The position numbers and the translations under genes were made by a program. From an uncultured Pelagibacteraceae bacterium (GTDB taxonomy: Bacteria > Pseudomonadota > Alphaproteobacteria > Pelagibacterales > Pelagibacteraceae): a stretch of 61,213 bases of DNA. The notes beneath the pieces are model-generated. The model was given only the letters and a program-made list of their open reading frames with translations, had not been told where the DNA came from and did not search any database. Below are positions 1-61,213 of the stretch, piece by piece. Each line of letters opens with the position of its first letter. Position 1 is the first letter of the stretch. The stretch covers positions 1 through 61,213 of the forward strand of contig CACFTS010000003.1 in the NCBI GenBank assembly GCA_902569285.1. Direction: 5' to 3'.

Positions 1-2
1 AT

Positions 3-128
3 TTATTACAAAATAATAAAAATCCAAGTGATACAGAAATTAGAGAATGGTTAGAAGGTAACATTTGTAGATGTACCGGATATCAAAATATAGTAGCTGC
101 AGTTAAAGAAGCAGCTTCTAAAATGTAG
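3..128 (+). CDS. coxS: CO dehydrogenase/xanthine dehydrogenase-type small [2Fe-2S] subunit, C-terminal fragment (truncated by window start)
   Basis: Frame 3 reads LLQNNKNPSDTEIREWLEGNICRCTGYQNIVAAVKEAASKM*; GNICRCTGY is the second [2Fe-2S] motif of this family; lies directly upstream of the large subunit. Confidence 0.85.
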   Translation, partial: LLQNNKNPSDTEIREWLEGNICRCTGYQNIVAAVKEAASKM

Positions 129-139
129 GAGAAGAAAAT

Positions 140-2515
140 ATGGCAAGTTTAGTTGGATCTAGAGTAGAAAGAAAAGAAGACAAAAAACTTTTAACAGGAA
201 GAGGAAAATACACAGCAGATGTAAATTTTATTAATCAAACATTTGCATATTTTGTACGTTCACCTCATGCAAGAGCCCAAATTAAAAAAGTTGATACAGC
301 TAAAGCAATGAAAGCTCAAGGTGTAGTATCTATACTTACAGGAGCAGATATCGCTAATGATAAAATTGGAGGATTAATAGCTGGATGGAGAATTAAAAGC
401 GAAGATGGTTCAGATATGAAAGTTCCAGCACATCCACCACTTGCAAACGAAACAGTTAACTATGTAGGAGATCATGTTGCAGTAGTAATAGCAGAGTCAC
501 TTGACGAAGCAAGAAATGCAGCAGAGCTTGTTAAAGTTGATTATAAAATATTAAAAGCCGTAGTAGATACAAATGAAGCAATGAACTCAGATCAAATCTA
601 CAAGGATATTCCAAAAAATTTATGTTTTGATTGGTTGTTAGGTGATAGAGCGAAAGTAAAAGAAGCTTTCGAAAAAGCTGATAAAATAATTAAAATTGAT
701 CTAATTAATAACAGACTTATTCCAAATGCAATGGAACCTAGAGCAGCTAATGCAGATTATAATCCATCTACTGAAGAAATTACTTTATATACAACAAGTC
801 AAAATCCACACTTAGCTAGAATAATTATTTCAGCATTTAATGGTGTTGCTCCCGAAAATAAACTTAGAGTAATAGCTCCAGATGTAGGAGGTGGATTTGG
901 ATCAAAAATTTATCCTTATGCTGAAGAAGTTGTTTGTAGTTGGGCAGCAAAAAAAATTGAAAGACCAGTAAAATGGGTTGCAGATAGAACTGAGTCTTTT
1001 TTATCAGATTGTCATGGAAGAGATCATGTTACTCATGCTGAGCTTGCGGTTAAAAATGATGGAACATTTTTGGGATTTAAAAATGAAACTATAGCAAATA
1101 TAGGTGCTTACGCCTCTGTATTTGCAACTGTTACACCAACTTATTTATTTGGACCATGTGCAACTGGTGTATATAAAATGCCAGCAGCATACAGTAATGT
1201 AAAAGCAGTTTTTACAAACACAGCACCTGTTGATGCTTATAGGGGAGCAGGTAGACCTGAAGCAACTTATACCATTGAAACATTAGTAGAAAAAGCAGCA
1301 AGAGAATTAGGTATGGATCCTGCTGAAATACGTATGAAAAACTTTCCAACTCAATTTCCATTCCAACAAACATTAGTTCATTCAGTTGACTCTGGAGATT
1401 ATGTTGCAGGTTTAAAAAAAGCCATGGAAGTAGCAGACTATAAAGGATTTGAGAAAAGAAAAAGAGATTCAGCATCTAAAGGTAAATTAAGAGGAATTGG
1501 TTTATGCTCATACTTTGAAGCTTGTGGTATAGCACCATCACCTGTTGTTATGATGTTAGGATGCGGAATAGGTTTATGGGAGTCTGCAGAAGTTAGATTT
1601 AACCCAACTGGAAATGTTACAGTATTCACAGGGTCTCATAGTCATGGACAGGGTCATGATACTACCTTTGCACAAATAGCTGCAGATCAGCTAGGAGTAC
1701 CAATAGAAAATATAGAAATTTCTCATGGTGATACAGACAAAGGACCTTTTGGTTATGGAACATATGGTTCAAGATCTTTAACTGTAGGCGGAACAGCTAT
1801 AGTAAAAGCCTGTGATAAAATAATAGCAAAAGGTAAAAGAGTTGCAGCCAAAATGCTAGAAGCAAATGTAGATGATGTAGAATTTAGCAATGGAGAATTT
1901 GTTGTTGCAAAGTCTAATAAAAAGAAAACGATAGGAGAAGTTGCTTTTGCTTGCTATTTACCAGGAACTTATGGCGAAGTTAAATCACCGTTGCCTGAAG
2001 GAGAAGAACCAGGATTAAAAGAAACATCATTTTTTGATCCTGCTAACTTTTCTTTTCCAGCAGGTTCACATATTTGTGAAGTAGAAGTTGATCCTGAAAC
2101 AGGAGAAACAAAAGTAGCCAAATATACTGCAATAGATGACTTTGGAACAATTATTAATCCTTTGGTAGTTGAAGGACAGGTTCATGGAGGAATAGTTCAG
2201 GGAATAGGACAAGCTTTATATGAAAATTGTCACTATGATAATACAGGACAGTTGGTAACAGCTTCTTATATGGATTATACAATGCCAAGAGCTGATAATT
2301 TTCCAGAATTTGATTTAGGATTTACATGTACACCTGCAACATCTAACCCTCTTGGAACTAAAGGATGTGGAGAGGCTGGAGCAATAGCGTCTCCTCCAGC
2401 TGTAATGAATGCAGTTATGAATGCAATAGGAAAAGAAATTTCAATGCCGGCAACTGCAGAAAAGGTTTGGAAAGCTTGCAATCAAAGTAAGAAAAAAAAT
2501 TCGGAAGCAGCATAA
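140..2515 (+). CDS. coxL: Xanthine dehydrogenase-family molybdopterin large subunit, form II CoxL-like
   Basis: 791 aa; GGGFGSK, AYRGAGRPEA and GCGEAG motifs; AYRGAGR is the form II active-site motif. Confidence 0.9.
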   Translation: MASLVGSRVERKEDKKLLTGRGKYTADVNFINQTFAYFVRSPHARAQIKKVDTAKAMKAQGVVSILTGADIANDKIGGLIAGWRIKSEDGSDMKVPAHPPLANETVNYVGDHVAVVIAESLDEARNAAELVKVDYKILKAVVDTNEAMNSDQIYKDIPKNLCFDWLLGDRAKVKEAFEKADKIIKIDLINNRLIPNAMEPRAANADYNPSTEEITLYTTSQNPHLARIIISAFNGVAPENKLRVIAPDVGGGFGSKIYPYAEEVVCSWAAKKIERPVKWVADRTESFLSDCHGRDHVTHAELAVKNDGTFLGFKNETIANIGAYASVFATVTPTYLFGPCATGVYKMPAAYSNVKAVFTNTAPVDAYRGAGRPEATYTIETLVEKAARELGMDPAEIRMKNFPTQFPFQQTLVHSVDSGDYVAGLKKAMEVADYKGFEKRKRDSASKGKLRGIGLCSYFEACGIAPSPVVMMLGCGIGLWESAEVRFNPTGNVTVFTGSHSHGQGHDTTFAQIAADQLGVPIENIEISHGDTDKGPFGYGTYGSRSLTVGGTAIVKACDKIIAKGKRVAAKMLEANVDDVEFSNGEFVVAKSNKKKTIGEVAFACYLPGTYGEVKSPLPEGEEPGLKETSFFDPANFSFPAGSHICEVEVDPETGETKVAKYTAIDDFGTIINPLVVEGQVHGGIVQGIGQALYENCHYDNTGQLVTASYMDYTMPRADNFPEFDLGFTCTPATSNPLGTKGCGEAGAIASPPAVMNAVMNAIGKEISMPATAEKVWKACNQSKKKNSEAA

Positions 2516-2524
2516 GGAGAAATT

Positions 2525-3310
2525 ATGAAAACATTTAATTATCATTCAGCGAAAGATGTAAAAGAGGCTTCAAAACTATCATCATCTAGCTCAGCTTTCC
2601 TAGCGGGTGGAATGACAACTATTCCTTCAATAAAGTTAGGATTAGCAAGTTACAAAGATATTATTGATATAAAAGGAATAAAAAGTTTGTCAGGAATTAA
2701 AGTTACTGGCAAAACTGTAAAAATTGGTTCAACAACTAAACATGTAGAAGTTGCTAAGTCAAAAGATGTTAAAAAAACAATCCCTTCTCTTGCTGCTTTA
2801 GCAGAGGGAATTGGAGACCCTCAAGTAAGAAATAGAGGAACAATAGGAGGATCTATTGCTAACAATGATCCTTCAGCAGATTATCCATCTGCATGTATAG
2901 CTTTAAATGCAGTAATTCATACAAATAGTAGAAAGATTGATGCTGAAAAATTTTTTAAAGGAATGTTTGAAACTACTTTAAAGAGTGGAGAAATTATAGA
3001 AGCAATAGAATTTTCAATACCAGAAAAGTCTAATTATCAAAAATATCCAAATCCTGCATCAAGATATGCTGTTGTTGGAGTGTATGTAGCTAAACATAAA
3101 AGTGGAGTTAATGTTGCAGTTACTGGAGCTAAATCTTGTGTATATAATGATAAGGATTTATCAAAAGCATTAAAAAATAATTTTTCATCTTCAGCTATAG
3201 ATTCTGTTAGAATTTCCTCATCAGGAATGAACTCCGATATACATGCATCAGCAGAATACAGAGCAAACATGATAAAAGTGTTTGCAAAAAAAGCTGTTGA
3301 GGCTTGCTAG
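2525..3310 (+). CDS. coxM: FAD-binding medium subunit (CoxM/xanthine dehydrogenase FAD subunit)
   Basis: AGGMTTIPSIKLGLA and RNRGTIGGSIANNDPSADYP are typical FAD-subunit motifs. Confidence 0.9.
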   Translation: MKTFNYHSAKDVKEASKLSSSSSAFLAGGMTTIPSIKLGLASYKDIIDIKGIKSLSGIKVTGKTVKIGSTTKHVEVAKSKDVKKTIPSLAALAEGIGDPQVRNRGTIGGSIANNDPSADYPSACIALNAVIHTNSRKIDAEKFFKGMFETTLKSGEIIEAIEFSIPEKSNYQKYPNPASRYAVVGVYVAKHKSGVNVAVTGAKSCVYNDKDLSKALKNNFSSSAIDSVRISSSGMNSDIHASAEYRANMIKVFAKKAVEAC

Positions 3311-3331
3311 CAAACATTTATATTTCATCAA

Positions 3332-3661
3332 ATGAAAAACTCGTTTGATGAAAAAATTCTAGAAGAAGCTCATGACTGGGTAAAAGCTAATCAAAAAGTT
3401 GTTTTAGCAACAGTAATTCAAACTTGGGGATCCTCTCCAAGACAGGTTGGGAGCAGAATGATTGTAAATGAAAAAGGTGATTTTTCAGGGTCTATTTCTG
3501 GAGGTTGTGTTGAGTCAGCTGTTGTAAGGGAATGTATTGGTTTAATTAAAGATAATAAACCTTATAAAAAAATAGAGTTCAAAGTTTCTAATGAAAGTGC
3601 TTGGGAAGTAGGACTTGCTTGTGGAGGAGAAATTGCAGTCTACTTAGAACAGATAATTTAA
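3332..3661 (+). CDS. XdhC/CoxI-family protein, N-terminal-type domain
   Basis: VLATVIQTWGSSPRQVGSRMIVNEKGDFSGSISGGCVE. Confidence 0.85.
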   Translation: MKNSFDEKILEEAHDWVKANQKVVLATVIQTWGSSPRQVGSRMIVNEKGDFSGSISGGCVESAVVRECIGLIKDNKPYKKIEFKVSNESAWEVGLACGGEIAVYLEQII

Positions 3662-4342
3662 ATGAAATATTCTCAACTTAAGGAAATAATTAAAAAAAAG
3701 GCCTCAAAGACAGAATTTGCAATTGTGACTAATCTTGGAAACGGTTTAAGTGAAATATATGAACCTGCAAAATCATTAAGTAAGGAATTTGAAACACACA
3801 AAGAGCAAATTAATGATTTTTTTAAATTAAAAAAAAATGGAGTAATCGAAAAAACAGAAATATTTGTTGAAACATATATTAGACCTATAAAAGTTATTGT
3901 TGTAGGTGCAGTTCATATAGCTCAATATTTGGTAAATTTTGCAAAAAGTTTAAATTTTGAAATTTCTATAATAGATCCACGTGGTTATTTTGCATCAGAA
4001 CAAAGATTTCCAGATATAAAAATTATTAACAAATGGCCAGATGAAGCTTTTAAAGAAATAGGAACAAATGAAAATTCTGCACTAATTGCATTAACTCATG
4101 ATCCTAAAATAGATGATCCAGCATTACAACATGCTCTTAATAAAAAATTTTATTATATAGGAGCGTTAGGTAGCAAGAAAACTCATGCAAATAGATGTGA
4201 AAGATTAAAAGTTGCAGGTTTTAGTGATACCCAAATACAATCAATACATGGACCAATTGGAATAAAATTAGGTGGAAGATCTGCACCCGAAATAGCTTTA
4301 TCTATTATTGCTCAACTAGTTTCTGAAACTTATAAAAAATGA
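3662..4342 (+). CDS. XdhC family protein, Rossmann C-terminal-type domain
   Basis: VIVVGAVHIAQYL...ALTHDPKIDDPAL...YYIGALGSKKTHANRCERL...HGPIGIKLGGRSAPEIALSIIAQ. Confidence 0.85.
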   Translation: MKYSQLKEIIKKKASKTEFAIVTNLGNGLSEIYEPAKSLSKEFETHKEQINDFFKLKKNGVIEKTEIFVETYIRPIKVIVVGAVHIAQYLVNFAKSLNFEISIIDPRGYFASEQRFPDIKIINKWPDEAFKEIGTNENSALIALTHDPKIDDPALQHALNKKFYYIGALGSKKTHANRCERLKVAGFSDTQIQSIHGPIGIKLGGRSAPEIALSIIAQLVSETYKK

Positions 4343-4911
4343 TTAAAGCAATTCTCCTTGCTGCTGGTCAATCTAAAAGACTTAAATTTGAAAATAAACT
4401 AATAAAAATATATAAAAAAAAACCATTAATTAATCATTCATTAAATACATTGCACAAAAGTAAAGTTGATAAAGTTGTAATTGTTCTTGGTTATCAAAAT
4501 AAAGAAGTAAGAAAAGTGATTAAAAAGAATAAAAAAAATATTTTTGTATTAAACAAAAAATTTAGATTAGGAATGTCATCTTCAATTAATACTGGGATAA
4601 AAAAAATTTCAAAAAAAGATAAAGGGTTTATAATTGTTCAGTCTGATATGCCATTTATAAAGACTTCAGATATTAATAAAATCTATAATTCAATATCTAA
4701 AAAAAGATATTTAGTTTACGCATTAAAATTTAAGAATAAAATTGGCAATCCAATAGGTTTTGATCGTTCAGTATTAACTAAATTTAAAAGAATGAAAGGT
4801 GATGTTGGAGCTAAGTTTATGGTCAAAAGATTAAAAAATAATACTAATTTTATAAAAGTTTTAAGCAAAAAAGTTTTTAAAGATTTTGATTTAATAAAGG
4901 ATTTTAATTAA
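4339..4911 (+). CDS. MobA-like NTP transferase (molybdenum cofactor nucleotidyltransferase family)
   Basis: IKAILLAAGQSKRLKFENKL N-terminus; QSDMPF motif; overlaps the XdhC gene. Confidence 0.8.
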   Translation: MIKAILLAAGQSKRLKFENKLIKIYKKKPLINHSLNTLHKSKVDKVVIVLGYQNKEVRKVIKKNKKNIFVLNKKFRLGMSSSINTGIKKISKKDKGFIIVQSDMPFIKTSDINKIYNSISKKRYLVYALKFKNKIGNPIGFDRSVLTKFKRMKGDVGAKFMVKRLKNNTNFIKVLSKKVFKDFDLIKDFN

Positions 4912-5354
4912 ATAGCCTTGATAGGATTTCCTTTTAACCAAGTACTATCTTCATTTTCATAATGTTCTTTTTTCCAAATTGGAGATCTTTTTTTTATTTC
5001 TTCAATTATAAATCTAGATAAGACATAAGCTTGGTCTCGATGTTTACAAGCAACAGCTATAATAATACTTATATCTCCTAATTTAAGAAATCCTTTAGCA
5101 TGTTCAATAAAAACTGCTTTATCTGGAATATCAAGTTTTTGATTTGCTTCATTGTAAATTTCTTTAAAACTTTTGATAACCATATCATCATGACTGTCAT
5201 AAGTAATTCCAGTCACTTTTTTATTATTATTGGTATTTCTAACAGTACCTAAAAAATAAATTGATGCACCAAACTTAGAGTTTTTGATAAACTTTTCAGC
5301 GCTTGAAATAAATATTTTTTCTTTTTTATAATCTACTATTTTTGTGTGAAGCAT
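4908..5354 (-). CDS. moaE: Molybdopterin synthase catalytic subunit MoaE
   Basis: GASIYFLGTVRN...HAKGFLKLGDISIIIAVACKHRDQAY...KRSPIWKKEHYENEDSTWL. Confidence 0.9.
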   Translation of the reverse strand: MLHTKIVDYKKEKIFISSAEKFIKNSKFGASIYFLGTVRNTNNNKKVTGITYDSHDDMVIKSFKEIYNEANQKLDIPDKAVFIEHAKGFLKLGDISIIIAVACKHRDQAYVLSRFIIEEIKKRSPIWKKEHYENEDSTWLKGNPIKAI

Positions 5355-5623
5355 TAACCTCCTCCGATAGGGGGTATAATACCAATTTTTTGATTCTTTG
5401 TGATTTTATAATTGTCGCTAATTATTTCATTATTTTCAGAACAAAAAGCTGAAGATTTTACAACTTTGATAAAACTTTCATTGCCTTTGAAATTTTTATT
5501 TAAATATTCAATAATTTCATTTCTTAAATCATCTACTGAAGCTTTATCTTGAACCTCAATCTCTAAGTGATCTTTATTACTAAAGTCTCGACTAGCTCCA
5601 AACAATTCTAATTTAATTTTCAA
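5354..5623 (-). CDS. moaD: Molybdopterin synthase sulfur carrier subunit MoaD (TTG start)
   Basis: Ubiquitin-like small protein ending IGIIPPIGGG*, adjacent to moaE. Confidence 0.85.
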   Translation of the reverse strand: MKIKLELFGASRDFSNKDHLEIEVQDKASVDDLRNEIIEYLNKNFKGNESFIKVVKSSAFCSENNEIISDNYKITKNQKIGIIPPIGGG

Positions 5624-5666
5624 TTTATTTGTTTACCTTTTTTTATTGGATCAATTAAAAGTTTTT

Positions 5667-6137
5667 TCATATTTTTAATTTTGATGAAAATTTTAAGTTT
5701 TCATTATTAAATTGGGACTTATTTTTTTCAATAAACTCATCCATTATCTTTACTTTCTCCTCTTCAAATTCTGCAACTTTTCTCTCATTAAGATCTACAT
5801 ACAAAGCTAGAATTTCAATTGTTGAGGCTAGATATTTTTTTTCTTTATGAATCATTTCCATTTTATATTGCAGTCTTTTTTTATCATGATCAAAATAAAC
5901 ACAATTAATATCTACTTCATCATTTAGTTGGAGTTCTTGATTGTAAGTTATATGAGACTCTACAATCATTGTACTTTTCTTAGTTGTTTTTGCAGACTGT
6001 TCTCCCATCTTAAAAATATTATTTAATGTATCAGCACCATATTTATCAAACATTAATAGATAATATGAAACATTCATATGATCGTTATAATCAATCCAAT
6101 CTTTAATTACTTTTTGAGAACTTAAGTAAACTGACAT
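5667..6137 (-). CDS. Hotdog-fold 4HBT-like acyl-CoA thioesterase
   Basis: VIKDWIDYNDHMNVSYYLLMFDKYGAD (D-x-N-H-M hotdog motif); betainyl-CoA thioesterase-like. Confidence 0.7.
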   Translation of the reverse strand: MSVYLSSQKVIKDWIDYNDHMNVSYYLLMFDKYGADTLNNIFKMGEQSAKTTKKSTMIVESHITYNQELQLNDEVDINCVYFDHDKKRLQYKMEMIHKEKKYLASTIEILALYVDLNERKVAEFEEEKVKIMDEFIEKNKSQFNNENLKFSSKLKI

Positions 6138-6144
6138 TTAAGAA

Positions 6145-6690
6145 TTAAAAAATATTTTTTAAAAATTCAGGTAATCCATCAGGATTAGTCCATAATCCAC
6201 TTTTTCCACCTTCTTTTATTAATAATTTTACATTATCAATTTTTAGGTGTGGATTAACTATTTTGCTTAGATCGTAAATAGTTATTAAAGCAGCATTGAC
6301 ACCCATTATAGCTTCCATCTCAACCCCAGTTTTTGCAACTGCGGATACGACACAAAAAACTTCTAACGAATTATCCTTTTCATTCATAATAATTTTAGTT
6401 GCAGTATGATCAATTGGAAGTTGGTGGCATAAAGGAATTAGTTCGCTAGTTTTTTTAACACCTAAAACAGCTGATACTTCAGCTAAAGATATAGGATCAC
6501 CTTTAGGCATTTTTTTATTTTTAATTAAATCAAAAACTTCTTTACCTACATAAATTTTTCCAGATGCTAAAGCTCTTCTAAAAGTTTCTTTTTTAGAAGA
6601 AACATCAACCATGTTAAAAGAATTTTTTTTAAAAATTTCTTCTGCCCAGTCTTTTAATTCGTTTTGATTAACTATTTTTAAATTTTTCAT
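6145..6690 (-). CDS. moaC: Cyclic pyranopterin monophosphate synthase MoaC
   Basis: VDVSSKKETFRRALASG...GVKKTSELIPLCHQLPIDH...TGVEMEAIMGVNAALITIYDLSK. Confidence 0.93.
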   Translation of the reverse strand: MKNLKIVNQNELKDWAEEIFKKNSFNMVDVSSKKETFRRALASGKIYVGKEVFDLIKNKKMPKGDPISLAEVSAVLGVKKTSELIPLCHQLPIDHTATKIIMNEKDNSLEVFCVVSAVAKTGVEMEAIMGVNAALITIYDLSKIVNPHLKIDNVKLLIKEGGKSGLWTNPDGLPEFLKNIF

Positions 6691-7682
6691 TATCCACCAG
6701 TTTTTGATAAATTTTTAGTTGAACCTGTGTCTCCAAGTTCTAAATAGTGAGACTCTTTTTTAAATTGCATTTGTTTTAAAATAAGGTCTTTTAGTTCATT
6801 AAGCTGATCATCTTTTTGTAGTAAATGCCTAACACTTATTCCAGTGTTTCCAAATAAACATAATCTTAAGTCTCCTCTAGATGTAATTCTTAAACGGTTA
6901 CAAGTTTTACAAAAATCTTTTGAATAAGGAGCAATTATTCCAAATTTACCTTTATATTTAGGGTTTATATAGTTTAAAGAAGGACCCGCATCTCTGCCTA
7001 ATGTTTGGTATATCCATTTATTCTTATTTAAATAAGTCTTAAAAATATTTGATGATACATGATATTTTTTAAAGTAATCCAAGTTATCACCTGTTTGCAT
7101 TAGTTCTATATATCTAAAGTCAACTTTATTATTTTGAATAAATTTTGACCATATGTCAAAATCTTTTTCAGATGAGTTAATTCCATTTAGTAGAACTGCA
7201 TTAATTTTAATATTTTCAAAATTTAGATCTTGTAAATTTTTTATTCCTTGTAAAATTTCAGGCAATCTATCGTGACCAGTAATATTTTTAAAAGTTTCAC
7301 GGTCAAGACTATCTATGCTTATATTTATAGCATCTAAACCACTATCTGCTAATAGCTTTGCTTTTTTATCTAGGTGATATCCATTTGTTGTAATTGCAAC
7401 TTTTCTTATTCCAGATTCAAATTTTAAAACTTTAACGATTTCAAAAAAATCCTTTCTTACAGTTGGTTCACCACCAGTAATTCTAATTTTACAAACTCCT
7501 AACTCAGAAAAGCATTTTGCAAGACGTTTAATTTCATCAAGATGAAGGAATTTTCTATTGTCACTTTTGTCAATTTGGTAACCATTAGGCAAACAATAAC
7601 CACATTTAAAATTACAAACATCTGTAATTGACATTCTAATGTATGGAAATTTTCTTCCAAAGGTGTCTCTAAGTACTTTCAT
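6690..7682 (-). CDS. moaA: GTP 3',8-cyclase MoaA (radical SAM)
   Basis: TDVCNFKCGYC, ITGGEPTVRKDF, CKTCNRLRITSRGDLRLCLFG, C-terminal GG. Confidence 0.95.
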   Translation of the reverse strand: MKVLRDTFGRKFPYIRMSITDVCNFKCGYCLPNGYQIDKSDNRKFLHLDEIKRLAKCFSELGVCKIRITGGEPTVRKDFFEIVKVLKFESGIRKVAITTNGYHLDKKAKLLADSGLDAINISIDSLDRETFKNITGHDRLPEILQGIKNLQDLNFENIKINAVLLNGINSSEKDFDIWSKFIQNNKVDFRYIELMQTGDNLDYFKKYHVSSNIFKTYLNKNKWIYQTLGRDAGPSLNYINPKYKGKFGIIAPYSKDFCKTCNRLRITSRGDLRLCLFGNTGISVRHLLQKDDQLNELKDLILKQMQFKKESHYLELGDTGSTKNLSKTGG

Positions 7683-7733
7683 TTATATACAAAACTAGCA
7701 TAGAAGGAAAAATCTTTCCAATGCAATATATTA

Positions 7734-7769
7734 GTTTTTAACTTCCAGTTTTTCACTGGAAGTTAAAAC
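7734..7769. terminator. Rho-independent terminator-like hairpin
   Basis: TTTTTAACTTCCAG-TTTTTCA-CTGGAAGTTAAAA; lies just downstream of the minus-strand GYD gene. Confidence 0.75.
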
Positions 7770-7776
7770 AATTAAT

Positions 7777-8100
7777 TTATTTTCCAGGACCTTTATAAGC
7801 TGCTGCAATTTTTGCAGCATTTTCCGCAACTTCATTAATGTTAATTGCTTCACAAACTGCAATATCGCAAAGAGAACCACTAGCTTCTGTTGCCATTTTA
7901 ATACCTGCGCCTTGCGCAAAAGTTCCTTCAAAAACTGCTAAGAAATCGTAAGAACCTCTTAAACCAGTATAAGAAACCAGTTTAGCACCAACAGCTTCAG
8001 CAGCAGTTCGAGCTGCTTTTGCTCTATCTGACTTTGGATCTTTACAAAAACCTTGAAATCCTTGAGCAGTATATTTGCCCAATGCATAAAATGTTGCCAT
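7777..8100 (-). CDS. GYD-domain protein
   Basis: 107 aa, MATFYALGKYTAQGFQGF...LVSYTGLRGSYDFLAVFEG. Confidence 0.8.
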   Translation of the reverse strand: MATFYALGKYTAQGFQGFCKDPKSDRAKAARTAAEAVGAKLVSYTGLRGSYDFLAVFEGTFAQGAGIKMATEASGSLCDIAVCEAININEVAENAAKIAAAYKGPGK

Positions 8101-8194
8101 ATTTACTCCTTTCTAAAAAAAGATTATAACATTCCTAAATTAAATTTTTATTAAATAAGTTAAAATAATCACAACTTAAAATAGAAAAAGTTTT

Positions 8195-9637
8195 ATGTAC
8201 GAAAAATTTGGTCAATTTATTGATGGTAAATGGCAACAATCTTCTGACAAAGGAACTTACGAAGTAATTAATCCTGCAAATGAAGAAGTTTTAGGAAAAG
8301 TATCTAAAGCTACATCAGAAGATGTTGATAGAGCGTTAAAATCTGCACAAAAAGGATTAGAGGTTTGGAAAAAAACTCCTCCATGGCAAAGATCTTATAT
8401 CATTAGACGAATTGCAGATAAGATGAGAGAAAAACAAGATGTGCTTGCTAAATGGATGACACTTGAAGTTGGAAAACCTTTTGCTGAAGCTAAAGGAGAA
8501 ATTGGTGGAGCTGCAGATATTTTTGAATGGAATGCTGAAGAAACAAAAAGAATTTATGGTCAAACAGTTGAAAGTAGATTTGAAGATACAAGGGTACATG
8601 TTTACTATCAGCCTGTAGGAGTCGTTGCTGCATTATCTCCATGGAATTTTCCAGCAGTATTATCTGCTCGAAAAATATCAACAGCTTTAGCAGCTGGTTG
8701 CTCTGTTATTATAAAACCAGATGTCATTACTCCAGGAGTTGTTATGGAAATGGTTGATATTTGTAGAGAATGTGGCGTTCCCCCAGGTGTAGTAAATCTT
8801 TTATCAGGAGATCCACCTAGCATAGCTCAGCAATTGATTGATTCTGATATAGTAAAAAAGATTTCAATAACAGGTTCTTCAAGAGTAGGTAAATTAATTT
8901 TAAAGCAGGCTGCTGATAAAGTTCAAAGAGTAACAATGGAGCTTTCAGGTCATTCACCTTTTATCGTATTTGACGATGCGGATATAAAAAAAGCTGCTGA
9001 TATGGCAATAGCCGCTAAATTTAGAAATAATGGTCAAGTATGTATCTCACCTAATAGATTTTATATTCACGACAGCAAAAAGGACGAGTTTGTAAATTTG
9101 TTTGTAGAAAAAACAAAAAAGTTAAAGATTGGTAATGGAATGGATCCAGATACTCAATTAGGCCCACTTACAACAGAGAAAAGATTAAATGAGGTTGAAG
9201 AATTAGTTGAAAAAACAAAACAAGAGGGAGCAAAAGTTTTATTAGGAGGTAAAAGGCCAGCTGGTTTCAATAAAGGATTTTTCTATGAACCAACAATATT
9301 TGATAATGTTAAAGACGATTATACTATAATGAAACAAGAACCATTTGGACCTTTAGCACCTATGCTTTCTTTTAAATCATTTGATGAAGTAATTGAGAGA
9401 GCTAACAATCATGAACTTGGTTTATGTAGTTATGTTTGTACAAATTCTATGGAGAAAGCTTATTTAGCATCAGAACAATTAGAAACTGGAACCGTAGGAG
9501 TAAATACAGGATTTATTGCAATCGCCGAAGCACCTTTTGGAGGAATTAAACAAAGTGGATACGGAAGAGAAGGTGGATCAATGGCTATAAAAGATTATTT
9601 AAATGTGAAGTATACTCACATGGGTATTAAAGGTTAA
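8195..9637 (+). CDS. NAD(P)-dependent aldehyde dehydrogenase
   Basis: SPWNFP, ITGSSRVGK, MELSGHSPFIVF, NNGQVCISPNR; substrate unknown. Confidence 0.92.
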   Translation: MYEKFGQFIDGKWQQSSDKGTYEVINPANEEVLGKVSKATSEDVDRALKSAQKGLEVWKKTPPWQRSYIIRRIADKMREKQDVLAKWMTLEVGKPFAEAKGEIGGAADIFEWNAEETKRIYGQTVESRFEDTRVHVYYQPVGVVAALSPWNFPAVLSARKISTALAAGCSVIIKPDVITPGVVMEMVDICRECGVPPGVVNLLSGDPPSIAQQLIDSDIVKKISITGSSRVGKLILKQAADKVQRVTMELSGHSPFIVFDDADIKKAADMAIAAKFRNNGQVCISPNRFYIHDSKKDEFVNLFVEKTKKLKIGNGMDPDTQLGPLTTEKRLNEVEELVEKTKQEGAKVLLGGKRPAGFNKGFFYEPTIFDNVKDDYTIMKQEPFGPLAPMLSFKSFDEVIERANNHELGLCSYVCTNSMEKAYLASEQLETGTVGVNTGFIAIAEAPFGGIKQSGYGREGGSMAIKDYLNVKYTHMGIKG

Positions 9638-9641
9638 CTAA

Positions 9642-10817
9642 CTATTCTAAAATTTTAAAATCAGATTTATATTTTTCATTAATAGAAATCCCTAATCCAG
9701 GAGTATTATCATCTAAATTTATAAAACCATTTTTAGGTTCGGGCTCTCCTTTAAACAAATAATAAAATAATTCATTTCCTATTTCAACTTGATGAACTGG
9801 AAAAAATTCTGAAAAAGGGCAGTTGTTACTTGCCATTGTTAAATGATAGTTGTGCATTTGACCTGCATGAGGAATTACTGGAACACCATATTTTTCTGCT
9901 AAAGAATTTATTTTGTGACCAGGAGTTATTCCTCCAACACGGTTAGCGTCATATTGAATAAAACTAACTGCTTTAAGTTCTAGTAGATGTTTAAACCCTA
10001 AATAACTAAACTCGTGTTCACCTCCTGCAATTGGTATGTCTCCTAAGGCATTTAGTTCAGCATATCCTGATATATCATCAGGTATTACAGGTTCTTCAAG
10101 CCATTTTGGTTTAAATTTTATCAATTCAGGTATTATTTTTTTTGAATATTCCAAATCCCAACCCATGTAAGCTTCAAGCATAAGATCATTGTCATATCCA
10201 ACAACTTCTCTAACAGCATTTACTAACTCGACATTTTTTTTTATTCCATCTGTGCCATCTTTTGGTCCCCAACCAAAACGCATCTTAAACATTTTAAAAC
10301 CTTCATTTAAATATTTTTCGGCCTCTATCTGTAGATCTTTAATTGGCTGGCTATATAGTTTTGAGGCATATACTGGAATTTTTTCTTTAGTTCTTCCTCC
10401 TAGTAACTCAAATACTGGTTTTTTTTTTAATTTACCCATTAAGTCCCAAATCCCAAGATCAATTGCTGAAATACCAATCATTCCAATTCCTTTTCTTCCC
10501 CAGGCCATGGTACTTCTATACATTTTGTCCCATAAATAATCGTAATCAAAAGGATCTTCACCAATTATTAAATCTTTTAAATAACAATCTATTGCCTTTT
10601 TAGTTACCTCTGGTGCGAGCGCAGCATTACCTAAACCTACGGTCCCATCATCTGCTATAACTTCACAAATCATCCATTGATGAAATCTAAATGATTTCAT
10701 TTTATCTCCTGATTCTCTAAGAGCATCAGTTGGATTTGTACAAAAGTTTTGAGCTGGTGGAACTATTTCACCTGTCCATTTATAAATGGAAGTTTTGACA
10801 TCTATTATTTTACTCAT
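9642..10817 (-). CDS. Mandelate racemase/muconate lactonizing enzyme (enolase) family, L-rhamnonate dehydratase-like
   Basis: [18 protein letters not shown]...[13 protein letters not shown]...[16 protein letters not shown]. Confidence 0.8.
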
Positions 10818-11812
10818 AGTTTAGATTTATTTTCTGCCATCGTTAATGCAATCTTAAATGAATTCAACGTAGGTTCTAAATTTGCTTTATTTTTTCCGGC
10901 AATATCGAAAGCAGTACCATGTGCTGGTGTTGTAATAGGTAATGGTAAACCACCTTGAACGGTTACACCTCTATCAAAACCAAAAGCCTTGAGACCAGAT
11001 TGTAATGCATCATGATACATACCAACTATACAATCATGATTTTTATTTTTAAAAGCTGTAATAAAAGAAGTATCGCAAGGTAAAGGACCTTCTGCATTAA
11101 TACCTTCTTTTTTTACCTCTTCAATAGCTGGAATTATTTCATTTTTTTCTTCCTCACCGAATTCTCCATGAGGATTTAAGGCTTGAACTGCAACGCGTGG
11201 ATTTTTAATTCCATTAAGTTTCATTGCTTCGTTTATTAGTTTTATTGGTTTAATAATATTTTCTTTTTTAATATGATTAGGAACCTCACTAATAGGAATA
11301 TGAGATGTAACTCTAGCAGTCCAGAAATTGTCTACAACATTAAATTCACAGAAAAAATTTTTTACATCTAATTTTTCAGCCATTAAATGAAGTTCATCTG
11401 AGTGCGTATTGCCACCCATTTTCATACTTGTTTTATTGAAAGGACCAAAGTTAATAGCATCTATTTGATTTTGTTTTGCAAGATCTAAAGCGAGATTAAG
11501 AGACTCTAAAACACTTTTTCCAGATTCTTTAGAACACTCTGCTAAGTTGTAATTGTGATTTTTACCTTTTGAAATATCTAAAAAAAACTTATCTTCTTCT
11601 TCAAAATTAATCTGTTCAAATTTTTCAACAAATTTTAAATTTTGTGATTTTCCTGAGATCTTATTTCCTTGTTCTAAAATTTTTTTTTCACCAATTATAA
11701 CTATATTTGCTTTATTGGTAATTTCTTCACATAATAACTTTGAGACCAATTCGGGTCCAATACCTGATGGATCACCTAATAATACAGCAATTTTAATTTT
11801 ATTTTTACTCAT
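10814..11812 (-). CDS. PdxA family (4-hydroxythreonine-4-phosphate dehydrogenase or PdxA2-like)
   Basis: [17 protein letters not shown]...[12 protein letters not shown]...[43 protein letters not shown]. Confidence 0.88.
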
Positions 11813-11880
11813 TTTGTTCTTAAACTTTGTAACAGATTATGCTTAAATAATTAATTATAAATTAACCAAAGAGGAAAATA

Positions 11881-12852
11881 ATGAAAAAAAGTTTTAAACT
11901 TTTATTAGCCGCTGTATTTTTAGTGACTGAATTTTTTGTTATAGCAATACCTTTAATGACTGTATCTGCAAGAGCAGATGGTGCTATACAAGCAATTACT
12001 CACGCTGGATTTGGTGGTGGTACTGACGTTACAACTAGAATGATGCTTTTAAGAGCTAGAAGAGTTCTTAAACAAGACATGCAATTAGTTAACAAAAAAG
12101 GCGGTGGTGGAGCTGTATCTATGGATTATATGATGAGCTTACCTGCAGATGGTCAACATACTTTAACATGGACTACAGGACACGCTGTTTCTATGGCTTT
12201 AGGTAAAACTAAAGTTAAAATAAGTGACATGCAACCACTTGCAAGAGGAACTGATGATCCTCAATTGTTTGTAGTAAACTGTAAAGCAGACATCAAAGAT
12301 GCTAAAAAATTTATTAGCACTCAAAAATCAAAATCACTAAAATATGGAACAACCCATGTTGGTGGAATTGACGATGTTAGTGCAATTGCTTTCACAAAAA
12401 AAGGTGGATTAAAAGATCCAACTATTGTTGCATATAAAGGTGTAGCACCAATTAAAACAAACTTAATCAAAGGAGATATTGATGTGGGTGTTTTAAACTT
12501 AGGTGAAGCATTAACAGAAATTAATGATGGAACTTTATGTGTATCTATTGTTTTAGCAAATAATAGAATGGCTAAAATTAAAGACTCTCCAACAGCTAAA
12601 GAATTAGGGATACCTGTTTCTTTGTCTACTGTTAGAGGTTTTGTAACTAAAAAAGGAGCTCCAGCTGCAAGAGTTAAAGAGTTAGAGGCTGGAATGATGA
12701 AAGCAATGAGTCACAACTATTACAAAAATTTCTTAACAGAAATTGGTCTTGATGAGACTAGTGTAGTTGGTGCTGATGAATGGGGTAAGCAAATGGAAGA
12801 AATGCTTACTGAAATGACTGCACAGCTTAAAGCTTTAGGTTACATTAAGTAA
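11881..12852 (+). CDS. Tripartite tricarboxylate transporter substrate-binding protein (TctC-like)
   Basis: Signal peptide; HAGFGGGTDVTTRMM...GGGGAVSMDYM; followed by TctB/TctA-like genes. Confidence 0.85.
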   Translation: MKKSFKLLLAAVFLVTEFFVIAIPLMTVSARADGAIQAITHAGFGGGTDVTTRMMLLRARRVLKQDMQLVNKKGGGGAVSMDYMMSLPADGQHTLTWTTGHAVSMALGKTKVKISDMQPLARGTDDPQLFVVNCKADIKDAKKFISTQKSKSLKYGTTHVGGIDDVSAIAFTKKGGLKDPTIVAYKGVAPIKTNLIKGDIDVGVLNLGEALTEINDGTLCVSIVLANNRMAKIKDSPTAKELGIPVSLSTVRGFVTKKGAPAARVKELEAGMMKAMSHNYYKNFLTEIGLDETSVVGADEWGKQMEEMLTEMTAQLKALGYIK

Positions 12853-12878
12853 TTATAAAAAATAAGTACATTTAATTT

Positions 12879-13388
12879 ATGAATAATGTACAAAAACAAA
12901 AAAGGGCAAACAAAAGTTTGCCCTTTTTTTTTAAAGATGAATTTAAAGTTTCGTTTATAATTATATTTGTTTCAACTATCTTATTAATTAGTACTTTTAC
13001 ATTTGATATTGTTCCACCAATTTTAAATAGAGGTATACAGCCAGCTACTTTTCCAAAAGCATTACTAGTTATAATAATTAGTTTAACTTTGGTTGTTTTT
13101 TATTTATCTATAAAAAAACCTTGGAAAATTGAGAAAAAATTACCAAGAACTTTTTTTTTAACATTGTTAAATTTTATATTATTTGTAATTGTATCAAAAA
13201 CATTAGATTTTTTTTTGGCAATAGCTTTATTGTCAGTTCTCGTCTCGTATTTCTGGGGTGAAAGAAGAATATTATATTTAATATTAGTAAGTATAATTTT
13301 TCCTATAATTGTATTTATTTTTTTTGAGACAATTTTAGGATTAAGATTTCCTCCAGGTATAATTACCAATATTTACTATCAAGTATAA
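12879..13388 (+). CDS. TctB-like small transmembrane subunit
   Basis: 169 aa with several TM segments between TctC- and TctA-like genes. Confidence 0.75.
   Translation: MNNVQKQKRANKSLPFFFKDEFKVSFIIIFVSTILLISTFTFDIVPPILNRGIQPATFPKALLVIIISLTLVVFYLSIKKPWKIEKKLPRTFFLTLLNFILFVIVSKTLDFFLAIALLSVLVSYFWGERRILYLILVSIIFPIIVFIFFETILGLRFPPGIITNIYYQV
12900..12931 (+). terminator. Rho-independent terminator-like hairpin inside the 5' end of the tctB-like ORF
   Basis: AAAAGGGCAAAC-AAAA-GTTTGCCCTTTTTTTTT, perfect stem plus U-tract. Confidence 0.8.
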
Positions 13389-13389
13389 A

Positions 13390-14859
13390 ATGGAAAACCT
13401 TTCTTTAATGTTTGCACCTTTAGTGAGCTCGAAATTAATGATTGTTTTAGTTTTTGGTACACTATTTGGTTTGATACTAGGAGTATTACCTGGTCTTGGT
13501 CCAACAACTGGTGGTGCTTTAATTTTACCTTTCACAATGACATTAGATCCATTATCAGCAATTGTTTTATTGACAGCAATTTATTGTGCAGGAACTTATG
13601 GTGGAGCAATAACTGCAATCTTAATTAATACACCAGGAACGCCAGCAGCTGCAGCAACCTGTCTAGATGGTTATCCACTTGCACAAAAAGGAGAAGCTGG
13701 CAGAGCTTTAGGAATGGCCACAGTTTCAAGCACTATAGGTGGTATTTTTAGCGTGATTGTTTTAGTTTTTTTTGCTCCACTACTTGCACAGTTGGCTTAT
13801 GAATTTGGCCAACCAGAATACTTTGCTTTAGCAATTTTTGGTTTAACTATGCTTGCATCTATTGGCGAAGGAAGTCCTATAAAAAATTTAATAGCTGGAG
13901 CTTTTGGAATTTTGATATCTACTATTGGCAAAGATTTTATGACATCAATAGATAGATTCACTTATGGCATTAATGAACTGTCAGTGGGAATAGGGTTTAT
14001 CCCAGTTGTTGTAGGATTATTTGCAATAAGTGAAATGTTAACACAGTCAACTTTACTAGATCAAATTTTTAAGAGAGTAGCTTTAAAAGCTGTAAAACTT
14101 CCATCACTGTTAGATTATAAAAAAACCTGGAAAACTATTTTAAGATCTTCAGGTATAGGATCTTTTATTGGAGTATTGCCAGCAGAAGGCGGAACTGTTG
14201 CATCTCTGATTGGTTATTCAGAGGCAAAAAGATGGTCCAAAAATCCTAAAGAATTTGGAAAAGGTTCCGTAGAAGGAATTGCAGGAGCTGAAGCAGCAAA
14301 TAATGCAGCTACAGGAGGGGCTATGGTTCCAACATTAGCTCTTGGAATACCAGGTAGTGCTACAACAGCAGTTATTTTAACTGGCTTAATTATACATGGG
14401 GTTAGACCAGGACCCGATCTATTTAGGGAACAACCTGAATTTTTATACGGTATTTTTGGTTCAATGTTGATTGCTAATATTCTATTTTTTGTATTTGGTT
14501 TTTTTGGTGCAAAGATATTTGCTAGAATTACTTTAGTTCCTAATAAATTACTCTGGCCGATGATTTTTACTGTTTCAGTTTGTGGAATATATTCACTTAA
14601 TCAATCAATGTTAGACGTTTGGATAATGTTATTATTTGGAGTCATAGGTTTTTTTATGAGACGATATGGTTTTTCTGTTGTACCTGTGATTATAGGTTTA
14701 ATTTTAGGAGAATTGGTAGAGGGAACTTTAAGACAATCTTTAGTAATTTTTGAGGGAAATTGGTTACAATTTTTAACTAGACCAATTGTAGTTATGTTTT
14801 TTGTTTTATCTTTAATTGCTTTAATTTTTCCATTAATAAGAAAGAAAAAAACAAGATGA
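13390..14859 (+). CDS. TctA-like large transmembrane subunit
   Basis: GLILGVLPGLGPTTGGALILPFT...GTYGGAITAILINTPGTPAAAATCLDGYPLAQKGEAGRALG. Confidence 0.92.
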   Translation: MENLSLMFAPLVSSKLMIVLVFGTLFGLILGVLPGLGPTTGGALILPFTMTLDPLSAIVLLTAIYCAGTYGGAITAILINTPGTPAAAATCLDGYPLAQKGEAGRALGMATVSSTIGGIFSVIVLVFFAPLLAQLAYEFGQPEYFALAIFGLTMLASIGEGSPIKNLIAGAFGILISTIGKDFMTSIDRFTYGINELSVGIGFIPVVVGLFAISEMLTQSTLLDQIFKRVALKAVKLPSLLDYKKTWKTILRSSGIGSFIGVLPAEGGTVASLIGYSEAKRWSKNPKEFGKGSVEGIAGAEAANNAATGGAMVPTLALGIPGSATTAVILTGLIIHGVRPGPDLFREQPEFLYGIFGSMLIANILFFVFGFFGAKIFARITLVPNKLLWPMIFTVSVCGIYSLNQSMLDVWIMLLFGVIGFFMRRYGFSVVPVIIGLILGELVEGTLRQSLVIFEGNWLQFLTRPIVVMFFVLSLIALIFPLIRKKKTR

Positions 14860-15605
14860 TAAATTTTGATTTAACAAATAGAGTTGCTATTGTGACTGGT
14901 GGAGCACAAGGATTTGGATTAGCAATAACTGAGAGATTTATTAAGTCTGGTGCAAAAGTTGTAATATGGGATATTGATGAAAATGAAGCAAAAAAAGCTA
15001 AAGAAAAAATTTCATCAAATAATTTAAGCTATCAGATTGTTGATGTAAGTAATTATAAAATTATTAATAAAAATCTTTTAGAAACAGAAAAAAAAAATGG
15101 AAAAATAGATATCTTTATCAATAATGCTGGAATGGCAGGTATGAATAAAGCAGTTTCAAAATATCCAATTGAAGAATGGAATAAAGTAATAAATTTAAAT
15201 CTAAATTCAGTTTTTTATTGTTGTAAAGCAATTGTTCCACACATGATTAAGAATAACTATGGAAGAATAGTAAATATAGCATCAATAGCCGGTAAAGAAG
15301 GAAACCCGAATGCAAGCGCATATAGTACTTCTAAAGCTGGAGTTATTGGTTTGACAAAGTCTTTAGGCAAAGAACTCGCGGATAAAAATATTGCCGTTAA
15401 TTGTGTGACACCAGCGGCTGCAAAAACAAGAATTTTTGATCAAATGACTGAGGAACATATAAATTATATGTTATCTAAAATTCCAAGAAATAGATTTGCT
15501 AAAGTTAATGAATTAGCATCTCTAGTAACTTGGTTATCTAGCGAAGAAAATTCTTTTTCAACTGCGGCTGTATTTGATTTAAGTGGAGGAAGGGCAACCT
15601 ATTAA
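14856..15605 (+). CDS. Short-chain dehydrogenase/reductase
   Basis: AIVTGGAQGFGLAI, NNAGMAG, YSTSKAGVIGLTKSLGKELA. Confidence 0.9.
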   Translation: MINFDLTNRVAIVTGGAQGFGLAITERFIKSGAKVVIWDIDENEAKKAKEKISSNNLSYQIVDVSNYKIINKNLLETEKKNGKIDIFINNAGMAGMNKAVSKYPIEEWNKVINLNLNSVFYCCKAIVPHMIKNNYGRIVNIASIAGKEGNPNASAYSTSKAGVIGLTKSLGKELADKNIAVNCVTPAAAKTRIFDQMTEEHINYMLSKIPRNRFAKVNELASLVTWLSSEENSFSTAAVFDLSGGRATY

Positions 15606-15607
15606 TT

Positions 15608-16510
15608 ATGCAAATTGGATTTGATGTTGGTGCAACAAAAATAGAAAGTGTTGTATTAAAAGATAATGGCGAAGAAACAAATAGAATCAGAATAGCTAGT
15701 CCAAAAGATTATAATTTAATAATTCAATCAATAAAAGAAATAGTTTTTAATTTAGAAAAAGAATTTAATAAAACTTTACCAGTAGGTGTATGTCATCCTG
15801 GTGTTCATTCTCCTCAAACAGGATTAGTAAAAAATGCACCCAATTGCATTTGGATAGAAAAAAAACCTTTTCAAAATGATTTAAGAAATGCATTAAGCAG
15901 AGAGGTTTTTTGTGAAAATGATGCAAATTGCTTTGCATTATCTGAAGCAATTGATGGAGCAGGCAAACATTATAAAATTGTTTATGGAATTATATTGGGA
16001 TCTGGAGCAGGAGGAGGATTAGTTATAGATAAAAAAATTGTTTCTGGTCTTAATGGAGTAGCAGGCGAATGGGGCCATAATCAGTTACCATATTTGGCAG
16101 CTAAAAAAGAAGAACTTAACACAACAAATTTAAGAGAATCAGAAATTGAAAGTTTTATTTCTGGATTAGGTATAGCTAAAAAATATAATAAAAAATATGG
16201 AAAAAATTTAAAAACAAATGAAATATTTAAATTGTATAGAAGCCATGATTTAGACGCTGAAAATATCATAGATAATTTTAAAGTTAATCTTGCAATGTCA
16301 TTATCAACTATAATCAATATACTTGATCCTGATGCTTTCGTATTTGGCGGAGGAGTTACAAATGAAATTGATTTTTTTGATGAAATAGAAAATTTAGTTA
16401 AAAAATATGTTATTGGAAAAGAGTATGAGGGTGTATTTTTAAAACCAAAGTATGGAGATGCTAGCGGAGTTAGAGGAGCAGCAAGATTAGGTAGAAAAGT
16501 AAGTTATTAG
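15608..16510 (+). CDS. ROK-family sugar kinase
   Basis: IGFDVGATKIESVVL, GICHPG-like motif, LGSGAGGGLVIDKKIVSGLNGVAGEWGH. Confidence 0.85.
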   Translation: MQIGFDVGATKIESVVLKDNGEETNRIRIASPKDYNLIIQSIKEIVFNLEKEFNKTLPVGVCHPGVHSPQTGLVKNAPNCIWIEKKPFQNDLRNALSREVFCENDANCFALSEAIDGAGKHYKIVYGIILGSGAGGGLVIDKKIVSGLNGVAGEWGHNQLPYLAAKKEELNTTNLRESEIESFISGLGIAKKYNKKYGKNLKTNEIFKLYRSHDLDAENIIDNFKVNLAMSLSTIINILDPDAFVFGGGVTNEIDFFDEIENLVKKYVIGKEYEGVFLKPKYGDASGVRGAARLGRKVSY

Positions 16511-16691
16511 ACAGATCATATACCAAAAAGTGAATTTGAAAAATTTTGTTTAAGATATTTCCTATATAAAGCGTTATTTAATTCATCAAAAAAAAAATCA
16601 ATTATAGGTTGAATAGATTTTTTTTATTTTCTTTATTTGTTCATAATTTCTATACTCATTTTAAATAACTAAAACTAATAGGGGAAATATA

Positions 16692-17948
16692 ATGAGAAAA
16701 TTGTTAATTGCTTTAGTTGCATTTGCATTTACTTCTAGTGCATCCTTTGCAGGACCAAAGATTGAGGTTTTGCACTGGTGGACTTCAGGTGGTGAAGCTG
16801 CTGCACTTAAAGTTTTAAAAGATGATTTTGCTGCAAATGGCGGAGAATGGATGGACATGCCTGTAACGGGAGGCGGTGGTGACGCTGCTAATGTTGCATT
16901 AAAAGCAAGAATAGTTGCTGGTGATCCTCCTTCTGCATCACAAATCAAAGGTCCTACAATTCAAGAATACGATCAAGAAGGAGTAGTAGCGCCTTATAAT
17001 ATTGACGCAATTGCTAAATCAGAAGGTTGGGATAAATTATTAGATCCAATGATAGCTGCTGTACATAAATGTCAAAATAACAGCGGTCCTTACTGTGCTG
17101 CTCCAGTAAATATTCATAGAATAGACTGGTTGTGGGCAAACAAATCAGTATTTGATGCCAATGGTATTTCTGTACCAAAAACTTGGGATGAGTTAAATGC
17201 TGCAGCTGACAAACTAAAAGCAGCAGGAATAATTCCTTTTGCTCACGGAGGTCAAGCTTGGCAAGATGCTACAGTATTTGAAGCGGTAGCTTTAGGCGTA
17301 GGTGGAAACAATTATTACAAAAACTGTTATGTAAAATTGGATGAAAATTGTTTAAGAAGCTCCACTACTGTTAAAGTTTTTGATCAAATGAGAAAACTAC
17401 AAAGTTATACTGATGAAGGTAGTCCAGGTAGAGACTGGAACGTTGCAACTGGTATGGTTATAGAAGGTAAAGCTGGTTTCCAAATTATGGGAGACTGGGC
17501 TAAAGGAGAATTTACAGCTGCTGGTAAAAAACCAGGTGTAGATTATTACTGTGCTGCAACTCCATCAAATAATGGATACTTGTACAATGTCGATAGTTTT
17601 ATTTTTTATAAAACTAGCGATCCTGATAAACAAGCAGGTCAAAAACTATTGGCTAAGCTTATGATGGGTAAAAACTTTCAAAAAGTTTTTAACTTATATA
17701 AAGGTTCAATACCTGCACGTTTAGACGTACCAATGGATGAGTTTGATTCTTGTGCAAAAACATCTAATGCTGATATTAAAACTGCTGGTGCAAAAGGTGG
17801 ATTAGTTCCAAGTTTTGCTCACGGTATGGCTCAAGGCAACACAATGAAAGCTGCTCTTCAAGACGTTATTACAGAGCACTTTAATTCTAGCATGTCTTCA
17901 AAAGACGCTGCTAATGCTTTAGCTGACTCAGTGTTATCTAATATGTAA
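16692..17948 (+). CDS. ABC sugar transporter substrate-binding protein
   Basis: Signal peptide; KIEVLHWWTSGGEAAALKVLKDDF (family 1 sugar SBP). Confidence 0.9.
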   Translation: MRKLLIALVAFAFTSSASFAGPKIEVLHWWTSGGEAAALKVLKDDFAANGGEWMDMPVTGGGGDAANVALKARIVAGDPPSASQIKGPTIQEYDQEGVVAPYNIDAIAKSEGWDKLLDPMIAAVHKCQNNSGPYCAAPVNIHRIDWLWANKSVFDANGISVPKTWDELNAAADKLKAAGIIPFAHGGQAWQDATVFEAVALGVGGNNYYKNCYVKLDENCLRSSTTVKVFDQMRKLQSYTDEGSPGRDWNVATGMVIEGKAGFQIMGDWAKGEFTAAGKKPGVDYYCAATPSNNGYLYNVDSFIFYKTSDPDKQAGQKLLAKLMMGKNFQKVFNLYKGSIPARLDVPMDEFDSCAKTSNADIKTAGAKGGLVPSFAHGMAQGNTMKAALQDVITEHFNSSMSSKDAANALADSVLSNM

Positions 17949-17960
17949 GCAAAAAAATAT

Positions 17961-17997
17961 AAAAGGCCACTTTATAATAAGTGGCCTTTTTTTTTAT
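17961..17997 (+). terminator. Rho-independent terminator-like hairpin between SBP and permease genes
   Basis: AAAAGGCCACTT-ATAAT-AAGTGGCCTTTTTTTTT. Confidence 0.85.
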
Positions 17998-18009
17998 AAA
18001 ATTCAAAAA

Positions 18010-18885
18010 ATGTTAAAGTCTTTAGAAAAAAATTTACCTAAAATAGTTTTAGCCCCAGCTGTTGGTTTAATAAGTTGGTTTGTTTATGGTTTTGTTCTTT
18101 GGACTTTTTATATTTCATTTACAAATTCAAAAATTCTTCCAAAATATGAACTTTGGGGTGTTGGCCAATATGTTAAACTATGGGCATCTAGAAAATGGTT
18201 GATAGCTGTAGATAATTTACTAATTTTTACAGCACTTTTTTTAATTATTTGCATTGTTTTAGGAATTATTCTCGCAATATTTCTTGATCAAAAAATTAGA
18301 GCAGAAGGTGTTCTTAGAACCATCTATCTTTATCCTATGGCGCTTTCTTTTATTGTTACTGGAACTGCATGGAAATGGATTTTAAATCCAAGCCTTGGTA
18401 TACAAAAAATGTTTATTGACTGGGGTTTTGAAAATTTTACTTTTGATTGGTTGGTTAATAGGGAAATGGCGATTTACACCATTGTAATTGCTGGGGTATG
18501 GCAATCAGCAGGATTTGTAATGGCATTATTTTTGGCAGGTTTAAGATCTGTTGAGGATGAAATTGTAAAAGCTGCAAAAATTGATGGAGCTGGATTGTTC
18601 ACTGTATATTGGAAAATACTTATACCAATGATGAGACCCGTATTTTTTACCAGTTTTGTTATTTTGGTTCATATATCAATTAAAAGTTATGACTTAATTG
18701 TAGCTCTTACACAAGGAGGTCCTGGAATATCAACAACAATGCCTGCTCTTTATATGACACAAACAGCTTTTCATAAAAGTCAAGTTGGGTTATCTGCAGC
18801 AAGTGCGATGATGATGTTTATGGCAGTTGCAGCGGTCATTATTCCTTATCTTTACTCTGAATTGAGGAGGGAAAATGCAAACTAA
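18010..18885 (+). CDS. Sugar ABC transporter permease (MalF/UgpA-like)
   Basis: EDEIVKAAKIDGAGLFTVYWKILIPMMRPVF EAA loop. Confidence 0.92.
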   Translation: MLKSLEKNLPKIVLAPAVGLISWFVYGFVLWTFYISFTNSKILPKYELWGVGQYVKLWASRKWLIAVDNLLIFTALFLIICIVLGIILAIFLDQKIRAEGVLRTIYLYPMALSFIVTGTAWKWILNPSLGIQKMFIDWGFENFTFDWLVNREMAIYTIVIAGVWQSAGFVMALFLAGLRSVEDEIVKAAKIDGAGLFTVYWKILIPMMRPVFFTSFVILVHISIKSYDLIVALTQGGPGISTTMPALYMTQTAFHKSQVGLSAASAMMMFMAVAAVIIPYLYSELRRENAN

Positions 18886-19780
18886 TATAACCGCATCTTC
18901 ATATAAGGAGCTTGAACAAAAATCAAAAGTAACAAATATGCTTTTGAGGTGGTTTTTGTATTTTGTTTTAATACTTTTTGCTTCTTATTTTATATTTCCA
19001 TTATATGTGATGGTTGTAACTTCTCTTAAAACAATGGAGGAGATTAGACAAGGAACATTACTTACATGGCCAAGTGCTTTAAATTTTGAATCATGGGCTG
19101 TGGCTTGGGGAGGCAGAGGTTATGGAGCAGGAGATACTTTTTTAAAACCTTATTTTTGGAACTCAATCAAAATGGTTATTCCTGCTGTTTTTTTTTCAAC
19201 TTTTATCGGAGCAATTACAGGGTATGTTTTGACAAAGTGGCGGTTTAAAGGAGATCAATGGATCTTTTTATTTTTGTTATTTGGTTGTTTTATACCTTTT
19301 CAAGCAATTTTACTTCCAATGGCAAGAACGTTGGGAGTTTTAGGAATTTCAAATTCAATTTTAGGATTGGTAGTAGTTCACACAGTTTATGGAATACCTT
19401 TTACAACATTATTTTTTAGAAATTATTATGTTTCTATACCTACCGAGCTAGTTAAAGCTGCTAGGATAGATGGTGCTGGATTTTTTAAAATATTTTTTAA
19501 AATATTGCTTCCAATATCAGCACCAATAATTGTTGTAACTGTAATTTGGCAATTTACACAGATATGGAATGATTTTTTATTTGGATCAACTTTTTCATTT
19601 GGAGAGGCTGCACCAATACAAGTAGCTTTAAACAATATGGTTTTATCTAGTACTAGTGTTAAAGAATATAATGTAGATATGGCATCAGCAATTATTGCCG
19701 GCATCCCAACACTTATTGTTTATGTATTAGCAGGTAAATATTTTATAAGAGGATTAACTTCAGGAGCAGTAAAAGGATAA
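18875..19780 (+). CDS. Sugar ABC transporter permease (MalG/UgpE-like)
   Basis: PTELVKAARIDGAGFFKIFFKILLPISAPI EAA loop; overlaps upstream permease. Confidence 0.92.
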   Translation: MQTNITASSYKELEQKSKVTNMLLRWFLYFVLILFASYFIFPLYVMVVTSLKTMEEIRQGTLLTWPSALNFESWAVAWGGRGYGAGDTFLKPYFWNSIKMVIPAVFFSTFIGAITGYVLTKWRFKGDQWIFLFLLFGCFIPFQAILLPMARTLGVLGISNSILGLVVVHTVYGIPFTTLFFRNYYVSIPTELVKAARIDGAGFFKIFFKILLPISAPIIVVTVIWQFTQIWNDFLFGSTFSFGEAAPIQVALNNMVLSSTSVKEYNVDMASAIIAGIPTLIVYVLAGKYFIRGLTSGAVKG

Positions 19781-19782
19781 AA

Positions 19783-20880
19783 ATGAAAACATTAAGAATT
19801 GAAGATTTATCAAAAAATTTTGGAACTACAGAAGTTTTAAAAAAAATAAATTTAGAAATAGATGAAGGTAATTTTTTAGTACTTTTAGGTCCTTCTGGAT
19901 GTGGTAAATCAACTTTATTAAACATAATTGCGGGTTTAGAAACGATTAATGAAGGAAATGTATATATAGACGATTACAATGTGAGCAAAGTTGAACCAAA
20001 AGACAGAAATATTGCAATGGTTTTTCAATCTTATGCTCTTTATCCATCAATGAACGTAAAAGAAAATATGATTTTTGGTCTTAAACAAGCAAAAGCATCA
20101 AAAGAAAAAATTAAAGAACAGCTTAAAAAAGTCTCATCTTTTTTAAAAGTAGATGAACTATTAAATAGAAAGCCTTCACAACTATCAGGAGGTCAAAGAC
20201 AACGTGTGGCAATAGGAAGAGCTTTAGTTAGAGAACCTAGAATATTTTTATTTGATGAACCTTTATCAAATTTAGATGCTAAATTAAGAGTAGAAATGAG
20301 ACGTGAAATTAAAAAATTACACCAAACATTAAAAACAACTGTTGTTTATGTTACGCATGATCAAACAGAAGCAATGAGTTTGGGAACAAAAATTGCAATA
20401 ATGAATCAAGGTGTTATTCAACAAAACGATACACCAGAAATTATTTATAATAAGCCAAGCAGTACATTTGTGGCTGATTTTATTGGATCACCTTCAATGA
20501 ACTTAATTAAAGGGAAAATTATAAAAAAATCAGATCAATTTTCATTTGTGGTAGAAGATTCTAATTCTACTCAAATACCAATAAATAATTATAATTTTGA
20601 TAATAAAATAGAATTAGACAGCAAAGAAGTTTATTTCGGAATTAGACCAGAGCATATTTATTATAAAAAAAGCAATGAAAATGATTTTGAAATTAAATTA
20701 AAAGCCGAATTGAGTGAGTATATAGGTAACGAGCAAATCATAACGTTCAACTATTCTGATCAAGAAATTTTAGCCAAATTTCCATCAACAGTAAAAATAG
20801 AAATAAATAAAGAAATGAATTTATATTTTGATTTAAGTCAAATTTCTTTATTTGATAAAAATTCAAAAAAAAGGATATAA
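19783..20880 (+). CDS. Sugar ABC transporter ATP-binding protein (MalK/UgpC-like)
   Basis: LLGPSGCGKSTLL, LSGGQRQRVAIGRALVREPRIFLFDEPLSNLD, C-terminal TOBE-like region. Confidence 0.95.
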   Translation: MKTLRIEDLSKNFGTTEVLKKINLEIDEGNFLVLLGPSGCGKSTLLNIIAGLETINEGNVYIDDYNVSKVEPKDRNIAMVFQSYALYPSMNVKENMIFGLKQAKASKEKIKEQLKKVSSFLKVDELLNRKPSQLSGGQRQRVAIGRALVREPRIFLFDEPLSNLDAKLRVEMRREIKKLHQTLKTTVVYVTHDQTEAMSLGTKIAIMNQGVIQQNDTPEIIYNKPSSTFVADFIGSPSMNLIKGKIIKKSDQFSFVVEDSNSTQIPINNYNFDNKIELDSKEVYFGIRPEHIYYKKSNENDFEIKLKAELSEYIGNEQIITFNYSDQEILAKFPSTVKIEINKEMNLYFDLSQISLFDKNSKKRI

Positions 20881-21642
20881 ATGAAAGTTAAATATTTTGA
20901 TCTTGAAAATAAAAGAGTTTTTATAACAGGCGGTGGATCGGGTATAGGAGCTTCAATAGTTGAACATTTTTGTGAGCAAAATTCTGAAGTTTATTTTATT
21001 GATATAAATGAAGAAGCTTCAAATAAATTAGTATCAAAATGTAAAAATAAAAAATTAGCTATCCCAAACTTTATTAAATGTGATTTGCTAAATATTAAAG
21101 AACTTCAAAACACAATATCAAAAATAATTTCTGAAAAAGGACCTATTGAAATATTAATAAATAATGCGGCTAATGATGAAAGACATAAAATTGACGATGT
21201 TACAGAAGAATTTTGGAATAATAGAATGAATATAAATCTTCGACATTATTTTTTTACTGTTCAATCTGTAAGAGAGGCTATGATTAAAAATAATAGTGGA
21301 GCTATTGTTAATATTGGATCAGCTTCATGGATGATTGGCCAAGGAGGAATGGCGGCATATACTGCTGCGAAATCTGGGGTAGTTGGACTTACAAGATCTT
21401 TTGCAAGAGATTTAGGAGAATATAATATAAGAGTAAATTCTGTAGTACCTGGCTGGACAATAACTGAAAGACAACTTGAAAAGTGGCTTACACCTGAATC
21501 TGAAGCTGATATGATGAAAAAACAATGTATTAAAAGGCGATTAATGCCCTCAGATATATCTAAAGCAGTTTTATTTTTTTCATCTGATCAATCATCGGGA
21601 TGTACAAATCAATCTTATGTAGTTGATAACGGCTGGCTATAA
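20881..21642 (+). CDS. Short-chain dehydrogenase/reductase, aldose dehydrogenase-like
   Basis: VFITGGGSGIGASIV, NNAANDERHK, YTAAKSGVVGLTRSFARDLG. Confidence 0.88.
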   Translation: MKVKYFDLENKRVFITGGGSGIGASIVEHFCEQNSEVYFIDINEEASNKLVSKCKNKKLAIPNFIKCDLLNIKELQNTISKIISEKGPIEILINNAANDERHKIDDVTEEFWNNRMNINLRHYFFTVQSVREAMIKNNSGAIVNIGSASWMIGQGGMAAYTAAKSGVVGLTRSFARDLGEYNIRVNSVVPGWTITERQLEKWLTPESEADMMKKQCIKRRLMPSDISKAVLFFSSDQSSGCTNQSYVVDNGWL

Positions 21643-21657
21643 TAATTTTTAATTGTT

Positions 21658-23433
21658 ATGAAAAAAAAAGATTTAAGAAGCAAAGAGTGGTTTGATAATC
21701 CTAAAGATCCAGGACTTACAGCGCTATATTTGGAGAGATATTTAAATTACGGATTAAAAAAAGAAGACCTTCAATCAGGAAAACCTATAATTGGTATTGC
21801 ACAATCTGGTAGTGATCTTTCTCCATGTAATAGACATTTTCAATCACTTAGCAAAACAATTAAAGATGGTATAAGAGAAGCTGGCGGGGTTCCAATGGAA
21901 TTTCCAACACATCCAATTCAAGAAACTGGAAAAAGACCAACAGCAGCTTTGGATAGAAATTTGTCATATTTATCTTTAGTAGAAGTTCTTTATGGTTATC
22001 CAATTGATGGTGTGATATTGACAACAGGATGTGACAAGACAACTCCAGCAGCATTAATGGCAGCAGCAACAGTAAATATACCTTCGATTGTTTTATCAGG
22101 TGGACCAATGTTAGACGGATCTTACAAAGGAAAGAAAGCTGGCTCAGGAACAATAATATGGGAAGCAAGAAAATTGCATGCAAAAGGAGAAATTAATTAC
22201 GATGAATTTATGGATATGGCTGCAGCATCTGCTCCAAGTGTAGGACATTGTAATACAATGGGAACAGCGTCTTCAATGAATTCAATTGCTGAAGCTCTTG
22301 GAATGTCATTAACAGGTGGAGCAATTATTCCAGCACCATATAAAGAAAGAGAAAGTATTTCTTTTGAAACAGGAAAAAGAATAGTTGATATGGTACACGA
22401 AGACCTTACACCTTCAAAAATTATGACCAAAGAAGCTTTTGAAAATGCAATATATGTTGCTAGCGCCATTGGTGCGTCTAGTAATTGCCCTCCGCATCTT
22501 ACCGCAATAGCAAAACACATGGGCATTGATTTTGGAATAGATAATTGGGAAAAACTTGGTCATGATATTCCATTACTTGTTAATTGTCAGCCAGCTGGAG
22601 AATATTTAATGGAAGGTTTTTTTAAAGCTGGTGGAGTTCCTGCTATAATGAAAGAATTACTTAAAAATAATAAATTAAATAAAAATATTATGACAGTGAC
22701 TGGCAAAACTGTTGAAGAAAATCTTAAAGTAAAAATTAACGTAGATGAAAATATTATAAAATCTTTTGATAATCCTTTGGTTAAAAATGCAGGATTTATA
22801 GTAATGAAAAGTAATTTTTTTAGTTCGGCAGTTATGAAAACATCAGTAATTAGTTCTGAATTTAGAGAGAGATATTTGTCTGATCCAAAAAATCCAAATG
22901 TATTTAAGGCAAATGCAGTAGTATTTGAAGGGCCAGAAGATTATTGTTCGAGAATTAACGATGAAAACTTAAAAATTGATGAAAATTCAATCTTAATGAT
23001 CAGAGGATGTGGACCAGTTGGTTATCCTGGTTCAGGAGAAGTTGTAAATATGCAACCACCAGATAAACTTTTAAAAAAAGGAATTAATACACTGCCTACA
23101 CTTGGAGATGGAAGGCAAAGTGGCACTTCTGAAAGCCCATCTATACTTAACGTCTCTCCAGAATCTGCAATTGGTGGGGCTTTGTTAATTGTTCGAACAG
23201 GGGATAAGATTAAGATAGATTTAAACAATAGTAGAATTGATCTTTTGATTTCAGATAAGGAAATAGAGAAAAGAAAAAAAAATGTTAAAATTCCTAAATT
23301 AAAAAACCAGACGCCATGGCAAGAAATTTCAAGAAAAATGGTAGGCCAATTAGAAACAGGAGCTTGTTTAGAGACAGAGTCTATATATTTAGATATAACC
23401 AAAACTAAAGGAATGCCTAGACATTCCCATTAA
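21658..23433 (+). CDS. IlvD/Edd-family sugar-acid dehydratase
   Basis: CNRHFQSLSKTIKDGIREAGGVPMEFPTHP, TTGCDKTTPA, GHCNTMGTASSMNSIAEALGMSLTG. Confidence 0.92.
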   Translation: MKKKDLRSKEWFDNPKDPGLTALYLERYLNYGLKKEDLQSGKPIIGIAQSGSDLSPCNRHFQSLSKTIKDGIREAGGVPMEFPTHPIQETGKRPTAALDRNLSYLSLVEVLYGYPIDGVILTTGCDKTTPAALMAAATVNIPSIVLSGGPMLDGSYKGKKAGSGTIIWEARKLHAKGEINYDEFMDMAAASAPSVGHCNTMGTASSMNSIAEALGMSLTGGAIIPAPYKERESISFETGKRIVDMVHEDLTPSKIMTKEAFENAIYVASAIGASSNCPPHLTAIAKHMGIDFGIDNWEKLGHDIPLLVNCQPAGEYLMEGFFKAGGVPAIMKELLKNNKLNKNIMTVTGKTVEENLKVKINVDENIIKSFDNPLVKNAGFIVMKSNFFSSAVMKTSVISSEFRERYLSDPKNPNVFKANAVVFEGPEDYCSRINDENLKIDENSILMIRGCGPVGYPGSGEVVNMQPPDKLLKKGINTLPTLGDGRQSGTSESPSILNVSPESAIGGALLIVRTGDKIKIDLNNSRIDLLISDKEIEKRKKNVKIPKLKNQTPWQEISRKMVGQLETGACLETESIYLDITKTKGMPRHSH

Positions 23434-23441
23434 GAGATAAA

Positions 23442-24185
23442 ATGAGTAAAAGATTAGAAAATAAAAAAATTTTAGTAACTGCCGCTGGGCAAGGAATAGG
23501 TAAAGCTACAGCAGTAGCTTTTCATAATGAAGGTGCAAAAGTTTTTGCAACTGATATTAATGAAAAAACTTTAAAAACTCTTAAACAAGAATATCCAAAT
23601 ATAGATGTTTATAAGTTAGACTCCACAAATAAAGCTGCCGTAGAAGAATATTGTTCACAATTAATAACTATAGATGTTTTATTTAATGCTGTTGGTTTTG
23701 TACATCATGGAACAATTTTAGAGTGTGATGAAAAAGATTGGGATTTTTCTTCCAATGTAAATGTAAAGTCGATGTATTTTATGTGCAAGGCAATCCTACC
23801 ATTGATGATAAAACAAAAAAGTGGATGCATAATTAATGTTGCCTCATGTGCTTCTAGTTTAAAAGGTTTTCCAAATAGGTTTGTTTATGGGACCACAAAA
23901 GGAGCAGTAATTGGTTTAACTAAAGCTATTGCAGCTGATTTTGTTAAACAAAATATAAGATGCAATTCAATTGCACCAGGAACAGTTTTTTCACCTTCAT
24001 GGCAAGATAGAGTTAATCAAAGTCCAGACCCTGTTCAGGCTAAAAAAGATTTTATAGCAAGACAACCAATGGGAAGATTAGGCACAGCAGAGGAAATAGC
24101 TGCTGTTGCAGTATATTTAGCGAGTGATGACGCGACATTTACTACAGGAACAACAATTTCTGTTGATGGAGGAATTTCAATATAA
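23442..24185 (+). CDS. Short-chain dehydrogenase/reductase, 2-keto-3-deoxy-L-fuconate dehydrogenase-like
   Basis: ILVTAAGQGIGKATAVAFHNEGAKV, VYGTTKGAVIGLTKAIAADFVKQNIRCNSIAPGTV. Confidence 0.82.
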   Translation: MSKRLENKKILVTAAGQGIGKATAVAFHNEGAKVFATDINEKTLKTLKQEYPNIDVYKLDSTNKAAVEEYCSQLITIDVLFNAVGFVHHGTILECDEKDWDFSSNVNVKSMYFMCKAILPLMIKQKSGCIINVASCASSLKGFPNRFVYGTTKGAVIGLTKAIAADFVKQNIRCNSIAPGTVFSPSWQDRVNQSPDPVQAKKDFIARQPMGRLGTAEEIAAVAVYLASDDATFTTGTTISVDGGISI

Positions 24186-24207
24186 TTAATTAATAAAAAG
24201 GAAAATT

Positions 24208-25050
24208 ATGAAATTATTAAGAGTAGGTCAAAAAGGTAAAGAAAAACCAGCGATATTAGATAAAGATGGTAAAATAAGAGATATTAGTTCTCATATTAAA
24301 GATTTAAATTCTGATCATTTAAATTTTAATACTATTTCTAAACTACAAAGTGTTGACCTATCTTCTTTACCAGAATTATCTTCTGGTGAACGAATAGGTT
24401 CTTGTATTACTAAGCCAGGTAAATTCGTTGCTATAGGGCTTAATTTTTCTGACCATGCTGCAGAGTCAGGTTTACCAGTTCCATCTGAACCAATCATGTT
24501 TATGAAAGCAACTAGCTGTATAAGTGGGCCAAATGATAATATTGAAATGGTACAGAATTCTAAAAAGTTAGATTGGGAAGTAGAACTTGGAATTATCATT
24601 GGTAAAGAAGCTAAACATATTGAGCAAAATCAATCCCAAGATCATATATTAGGTTACTGTTTGGTTAATGATGTTAGTGAAAGAGAATGGCAAATTGAAA
24701 AAATGGGTCAATGGGTTAAAGGAAAGTCTCACGATACTTACGGACCTATTGGACCGTACTTGGTCACAAAAGATGATATCAAAGATGTAAATAATTTGAA
24801 TATGTCTTTAGATTTAAATGGTAAAAGAATGCAAACAGGTAATACAAGTACAATGATATTTAATGTAGATGTAATTGTATCTTATGTGAGTAAATTCATG
24901 TCATTACAAGCTGGAGACATTATAACAACAGGAACTCCTCCAGGAGTTGGTATGGGAAGGAAACCACAACTATTTTTAAAAACTGGAGATGAAATTAAAT
25001 TATCAATAGATAATTTAGGTGAACAAAAATCGAAAGTTGTATCACTGTAA
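24208..25050 (+). CDS. Fumarylacetoacetate hydrolase family, 2,4-diketo-3-deoxy-L-fuconate hydrolase-like
   Basis: KFVAIGLNFSDHAAESG...PIMFMKATS...DWEVELGIIIGKEA...GDIITTGTPPGVGMG. Confidence 0.87.
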   Translation: MKLLRVGQKGKEKPAILDKDGKIRDISSHIKDLNSDHLNFNTISKLQSVDLSSLPELSSGERIGSCITKPGKFVAIGLNFSDHAAESGLPVPSEPIMFMKATSCISGPNDNIEMVQNSKKLDWEVELGIIIGKEAKHIEQNQSQDHILGYCLVNDVSEREWQIEKMGQWVKGKSHDTYGPIGPYLVTKDDIKDVNNLNMSLDLNGKRMQTGNTSTMIFNVDVIVSYVSKFMSLQAGDIITTGTPPGVGMGRKPQLFLKTGDEIKLSIDNLGEQKSKVVSL

Positions 25051-25058
25051 ATTTTTAA

Positions 25059-25949
25059 ATGCAGACTATCAAAACAACTAAACCAAAGGTTATTTGGAAA
25101 TTAAATTGTATTCTTGGTGAAGGGACTTTATGGGTTAAAGAACATAATTCTATATATTTTGTAGATATAAAAAAAAGAAGAATTTATGTTTTAAATATCA
25201 ATAATAAAAAAAAAAAAATTATTAAACTTAATAAACAAATTGGATTTTTAGCACATATTAAAAAAAATTTATTTATATTAGGTCTCGAGAGAGAATTAAG
25301 AATAGTAAATTTAAAATCAAAAAAGATTATCAAATCTATTTCAATAGAAAAGAATCTTACAAAAAATAGAATAAATGATGGAAAGACAGATCCAAAAGGT
25401 AGGCTTTGGTTTGGAACAATGGATAACCCTGAAAGATTAATTAAGAAAGGATCATTATATTGTTTAGACAAAAATTTAAAACTTAAAAAGATAGATAAAA
25501 ATTATTTGATTACTAATGGTCCTGCTTTTTTAGATGAAAATAATTTTTATCATACAGATAGTAGAAAGAAAACAATCTATAAAATCAAGATTAATAAAAA
25601 ATTAAAAATTATTAAAAAAAAAATTTTTATTAGATTTAATTCTGAAGACGGATCACCTGATGGAATGACATTGGACAGTAAAAAAAATTTATGGGTATGT
25701 CATTTTCATGGTGCGACTATCTCTGTTTTTAATAAAAAAGGTGAAAAGATACATAAAATAAATTTTCTAGCTAAAAATATTACTAATTGTACATTTGGTG
25801 GAAAAAATAATAATGAACTTTTTGTTTCAACAGCTACCAAGTCCATGTCAAAGGTGGATTTTAAAAAATATAAATATTCTGGTGCACTTTTTAGTGTAAA
25901 AACAAATATGAAAGGAAAATTATCAAAATCCTATAAAGCTAAATTATGA
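25059..25949 (+). CDS. SMP-30/gluconolactonase/LRE family sugar lactonase
   Basis: LGEGTLWVKEHNSIYFVDI...RINDGKTDPKGRLWFGTMD...DGSPDGMTLDSKKNLWVCHF. Confidence 0.88.
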   Translation: MQTIKTTKPKVIWKLNCILGEGTLWVKEHNSIYFVDIKKRRIYVLNINNKKKKIIKLNKQIGFLAHIKKNLFILGLERELRIVNLKSKKIIKSISIEKNLTKNRINDGKTDPKGRLWFGTMDNPERLIKKGSLYCLDKNLKLKKIDKNYLITNGPAFLDENNFYHTDSRKKTIYKIKINKKLKIIKKKIFIRFNSEDGSPDGMTLDSKKNLWVCHFHGATISVFNKKGEKIHKINFLAKNITNCTFGGKNNNELFVSTATKSMSKVDFKKYKYSGALFSVKTNMKGKLSKSYKAKL

Positions 25950-26653
25950 TTGAATTAGTAATAGCTCTTGGTGCAGGTCTGATAAGTTTTCTATCTCCAT
26001 GTGTTTTGCCACTTATTCCTGGATATATCTCCTATATTTCCGGTAGCTCCATAAATGAATTAGTAGAAAAAAAGAATATAAAACTATTCCCAATTATTTT
26101 ATTCACTGTAGGATTTTCTATAGTTTTTATTATTTTTGGGGCTGCATCAACTTATTTGGGTCAAGTATTACTTCAAAACTCATACGAACTTAGAGTAGCA
26201 GCTGGATTGGTCATAGTTATTCTTTCACTACATATTATTGGATTAATAAATCTTAAATTTTTAAATTATGAAAAAAGAATTCAAACAAATATAAACATTA
26301 ACTTTTTTAGCCCTATATTAATTGGTATGGCTTTTGCTTTTGGTTGGACGCCTTGTATAGGTCCTATTTTGGGTTCAATTTTAATACTTGCAGCAACTGA
26401 AGAAAGTATAAACAAAGGTCTTTTACTTTTATTTTTTTATTCTTTAGGATTAGCTTTACCATTTATTTTGTCAGGTTATTTAATTCAAAAATTTTTAATA
26501 TTTTCTAAAAATTTTAAAAAAAATATTAATTTAGTATCTAAAATAGGTGGAATAATTTTATTAATTACTGGTATTTTAATACTTACTAATCAACTACAAG
26601 CATTAGGATATTATTTATTAAACATTTTTCCTTTCATACAAAATTTTGGCTAA
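25946..26653 (+). CDS. ccdA: Cytochrome c biogenesis protein CcdA
   Basis: GLISFLSPCVLPLIPGYISYISG; FAFGWTPCIGPILGSIL. Confidence 0.92.
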   Translation: MIELVIALGAGLISFLSPCVLPLIPGYISYISGSSINELVEKKNIKLFPIILFTVGFSIVFIIFGAASTYLGQVLLQNSYELRVAAGLVIVILSLHIIGLINLKFLNYEKRIQTNININFFSPILIGMAFAFGWTPCIGPILGSILILAATEESINKGLLLLFFYSLGLALPFILSGYLIQKFLIFSKNFKKNINLVSKIGGIILLITGILILTNQLQALGYYLLNIFPFIQNFG

Positions 26654-26732
26654 GCATAATTATGAACATTCATCAGAATGGTGGATATATGCAACTAAAT
26701 GTATGATTGAAATAATGGATAACAAGGTGTAG
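26646..26732 (+). CDS. Possible 28-aa micro-ORF (TTG start) overlapping ccdA end
   Basis: MAKHNYEHSSEWWIYATKCMIEIMDNKV*; less A/T-poly tract-like than neighbouring spacers. Confidence 0.35.
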   Translation: MAKHNYEHSSEWWIYATKCMIEIMDNKV

Positions 26733-26737
26733 TTAAA

Positions 26738-26806
26738 GAGCCTAAGGGGTGTCTTAACAGACTGAGATTAAACCCTAAGAACCTGTCCGGTAATTCAGAA
26801 AGGGAA
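26738..26806 (+). ncRNA. TPP (thi-box) riboswitch
   Basis: Conserved core: CCTAAGGGGTGTCTTAACAGACTGAGATTAAACCCTAAGAACCTGTCCGGTAATTCAGAAAGGGA; abuts ATG at 26809. Confidence 0.9.
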
Positions 26807-26808
26807 AA

Positions 26809-28251
26809 ATGGATAAAACATATTTTATAAATCAATCTACATCACTAATATTAGTTATTGTTTTAAGTTTAATATTTGTATTTTTAGGTATTTATTATTC
26901 AAAAAAATACCAAGGACTTAGTAATTACTTAACTGCCAATAGGAACGTTGGATTATTTTCATTAACTACAAGTTTAAGCGCATCTGCTTTAGGTACATGG
27001 GTTTTGTTTGGCCCAGTATCTGCCGCAACCTGGGGAGGATTAGGTGCGGTAATAGGTTATTCATTAGGAACTGCATTTCCAATGTTTTTTTTAATTTATT
27101 TAGGAAAAAAAATAAGAAATGAATTTCCTAAAGGATCTTCATTGATTGAGTTTATGAGAAAAAAGTTCGGAAAAAGTTTATTCAAATTAATTTTATTAAT
27201 GACTATTTTTTATATGTTTATTTTTTTATGTGCTGAGGTTACAGCGGTAGCAGTCTTAATTAATTATATATCAGGAGTTGAGCTTTGGATAACTGCTTTA
27301 TTAGTGTTGTTAGCCACACTAACCTATACTTTATATGGAGGATTAAGAGCTTCTATATTTACAGATAATATTCAAATGATTGTAATAGGAATTTTATTGT
27401 TGATTTTTTTATCATGTATAGATTCTTTTACTGGATCTCAATTTTCTTTTGATTTTGTAAAAGAGAAAAATCCTCATCTTTTAAGTGGATCTTATATTCC
27501 AAGTTATACAGCTGGTTTAACTTTTTTTATTGCAGTTGCGGCAACTAATTTATTTCATCAGGGTAATTGGCAACGTGTTTATGCTGCAAAAAATTTTCAA
27601 ACGTTAAGAAAAAGTTTAATTATATCTTTTTTTATAATTGTACCGATTGTTTTCTTTATGGGTTTTGCAGGAATGGTAGCTTTCTCAATAGACTCATCTG
27701 TAAGACCTGATCTTGGTTTTTTTTTATTACTACTTAAAGAACAAACAAAACTACTATCTTTATTAGTAATTGTACTTGCTTTAGCTTTAACTATTTCTAC
27801 TGTAGATACATTAATAAATGCAATATCAAGTATAATTGTAGTAGATGGTAAGGCAACTTTTAAATTAAAAAAGAAAACAGATTATTTAAAATTTTCTAAA
27901 TATATAATTTTGGTTTTATCTATAATTTCTTTTATTGTTGCATCAAAAGGATTTGATATTTTATATTTATTTTTACTAGCTGATTTATTTTGTTGTGCTT
28001 TTGTTTTAACTGTTTTTTATAGTTTTTATAATAAAAACATTAATGAAAAAACTGCATATATTTCGATTATTATAGGCTTGATTGGAGGCTTTTTAATGTT
28101 TCCGGTTCCTGACTTTTCAAAAAGTTTATTAGTAGGAATTTTAATACCCATAGAATTGTTTACACCTTTTGTAATTCAATCCTTATTATTTTTATCTTTT
28201 GTTACTGCAACTTTTTTACCTTTATTAGTTTTTAAAGTTAAAAAGTTTTAA
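26809..28251 (+). CDS. thiV: Sodium:solute symporter, thiV-like, under TPP riboswitch control
   Basis: SSS-family TM protein (TANRNVGLFSLTTSLSASALGTWVLFGP); riboswitch directly upstream. Confidence 0.8.
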   Translation: MDKTYFINQSTSLILVIVLSLIFVFLGIYYSKKYQGLSNYLTANRNVGLFSLTTSLSASALGTWVLFGPVSAATWGGLGAVIGYSLGTAFPMFFLIYLGKKIRNEFPKGSSLIEFMRKKFGKSLFKLILLMTIFYMFIFLCAEVTAVAVLINYISGVELWITALLVLLATLTYTLYGGLRASIFTDNIQMIVIGILLLIFLSCIDSFTGSQFSFDFVKEKNPHLLSGSYIPSYTAGLTFFIAVAATNLFHQGNWQRVYAAKNFQTLRKSLIISFFIIVPIVFFMGFAGMVAFSIDSSVRPDLGFFLLLLKEQTKLLSLLVIVLALALTISTVDTLINAISSIIVVDGKATFKLKKKTDYLKFSKYIILVLSIISFIVASKGFDILYLFLLADLFCCAFVLTVFYSFYNKNINEKTAYISIIIGLIGGFLMFPVPDFSKSLLVGILIPIELFTPFVIQSLLFLSFVTATFLPLLVFKVKKF

Positions 28252-28297
28252 TATTAGTTGATTGTATTAAGAGTATTAATAGCTATATACTTGGTCA

Positions 28298-29233
28298 ATG
28301 TCAGATAATCAAATCGTAATAAACGGTCTTAACAAAGTTTATAACAATGGCTTTAATGCTCTTAAAAATATTAATTTAAATATTAAAAAAGGTGAAATTT
28401 TTGCGATGCTTGGCCCTAACGGTGCAGGCAAGACAACCTTAATAAGTATTATTTGCGGTATAGTAAAACCATCTACAGGTAAAGTAACTGTTGAGGAATT
28501 TGATATTATTGATGATTATCGAGAAACAAGATCAAGGATAGGTTTGGTTCCTCAAGAATTAACTTTAGAACAGTTTGAGACAGTTTTTAATAATGTTTCT
28601 TACTCGAGAGGTCTTTATGGAAAAAAACCTGATCCTTTACATATTGAAAAAATTTTAAAACAATTAAGTCTTTGGGATAAAAAAGATATTATATTACGTC
28701 AATTATCTGGAGGTATGAAACGAAGAGTTTTAATTGCTAAAGCTTTATCACATGAACCAACCATTTTATTTTTGGACGAGCCTACAGCAGGAGTGGATGT
28801 AGAGTTAAGAAAAGAAATGTGGAATGTAGTTGAAAAATTGAGAAAGACTGGTGTTACAATAATTTTAACAACTCATTATATAGAAGAAGCAGAAGCTATT
28901 GCAGATAGAGTGGGGGTTATTAACCAAGGTGAGATTATTGTAGTTGATGAAACAAAAGAACTTCTTAAAAAAATGGGACATAAAAAACTCACAGTTGATT
29001 TACAAGAAGAAATTAAAGAGATACCAAGCAGTTTAGAAAAATATAATCTTGAAATTAGCAAAGATAAAATGTCTGTAGATTATACTTATAACGTTCAAGC
29101 TAAACAAACTGGTATTACTAATTTATTACAAGATCTTAAAGATGCTGGTTTACAATTAAGAGATTTAAAAACTGAACAAAGTAATTTAGAAAAAATATTT
29201 GTATCATTGGTGAAGGAGAATAATGAAGTTTAA
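28298..29233 (+). CDS. ABC-2 type transporter ATP-binding protein
   Basis: [49 protein letters not shown]. Confidence 0.95.
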
Positions 29234-29990
29234 CTTTTATGGATTTAAAGCGATTTATCTACATGAGATGGATCGTTTTAGAAGAACTTTGGGGCAATCA
29301 CTTTTATCTCCAGTAATTTCTACATGTTTATATTTTATAGTATTTGGTTCTGTTATTGGAGGTTATGTTGAAAATATTGATGGTGTAAGTTATGGATCTT
29401 ATATAGTCCCTGGTCTTTTAATGTTAACATTATTGACACAGTCAATAAGCAACACTTCTTTCGGAATTTTTTTTCCTAAATTCAATGGGACAATTTATGA
29501 AATACTAGCTGCTCCAATCTCAACATTTGAAGTTGTTTTAGCTTTTGTTGGAGCTGGGGCAACTAAAACTCTTATTGTAGGTATAATAATATTTATTACA
29601 TCAATGTTTTTTGTTGAAGTTAAAGTTCAATATCCATTGTTAATGGTTTTTTTATTAATTTTAGTATCTTTTACTTTTGCATTATTTGGATTTCTAATTG
29701 GTTTGATGAGTACAAATTTTGAGCAAATGTCTATCATTCCTTCTTTAGTTATTACGCCAATGGTTTTTTTAGGAGGTAGTTTATATTCTTTAGATATGTT
29801 ACCTGAATTTTGGCAAATGGTTACATATTTTAACCCAGTTGTTTATCTAATAAATGGTTTAAGATTTTCTTTTTATGGAGTATCTGACTTTAATATCTGG
29901 ATAAGTATTTTTTTAATGGTTCTTTTTTTAATTATCTGTGTAATGTCTGTCTCATTTCTTCTAAAAAAAGGTTATAATATTAAGTCTTAG
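29223..29990 (+). CDS. ABC-2 type transporter permease
   Basis: 255 aa TM protein overlapping the ATPase gene. Confidence 0.9.
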
Positions 29991-30167
29991 CCCTAAAAAA
30001 CGTTGTTTTATATGCTATTTTAAACGTTGTAATTTTACAACATTTTTGGATTTTTTTAATAAATACAGTGTTTTTTTAAATAGAATCATTGATTAATAGA
30101 CAAATTTAATTCATAAATTACTGAATAATTAATTATTAATAACATAAAGTAATAATAAAGGGTTAAA

Positions 30168-30806
30168 ATGAAGAAAATAATATCGATATTATTTGTATCT
30201 TTACTACTCACTGTATCAGCTCATGCCGGTGGTATGATTGGTGTTAAATATGGTAATGGTGAGTTAGAAGCTACAAAACAAGCTTATACAGCAGGAAGTA
30301 ATTCTTACTCTGCTCAGACTCAAGCTGAAAGCCATGAGTTTGCTGCAGTTTTTGCTGAAGTAAATCTTCCTAACCATCCACTATCTTTAGGAATAGAATA
30401 TATTCCTTATACTGCAACTGTTTCAGTTGATGGTAGTTCATCTGACTCACATTTAGAAATAAGTGAGCATACTACTATATACGCACTATTAACAAATGAC
30501 ATAGGTAGCGGTGAAGCTAGCGCATATTTTAAAGTTGGTTATGCTATGGCTGATATAGGTGGTGTTTCAGCTAATTATGCTACTACTACTCTTAACTCAC
30601 ACGATGATACATTGGAAGGTCCAATGATAGGTATTGGAGTTCAAAGTGGTGAATTTGGTATTGGCATGGTTGGTAGATTAGAATGGACAATGACTGATTA
30701 TGATGATGTAAGCGCTACAACTACATCAAATGGTTCTACAAGTGTTAAGAAAACAGCAGATGCTGACTTAACAACGATTACTATTTCATTAGCTAAAACG
30801 TTTTAA
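30168..30806 (+). CDS. Small outer-membrane beta-barrel protein
   Basis: Signal peptide; GMIGVKYGNGELE; amphipathic strands; ends TISLAKTF with terminal Phe. Confidence 0.75.
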   Translation: MKKIISILFVSLLLTVSAHAGGMIGVKYGNGELEATKQAYTAGSNSYSAQTQAESHEFAAVFAEVNLPNHPLSLGIEYIPYTATVSVDGSSSDSHLEISEHTTIYALLTNDIGSGEASAYFKVGYAMADIGGVSANYATTTLNSHDDTLEGPMIGIGVQSGEFGIGMVGRLEWTMTDYDDVSATTTSNGSTSVKKTADADLTTITISLAKTF

Positions 30807-30824
30807 TTATCATTAAAAAAATTT

Positions 30825-30860
30825 AAAAACCCCTCTAATTTTTTAGAGGGGTTTTTTTTT
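30825..30860. terminator. Rho-independent terminator between convergent genes
   Basis: AAAAACCCCTCTAA-TTTT-TTAGAGGGGTTTTTTTTT. Confidence 0.88.
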
Positions 30861-31541
30861 ATTTAAATTTTTATAGTTATTTAAATTATCAACTGTAAAC
30901 CATTTTTTAGGTGTTATATCTGATACATATAGTTGGTTAATTTTTATTAATCTTTTCCATAGAATATTAAAATCATCAGTTTTTTTAATTTTTTTATAAA
31001 TTTTATTAGGATTTAAAACTTGTATACCAGTACAATAAATGTCAGTTTTATTTTTTCTAGATAGTTTTTGTATAATATTTTTTTTTCTAAAGATATAATC
31101 ACCATCTAATCCCTCTATAGGTTTAGTAGGAATAATCATGCATAAAGGCTGGCCTTTTTTATTATAGTCTTTTTCAATTTTTTTAAAGTTTATTTCTGTA
31201 ACATTATCGCAAGTTAAAACATAGATAGGATTGTTAAAGTTTTTAAAAATAGAATTAAAAATCCACCATGCATTTCCTTTATTATTAGTATTAATTATAG
31301 AAGAAACATTTTTTTCTATTAAATGTTTAGCTAAGATAGGACCTTTATAGCCAACTGAAATATGAATATAATTAATATATTTTCTTAATTTTTTTATTCC
31401 ATTAGCAATTAAAGAAGATTGCTTATATTTAACAAGTCCCTTTGGAATTTTTTTTGTTAGAGGCATTAATCTTATGCCTCTACCAGCAGCCATTATAAAA
31501 GCATGATCTATTTTTTTATAACTCATGAGAGTTAAGACCAA
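30843..31541 (-). CDS. Sugar-phosphate nucleotidyltransferase-like protein
   Basis: HAFIMAAGRGIRLMPLTKKIPKGLVKY. Confidence 0.85.
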   Translation of the reverse strand: MVLTLMSYKKIDHAFIMAAGRGIRLMPLTKKIPKGLVKYKQSSLIANGIKKLRKYINYIHISVGYKGPILAKHLIEKNVSSIINTNNKGNAWWIFNSIFKNFNNPIYVLTCDNVTEINFKKIEKDYNKKGQPLCMIIPTKPIEGLDGDYIFRKKNIIQKLSRKNKTDIYCTGIQVLNPNKIYKKIKKTDDFNILWKRLIKINQLYVSDITPKKWFTVDNLNNYKNLNKKKPL

Positions 31542-32469
31542 ATCTAATTATTTTTTCAATTTCATTATTGTTTAATTGTTTTGCATTTTGAGAAGAAACA
31601 ATTTTTTTGAGTGGTTTTTTTGATAATATATTAAAATCGATTATAAAAAATTTTTTGTTTTTAATTTTAAATTCTTTTGCATATTTTAATTCATCCTCAC
31701 CAATAAGGTATTCATCTAATCTATCACCTTTTCTCGTTTTAATTATTTTATATTTTCCACCATATTTTTTTACCCATACTTTAAGAATATCTATCATCTT
31801 AGAAGATTTCATTTCTGCAGAAAGAATTTTACCTGACAATTTATCTTTAAGTTTTAATGCTTGATCAATTAAATTCACTGCTTCTTCGACTGAGAAAAAA
31901 AATCTTCTCATATTAGGACCAGTGGTTAAAATAGTTTTATTTTTATTAAACATTTGTTTCCAAATTGGCAGAACTGATCCAGTTGACCATGTTACATTTC
32001 CATATCTTACACAAATAAATTTTGTTTTTCCGTAAGGTTGTATTGATGAAAAAAGTCTTTCCATACAAGATTTACTTAGGCCATAAATATTTTTTATTGG
32101 TGGAGAAGCTTTATCGGTAGATACACCAATTACTGTAGGTATTTTTTTATTTATACACGCTCTTGCAATATTTGCAGAACCTACAATATTTATATCTATA
32201 CATTCAAAAGGAAACTTTTCTGATAAATCTACAAATTTAGTTGCTGCAGCATGTATAACAATATCTGGTTTTGCATAATTTAAACAATCATTTACAGATT
32301 CAATATTAGAAACATCGAGAGGTATTACTTCGCAGTTCGTAAGATTTTTAACTAGAAAATTTTGTTTATTATTTCTAGCACCTATAAAAACTTTATATTT
32401 TTTTTTATAAAAAAGAGCTAAATTTCTCCCCAGATATCCGGTTCCACCTGTTATTAGAATTTTTTTCAT
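31516..32469 (-). CDS. NAD-dependent epimerase/dehydratase (CapD/PseB-like polysaccharide biosynthesis)
   Basis: ILITGGTGYLGRNLALFY...VIGVSTDKASPPIKNIYGLSKSCMERL. Confidence 0.88.
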   Translation of the reverse strand: MKKILITGGTGYLGRNLALFYKKKYKVFIGARNNKQNFLVKNLTNCEVIPLDVSNIESVNDCLNYAKPDIVIHAAATKFVDLSEKFPFECIDINIVGSANIARACINKKIPTVIGVSTDKASPPIKNIYGLSKSCMERLFSSIQPYGKTKFICVRYGNVTWSTGSVLPIWKQMFNKNKTILTTGPNMRRFFFSVEEAVNLIDQALKLKDKLSGKILSAEMKSSKMIDILKVWVKKYGGKYKIIKTRKGDRLDEYLIGEDELKYAKEFKIKNKKFFIIDFNILSKKPLKKIVSSQNAKQLNNNEIEKIIRFGLNSHEL

Positions 32470-32509
32470 TATTAAATGTATTAAATTTGTTTATAATTTT
32501 AATTATAAA

Positions 32510-33433
32510 ATGTCTATATCTATTCATATACCTTTTTACAATCCAAATCCTGAAAAAAAGGAAGGATACAGAAATTTAACAAGATTTGATTATTTAAATG
32601 AAAATATTTTAAATTTAAAAAATTTATCTTTTCAAACTGACATATTTATACATACCCACAATGATTTTTTAGATAATAAAAATTTAGATGCGCATGTGAT
32701 TAATCATAAAATAAGCAATGAAGATTTAGAAAAAGGATATTTAACTTGGTTAACTAGACCTGAAATGGAAAAACAAAAAAATGATTATGAATATTTTATG
32801 TATCTTGAGCATGATATAAAATTCACGGAAAAAAACTTACAATATTACCTAAAATATCAAAAAATTTTTTTAAATAAAAAATTTAATTTAGGATTTTTAA
32901 TTTACGAAAAGAACAATGAAAATAATGAAAATTATAGTATCCACATTACTAATAAATTGAATAATTTTTTTTATATTGATAACCAAAAGTTTATGATTAA
33001 TGATTGGGATACTTATTGTTGTTTTTGGATTTATAATAAAAAACAATTTGTAGATTTTATTAAATCAAAGTGGTGGAATTTTGAAAATAAAGTTCACAAT
33101 TTTAGGCATAATTATGGAATAACCGAAAGATCATCAATAGGATTTAATGCTCCAAATATAAATTATTTTAAAGCAACTTTATTACCGGAAATTAATAAAA
33201 AGCCTCATCCAGATTGTTTTGTAGAACATATTACCAATAATTATTTTGAAAAATTTAAAGAATTTAAAAATAAAGGGTACAAAGATATTAGAGGAGTTTG
33301 TACATATAAAATAGATGAAGTTTTTGAGGAAACCACTAATCATAAAAAATCAATTAATCATTTTTATATAAAAAGATTTTTTAAAATAATCTTTTGGAAA
33401 CTAAGATTCTTGACAAGACTCTTTAGGAATTAA
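32510..33433 (+). CDS. Hypothetical protein, glycosyltransferase-like
   Basis: SIHIPFYNPNPEKKEGYRNLTRFDYL...YEYFMYLEHDIKF; adjacent to sugar nucleotide genes. Confidence 0.5.
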   Translation: MSISIHIPFYNPNPEKKEGYRNLTRFDYLNENILNLKNLSFQTDIFIHTHNDFLDNKNLDAHVINHKISNEDLEKGYLTWLTRPEMEKQKNDYEYFMYLEHDIKFTEKNLQYYLKYQKIFLNKKFNLGFLIYEKNNENNENYSIHITNKLNNFFYIDNQKFMINDWDTYCCFWIYNKKQFVDFIKSKWWNFENKVHNFRHNYGITERSSIGFNAPNINYFKATLLPEINKKPHPDCFVEHITNNYFEKFKEFKNKGYKDIRGVCTYKIDEVFEETTNHKKSINHFYIKRFFKIIFWKLRFLTRLFRN

Positions 33434-33870
33434 TGAAAATGAAAAAAGAATTTGAATGGACATGTCGGCACACTTGGAAACGTAGTGCTTATAATACCTT
33501 ATGGTGTTTAATTGGATGCTCGATTGGAGATTTTGGAACAATTTTATTTTTTCAATTACAAAATATTCTTTGGCCTACTCTTTATATAATGATTTTGGCA
33601 ATCATTAATGGCTTGATTACAAGCATAATATTAGAAACTTTTATTCTATTGAAACAAATGAATTTTGGTCAAGCCTTAAGGACAGCGCTTGGAATGAGCT
33701 TTATTTCTATGATTAGCATGGAAATTGTTATGAATACTGTTGACTGGTGGTTAACGGGAGGAGCTAATCTAAACTGGTGGATAATACCTGTTATGCTAAT
33801 AGCTGGCTTTATTACACCTTGGCCATATAATTATTGGCGATTGAAAAAATTTGATCTATCCTGTCACTAA
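33433..33870 (+). CDS. DUF4396-like membrane protein
   Basis: CRHTWKRSAYNTLWCLIGCSIGDFGTILFFQ; 4 predicted TM segments. Confidence 0.7.
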   Translation: MKMKKEFEWTCRHTWKRSAYNTLWCLIGCSIGDFGTILFFQLQNILWPTLYIMILAIINGLITSIILETFILLKQMNFGQALRTALGMSFISMISMEIVMNTVDWWLTGGANLNWWIIPVMLIAGFITPWPYNYWRLKKFDLSCH

Positions 33871-34032
33871 TATGAAAAAGATTTTAGGGATCTTGGTTTT
33901 GGTGGTCAAGCAATTTTAATTGATATGGATAACTCAAGAATAGTTATAATAAATTCTGCTCACTACAATCACGAAAAATATAAATATAATCATAAAAAAC
34001 TTTTAATTGATCCAATAAAAAAAGGCAAATGA
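33871..34032 (+). pseudogene. C-terminal remnant resembling a serine hydrolase/beta-lactamase-family protein
   Basis: Start-less frame: YEKDFRDLGFGGQAILIDMDNSRIVIINSAHYNHEKYKYNHKKLLIDPIKKGK*. Confidence 0.5.
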
Positions 34033-36338
34033 TGAAAAAACTTTTAGGAATTGTATTTTTATTTTTACTTTTTTATAGTAGTTCTGCTTGGGCGAGTTGT
34101 GATACCACTTTAGCTTCGGACTCAACTACTCAGCTCATATGTGATTCAAATGATGAATTAACAGTTAATGAAGGTGTGACTTTAAATAGAAATGGCAAAT
34201 ATGCCGTATATGCAGTTAACGATGACAATGTAAAAGTAACAAATCACGGAACTATAACTAATAATAACCATTTCACACTTCATATGCGAAATACAACGAG
34301 CGCTACTATTGATAATAAAAGTACAGGCATAATACAAACAACAGGGGGATGCTGTACTATTGATTATAAAGGTTCTGACGGTACATTCACTCTTACAAAT
34401 GCGGGAACTATAATTTCTAAAACACACGGCACAATTATTAATTGGGGGACAAGCAGTTCAATTGTAAATATTACAAATTCAGGAACAATTAGAATGAGAG
34501 GAGAAAGTGTCAGTCAAAGTGATGTGAAAGCACTTTGTGCAATTTGTACCGCAGGTTCAACAGGAGCTGTAACTATTACAAACTCTGGAACAATTGAAAC
34601 TATAGGAGATGATAGGCCAGCGATTTATACTAATGATGAAACTGCTTCAACCATAATCAACTCAGGAACAATTTCTGGACATGGCACTGCTAAAGATATT
34701 TTAGTTGCTGATGATTCTTCTGGTACAGCTACAACTACAATCAAGATTAGTGGAGAAGGAAGTTTTAACAATGGAATTGAATTAAATGATACAACTGTAC
34801 AGCTAGTTTTAGAATCTGATATTAAAAGAGATACTACAGTAACAATTTATAATAAGGACAATCTTACAATTGTAAACAATCTCACAGGAAATGATACTTA
34901 CTCAATTACAAGTGAAAACTTGGATAGTGGTGAGGGTGATACTACTCTTGGAGATGGAGTTCTGACAATATTTGGTGAAGATCTTGAGATAGCTCAAGAC
35001 AATCCAAAATATAGAAGTGAAAATGTTTTAACTAAGCTACGTGGTTTATTTGATGCTGTAAATTATATTAATTGGCATGCCCCAGAAGATAAATTCTTTA
35101 AAATATTTCATAGCACACAGAAGAGAGAAGGAACCTATAAGGGAGAAATGTCAGGTGTTGTTGGTCAGTTAAGTCCTTTTATTTTAGGAGATATTAGAAA
35201 TAATATTTTTCTCGGCTATACAAGACAAGATGGAAACTTTGACAATGGTGAATTCTTAGGAGGAGATAACTTTGCATTAGGTTTAAAGAGTGTTTATGAA
35301 AATAATGGATTTAAAGCATCTTTCACACCTATGATTGGTTTGAATGATCTAACTGTTACTGATTTTGATACAGATACAAAAACAAAAATAAGCACAAATT
35401 TATTATCGGAATTTGCTGGGTTTAATACAAAATTTGGAAAAGAAATAAAAACAAGCGAAGATAGCTCGTTAAGTTTAAACGTACAGTCAACTTTAGGGGT
35501 GCAAAGATTTCCTGATTATCTTGCAAAATTTAGTGAAGGAGATTTGTCAGTCGATGAAGCAATAGAACAAGTTCTTGGTGTTGGGTTTGAAGTAAGATAT
35601 GTAGAAGAACTTGGTAATAGCTTTATTATTCAGCCTTATATTGGAGCCAATTTTAATAACAATCTTAATAATTCTATAAAGATAACAGCAGATGGAGAAA
35701 ATAAAAATGTAACTCCTGCTAATGAAATGACAACTGGATACTTTGCCGGTGTTTCTTTTACAAAAAAAACCAAAGATATGAACTTTGATCTGGAATTAAT
35801 GTATGGCAATGAAGACGGTTTAATTAATCAAATTGCAGCTTTATCATTAACTAAAACATTTGGAAAAATTAAGGAAGCAAAATTACAAAAAGAATCTGAT
35901 ACATCAAAGGATGTTAAAATTTTAACTTCCAAAGGTTATGATATAGATCTAAAAGAGATCGAAGAATTAAGAAAAGCAAACGAAACATTAAATGCTAAAA
36001 ATGAAGAATTAATAGCTCAAAACGAAAAGCTTAAATTATTAACTCAAAAAACTCTTGAAGAAAATGCAACAAGCAAAAGATTAATTGTTGAATTAATTAA
36101 AGATAATGAAAAATTAAAATTAGAGAAACAAATATTTAAAAATAAAATTTTAGAAAACGAAAATAAAGATCTGCAAAAACAAATTGATAATGTTGATCAA
36201 AAAAATAATAAAACTTTATTATTCAATATAATATTAAGTATTATATTATTTGTAATCTTTGCCGTCATATATCTTATTATCAATTTTATATTTGGAATTT
36301 ATAAAAGGAAAGCTTTTAAAATTGCTCAGATTCAGTAG
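34029..36338 (+). CDS. Autotransporter-like protein: beta-helix passenger, beta-barrel, C-terminal coiled coil and TM helix
   Basis: Signal peptide; repeated T-I-T-N-S-G-T-I type motifs; barrel strands ending AALSLTKTFGK; ~110 aa coiled coil; TM LLFNIILSIILFVIFAVIYLIINFIFGIY. Confidence 0.7.
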   Translation: MMKKLLGIVFLFLLFYSSSAWASCDTTLASDSTTQLICDSNDELTVNEGVTLNRNGKYAVYAVNDDNVKVTNHGTITNNNHFTLHMRNTTSATIDNKSTGIIQTTGGCCTIDYKGSDGTFTLTNAGTIISKTHGTIINWGTSSSIVNITNSGTIRMRGESVSQSDVKALCAICTAGSTGAVTITNSGTIETIGDDRPAIYTNDETASTIINSGTISGHGTAKDILVADDSSGTATTTIKISGEGSFNNGIELNDTTVQLVLESDIKRDTTVTIYNKDNLTIVNNLTGNDTYSITSENLDSGEGDTTLGDGVLTIFGEDLEIAQDNPKYRSENVLTKLRGLFDAVNYINWHAPEDKFFKIFHSTQKREGTYKGEMSGVVGQLSPFILGDIRNNIFLGYTRQDGNFDNGEFLGGDNFALGLKSVYENNGFKASFTPMIGLNDLTVTDFDTDTKTKISTNLLSEFAGFNTKFGKEIKTSEDSSLSLNVQSTLGVQRFPDYLAKFSEGDLSVDEAIEQVLGVGFEVRYVEELGNSFIIQPYIGANFNNNLNNSIKITADGENKNVTPANEMTTGYFAGVSFTKKTKDMNFDLELMYGNEDGLINQIAALSLTKTFGKIKEAKLQKESDTSKDVKILTSKGYDIDLKEIEELRKANETLNAKNEELIAQNEKLKLLTQKTLEENATSKRLIVELIKDNEKLKLEKQIFKNKILENENKDLQKQIDNVDQKNNKTLLFNIILSIILFVIFAVIYLIINFIFGIYKRKAFKIAQIQ

Positions 36339-36466
36339 AGCCTTTCCTGCACTACATAAAAAATTTGATGTAGATATTAATTTAAGAGGAGTTTCTGTTT
36401 ATGTTGGTGATAAAAATTAATAAATAGAAATTCTAATTTATTAAAGTGTTTATTTAATTATATTTT

Positions 36467-37039
36467 ATGAAAGAAATTTTAAAAAAAAAATTTAAACCTC
36501 GAATTAAAGCTCGAATTAGAAAAAACAAACAAATTATAAATAAGAATATAGATAAATTTTTTGATTGGATCAAAGGTGCTGAACTAGTTGAACTTAAAGA
36601 ATGCAAAACACAAGAAGATCCAGTTAGACCAGAATTAGATAATGTTTTTAGAAGAAGTTATGGGAGAAAAATTTATGGAGTTAAATATATGGGAGAAATT
36701 AAAGCAGTAATGTGTTTTGTTTATACAAATGAAATTCCAAAAAATGTTGAAGAATTAGATAAGTTTAGCCATGACGCTTATTTAAAAAGCGCACAAAGAG
36801 ACCAAAATATTGGGAAAATTGCTATTGCATATACAGTATGGTCAAAAAAAAAGGGTGGTGGTAAATTGATTGTTAAAGAAGTTTTTAAAAAGATTAAAAA
36901 ATCAAATCACCTTAACAGATTAGTTACATTGTCGCCTTTAACTGAAATGGCAACGCGGTTTCATAGTAAAAATGGAGCAAAGCTTTTAAGAATAAACGAA
37001 ACAACCCAGAATTTTGAGTATCATATAGATAAGAAATAA
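36467..37039 (+). CDS. Hypothetical protein, possibly GNAT-like
   Basis: 190 aa; VTLSPLTEMATRFHSKNGAKLLRINETTQNFEYHI resembles an acetyltransferase C-terminus. Confidence 0.4.
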   Translation: MKEILKKKFKPRIKARIRKNKQIINKNIDKFFDWIKGAELVELKECKTQEDPVRPELDNVFRRSYGRKIYGVKYMGEIKAVMCFVYTNEIPKNVEELDKFSHDAYLKSAQRDQNIGKIAIAYTVWSKKKGGGKLIVKEVFKKIKKSNHLNRLVTLSPLTEMATRFHSKNGAKLLRINETTQNFEYHIDKK

Positions 37040-37075
37040 AAAAATTAATTAAATAATAATCAATTAAATAAATAA

Positions 37076-37666
37076 TTAATCAACTCTTTTGCTTGCTTTC
37101 CATTCACCACTATAAGTTTTTCCAGAATTGTAAACAGATTTTCCTTGACCATGTTTTCTGAAAGCTTTCATTTCACCTGTGTATGTACCATTTGAATACT
37201 TACATATTTTAATTTTTGGATCATTAGTATTTTTACAATAGGGAGATAATTTATAAATTTTTTCTCCATAAAAAAGTGAATAGATAATTATAAATGAAAT
37301 TATGAATGGAGTCGTAATAGCAATGATTGGAAGTTTTAGTATCAATAAATTTTTTATTCCTGCAACTATGAAAATTTCATCAAACATTGTGGTAAATATT
37401 TTTGCTAAATAAACATAAACACCGATCATTAATAAGCTAAAAAATAGATCTAAATTTAATAAGTAACCAGCTGAAAATAAAAAGATTATAATTATTGAAG
37501 AAAGAATTGAAGCTCCTACGACCCCTAAATAGTAGATAATAATTAAAGATATATTTAAAATTACTGTATTAGATTTTAAAAATGAACCCAACCAACCTAA
37601 AAGAAACATAACTAAAATAAATGTATTTAGATGATATATGTATGGATGTACTAGACCTAAGTTCAT
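37076..37666 (-). CDS. Multi-TM membrane protein with C-terminal MORN repeats
   Basis: About 5 hydrophobic segments then YSNGTYTGEMKAFRKHGQGKSVYNSGKTYSGEWK. Confidence 0.65.
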   Translation of the reverse strand: MNLGLVHPYIYHLNTFILVMFLLGWLGSFLKSNTVILNISLIIIYYLGVVGASILSSIIIIFLFSAGYLLNLDLFFSLLMIGVYVYLAKIFTTMFDEIFIVAGIKNLLILKLPIIAITTPFIISFIIIYSLFYGEKIYKLSPYCKNTNDPKIKICKYSNGTYTGEMKAFRKHGQGKSVYNSGKTYSGEWKASKRVD

Positions 37667-40575
37667 TTTTTATTTTCTTTTTTTTCTTTAATTCTCTTTT
37701 TTAGTATATGAAAAATAATACTACTATTTATTGTTAATTCACTTTCTTTCTCTTCTTCAATTTTATTATAATTTTCTTCATCTTTCCCTTCAAGATGATA
37801 ACTGGTAATATCTTTATCTAAATTTTTTCTTTGCAAATTCAATAAAAATTTTTCTCTTTTAGTTCCAATTTTTTCAAATATTTCCTCAAGCTCTTTATTA
37901 GAAATGTTTTTTTCAGCAAATCCAATTTGAAGATTCAAATTTGTGTTTGCTAATTCAATAGTATTTTTTAATCTTGTACCTATATTTTCATCAAAAGAAA
38001 ATCCAAGTTTCTCAATATTTTTGATATTATTAATCTTTTTAAAGTCTAAAATTATGGGGTTTTTTGCATTTTTCTCTCTACGTCTTTTTTCTTTTTGATA
38101 AGCTGAGTTTTCATCATTGTCCCAATCGTATTTAATTTCACAATCTTTACATCCAACATCTAATGTAATTTTTTTAGCTTTTTTAAATTTTGTAATTAGT
38201 TCATTGTACCATTCATGGACTAAATTCAGTTCTTTTTTTTCATAATTACACAAAATTTCGATTTGCTCTAAATCTTTATTTATAAGTTTGAAAAATTTAA
38301 TAATATTTACATTAATTTTTTCATTACCAAATCTTGGAAAATAAATCTTTAATATTTTCAATTTTTTTGAATATTGTAAAAAATCAAAGTCATTCTCAGT
38401 TAATGGTTTGTGAATTATACCATCAGTAGAATTCATTTCTTTGGTTATCATGCATGGATTAACTATTTCGAGTTCCTCTAAATTTTCAAGGTTTGATAAA
38501 TTTTTGATCAGGGTTTGATCAATTGATTTTATTTCCAACTTTTTAAGATTTTTCAAATTATTAAAATTTGTTAAATCAACATCAGTTGTATTCCACCACG
38601 TATCTTCATAATTGTAAGTAAGGCCAATATCCAAATTAATTTCCTCAAGTTTATTTGATTTATCAATGTTCATTACTTTTTTTGTCACATTAGGTTTATT
38701 ATCTTTCATAAAAGGATAGCGAGTGGTAAGCGAAAGTTTTTTTAAATTTTTAAAAGTAGGAAACTCCCAACATAGTGGATCTTTCTGATTTATATAATTA
38801 TTAAAATGTAAATCTTCTAAATTTTCTAAAATTTTAAGAGAATTTAAAGAACAAGGTGGAGATGATCGAAGGCCAAACTTTTTAACTTTTAAATAATTTA
38901 TAGATTTTGGAAACTGAAATGTTTTATTTTCAAACAATTTTTCATGATTAGGATATTGTTCCTTGTCAACGTAAAAGAAATTAATATTTTCTAGATTGTT
39001 AAAAATTATCTTTTTGGATTGATCTAAAAAACTTTTTTTTATTATAGGAACACAGCACCCTGGATTTTTTTCAAAATCAGAAATACTCCAAGATCCCTCA
39101 AAATAATCATATTCATAAAATTCTTTAAATGATTCTTCACTTTTCTTCTTTAATTTATCAAAATCTATTGGACCTTCGAATATCGACAAATAATAAGGAT
39201 CATCAAGATTAATATCTAAAAGCTCTATATCTTTAAATTTTTTAAGAGTTTCTGAATTCGATTGATCATCAACAACAATTACTGATTTAATTTCATTTAA
39301 ATAAATTTCATCAACAAATTTTTCTATATCTGAGTTTTTTAAATTTTTAATTTCAATAAATTTTTTGTAAGTATCTTTATTTTGACAATTGAGGAAAAAT
39401 TTAAATATCTCAATAAATTTATGATAATTTGAATTAAAATCATCAAATGAATTTAAATCTTTAAAGTTTATTGAACAAAAAATTTTTTTTTCAATTATAT
39501 CTTTTATTAACCGAATAGAATATTCTGAACAACTACGACCTACTGTTTCCCAGAAGTCATTAAAATCTAATTCTAATGTAATTTTTTTGATTGATTTATT
39601 TTTTATAATTTTTTCACTTATAAAATCATAAGTAGTATCAAAGTATTCAAAATGATTATCTAAAAAACTTCCAACTGTATTAATGATTACATGATCTAAT
39701 TTTGATTTTATAATTTCATTAAAAATATTGGAGTAACCATTGTAATTTTGTGATGGCCAATGAACTTCCAAGGTATCTTTTAATTCTTCATGTTTTTTAA
39801 CTTGTGTTCTATTTCTTTCCTCAGCTTCTAAGTATTCATAATCTAGAAGTAAGGTTTTTGACTTAGTTATTGTCTCTCTATATTTTGATATTTTTTTACT
39901 ATTAATGTTTATTTTTTGAGTGTTAGGAAGTGATAAGAGTTTCTCAAATATTATTTTTTTTTCAAAAATATCCTCATCAATCTCTGTTAGTTTTATATTT
40001 TTTAAATTTTTTAGCCTTAATAAATTATAAATATCGCATTGAAAAAAAATATCCTTTCCTTCATATATTTCAGAATAATAATAATCATAATCCTGCTCTT
40101 TAAGATTTTTTAAAAAAATATCATAATTAATTAGCTCTATTTCACTTAATCCTTGATATGCATTAGGGTAATTAGGAAAAGCATTAATAAAATTATTAAA
40201 GTTATTCTGTCTGTCATATAATTCTAACATACTTAAGTTTGGACTATCTTCACTTGGAAAAGCAAAAGCTATCTTATTTAATTGAGGTATCTTTATATTA
40301 ATTTTTGTATCAGATTTTTTTATTATACAGTCATAATCATATTTTAATATTTTTAAACTTTGTATTTTTGAAATAGCCTTAAAAAAAATATTATTATCAA
40401 ATAGGCAATTTTCTAATTGAATTTCATTAAGTTGAGTAAATTTAGTAAGTTCATCCCAGTTTGTTTCATTATTAAAATTTTTGAGAATTAAAATTGTGAT
40501 GTTATCTGGATTTTTTACTTCATTTATAAACGATTTAGAATTTACAGTTTTTAATTGATCAACTATAGTTTCCAT
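37663..40575 (-). CDS. 970-aa leucine-rich repeat protein
   Basis: Recurrent LRR-like units, e.g. NLKNLKKLEIKSI, NLENLEELEIVNPC, FKNLKKLSLTTR, SLKILENLEDLHFNN. Confidence 0.7.
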   Translation of the reverse strand: METIVDQLKTVNSKSFINEVKNPDNITILILKNFNNETNWDELTKFTQLNEIQLENCLFDNNIFFKAISKIQSLKILKYDYDCIIKKSDTKINIKIPQLNKIAFAFPSEDSPNLSMLELYDRQNNFNNFINAFPNYPNAYQGLSEIELINYDIFLKNLKEQDYDYYYSEIYEGKDIFFQCDIYNLLRLKNLKNIKLTEIDEDIFEKKIIFEKLLSLPNTQKININSKKISKYRETITKSKTLLLDYEYLEAEERNRTQVKKHEELKDTLEVHWPSQNYNGYSNIFNEIIKSKLDHVIINTVGSFLDNHFEYFDTTYDFISEKIIKNKSIKKITLELDFNDFWETVGRSCSEYSIRLIKDIIEKKIFCSINFKDLNSFDDFNSNYHKFIEIFKFFLNCQNKDTYKKFIEIKNLKNSDIEKFVDEIYLNEIKSVIVVDDQSNSETLKKFKDIELLDINLDDPYYLSIFEGPIDFDKLKKKSEESFKEFYEYDYFEGSWSISDFEKNPGCCVPIIKKSFLDQSKKIIFNNLENINFFYVDKEQYPNHEKLFENKTFQFPKSINYLKVKKFGLRSSPPCSLNSLKILENLEDLHFNNYINQKDPLCWEFPTFKNLKKLSLTTRYPFMKDNKPNVTKKVMNIDKSNKLEEINLDIGLTYNYEDTWWNTTDVDLTNFNNLKNLKKLEIKSIDQTLIKNLSNLENLEELEIVNPCMITKEMNSTDGIIHKPLTENDFDFLQYSKKLKILKIYFPRFGNEKINVNIIKFFKLINKDLEQIEILCNYEKKELNLVHEWYNELITKFKKAKKITLDVGCKDCEIKYDWDNDENSAYQKEKRRREKNAKNPIILDFKKINNIKNIEKLGFSFDENIGTRLKNTIELANTNLNLQIGFAEKNISNKELEEIFEKIGTKREKFLLNLQRKNLDKDITSYHLEGKDEENYNKIEEEKESELTINSSIIFHILKKRIKEKKENKK

Positions 40576-40601
40576 ATATTTAACTTATCATATTAAAAAA
40601 A

Positions 40602-42143
40602 ATGTCAAAAGTAATTGGAATAGACCTTGGTACAACCTTTTCTGCAATTGCAAGTCTAGATGATCTTGGAAATCCTGAAGTATTAGCAAGTATAGAAGAT
40701 AATAGAAAAATTACAGCTTCAGCGGTTTATGTTAAAGAGAAAGAAGTTATTGTCGGTGATAAAGCTCTTAATTTTGTAAAAGATGAATCTAAAAATGTAA
40801 TTCTTCAAACTAAAAGAGAAATGGAAAATGATGTTGTTTACTCAACTGAACAAGGTAGATGGGTAAATGATAAAAATTTAGTTGACACATATACACCTGC
40901 ACAAATTAGTGCATTGATATTAAAAAAATTAAAAGAATATACAAATGATGTAAAAAAAGCTGTAATCACGGTACCTGCTATGTTTGCAGAAAGAGCCCGT
41001 CAGGCAACTTTAGATTCTGCAAAAATTGCTGATATAGAAGTTATTGAATTAATAAATGAACCCACAGCAGCAGTATTACATTACGCAAGTTTGCCTGGTG
41101 TTGAGGTTGGGGGAAGAGTTATGATTTTTGATTTGGGTGGGGGAACTTTTGATGTTACCTTTGCTGAAGTCAAGAATAAGAAAGTAGATGTATTAACCTC
41201 AAGAGGAGACAAATACTTAGGTGGAAGAGATTTTGATAAAGAAATTACAAAATTAATTAAAAAAAAATATTCTGATATTCATAAGGTTGAATTGGATATT
41301 GAAAATAACAAAGAGTATATTCATAAAGCTGAAGAAGTTAAAAAAATTCTTTCTGTTAAAAATATTGCAAGTGTAGACATAAATGGTCCAAAAGGGTTAC
41401 AAAAAATTGAAATTACCCGAGAAGAATTTGAAGAATCTATACAAACTTATATAGAAAAAATTAAAATGCTTATTGAAGAGGCGATGGAAGCATCGAATAT
41501 GAAACCTTCTAGAATAAACCAAACATTGTTAGTAGGAGGTAGTACAAGAATTCCGATTATCACAAAAGTATTGACAGAATTAATGGGTAAGCCTCCTGTA
41601 AAGGGAGTTAATGTAGACGAAGCAGTTGTTTGTGGAGCTGCAATTTATGCAGGGTTGAAAACTGAAAATAAAACTCTTAGTGATGGACAACAAGAAGCTT
41701 TAAAAGATGTTAAATTAACTGATGTTTGTAATTTTTATATGGGTACTTTCGCAGTAATACTCGATCCTTTAACAAAAAGACAAATAATGGCTAATACTAT
41801 AATAATAAAAAGAGATCAAAAATTGCCTGTTAGTGTTACTAAAAGATATACAACTATGAACGAAGGGCAAGAGGAAATTGAGTGTTCAGTTACTCAAAGT
41901 GAAGGACCTGAGGACAACAAAGAATTTGTAAATGTTATTCATGACGCAATGTTAAAACTTCCAAAAGGAAGAGCGGCTGGTCAACCTATTGATATAACAT
42001 ACTCTTATGATGAGTCTGGTAAAATGCACTGCATGTTTACTGATGTAGAGTCTGGCAACACTCATGAAATTGAATTATCACCTGAAACAACAGAATCTAT
42101 AGATAATGCCAGAAAACAAATTGAAGAAATTTCAATTGAGTAA
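40602..42143 (+). CDS. Hsp70/DnaK-family chaperone, short (513 aa)
   Basis: VIGIDLGTTFSAIA, VPAMFAERARQATLDSAKIA, INEPTAAVLHYA, FDLGGGTFDVT, LLVGGSTRIPII. Confidence 0.93.
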   Translation: MSKVIGIDLGTTFSAIASLDDLGNPEVLASIEDNRKITASAVYVKEKEVIVGDKALNFVKDESKNVILQTKREMENDVVYSTEQGRWVNDKNLVDTYTPAQISALILKKLKEYTNDVKKAVITVPAMFAERARQATLDSAKIADIEVIELINEPTAAVLHYASLPGVEVGGRVMIFDLGGGTFDVTFAEVKNKKVDVLTSRGDKYLGGRDFDKEITKLIKKKYSDIHKVELDIENNKEYIHKAEEVKKILSVKNIASVDINGPKGLQKIEITREEFEESIQTYIEKIKMLIEEAMEASNMKPSRINQTLLVGGSTRIPIITKVLTELMGKPPVKGVNVDEAVVCGAAIYAGLKTENKTLSDGQQEALKDVKLTDVCNFYMGTFAVILDPLTKRQIMANTIIIKRDQKLPVSVTKRYTTMNEGQEEIECSVTQSEGPEDNKEFVNVIHDAMLKLPKGRAAGQPIDITYSYDESGKMHCMFTDVESGNTHEIELSPETTESIDNARKQIEEISIE

Positions 42144-43724
42144 ATGAAAATAATTTCATTAATTGTAATATTATTCTTTTTTTGTTTTAATATATACGCT
42201 GATGATGAATTTAATCGAAATTTAGAGATAATCAAAAAATTTGAAAAAGATATAAAAGAGAGGAATGATCAAATTCAGCTAGATGATAAAAGAATAGAAG
42301 ATATAATTAAAAAAATACAAAAAAACCCTTCGCTAACTCGAAAAACAACAAATGAAGATTGGTCTCAAAAATTAAGACCATTTATAATCCCTTTATTAAT
42401 TGTTCTTTGGTTGATCTTTAGAAGTGATGATCAAAAAACAGATAAACCAAGAAAAAAAAGAGATAATCAATCTAAAATTGATGAATTTATAAATAAATCG
42501 AATAGGAAAAATAAAAACAATAAGAGTGAAGATGAATTTGAAGAAAATTTTAATGATTACTTTGGAATTAATCAAGACAAAAAAGAGGACCTACCTGAAA
42601 ATTCTTTTAGAGACAATTTAAATATTAAGATTGAGGAAAGAAATCATGAAAATAGTTTTTGGTATTTTATTTTAGGCTTTGGAACATTTAATTTAGAAAA
42701 CAAATATTATAAATTAATAGATAAAGAAAATAGCGAAGCTAAGTTCACTGTTTATGTTTTTGATATTACTGATGAAAAAGAAGAAATAGCAATACAAGGG
42801 TTAATAGATCCATTTAAGGATGAAAACTATTTATTATCAATGAATAGATCAATGAAAGTTGGACCTGGATACGGTTACTTTGAATGGACACCAATTTTTT
42901 TATTTCCAAAAAATCAACTTATTCCACCATATAGGGGAGAAAGAAAATTAAAATTTAAACTCTTTATGACTAATAAGAAAGCTAAATTTGATAAAGCTAA
43001 TATTATCAATAAAAAGGATCTTTATTATTCAACAGAATGTATATTTAATCTTAATTTTGAAGAGCCAGGCTACTTAGAGGAAGATAAATATGAAGAACAG
43101 GTAAACGAAAAAATTGTCCAACTTGGATTAGCTGTTGCATACTCTGAAAAGAAAATTAATCAAAAAGGAGTTGAAGCTATAAAAAGTTGGATTAATCAAA
43201 AAGTAATTTTAAAGAATTTTTTTTTAGAAAATACTGAAGAGGAAAATAAAAATAAAATTAAATATTCATTTTTATTAAAAAATACATACGAATTATTAAG
43301 AAATAATAAATTATCTTTGTCTGAAATAGTTAAGGAACTCAATCATAAATCAAGTTCATCTAAAAGATATGATGCAATGAATTTACTGTTAAATATAGCA
43401 GGGTCTGACGATCGTTTAAGTTCGCAAGAGGACAAGTTGTTAAATCAGACAGCAAGAGCTCTTGAATTAGACATGAATAGATTTCAACAGATGAAAACCT
43501 CAACTATTGCAAATATTGATAGCATTGAAGAAAATGGTGATGATAATGAAGAAACTATATTCAATTTTTCTCCTGATATGACTGATGCTGATAAATGTAA
43601 AAAATTAAGAGAGGAATATACTAGATGGAATAGACAAACTAACAATTCTAATGAAAATATTAAAAAACAAGCTAAAAAAATGGTTGAGTTGACAGCAAAA
43701 CTTAGAAAGAAATATAATTGTTAA
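42144..43724 (+). CDS. Membrane-anchored TerB-like protein with J-protein-like C-terminal helix
   Basis: Signal/TM N-terminus and second TM (LRPFIIPLLIVLWLIFR); TerB-like IVQLGLAVAYSEKKINQKGVEAIKSWI...LLLNIAGSDDRLSSQEDKLL; C-terminus KKLREEYTRWNRQTNNSNENIKKQAKKMVELTAKLRKKY. Confidence 0.6.
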   Translation: MKIISLIVILFFFCFNIYADDEFNRNLEIIKKFEKDIKERNDQIQLDDKRIEDIIKKIQKNPSLTRKTTNEDWSQKLRPFIIPLLIVLWLIFRSDDQKTDKPRKKRDNQSKIDEFINKSNRKNKNNKSEDEFEENFNDYFGINQDKKEDLPENSFRDNLNIKIEERNHENSFWYFILGFGTFNLENKYYKLIDKENSEAKFTVYVFDITDEKEEIAIQGLIDPFKDENYLLSMNRSMKVGPGYGYFEWTPIFLFPKNQLIPPYRGERKLKFKLFMTNKKAKFDKANIINKKDLYYSTECIFNLNFEEPGYLEEDKYEEQVNEKIVQLGLAVAYSEKKINQKGVEAIKSWINQKVILKNFFLENTEEENKNKIKYSFLLKNTYELLRNNKLSLSEIVKELNHKSSSSKRYDAMNLLLNIAGSDDRLSSQEDKLLNQTARALELDMNRFQQMKTSTIANIDSIEENGDDNEETIFNFSPDMTDADKCKKLREEYTRWNRQTNNSNENIKKQAKKMVELTAKLRKKYNC

Positions 43725-44863
43725 TGTATAATGTTTTAGATAAATTTAGATATTCGAAAGATGATCCATCTCAATTAAATATTTCTCTTAAAAAAGATCC
43801 ATATGAAAAAGTTAATAATAATAATTCAAATAATTTAAACCAATTACTTTCAACTTCTGTAAAAGTTTCAAAAGAAATATTTCCAAATATTAATTCAGCA
43901 ATCGATAAAGTATTTGAGAGATTAGAGATAAAAAATAATCTTAATTTTTTTGTTACTGCTAATCATTTTCAAACTCAAGCCTCATGTAGTGCAATGCCTT
44001 TAGGAGATAGTGCTGAAATTATTTTAACTTCAAAACTTATTGAATTATTAAATGATCAAGAACTTCAATCTGTAATAGCTCATGAAGTTGCTCATTTTTA
44101 TTATCAACATGCTTTATATCCACAAGCAAGTAGTTCAAAAAATAGAACACAGATCTTAAACCTTCTAAATTTTTCAAGGGCAGCTGAAATAAGTGCTGAT
44201 CGAATTGGATTTATCGGTTGTGGAAGTTTAGAAGCATCTCTACGAGCTATGCTCAAGATTACATCTGGACTAGATGAAAAGCATCTTAAATTTAATTTTA
44301 GTTCATATTTAAATCAATTAAGGGAACTTAAAGAAATAAAAGGAGACAAAAATTTAATGTACTCAACACATCCAAATTTTTTAAATAGAATGCAAGCACT
44401 TATATGGTTTTCAATGTCTAATGAATACAATGATCATTTTGATACAGGTAAAAAGGGTACTTTTAATCTTAAGGCTGTTGATGATAAAATTTATGATAGT
44501 ATTAAAAAAGTAATAGGTGATGAGGTTGATTATTCTAATAAAGAGGTTGTGAGTAGAGCTTTAATGTGGGGCTCTATAGATGTTTTTTTATCAGATAAAA
44601 AATTCTCAAAAAAAGAACAAGAAATATTTAAAAAAAATTTTGGTGACAAAAGTACAGAAAGTATTCTTTCATTAATAAAAATCTCTAACCCAAAATCTAT
44701 TCATGAAAAAATAAAGAATACATTTGAAGAAGCATCTAAATTATTAAATAAGGATAAAGAAAAAATTGTTAATGAACTCACAAAATTATTAAAAATTGTT
44801 GATGGAGAAAAAAAAATAGCTGAAAAAGTAATAAAAAAAATAAAGACAAATCTTAAAATATAG
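43718..44863 (+). CDS. M48-like zinc metallopeptidase
   Basis: SVIAHEVAHFYYQHAL (HExxH) and downstream AAEISADRIGF. Confidence 0.85.
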   Translation: MLMYNVLDKFRYSKDDPSQLNISLKKDPYEKVNNNNSNNLNQLLSTSVKVSKEIFPNINSAIDKVFERLEIKNNLNFFVTANHFQTQASCSAMPLGDSAEIILTSKLIELLNDQELQSVIAHEVAHFYYQHALYPQASSSKNRTQILNLLNFSRAAEISADRIGFIGCGSLEASLRAMLKITSGLDEKHLKFNFSSYLNQLRELKEIKGDKNLMYSTHPNFLNRMQALIWFSMSNEYNDHFDTGKKGTFNLKAVDDKIYDSIKKVIGDEVDYSNKEVVSRALMWGSIDVFLSDKKFSKKEQEIFKKNFGDKSTESILSLIKISNPKSIHEKIKNTFEEASKLLNKDKEKIVNELTKLLKIVDGEKKIAEKVIKKIKTNLKI

Positions 44864-44876
44864 GTTTAAATTAGTA

Positions 44877-45533
44877 ATGAGTAATCAAGTATTAGGAACT
44901 TTGCATGGATTTTGTAATACTAAAACTGAAGATGGAGAAATAGAAAAAGTATATAAAAATTTTACAGAAGGTAAATTAACTTCATATTTAAAAAAACAAG
45001 AAAATTATCTAAAAATATCTGATAAAAAAGTTTCAGATAAGATGAACCTTATAGAATTAAAAGGAACTTATATAGGACACTTTGTTTATCCAATTAACTC
45101 TTTAAAAAGAGATAGGGTTCAGTCATATAGAATTGATGAAATGGAAGATAGATTTATTCCAGAGTCTATGGGTGGAAAAGGATGGGAAAAAGGAAATTTT
45201 AATTGTTTACAAATATTTAATGTTGAAAAGCCTTTAAATGAATTAACATTAGGCAATCACATAGGTCGTAAAGTTTTCATGCAATTAATAGATTTAGATG
45301 ATGAAGAGTATAATTTTATAAAAGATTATGATGATAAAATTAAACAACTAGTATTAGTAGTTAAAAATAACAAACCTTTGCCAAATCTTTCAGTTAAAAA
45401 AGCGACTGAAGAATTAGAAACTAGCTACACAGATATGAGAGATGCTATTCATGATGGAATGTTTAAAACTGAAAAAAGAAAAAAGTTTCCAATAAATAGA
45501 TATGACTCTTATGTCAGTTGGAGTGATGGATAA
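44877..45533 (+). CDS. Unknown protein, paralog A
   Basis: 218 aa; IDLDDEEYNFIKDYDDK...FKTEKRKKFPINRYDSYVSW shared with next gene. Confidence 0.7.
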   Translation: MSNQVLGTLHGFCNTKTEDGEIEKVYKNFTEGKLTSYLKKQENYLKISDKKVSDKMNLIELKGTYIGHFVYPINSLKRDRVQSYRIDEMEDRFIPESMGGKGWEKGNFNCLQIFNVEKPLNELTLGNHIGRKVFMQLIDLDDEEYNFIKDYDDKIKQLVLVVKNNKPLPNLSVKKATEELETSYTDMRDAIHDGMFKTEKRKKFPINRYDSYVSWSDG

Positions 45534-45543
45534 AAAATAAGTT

Positions 45544-46245
45544 ATGGGAATATTTGATATTTTTAATTCTAAAAAGACTAGTAATGTAGGTTCACTGGGT
45601 GTTTATCATGGTATGGATTTAAGAGAGTGGAATGATGGATATAAGTCTGATGAAAAAGGAATATTAAAATTTATTAAAGCTAAATTAAAATCAATGTCTG
45701 ACGATGAGTTTATAAAATTTCTTAAGAATAGAGATCTTTACAGAAAATTTACTCATCATGAAGCTAATGATGAAATGAATAAATTAAAAGTCACAGAACC
45801 AAAAGGTCTATCTTCACTAGCATTAACAAAGTTTGATTGGGTTTTTTATCCAAAAATATTACTAGAGCGAGATTCTAATATAATTGGATTTAAGATTACA
45901 GACAGTGATGTTGCTTATGAAGGGAAAAAAAAGGGAATGAAATTTAAAAAAGGAAAAACTTTAGTTATGTTGTCACAAGATAGAAAACAAGAATACCTTA
46001 AGTATTGGGAAAAAAATTTATCTTGGCAAAAAACAGTTCATATGATGGGTTTTCAGTTTGTTGATTTAGACGACGATGAGTATAAATTTTTAAAACCTTA
46101 TGAAAATAAGTTTAAAAATAAAAATTTTAATAATGAGGCATGGGATGATTTTATAAGTAATGGTCATAATCCCTTATTTGCTACAGAAAAAAGAAAGGCT
46201 TATCCAATCAATAGATTTCAAACATATCTAGTTTTCGAGGAATAA
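45544..46245 (+). CDS. Unknown protein, paralog B
   Basis: 233 aa; VDLDDDEYKFLKPYENK...FATEKRKAYPINRFQTYLVF shared with previous gene. Confidence 0.7.
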   Translation: MGIFDIFNSKKTSNVGSLGVYHGMDLREWNDGYKSDEKGILKFIKAKLKSMSDDEFIKFLKNRDLYRKFTHHEANDEMNKLKVTEPKGLSSLALTKFDWVFYPKILLERDSNIIGFKITDSDVAYEGKKKGMKFKKGKTLVMLSQDRKQEYLKYWEKNLSWQKTVHMMGFQFVDLDDDEYKFLKPYENKFKNKNFNNEAWDDFISNGHNPLFATEKRKAYPINRFQTYLVFEE

Positions 46246-46257
46246 GTGAGATTAACC

Positions 46258-46437
46258 TTATTCTATTAAATCTTTCCAATTTTTTTCAGTTTCAGATTTT
46301 GAGTTACTATTATTTTTATTATTATCTTTTTCTTTTTTCATTTCTTTGTAAAGATTAATAAAATCTTGTCTGGAACCTTTTTTCTTTCCCATTTCCCTAA
46401 ATTTATTTGTCCATTTGTTTCTATCTTTTTTTTCCAT
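46258..46437 (-). CDS. Small 59-aa Lys-rich hypothetical protein (not in ORF track)
   Basis: MEKKDRNKWTNKFREMGKKKGSRQDFINLYKEMKKEKDNNKNNSNSKSETEKNWKDLIE*; ATG directly follows the DUF2130 stop. Confidence 0.65.
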   Translation of the reverse strand: MEKKDRNKWTNKFREMGKKKGSRQDFINLYKEMKKEKDNNKNNSNSKSETEKNWKDLIE

Positions 46438-47499
46438 TTATCTAGTCTTGTTCCATTTATCTAAAAATCCAGAAATTCCAATTTTATTTATTTCTTTAAA
46501 TAGTTCCTCTAAACTTTCATCCATTGACTCATTTAACTCAATTACGTCCTCTAAATTTTGTAATGTTAATTTCAGTTTTTTCTTTTTTTTCTCCGAAATA
46601 TTTATTTTTTGCATAATAATATTCTTAATTATTGGATTTTCTAAAAAATCAATTGCCGAAAGAAGATTTTCTTTATTATTTCCTTTATGTTGATCAATCA
46701 AGACATGGGCCCATCTTTGTGTGGTAGCGAGATTTCTTAATGTTGGAAAATCATATTTACAGATAAAAATATTACCTTTGTGATCCCAAGGAACATCTTT
46801 AGGAAAATCTTTTGGGGTTGCTCTTGTAAATATTACACCAATATTTGATTTTGAATCCTTCATATCATCTTGTATTTTTTTAATCCACTCATTACTCCAA
46901 CTTTTTGTATTTTTTCTTTCATACAAAATTTTACAAATAGTATGATTGTTTTCTATTACTTCTTGTAACCAATCTCCACCAGCAGCTCCTTTTGCATATG
47001 CAGTAATTTTGTCGTCTTTATCTTTGAATATTTTTTTTAAAAATTCTCCAAGTGAAATTTCTGCTCCAGAACCTTGATCTACAGTAGCTCCTTGATTTAC
47101 AGTTTGATTTAATGTTTGAATTTGTTTGTTTAATCTATTCTTTTCTAATTCCCATTTATTTTTATCTTCACTATGTTTGTTAAGTTGATTTTCTCGATCT
47201 TTTTTAATAGCATTCTCCATTATAGCATCATAGTGCTCCTTGTTTGCTGCTCTGTCTTTCTCTAAAGCCTTCTTAATTGCTTCTGATTTCTCTAAATCAC
47301 TTTTTTTAATTTGTGCTTCTAATTTTTTATTTTTTTCCTCTTGATTTTTTTTATCCTCTTCAAGTTTTTGAATTCTATCTTGCTCTTGTTTTTTAGCATC
47401 ATTTATTACTGTCTGTGTTAAATCATTAAAATGGCTCTCTAGTCCTTGTTTCATTGGAAACTCTTTTTTGCAATGAGGACACGTTATTTTTTGGCTCAT
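46438..47499 (-). CDS. DUF2130 family protein, nuclease-like
   Basis: Zinc-finger-like CPHCKKEFPMKQGLESHF; coiled coil; GDWLQEVIENNHTICKILYERKNTKSWSNEWIKKIQDDM. Confidence 0.85.
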   Translation of the reverse strand: MSQKITCPHCKKEFPMKQGLESHFNDLTQTVINDAKKQEQDRIQKLEEDKKNQEEKNKKLEAQIKKSDLEKSEAIKKALEKDRAANKEHYDAIMENAIKKDRENQLNKHSEDKNKWELEKNRLNKQIQTLNQTVNQGATVDQGSGAEISLGEFLKKIFKDKDDKITAYAKGAAGGDWLQEVIENNHTICKILYERKNTKSWSNEWIKKIQDDMKDSKSNIGVIFTRATPKDFPKDVPWDHKGNIFICKYDFPTLRNLATTQRWAHVLIDQHKGNNKENLLSAIDFLENPIIKNIIMQKINISEKKKKKLKLTLQNLEDVIELNESMDESLEELFKEINKIGISGFLDKWNKTR

Positions 47500-47500
47500 A

Positions 47501-49012
47501 TTAGTTGTTTTTAGTTTTTTCCATTAAATATCTTATCAGATAATAGACTGCCAAGGTATCTTTAGAACAATAATCTATTAAAAGTTTTTTCTGATTTTCT
47601 ATTTCTTTTTCATCAGTTTTAGGATCTGTACAAATAAACCAAGCTAATTGTGCATCATTGCCAGATACTATATTATCTTTTTTTTCATAACTAATATCGC
47701 TAATTGGTATAACTTTATTAATTACTTTTAATTTATATTTACATTTCATAATTGGATTATAAAATCCTTTTTTAACAATTTTTTCACTATCTAATATTCT
47801 TGGTTCTAATTTATTAATTTTATTTTCTAAATCTTTGCAGCTATCTTTTTTCTTTAAATTTTTTAAAATTGTCTTTTCGTAAGGAGAATGAATAAATATA
47901 GTTCCTTTATCACCTAGCTCATTTAAAAGACTTTCAGCAAATTTTCTTTCTATATTTTGATCTAAAAATTCTAAAAACCAATTTGCATCATTTATTTTGA
48001 TTTTTTCGTCCAAGGATGACCATTTGTGTACTGACCACTGAAAAGGTAACTGGGTGAAAGGTTTTGTTCCCTTTATTTTTGGAACTACTTGTTGTACAGT
48101 TTCAAAGTCCATAAAATAAATTGGCCAACTTAAATCTTTAAATTCGTAGCTTAAGATTTCACGATCAAGCAAGATTATATTTTCTTTATGACATTTTTGA
48201 ATTTTTTTTTGATTCTCATTTAACAGATCTGCAGGTACATCTTCTAATTTTTTAATTCCATTCGCTTTACAGTGTTTTTCTATTTTTGTGCCTTTTATTC
48301 TTCCAGGCAACATTTCATAAGAAATTATATTTGATTTAGGTTTACATCTATCTATATAATCACATTCATGAGGTTCATTGCAATGATCTCCAATTTTTAT
48401 GTTAGGACATGGTGATTCTTTAGTTAAAGGTAATAATTTTTTAATTAGACTTGGTATTTCTTTTTCTTTTTCAACAACTTGATTTGTAACATCAATCTCT
48501 AAAGGTAAATCTCTATAATCTCTTTCAGTTTTAAAAATAAAATTATTATTAACGTGAATTAATTTAATGTTAGTTAAATTAATACCCAATTTTTTAAGAA
48601 TATAAGATTGAATTGCTAAATCTGTTATATAATAATTTTTTAGTTCTCCTGATGACTTTATTTCTAAAAGTTCCCATCCTTTATTTTTTCTAATTAAAAT
48701 ATCTGGCCTTATATAAGTATCAAAAAAAATGAACACACCTTCAAAAATAACATTTATATCTTTAGAATTAATAGCTTGTTCAGTTTTTTCTTTAGATTTT
48801 ATCCATTCCTCTTCTTTGGAAGGTAGGTCTAAAACATTTTGATCTTTAGAATAAATTTTTTTGACTTCATTTTCAAAGAGATAAGCTCTTAATAAAATAT
48901 TATTAACTTCAGATTTTTTGGATTTATAAATATCAAACCAAAGTTTTTTTTCACATTGATGACCACTCATAATTTTAGTCTTTGTAAGCTTGTAACTTTT
49001 ATTGTTCATCAA
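47501..49012 (-). CDS. DUF2779 family protein (Cas4/RecB-like PD-(D/E)XK region plus RNase H-like region)
   Basis: SGHQCEKKLWFD; IRPDILIRKNKGWELLEIKSS; IYFMDFETVQQVVPK. Confidence 0.8.
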   Translation of the reverse strand: MMNNKSYKLTKTKIMSGHQCEKKLWFDIYKSKKSEVNNILLRAYLFENEVKKIYSKDQNVLDLPSKEEEWIKSKEKTEQAINSKDINVIFEGVFIFFDTYIRPDILIRKNKGWELLEIKSSGELKNYYITDLAIQSYILKKLGINLTNIKLIHVNNNFIFKTERDYRDLPLEIDVTNQVVEKEKEIPSLIKKLLPLTKESPCPNIKIGDHCNEPHECDYIDRCKPKSNIISYEMLPGRIKGTKIEKHCKANGIKKLEDVPADLLNENQKKIQKCHKENIILLDREILSYEFKDLSWPIYFMDFETVQQVVPKIKGTKPFTQLPFQWSVHKWSSLDEKIKINDANWFLEFLDQNIERKFAESLLNELGDKGTIFIHSPYEKTILKNLKKKDSCKDLENKINKLEPRILDSEKIVKKGFYNPIMKCKYKLKVINKVIPISDISYEKKDNIVSGNDAQLAWFICTDPKTDEKEIENQKKLLIDYCSKDTLAVYYLIRYLMEKTKNN

Positions 49013-49271
49013 GTTCTCTAGTAAGAATTTTTATTTCAACTTGGTTTTTATTATATTCATGAACCATTTTTAAATAACTAATAAATTTAAGTATATTGTA
49101 TGGAATAAAGTAGATATTTAAAATCAACTTAAGTAAAGGTTTCGATTTATAATATTCTTGATCAGCTTTTTTAGTTATTTCCTTATTAGCCAAATAAAAA
49201 TCTACTGAATTCTTCCACTCATGGCAGTAAGTTAGTCGATCTTTCATTTTATTTTTAAAATATTTTCTCAT
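48999..49271 (-). CDS. Hypothetical 90-aa protein
   Basis: Overlaps the DUF2779 gene start by 14 nt. Confidence 0.55.
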   Translation of the reverse strand: MRKYFKNKMKDRLTYCHEWKNSVDFYLANKEITKKADQEYYKSKPLLKLILNIYFIPYNILKFISYLKMVHEYNKNQVEIKILTRELDEQ

Positions 49272-49429
49272 TTTAAGTACCTCGCAATTTGTCTATAGCA
49301 TTGTGGTTTAACAGAAGATTTGCCTATTATTTTAATTTCTTCATTTTTATAATAGTAAATCCAAAAATAGTGTTGATCATTTTCTTCATCAAAAATTTCT
49401 TCAATTCTAATTTCAGTTATTTCATCCAT
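49268..49429 (-). CDS. Small 53-aa hypothetical protein (not in ORF track)
   Basis: MDEITEIRIEEIFDEENDQHYFWIYYYKNEEIKIIGKSSVKPQCYRQIARYLK*; TAATG and ATGA overlaps with both neighbours. Confidence 0.65.
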   Translation of the reverse strand: MDEITEIRIEEIFDEENDQHYFWIYYYKNEEIKIIGKSSVKPQCYRQIARYLK

Positions 49430-49716
49430 TAGTGATAAGTCCTTTCTTTCTTTAAATATTCGAAATACAATTTAAAGATAGCTAGTCTTACTTTTCTCAT
49501 CACAATATTCCATTCTTCTTCAGAATTATTTGATAACCACGGTAGATCTTTTTGTTCTAAATTAAATACTTCTATAAATACCCGATCTACTGATTGAAGT
49601 AGGTAATTTACATCCTTTTCGCCCTGGATAGCGATGAGATTAATAAGTTTATTGTGATCTGATAACTTTGATATTTTTTTGTTTTTCATCTTTACCTTTC
49701 TGAACGTGAAGTTCAT
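49429..49716 (-). CDS. Hypothetical 95-aa protein
   Basis: First gene of the overlapping minus-strand operon. Confidence 0.55.
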   Translation of the reverse strand: MNFTFRKVKMKNKKISKLSDHNKLINLIAIQGEKDVNYLLQSVDRVFIEVFNLEQKDLPWLSNNSEEEWNIVMRKVRLAIFKLYFEYLKKERTYH

Positions 49717-49888
49717 AAAAGATAAATCTATTCAGTCTGCTGACTATATACATTTTTACCATATAAAAACTTTCGTTCTTAATTGTTTATTTTAGGTAAA
49801 ATGATTAAAAACCATTGTAGTTATTCTATCCCAATCTCCGATAAAACAATAATTCGATTTACCGTTGGGGTAAGTAGGCGCTACAATT

Positions 49889-49946
49889 GATGGCTGCACA
49901 TATACACCAATAAGTCAGCAAGATTAAATGTATATATGTAGCCATC
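49889..49946. other. Imperfect inverted repeat/hairpin in the long intergenic region
   Basis: GATGGCTGCACATATACAC ... ATGTATATATGTAGCCATC: 19-nt arms, 20-nt spacer, no U-tract. Confidence 0.7.
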
Positions 49947-50039
49947 ATATAGTATTCAATTCTTACCTAGACTATATATATGATATTTTTGATTAAAATT
50001 CAATATTGATAATTTTTAATAATAATCTAGATTCTTTTT

Positions 50040-51224
50040 ATGATTGAATATTTGGAGCTTTTAAGAATAATTTTAAGTTATTTAGTACCTTTTTTAATAC
50101 TTCTTACAATTGTGGTTTTTATTCATGAATATGGACATTATTATTTTGCAAGAAAATATCGAGTAGGGGTGACTATTTTTTCAGTTGGTTTTGGAAAAGA
50201 ATTATTTGGCTGGACAGATAAAAATGGAACTCGATGGCGATTTTCAGCAATTCCATTTGGTGGTTATGTTAAGTTTTTTGGGGATCATAGCATTTTTAGT
50301 GATTTTAATAGAGATAAACTTAGAAAAAAATATAATGAAGAAGAGCAAAAAAAATTACTCGCTTTTAAACCTTTATATCAAAGAAACTTAATTGCTTTTG
50401 GTGGACCATTAGCTAATTTCATATTAGCTTTTATAATTTTCGTTTCTGTCTTCATGTTTGTTGGTAAAGACATGACTCCCGCTTCAATATCTGAAGTTCA
50501 AAAAGAAAGCCCCGCAGAGATATATGGTTTAAAGCAAAATGATATTTTACTCAATATTGATGGTAACAAGGTTGAGAGTTTATTAGATGTTTCTAAATTT
50601 ATTATGCTTTCAACAGGTGATTTTGTTGAATTTGTCGTATCAAGAAATGATCAAGAATATAAACTAAAAGTAAAACCTAACTTAGTTGAAACGGTAGATG
50701 ATTTTGGCAATCCCTTAGAAAAGAGAATAGTTGGGATAATAATAGGCCCAAATAATAATAAAATTAATCATGTTAAATTAGGCCCAACAAAAGCTGCATA
50801 TTATGCAGTAAAAGAAATATTCTTTGTAAGTCAAAAAACTTTAGAAATGCTTTGGGGGTATATTCAAAAATTATGGGGTAAAGGTTATGGAGATTTAAGA
50901 CAATTAGGTGGACCAATTAAAATTGCTCAAATTTCAGGTGAAGTTGCTAAAATGGGAATATTGCCATTCATTATGATTATTTCTTATATTTCAATAAGCC
51001 TTGGTTTATTTAATTTATTTCCAATACCTTTATTAGATGGTGGTCATATTGCCTTAAATACTATTGAAAAATTTAGGGGTAAAGAATTTCAAATAGAAAC
51101 TCTTGAAAATACTTTTCGAATCGGAATTATAATTATTGGAAGTTTGATGATTTTTACAGTTTTTAATGATGTTAATAGCAATCTAAATAAGATAATTGGC
51201 TATTTTGGAAATTTTTTAAATTAA
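50040..51224 (+). CDS. rseP: RseP-like site-2 zinc metalloprotease
   Basis: VFIHEYGHYYFARKYRV (HExxH), PDZ-like region, LGLFNLFPIPLLDGGHI. Confidence 0.92.
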   Translation: MIEYLELLRIILSYLVPFLILLTIVVFIHEYGHYYFARKYRVGVTIFSVGFGKELFGWTDKNGTRWRFSAIPFGGYVKFFGDHSIFSDFNRDKLRKKYNEEEQKKLLAFKPLYQRNLIAFGGPLANFILAFIIFVSVFMFVGKDMTPASISEVQKESPAEIYGLKQNDILLNIDGNKVESLLDVSKFIMLSTGDFVEFVVSRNDQEYKLKVKPNLVETVDDFGNPLEKRIVGIIIGPNNNKINHVKLGPTKAAYYAVKEIFFVSQKTLEMLWGYIQKLWGKGYGDLRQLGGPIKIAQISGEVAKMGILPFIMIISYISISLGLFNLFPIPLLDGGHIALNTIEKFRGKEFQIETLENTFRIGIIIIGSLMIFTVFNDVNSNLNKIIGYFGNFLN

Positions 51225-51361
51225 AAAAAACCCTTATAAATTAAGCTTTTTTTAAAATTACAATATCTTGTGTATAACTTTTAACGATATACTAAAAAAA
51301 GTCTTGATTTATCAATACTTTTGATAAAAATAGCAAATAACCTAATAAAACCGGAGCTAAA

Positions 51362-51637
51362 ATGAATAAAAAACAATTGATAGTCAAGCTTTCAGGGGCT
51401 TTAAATCTAAGTAAAGCAGATGCTGAAAGAACTTTTGACACGATTACCAACACTATTTTGGATGCTTTAAAAGGTGATGATTCAGTTAAGATAGCTGGAT
51501 TTGGTACTTACAAAGTAGCTAAAAGAAAAGCTCGAGTTGGAAGAAATCCTAGAACTGGTGAGCAGATTCAAATCGCTGCATCACAAAAGGTTAAATTCTT
51601 ACCTGCTAAAGCTTTAAAAGAAGTATTCAATAAATAA
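51362..51637 (+). CDS. HU-family DNA-binding protein
   Basis: MNKKQLIVKLSGALNLSKADAERTFD...GRNPRTGEQIQIAASQKVKFLPAKALKE. Confidence 0.95.
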   Translation: MNKKQLIVKLSGALNLSKADAERTFDTITNTILDALKGDDSVKIAGFGTYKVAKRKARVGRNPRTGEQIQIAASQKVKFLPAKALKEVFNK

Positions 51638-51643
51638 TATTAT

Positions 51644-51682
51644 TAAACAGCCTTAACGAAAATAACGTTAAGGCTGTTTCTA
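51644..51682 (+). terminator. Rho-independent terminator after HU gene
   Basis: AAACAGCCTTAACG-AAAATAA-CGTTAAGGCTGTTTCT. Confidence 0.8.
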
Positions 51683-51781
51683 TATGCAAATTATGCATAC
51701 CTATTTTTAATCAATAACATTAGTTTTTAGAATTTATAAAATTAAAAGCTCTTAAATAGATAATTTTAATTAGGAGTTTAT

Positions 51782-53074
51782 ATGAAAAAACATTTATTAA
51801 TTTTTACATTAACAGGGATTTTATTTTTCTCTCTAATAGAATCCAGTTCTGCAGCAACAACAATATCTGAAGAAGGTCAATATATATTCAATACCTTAGC
51901 TTTTTATATTGGTGGAGTTTTAGTTGCTTTGATGGCTGCTGGATTTTGTATGTTAGAAAGTGGTTTAGTTACTACAAAAAGTGTATCTACAATTGCAGCA
52001 AAAAATGTTGGAAAATTTGCTATTGCTTCATTAGTATTCTTTTTTTGGGGATATAATTTAGCTTATGGTATTCCAGAAGGTGGATATATAGGAAAATTTT
52101 TAATTTGGAGTGAAGCTTCAAAAATTAGCACTGGTTATTCTGATAGTTCTGATTGGTTTTTTCAAGCAATGTTTGTTTGTGCAACAGTTTCAATAGTTTC
52201 AGGTGCGGTAGCAGAAAGAATAAAGATTTGGCCTTTCTTTTTCTTTGCAATTGCTATGGCTGGATTTATTTACCCAGTATCTATGGGATGGCAATGGGGT
52301 AAAGGTTGGTTATATACTTCAGGTTTTTCTGATTTTGCTGGATCTACTTTAGTTCATGCTTGTGGTGGAGCAGCGGCTTTGGCTGGTGTTATTGTATTAG
52401 GAGCAAGAAATGGAAGATTTGGCGCTAAAGGTCAAAAAATATCTATGGAACCTTTTGCAGCTTCTTCAATTCCTTTAGTAACGCTTGGCACTTTTTTGCT
52501 TTGGTTTGGATGGTTTGGTTTTAATGGTTTTAGTCAATTAGCAATGGGTACTTTTAGTGATGCTACTGCAATAACTAAAATTGCAGTTAATACTCATCTT
52601 GCTGGAGCAGCTGGTTGTGTAACCGGAGCTATTATTACTAGATTAATTGGAGGTAAAACTGACATTATAATGATGTTGAACGGTGCATTAGCAGGTTTAG
52701 TTTCAATTACCGCTGAACCTTTAACACCAACACCACTTCAAGCAATTATAATTGGTTCGATTGGTTCAATAATTATGTACTACGGTACAAAATTTTTAGA
52801 AAGTCAAAGACTAGATGATGTTGTTGGAGCAATTCCTGTTCACATGTTTGCTGGTATTTGGGGTACATTAGCTGTACCAATTACTAATGCAGAAACATTA
52901 TTTGGAACTCAAATGATGGGAGCACTTTCAGTTTGTGTGTTTAGTTTTATTCTTTCTTATATCGTTTTTAAAGCAATGAAAGAAACAATTGGTATAAGAA
53001 TTAGTAAACAAGCTGAAAAACTCGGAACAGATGTATCTGAAATTGGTGTTGCAGCATATGCAATACGTGATTAA
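51782..53074 (+). CDS. amtB: Ammonium transporter
   Basis: Signal peptide; FCMLESGLVTTKS; DFAGSTLVHACGGAAALAGVIVLG; NTHLAGAAGCVTGAI. Confidence 0.95.
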   Translation: MKKHLLIFTLTGILFFSLIESSSAATTISEEGQYIFNTLAFYIGGVLVALMAAGFCMLESGLVTTKSVSTIAAKNVGKFAIASLVFFFWGYNLAYGIPEGGYIGKFLIWSEASKISTGYSDSSDWFFQAMFVCATVSIVSGAVAERIKIWPFFFFAIAMAGFIYPVSMGWQWGKGWLYTSGFSDFAGSTLVHACGGAAALAGVIVLGARNGRFGAKGQKISMEPFAASSIPLVTLGTFLLWFGWFGFNGFSQLAMGTFSDATAITKIAVNTHLAGAAGCVTGAIITRLIGGKTDIIMMLNGALAGLVSITAEPLTPTPLQAIIIGSIGSIIMYYGTKFLESQRLDDVVGAIPVHMFAGIWGTLAVPITNAETLFGTQMMGALSVCVFSFILSYIVFKAMKETIGIRISKQAEKLGTDVSEIGVAAYAIRD

Positions 53075-53092
53075 TTGTTAATAATAACAATA

Positions 53093-53156
53093 AAGGGACT
53101 CTTCACTCTCTGTGTATTCTCCGCGATTACTCTTATTGAAGGGTCCCTTATTTTTA
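53093..53156. terminator. Long-loop terminator-like hairpin between amtB and convergent GT9 gene
   Basis: 13-nt arms AAGGGACTCTTCA / TGAAGGGTCCCTT (one G-U), 31-nt loop, then ATTTTTA. Confidence 0.75.
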
Positions 53157-54143
53157 TAAATTATTAACTATGTGTTCAAAAACTTCATTTGGTTTAAGTT
53201 TTTTCATTCCACTTCTGTCTCTAATCCATATATTATCAACATAATCCTTGGGTGTTATTGGTTTAATTTTACTATATTTTAATTCACTTACAGGATCAGT
53301 TGCAATTAGACCAAAAGTTTTTATTCCTAAAGCTGCAGATAAGTTTAAAGGACCTGAATTGTTACCCACATAAAAGTCAGAATTTTTAATTGCTAAAATC
53401 AGTCCCTGAAGATCTTTATTGGAACAATCTATAAAATACTCTCTTTTTGAGTCATTTTTAATTTTTTTAGCTATATGAGATTTGTCAGGACCACAAATTA
53501 AATAGATATAATCAAATAGTTTTTTTTCATATAACAAATCAGCTAGTTTTATAAAATCTTCTTCATACCACATCTTAAAATCTTCAAATGAGTCAACACC
53601 AAATGCTATTTTTTTTCCATCAACCAAAAGATCATCATTGTTCTCTTTAAATCGTTCAATATTAACTTCTAAGTTTGGAAATTTATTATTTAAAGTTATA
53701 GAATTAATTTTTAATAATTTTTGAGATTGTTCAGAGTAATTTAATTTCCAGTCTTCTTCATTTAAGTAATTTTTGGTAGTGATCCATTTTTTTTGATTTT
53801 TAAATCCTGGTCCTATTATATTTTTGATCCCAGCTAATTTTGCAGCAATTGCAGGTTTATTTACTTTGTCTAAAATATAAACGTAATCGTATTTTTCTGA
53901 ATTAAATATTTTTTTTAATTTAAAAACATCTATCCAATAAGCCAAACCTTTTCGAAATTCATTATAATAAATTTTATTAACATGGTTTAAGTCTTTTAAA
54001 ATATTTTGTGCTTGAGTTTTTTTTCTAACAATTAAATCAACTTTACCATTATAATGTTCGCTAATTGCTTTAATGTAAGGTAATTGCCAAATTAAATCAC
54101 CTAATTTGTGATGTGTATAAACTATACAAATTTTTTTATTCAT
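53154..54143 (-). CDS. Glycosyltransferase family 9 (heptosyltransferase-like)
   Basis: CIVYTHHKLGDLIWQLPYIKAI...DFYVGNNSGPLNLSAALGIKTFGL. Confidence 0.82.
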   Translation of the reverse strand: MNKKICIVYTHHKLGDLIWQLPYIKAISEHYNGKVDLIVRKKTQAQNILKDLNHVNKIYYNEFRKGLAYWIDVFKLKKIFNSEKYDYVYILDKVNKPAIAAKLAGIKNIIGPGFKNQKKWITTKNYLNEEDWKLNYSEQSQKLLKINSITLNNKFPNLEVNIERFKENNDDLLVDGKKIAFGVDSFEDFKMWYEEDFIKLADLLYEKKLFDYIYLICGPDKSHIAKKIKNDSKREYFIDCSNKDLQGLILAIKNSDFYVGNNSGPLNLSAALGIKTFGLIATDPVSELKYSKIKPITPKDYVDNIWIRDRSGMKKLKPNEVFEHIVNNL

Positions 54144-54918
54144 TAAATTTTAATTCAATATCTGGTCCACGTTTACGATTTTTAAAATCCAAACCTTCAA
54201 TTGGATAGGTTCTTTTCGTCCTTTCATCGGTTATTTCAAATTTTTTTGGATTTATAAGTGTCATCTCAATTACCTGTGGAATACCATTTTCATCTAACAT
54301 TCCATAGTTATTTGCATTAATATGTATATTTTTAAGTTTAGTATTTTCAATAAAGTTCTCAACTTTTTTTAAATTTTTTTGCAGATCATGAAATTCAATT
54401 ATAAGTAAATTTATCTTATCCAAGTTTTTATCTATTTCTTCTAGAATTTTGAATTCATCTCCCTCAATGTCTATTTTCAAAAGTATATTTTTATTATTAC
54501 CAATTGCTTCTGAAATAGTTGCTTGGTTTTCTACATCTTCTTTTTGTGAAACAATCTTTTTAATATGATGTTTATTTTTTCCTTTAAAAAAATTTAGATA
54601 ACTTACATATTTAAAAATATCTAATATTTGATTAGGTGTAATTTTTTTTAATAATAGAAATGAAATAAAATCTTTTTTAAATCTTTTTAACCAGAACTGA
54701 CTATCAACTGTGTGGTCATAGGCTTCAACTCTAGAATTCACATTTTTACTGAGAAAATCTTTTTCAAATTCCCAATCATCATTTAGACCACACGTAATTA
54801 TTACTTCAGATTTATCTATTACTCTTTTATCAATGATATATCCCCCATCTTTTTTAGGACCTATCCTAACTAGATTTGATTTGTCTAAATGATAGGGTTT
54901 TAATATTTTAGGTAGCAC
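54136..54918 (-). CDS. FkbM-like methyltransferase
   Basis: LVRIGPKKDGGYIIDKRV...NNKNILLKIDIEGDEFKILEEI. Confidence 0.75.
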   Translation of the reverse strand: MLPKILKPYHLDKSNLVRIGPKKDGGYIIDKRVIDKSEVIITCGLNDDWEFEKDFLSKNVNSRVEAYDHTVDSQFWLKRFKKDFISFLLLKKITPNQILDIFKYVSYLNFFKGKNKHHIKKIVSQKEDVENQATISEAIGNNKNILLKIDIEGDEFKILEEIDKNLDKINLLIIEFHDLQKNLKKVENFIENTKLKNIHINANNYGMLDENGIPQVIEMTLINPKKFEITDERTKRTYPIEGLDFKNRKRGPDIELKFNE

Positions 54919-54967
54919 AATTTTTATTTATGATTATATTAAAAATTATATAATAAATAATTTAATT

Positions 54968-55351
54968 ATGAATATAAAATCATCTCAAACCTTAGTTTCT
55001 GAAGCTTTAGATCAAATTAAAACGATTTCAACAGACGAAGCTCATAAAATGGTTAGTGAAAATCAATGTAATCTTATTGACATAAGAGATATTCGAGAAC
55101 TTGAAAAAGAAGGGAGAGTTGAAAATTCACAACATATTCCAAGAGGAATGTTAGAATTTTGGCTAGATCCTGAAAGTGTTTATTTTAAAGAAGGTAAATT
55201 GGATTTAAATAAAGAAATGGTTTTATTTTGTGCTGGTGGATTAAGATCTGCTTTGGCTGCTAAATCATTAAAAGATATGGGTTTTGAAAAAGTATCACAT
55301 ATCGATGGTGGTTTTGGAGCAATCAAACAAAGTAAATTTAAGATTGTCTAA
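54968..55351 (+). CDS. Rhodanese-like domain protein
   Basis: NLIDIRDIRELEKEGRVENSQHIPRGMLEFW...VLFCAGGLRSALAAKSLKDMGF. Confidence 0.92.
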   Translation: MNIKSSQTLVSEALDQIKTISTDEAHKMVSENQCNLIDIRDIRELEKEGRVENSQHIPRGMLEFWLDPESVYFKEGKLDLNKEMVLFCAGGLRSALAAKSLKDMGFEKVSHIDGGFGAIKQSKFKIV

Positions 55352-55369
55352 GAATTATATTCATCTGAT

Positions 55370-55873
55370 TTAGTCATATAGATTTATGCTTTTGGCATGA
55401 AATATTCTTATTAACCAATAGACAAATAAACCCACAGGACCAATTAAATACGTAACAATCAAAGGTATTATTATTAGAATTTTATTAATGGATAGTTTTT
55501 GGGCATCTTTAACAATCCAACCTCCAGTAAAAAGATTAATGGCAATAAAATGTATCCAAAAAATTATTAAATAAGAATTATTTGAAAATAAATTTGATAA
55601 GTTTTCTAGTCCAAGATAAAGACTAAAATTATCAATAAAATCATAAGAATTTAGATAGGATTTATAAAGCACAAAAATGTAAGCTGTACTAAGAATAAAA
55701 ATGGGAAAAATAGAAGTTACAAAAAATCTACAAAGATGTGATTGTGGAAAAAAAATTAAAATTAGCCAAAAAGGAAGAACCCCTAAATTCACCCAGTAGT
55801 AGAGCATTTCAATTGTAAAATAATTATAAATTTGTTCGATCATTTTAAAATATATTATATTAAATCTACTCAT
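55370..55873 (-). CDS. DUF4281-like small integral membrane protein
   Basis: Four TM segments; FTGGWIVKDAQKLSINKILIIIPLIVTYLIGPVGLFVYWLIR. Confidence 0.6.
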   Translation of the reverse strand: MSRFNIIYFKMIEQIYNYFTIEMLYYWVNLGVLPFWLILIFFPQSHLCRFFVTSIFPIFILSTAYIFVLYKSYLNSYDFIDNFSLYLGLENLSNLFSNNSYLIIFWIHFIAINLFTGGWIVKDAQKLSINKILIIIPLIVTYLIGPVGLFVYWLIRIFHAKSINLYD

Positions 55874-56435
55874 GATTCCTATAAGAAATAGAAAAAAAAC
55901 ATTACAGTTAACCGTTGAGGAAATGAGAAATTTTGCGTTTGCTTATACTGAAAAATATGCTCCTTCTAAACAACAACTTAAAACTTACCTTTTGAAGAAA
56001 TATCTTAAAGCTTCAATACCAAATGTTAAAAAACAAGATATAACCAATTTAATTGATATTGTTTTATCTGATCTGGAAAAAAACAAATTTATTAATGATC
56101 AATTTTATTCTGATAGCAAAGCAAAAAGTATGATTCAAAGAGGAAGTTCAATTAATAAAATAAGAAATTACTTAATTGGAAAAGGTATAAATAATGAATT
56201 TATTAAAGATACAGTTAATAAAATCCAAGATCAAAATTCTGATCAAGATTTTTTTTCTGCAATAAAAATTTGCAAAAAGAAAAGAATTGGACCTGCGAGA
56301 ACTGAAGATAATAGGCCTTTATTTTATAAAAAAGATGTTTCTTTATTAGCAAGAAATGGTTTTGATTTTGAAACTTCAAAAAAAGTAATGAATATTAGTA
56401 AAGATGATTATTTAAAAATAATTAAATTACTTTAA
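55872..56435 (+). CDS. recX: Regulatory protein RecX
   Basis: FAFAYTEKYAPSKQQLKTYLLKK...LEKNKFINDQFYSDSKAKSMIQRGSSINKIRNYLIGKGI. Confidence 0.85.
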   Translation: MIPIRNRKKTLQLTVEEMRNFAFAYTEKYAPSKQQLKTYLLKKYLKASIPNVKKQDITNLIDIVLSDLEKNKFINDQFYSDSKAKSMIQRGSSINKIRNYLIGKGINNEFIKDTVNKIQDQNSDQDFFSAIKICKKKRIGPARTEDNRPLFYKKDVSLLARNGFDFETSKKVMNISKDDYLKIIKLL

Positions 56436-56570
56436 TTTTGTCTCTTTTTCTTTTTTAGCCAAGAAGTCAATTTTACTTTTAAGATAATTTCTTACAAAAA
56501 CAAAAACCAATAATCCAAAAATTGAGACAGATATGATTATGATCAATATTATTCTTAACTGTTCATCCAT
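56427..56570 (-). CDS. Small 47-aa single-TM protein (not in ORF track)
   Basis: MDEQLRIILIIIISVSIFGLLVFVFVRNYLKSKIDFLAKKEKETKLK*; ATG overlaps the cysQ-like stop. Confidence 0.55.
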   Translation of the reverse strand: MDEQLRIILIIIISVSIFGLLVFVFVRNYLKSKIDFLAKKEKETKLK

Positions 56571-57343
56571 TATAAAATGTTTTTACTTTTTAAAATTAAA
56601 CTGGGGTTTTTAAAATTTTTTTTTCCATATTTTATTTCTTTATTTTCAAAATCTGTAACAATTCCTCCTGCATGTTTTAAAATTGCATGACCAGCAGCGA
56701 TATCCCATTCATAAGCTCTTGGTTCAGCTACATAACCATCATATTCTCCAGCAGCTATAACACAAAATTTTAAAGAACTTTTCATTCTTACAGATTTTTT
56801 AACATTAAATTTTTCATGAATTTTTTCTATCTCTGGTTTAATTTTATTTGAATAAGATACAAATTTAATTTCATTTTTATCAAAATTTTTCGAACAATTT
56901 AGTTCAACTGTTTTTCCATTTACAATTTCAAAAGCAGAATTTTCTCCATATGAATAAAACATTCTTTTTTTTGATGGTGCATAGATTAATCCGGCAGCAG
57001 GATTTTTATTTATAATCAAACCAGCATTTATAGTAAATTCTTCTAAGTTATTAATGTAATCATGAGTACCATCTATAGGATCAACTAACCAAAAATCTTT
57101 TAGATCGTTTAATGATTTATTGTCCGATGTTTCTTCAGAAATAATTGGTAAGTGAGGTGTAATTTCTTTTAATTTTTGTGTAATGATTTTATTTACTTCT
57201 AAGTCCCCATTACTAACAGGTGTATTATCAGATTTAATTTTTTTTATTAGTCCTTTATCTCTAAGATCTAAAGATACTTTGCCAGCATAAAGAAAAGTAT
57301 CTATTAATTCTTCAACAGTTTTTTTTATATTTAGTTCAGTCAT
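56570..57343 (-). CDS. Inositol monophosphatase family / 3'(2'),5'-bisphosphate nucleotidase (CysQ-like)
   Basis: DNTPVSNGDLEVNKIIT...IISEETS...FWLVDPIDGTHDYIN...EPRAYEWDIAAGHAILKHAGG. Confidence 0.9.
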   Translation of the reverse strand: MTELNIKKTVEELIDTFLYAGKVSLDLRDKGLIKKIKSDNTPVSNGDLEVNKIITQKLKEITPHLPIISEETSDNKSLNDLKDFWLVDPIDGTHDYINNLEEFTINAGLIINKNPAAGLIYAPSKKRMFYSYGENSAFEIVNGKTVELNCSKNFDKNEIKFVSYSNKIKPEIEKIHEKFNVKKSVRMKSSLKFCVIAAGEYDGYVAEPRAYEWDIAAGHAILKHAGGIVTDFENKEIKYGKKNFKNPSLILKSKNIL

Positions 57344-57506
57344 TTAATTTCATTAATTCTATATTTTGTGCGTTTATTACTTTTTTCCCAACATTTTCGA
57401 AATTTACAGTCACTTTATCTTTAATAATTGATTGGACTTGACCTATTCCCCATTCTTTATTTAATGGATTTACTACTTTATCACCCGGTTCATAATCTAA
57501 TATCAT
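57336..57506 (-). CDS. DUF3553-like 56-aa protein (not in ORF track)
   Basis: [56 protein letters not shown]; stop overlaps cysQ-like start. Confidence 0.8.
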
Positions 57507-57547
57507 TTAATTTAACTTATATTAGAAATAAGTATAAATACCATCAA

Positions 57548-58666
57548 ATGAATAGAGAATTAAATTCTATAGGTTTTAATAAAAAACCTTCAGATACAAC
57601 AGTGGTTGTGGCAATGTCAGGTGGTGTAGACTCATCTACTGTAGCAGGCATGATGAAGAAAGAAGGTTACAATGTTATTGGTATAACATTAAAACTTTAT
57701 GATGATGGTAAAGAAGTTGCAGCTTCAAAACAATGTTGTTCTGGTCAAGATATAATGGATGCAAAAAGAGTAGCTAATAAATTAGATATAGAACATAAAA
57801 TTTTATATTACCAAAATAAATTTAAACAAGGAGTTATTGATAATTTTGTCGAAAGTTATTTAAAAGGCGAAACACCAATTCCATGTATTCAGTGTAATCA
57901 GACAGTTAAATTTAAAGACTTATTTGAAGTTTCAAAAGATCTAAATGCTGATGCTTTAATTACTGGTCATTATGTTAAAAGTATTACCACTAATGATACA
58001 ACCAACATGTATAGAGCAATTGATGAGAATAGGGATCAAAGTTATTTTTTATTTAACACAACGAGAGAACAATTAGATTATTTAAGATTTCCATTAGGGG
58101 GTTTGCTGAAAAATGAAACTAGAGAAATTGCAAAAAAACTTGATCTAAATGTTGCAGATAAACCTGATAGTCAGGATATTTGTTTTGTTCCAAATGGTGA
58201 TTATGCTTCTGTAATACAAAAATTTAAACCTAACTCTTTTAAAAAGGGAAATATTAAAAATTTAAATGATCAAGTTATAGGTGTTCATGACGGAATTATA
58301 AATTTTACAATAGGTCAAAGAAAAGGAATTAAAGTTTCTGATAAAGATCCTCTCTATGTTTTAAAAATAAATTCTGAAAAAAATGAAATCGTAGTAGGTC
58401 CAAAAGAAAATTTAGCTAAAAAGCATATTCTACTGAAAGAATTGAATTTACTTTCTGATAAGAAAGAATTTGAAAAAAATATCTACGTTAAAGTTAGATC
58501 TACCGGCAAATTATTAGATGCAAAAGTAATTTTTAACGATCAAAATAAAGCTGATGTAGAGCTTGTAAATTCAGAGGATGGAATCTCACCTGGACAAGCA
58601 TGTGTTTTTTACAATAAAGACCCTATTGGCTATAAAGTTTTAGGAGGTGGCTGGATTCTTGAATAA
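57548..58666 (+). CDS. mnmA: tRNA-specific 2-thiouridylase MnmA (start revised from 57428)
   Basis: [48 protein letters not shown]; upstream in-frame extension is antisense to the DUF3553 gene. Confidence 0.93.
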
Positions 58667-58667
58667 G

Positions 58668-58751
58668 CTATTTTTTCTTATTTTTCTTTCTAGCTCTTCT
58701 TTTTTTTGAGCCCATTTTTCTTCGGCCTCTATGTTTTTTTGGGTAACTCAT
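58668..58751 (-). CDS. 27-aa highly basic micro-ORF
   Basis: AGGAGTTA-ATG then MSYPKKHRGRRKMGSKKRRARKKNKKK*. Confidence 0.55.
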   Translation of the reverse strand: MSYPKKHRGRRKMGSKKRRARKKNKKK

Positions 58752-58797
58752 TAACTCCTATTCATTAATTTATTGAATTTTCTACTGGGATATAGCA

Positions 58798-60000
58798 TTG
58801 TCTTTTAAGCATATCAATTTTTTTATGAAAAAATCTTTTAAAACTTTTTTAAAACATACTGCAAAAGACTTTCATAATCAGTCAGTAAACCCACCAGTTG
58901 TTAGAGCTTCGACTATTATATTTAAGTCAATGCAACATATTAGAAAGACTCAAGCAAAAGCACAAAAAAATCCAACAGGTGGCCATTACGATTATGGCAG
59001 ACAAGGAACCTCAACATCACACATATTACAAAAAATTTTAACTAAGCTTGAAGAAAGTTATCATGTATTCACAACTCCAACAGGTTTTGGATCTGTCTTT
59101 TTAGCAATATTTAGTGTTGTCAGACCTGGAGATGAAATGATAGTTGCAGATCCTGTTTATAGTCCTACAAGAGATTTAACTCAAGATTATCTTAAGGAAT
59201 TTAAAATAAAAACAGTTTTTTACAATCCACATGATTTAAAAACATTAGAAAATAATATTACAAAAAAAACTAAATTAATTTTTGTTGAAAACCCAGGAAG
59301 TAATTCTTTTGAATTTCAAGATCTAGGAAAAATTATATCAATAGCCAAAAAAAATAAAATTTATACAGCAATAGATAATACTTGGGCAACACCTTATTAT
59401 TTTAAACCAATTAAACTTGGTTTTGATATGTCAATTGTATCAGCAACAAAATATTACTCGGGTCATTCAGACGTGATGGGAGGAAGTTTAGCGGTTAATA
59501 AAAAAGTTTTTAATAAAGTAAGAGCTGCTGAAAGAATAACAGGTTTAAGATTAGGACCTGATGATGCATATTTAATTACTAGAGGGTTAAGAACTCTTGA
59601 TGTTAGACTAGATAGGCATAGAGAAAATGCAAAAAAAGTTGCTGGTTTTTTATCTAAAAATAAAAAATTTAAATTACTTTATCCTTATAAAAAAGACTCT
59701 TTTAATTTTAGAATGTGGAAAAAATATTATTCAGGTGCTTCAGGTTTAATGGGATTAAAAATTAAAGCAAAAAATGTAAATTCAGTTAGGAAATTTGTTA
59801 ACTCACTTAAACTATTTGGATATGGTTATAGCTGGGGTAGTTTTGAAAGTTTAGCATTACATCAAGAATTTAGAGAAACTGGAAACAGAAAATATCTGAA
59901 TTTAGCTAAAGATGAACACCTTGTTAGACTACATATAGGTCTTGAAGATCCTAATGACTTAATTGCTGATATCAAGCAAGCTTTGAGACATTTAAAATGA
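58798..60000 (+). CDS. PLP-dependent trans-sulfuration enzyme, cystathionine beta-lyase-like (start may be ATG 58825)
   Basis: YDYGRQGTSTSHILQKILTKLE...IDNTWATPYYFKPIKLGFDMSIVSATKYYSGHSDVMGG. Confidence 0.9.
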   Translation: MSFKHINFFMKKSFKTFLKHTAKDFHNQSVNPPVVRASTIIFKSMQHIRKTQAKAQKNPTGGHYDYGRQGTSTSHILQKILTKLEESYHVFTTPTGFGSVFLAIFSVVRPGDEMIVADPVYSPTRDLTQDYLKEFKIKTVFYNPHDLKTLENNITKKTKLIFVENPGSNSFEFQDLGKIISIAKKNKIYTAIDNTWATPYYFKPIKLGFDMSIVSATKYYSGHSDVMGGSLAVNKKVFNKVRAAERITGLRLGPDDAYLITRGLRTLDVRLDRHRENAKKVAGFLSKNKKFKLLYPYKKDSFNFRMWKKYYSGASGLMGLKIKAKNVNSVRKFVNSLKLFGYGYSWGSFESLALHQEFRETGNRKYLNLAKDEHLVRLHIGLEDPNDLIADIKQALRHLK

Positions 60001-61213
60001 GCTTGGAAAAATTTATTCCAAATAAAACAGCTTTAATTACATTAATCGCTGCTTGCTTAATAGTAATTATATCTCTTGGAATTAGACAAACTTTTGGTCT
60101 TTTCTTTTTTGACTTTGAAATTGATCTTGGTTGTACCCAAACTCAATTTGGATTTGCAATGGGTATTCAATTACTTTTTTGGGGCTTATTGGGTCCTGTT
60201 TTTGGAATAATTACTGATAAATATGGTGGAAGAATAGCTGTGATTATTGGATTTTTATTTTATCTAGCTGGAATATATTTTTTAAACTATGGACCTAATA
60301 CTGGCTCTTGGTTTATATTTGATATTGGACTTCTTATTGGAGTAGGTCTAGGTGCTACTGCAATTAGTATTCCTGTTTCAATTGTAGCAAAACATTTTCC
60401 TCTAAATACTAGAACTATGGCAACCGGTATTGTAACAGCCGCAGGTTCATTTGGATATTTTATTTCTCCAATGTACACAAGATATACATTGCTTGAATTT
60501 GGTTGGAACACAACATTAGTTATTTTTGGAATAATGATTATTGCAGGTTTAATTATAGCTTTTTTTCTATCAACACCAATGGAACAAACCAATCAAGAAA
60601 ACGAAATGAATCAAACAGCCACAGAAGCAATCAAAGAGGCTTTTTCAAATAAAAGTTTTAATTATTTAACCTTAGGTTTTTTTGTTTGTGGATGGCATAT
60701 TGCACTTGTCGCAACACATATACCAATGCATATTAGAGACAAAGGTCTAGAAGACTGGACGGCAACAGCAATATTAGCATTAATTGGGCTATTTAATATT
60801 TTTGGAACATTAAGTAGCGGTTATTTGTCTACAAGAATTAGTAAGAAAAAACTATTGAGTGCAATTTATCTATTAAGAGGTGTTTCACTAATTTATTTTG
60901 TCTTCATGCCACCTAGCGTAATTAATGCCCTGATCTTTGGAATTACATTTGGGTATCTTTGGTTAGCAACAGTACCTCCTACCAATGGTATAGTTGGCCA
61001 CATATTTGGAACTAAGTACATAACTTTATTGTATGGATTTGTTTTTTTAAGTCATCAAGTTGGATCATTCTTAGGAGCTTATCTTGGTGGTTTATTTCAT
61101 GATTTATATGGCTCACTTGATTATGCTTGGTATATTTCTATTGCTTTATCTTTGTTTGCAGGCTTGATACATTTACCTATAAAAGAGAAAGCAATTGAAA
61201 GACAACAGCTTGC
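59997..61213 (+). CDS. MFS transporter, runs off window end
   Basis: Open frame from ATG 59997: MSLEKFIPNKTALITLIAACLIVIISLGIRQTFGLFFFDFE...FGIITDKYGGRIAVIIGF. Confidence 0.85.
   Translation, partial: MSLEKFIPNKTALITLIAACLIVIISLGIRQTFGLFFFDFEIDLGCTQTQFGFAMGIQLLFWGLLGPVFGIITDKYGGRIAVIIGFLFYLAGIYFLNYGPNTGSWFIFDIGLLIGVGLGATAISIPVSIVAKHFPLNTRTMATGIVTAAGSFGYFISPMYTRYTLLEFGWNTTLVIFGIMIIAGLIIAFFLSTPMEQTNQENEMNQTATEAIKEAFSNKSFNYLTLGFFVCGWHIALVATHIPMHIRDKGLEDWTATAILALIGLFNIFGTLSSGYLSTRISKKKLLSAIYLLRGVSLIYFVFMPPSVINALIFGITFGYLWLATVPPTNGIVGHIFGTKYITLLYGFVFLSHQVGSFLGAYLGGLFHDLYGSLDYAWYISIALSLFAGLIHLPIKEKAIERQQL

Follow-up and report, generated by a model that had tools for sequence, protein, structure and literature searches.

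A gene cassette encoding a lidless Hsp70, a membrane TerB protein and an M48 peptidase recurs in SAR11 and other bacteria

Positions 40602-46245 of the window (the whole stretch of 61,213 nt analysed here, contig 3 of a genome bin of 840 kb and 59% completeness) hold five open reading frames on the + strand, spaced by 0, -7, 13 and 10 nt. Do these genes form one functional unit, and what would it do in a genome that encodes a full-length DnaK (641 aa) and a housekeeping GrpE elsewhere? At this locus the window is closest to single-cell genomes and MAGs carrying the label Pelagibacteraceae, which makes it SAR11-type; no RNA families were found near the operon. A preliminary description had outlined tightly spaced genes for a short Hsp70 without a full lid, a membrane TerB-like protein, an HExxH M48-like peptidase and two related proteins; this outline held up. 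The five genes and two upstream neighbours are:

40602..42143, + strand: lidless Hsp70, 513 aa (Pfam HSP70, 6.6e-82)
42144..43724, + strand: membrane TerB protein, DjlA-like, 526 aa (Pfam TerB, 6.7e-10, residues 326-451)
43718..44863, + strand: soluble M48 metallopeptidase, 381 aa, TTG start (Pfam Peptidase_M48, 5.5e-17)
44877..45533, + strand: SAR11-subtype paralogue copy 1, 218 aa (family alignment A5)
45544..46245, + strand: SAR11-subtype paralogue copy 2, 233 aa (BLASTP, AF2 model)
37663..40575, - strand: LRR-like protein, 970 aa (homologues beside SAR11 cassettes)
37076..37666, - strand: 196-aa protein with three hydrophobic segments (hydropathy; homologue at locus L024)

The conserved cassette consists of three of the five genes, those for the lidless Hsp70, the TerB protein and the M48 peptidase. 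A further 19 loci, from members of the Pelagibacterales, from other Alphaproteobacteria and from two Gammaproteobacteria, carry both the M48 and the TerB family, and nearly all of them have a cassette-type Hsp70 gene immediately upstream. Because the order Hsp70-TerB-M48 recurs in unrelated genomes at protein identities of 20-39%, the arrangement is more than chance. All five genes had been proposed as one module, a reading that would fail if they did not co-occur elsewhere. The first three do co-occur elsewhere and are thus taken as the unit, but the last two are confined to a SAR11 subtype, and a GrpE-like gene is added in most lineages.

A search with the M48 protein in 290 genomes of the class gave matches in eight. 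The six matches with E <1e-30 outside the window's own genome all had a TerB gene directly upstream, preceded by Hsp70 in five. The sixth locus (L017, genome G131) has a 239-aa fragment of a cassette-type Hsp70 just upstream of TerB, masked by an antisense open reading frame; its frame (about 11086-11655; G131:C1:104085-104654) matches only positions 308-498, and the GrpE-like gene had no match in this genome. The TerB alignment, used as query, extended the set by four Pelagibacteraceae, a Rhodospirillales MAG, the cultured isolate Parahaliea maris (L028), a gammaproteobacterial MAG and a further alphaproteobacterial genome. The cassette is carried by 8 of 298 Pelagibacterales genomes; in a phylum-wide sample of 399 genomes it occurred only in the window's own genome. 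Clustering of the loci, window excluded, placed M48 at 21, TerB at 20, Hsp70 at 18 and the GrpE-like gene at 13. At L059 the contig stops upstream of TerB, and a cassette-type Hsp70 lies at another contig end of the same genome; at L061 the M48 gene is adjacent but on the opposite strand. Copy-to-copy distances of the four families were correlated for all pairs (rho 0.76-0.85, Mantel p <=0.0015), so the families have travelled together, with common organismal descent contributing to the correlation.

The window Hsp70 has a complete nucleotide-binding domain and SBD-beta, and stops where the lid begins. The alpha-helical lid is missing from all cassette Hsp70s aligned with the window genome's own DnaK (the window copy and 12 others), and the 16 copies measured are 496-521 aa long. 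The ATPase residues D8, T11, K70, E171, D194 and T199 are identical in all 13 aligned proteins, which together with the Pfam match places the protein, by its sequence, in the Hsp70 superfamily. It is not a DnaK (285 bits against an equivalog cut-off of 822.55, and no lid). Nor does it fit HscC, given its length, the missing lid and a partner without HPD. R167 pairs with Asp35 of the HPD motif of J-domain proteins (PMC13012618; PMC8215388), and this R167-D35 pair is the contact by which HPD triggers hydrolysis (PMC13012618). R167 is lost in 13/13 cassette Hsp70s, where Glu, Ser, Tyr or Asn takes its place (Glu in the window). The positions of Y145 and N147 are also altered, and the loop bearing the GPKH sequence of DnaK is shortened.

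In most cassette Hsp70s the very C-terminus is a conserved tail, I-[ED]-x-[FI]-x-[VI]-[ED], which is absent from the window genome's own DnaK. In the window this tail lies at 42114-42140 and the protein ends QIEEISIE. The tail is a possible docking motif.

The TerB protein combines the following parts:

42144..42200, + strand: signal-like hydrophobic N-terminus, residues 1-19 (hydropathy 2.22)
42378..42428, + strand: probable transmembrane segment, about residues 79-95 (helix 74-93 in the AF2 model)
42621..43058, + strand: beta-sandwich, residues 160-305 (AF2 model, pLDDT about 80-90)
43071..43505, + strand: TerB domain, residues 310-454 (Pfam TerB; Foldseek)
43542..43712, + strand: J-like C-terminal helices without HPD, residues 467-523 (hhalign, AF2)

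Hydropathy of the transmembrane segment is just under the cut-off in the window and over it in the orthologues at L024, L032 and L033. In the AF2 model of the whole protein (pLDDT 72, pTM 0.52), the TerB domain matched the TerB-fold protein PG1108 (2h5n, Foldseek prob 1.00), and the beta-sandwich gave only weak Ig-like matches (e.g. CsgC), nothing close. No TerC/TerD-type partners were found among the Pfam-scanned neighbours in the window, and the locus is accordingly not assigned to the Ter (tellurite-resistance) systems.

The C-terminus had been described as J-protein-associated, which proved right in part. By profile comparison it is J-like (hhalign score 22.5, probability 33%, against a maximum of 16.0 in 100 column shuffles), and the model places helices at 469-472, 481-501 and 504-523, the last two antiparallel. 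NCBIfam DjlA matches residues 388-514 weakly (E 0.00096, below cut-off). However, the HPD motif is absent in 20/20 sequences, a Pfam DnaJ search of the window's own genome misses the protein, and a J domain was not among the top Foldseek matches for the model. The predicted layout of membrane segment, TerB domain and J-type helices is thus that of DjlA, the J helices being weak, but by its motif the protein would not count as a J-domain protein. With HPD missing from the TerB protein and R167 from the Hsp70, the canonical contact has, judging from the alignments, been lost on both sides. We infer that the two proteins still bind each other.

In two SAR11 variants, L060 (7346-9610, 754 aa) and L061 (6856-9456, 866 aa), the TerB protein carries PDZ domains instead of the membrane segment, and the membrane anchor is on the GrpE-like protein. 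The idea that these PDZ domains act as extracytoplasmic or periplasmic sensors was rejected: the proteins have no signal or transmembrane segment, and the domains are therefore cytoplasmic.

At most loci outside the window subtype an extra gene precedes Hsp70, overlapping it or at most 19 nt away. The encoded protein carries a coiled coil, a C-terminal domain and one or two membrane segments; for one copy, whose start is doubtful, three are predicted. Single sequences matched Pfam GrpE below the cut-off, and profile-profile comparison was therefore used. The profile aligned with housekeeping GrpE over the head and beta domain (hhalign P 1.3e-5, score 44.6, against a maximum of 18.9 over 60 column shuffles), with P 0.3 or worse for unrelated cassette families, and by sequence the gene is related to GrpE over these parts. 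A search of PDB profiles with the family gave either coiled-coil background or GrpE at no better than E 1.1. The gene was not found in the window-type SAR11 genomes G000 (59% complete) and G410 (94% complete), and the identical profile detects it in four other SAR11 genomes. At every complete locus examined, at least one of the TerB and GrpE-like proteins has a membrane segment.

The M48 peptidase appears catalytically intact: its active-site residues H122, E123, H126, E157 and D161 (HExxH + ExxxD) are identical in 16/16 sequences, as expected of a member of the family with its Glu ligand. HtpX, BepA and LoiP share this active site. The cassette enzyme differs from them in being soluble, with no transmembrane segment by hydropathy and no signal, in its C-terminal TerB-like domain and in being encoded with an Hsp70. 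It falls outside the HtpX subgroup (no transmembrane segment; <=33.7 bits against cut-offs of >=245). The additional domain lies at:

44483..44860, + strand: C-terminal TerB-like domain of the M48 peptidase (hhalign)

Compared with the TerB domain, this C-terminus gave P 5.9e-5 and a score of 32.3, against a maximum of 18.2 in 100 shuffles. It could plausibly serve as a dock to the TerB protein. To our knowledge, there is no precedent for a soluble M48 peptidase working with an Hsp70.

The last two genes of the operon encode paralogues (BLASTP 3e-9) without significant Pfam matches. Their family co-occurs with Hsp70 and TerB at window-type SAR11 loci and nowhere else, with one or two members per locus. 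The members change fast (27-69% identity to the second window copy). The AF2 model of copy 2 (pLDDT 79, pTM 0.78) had no PDB or BFVD match at E <0.001. That the pair might share the beta domain of the TerB protein or the GrpE fold was rejected on comparison.

The LRR-like gene has homologues beside the cassette at L024, L033 and L034, and distant ones at L060 and L061, and therefore looks like a SAR11 partner. It is divergent from Hsp70, and at four loci the two starts are 26-27 bp apart (26 bp in the window), so the promoters must overlap coding sequence. The intergenic spans are 40575-40602 in the window, 3960-3987 in L024, 1578-1606 in L033 and 5855-5883 in L034. The gene for the 196-aa protein overlaps the LRR gene by 4 nt and has a homologue in the equivalent place in L024 (5e-59).

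Other genes were observed near the cassettes. Beside the window operon, on the - strand at 46438-49012, are genes for a DUF2130 coiled-coil protein and a DUF2779 protein with weak Cas4-like similarity; a DUF2130 gene also adjoins the L060 cassette. A helicase with an RNase H-like domain (~1020-1120 aa) is encoded near three SAR11 cassettes (L024 10494-13856, L034 11650-14718, L060 14088-17462). In L016, the cassette (GrpE-like/Hsp70/TerB/M48) directly follows a tyrosine-type phage integrase gene (3715-4953), a hint that it may be mobile.

Every part of the cassette belongs, by sequence, to a known superfamily, and the combination fits none of the systems tested. Among the closest is DjlA of E. 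coli, whose short periplasmic N-terminus is followed by a transmembrane segment, a cytoplasmic TerB domain and C-terminal J-type helices forming a J domain; this membrane protein acts with DnaK and the nucleotide exchange factor GrpE (PMC11709261). In contrast to DjlA, the cassette lacks HPD and has an extra beta-sandwich, a private lidless Hsp70, a private membrane GrpE-like protein and a linked M48 peptidase. HscC with DjlB and DjlC is likewise a short, specialised Hsp70 of sporadic occurrence, with partner genes nearby and suspected membrane-protein clients, but its J-domain partners bear HPD, GrpE use is not expected, and the published account has no linked peptidase (PMC8215388). In the alignment both HscC and the cassette Hsp70 have a deletion in lobe I of the nucleotide-binding domain, at a similar place; HscC is longer (550-580 aa) and keeps a partial lid. 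Pam16 of the mitochondrial import motor is a membrane-bound J-like protein without HPD. This motor (mtHsp70, Pam16, Pam18, Mge1) resembles the cassette in combining an Hsp70, a GrpE-type factor and an HPD-less J-like protein, a likeness for which no homology is claimed; it differs in its translocation role and in having no TerB domain and no peptidase. The preliminary description knew of no named system of matching composition, and none was found here. Nor did a literature search recover a description of the combination; subscription journals were mostly outside its coverage, and a description there is possible.

The reading we favour, to which we would give an even chance, is a private, membrane-tethered Hsp70 quality-control machine for membrane or envelope proteins, coupled to a protease. 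As in DjlA, the TerB protein would be anchored in the inner membrane and expose its TerB and J-like domains to the cytoplasm. It would keep the dedicated lidless Hsp70 beside membrane clients through an HPD-independent contact. Clients would be recognised by the beta-sandwich, or by the cytoplasmic PDZ domains in the variant. The Hsp70 would cycle on ATP. In most lineages the private membrane GrpE-like protein would drive exchange; in the window subtype, fast intrinsic exchange or the housekeeping GrpE might take its place. Clients beyond rescue would pass to the soluble M48 peptidase, which would dock by the TerB-like domain it carries. The two paralogues and the LRR protein of the SAR11 subtype may serve as client adaptors or be targets, variable in either case.

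An Hsp70 that lacks the lid may hold its clients weakly, and it could act in signalling instead of as a chaperone. The absent lid and the loss of canonical J control also suit a regulated-proteolysis switch, in which M48 is kept inactive at the membrane by the Hsp70 and the TerB protein until envelope stress leads them to release or activate it. M48 would then cleave a specific target, e.g. the LRR or paralogue proteins, and the Hsp70 would be a conformational regulator, not a folding chaperone. The SAR11 partner genes vary as specific targets might (TerB 57-92% identity, against 83-98% for Hsp70), and the divergent LRR gene shares its start region with Hsp70. Outside SAR11, however, no recurrent candidate target gene adjoins the cassette, and we consider such a switch possible but rather unlikely. 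Somewhat more doubtful is an Hsp70-powered protease, in which the lidless, HPD-independent Hsp70, held at the membrane and cycled there by its J-like and GrpE-like partners, unfolds membrane clients or delivers them straight into M48. If true, Hsp70 would play for a metallopeptidase the part that AAA+ rings play for FtsH or Clp.

It is improbable that the cassette is dedicated to assembling just one membrane or envelope complex, as HscA/HscB is to iron-sulphur clusters, with the peptidase trimming or maturing a single client. Private partners do coevolve with specialised Hsp70s such as HscA and HscC, whose spread is sporadic (PMC8215388), but no conserved client operon was found alongside the cassette across lineages, and single-client Hsp70s are expected to do without GrpE (PMC8215388), whereas the cassette brings a private GrpE-like factor. 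Least credible is the anti-phage role raised in the preliminary description, an abortive-infection module whose chaperone would sense phage proteins and unleash M48 or the variable proteins: the cassette is patchy and rare, its accessory genes vary and one copy adjoins an integrase, but the five proteins had no PADLOC match (only capP at E 0.017 for M48), the neighbours are mostly housekeeping genes with isolated methyltransferase or candidate matches and no recurrent defence genes, and no relatives were found in phage, plasmid and viral contig collections.

In the textbook, Hsp70 control depends on the HPD-R167 contact, and the cassette appears to have lost both sides of it together. With this apparent loss, the ATPase residues intact and an exchange factor of its own in most lineages, the cassette makes HPD-independent control of an Hsp70 directly testable. 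It would also couple an Hsp70 to a dedicated protease, a rare combination. SAR11 genomes are among the most streamlined known, and the cassette would be an accessory proteostasis system in them.
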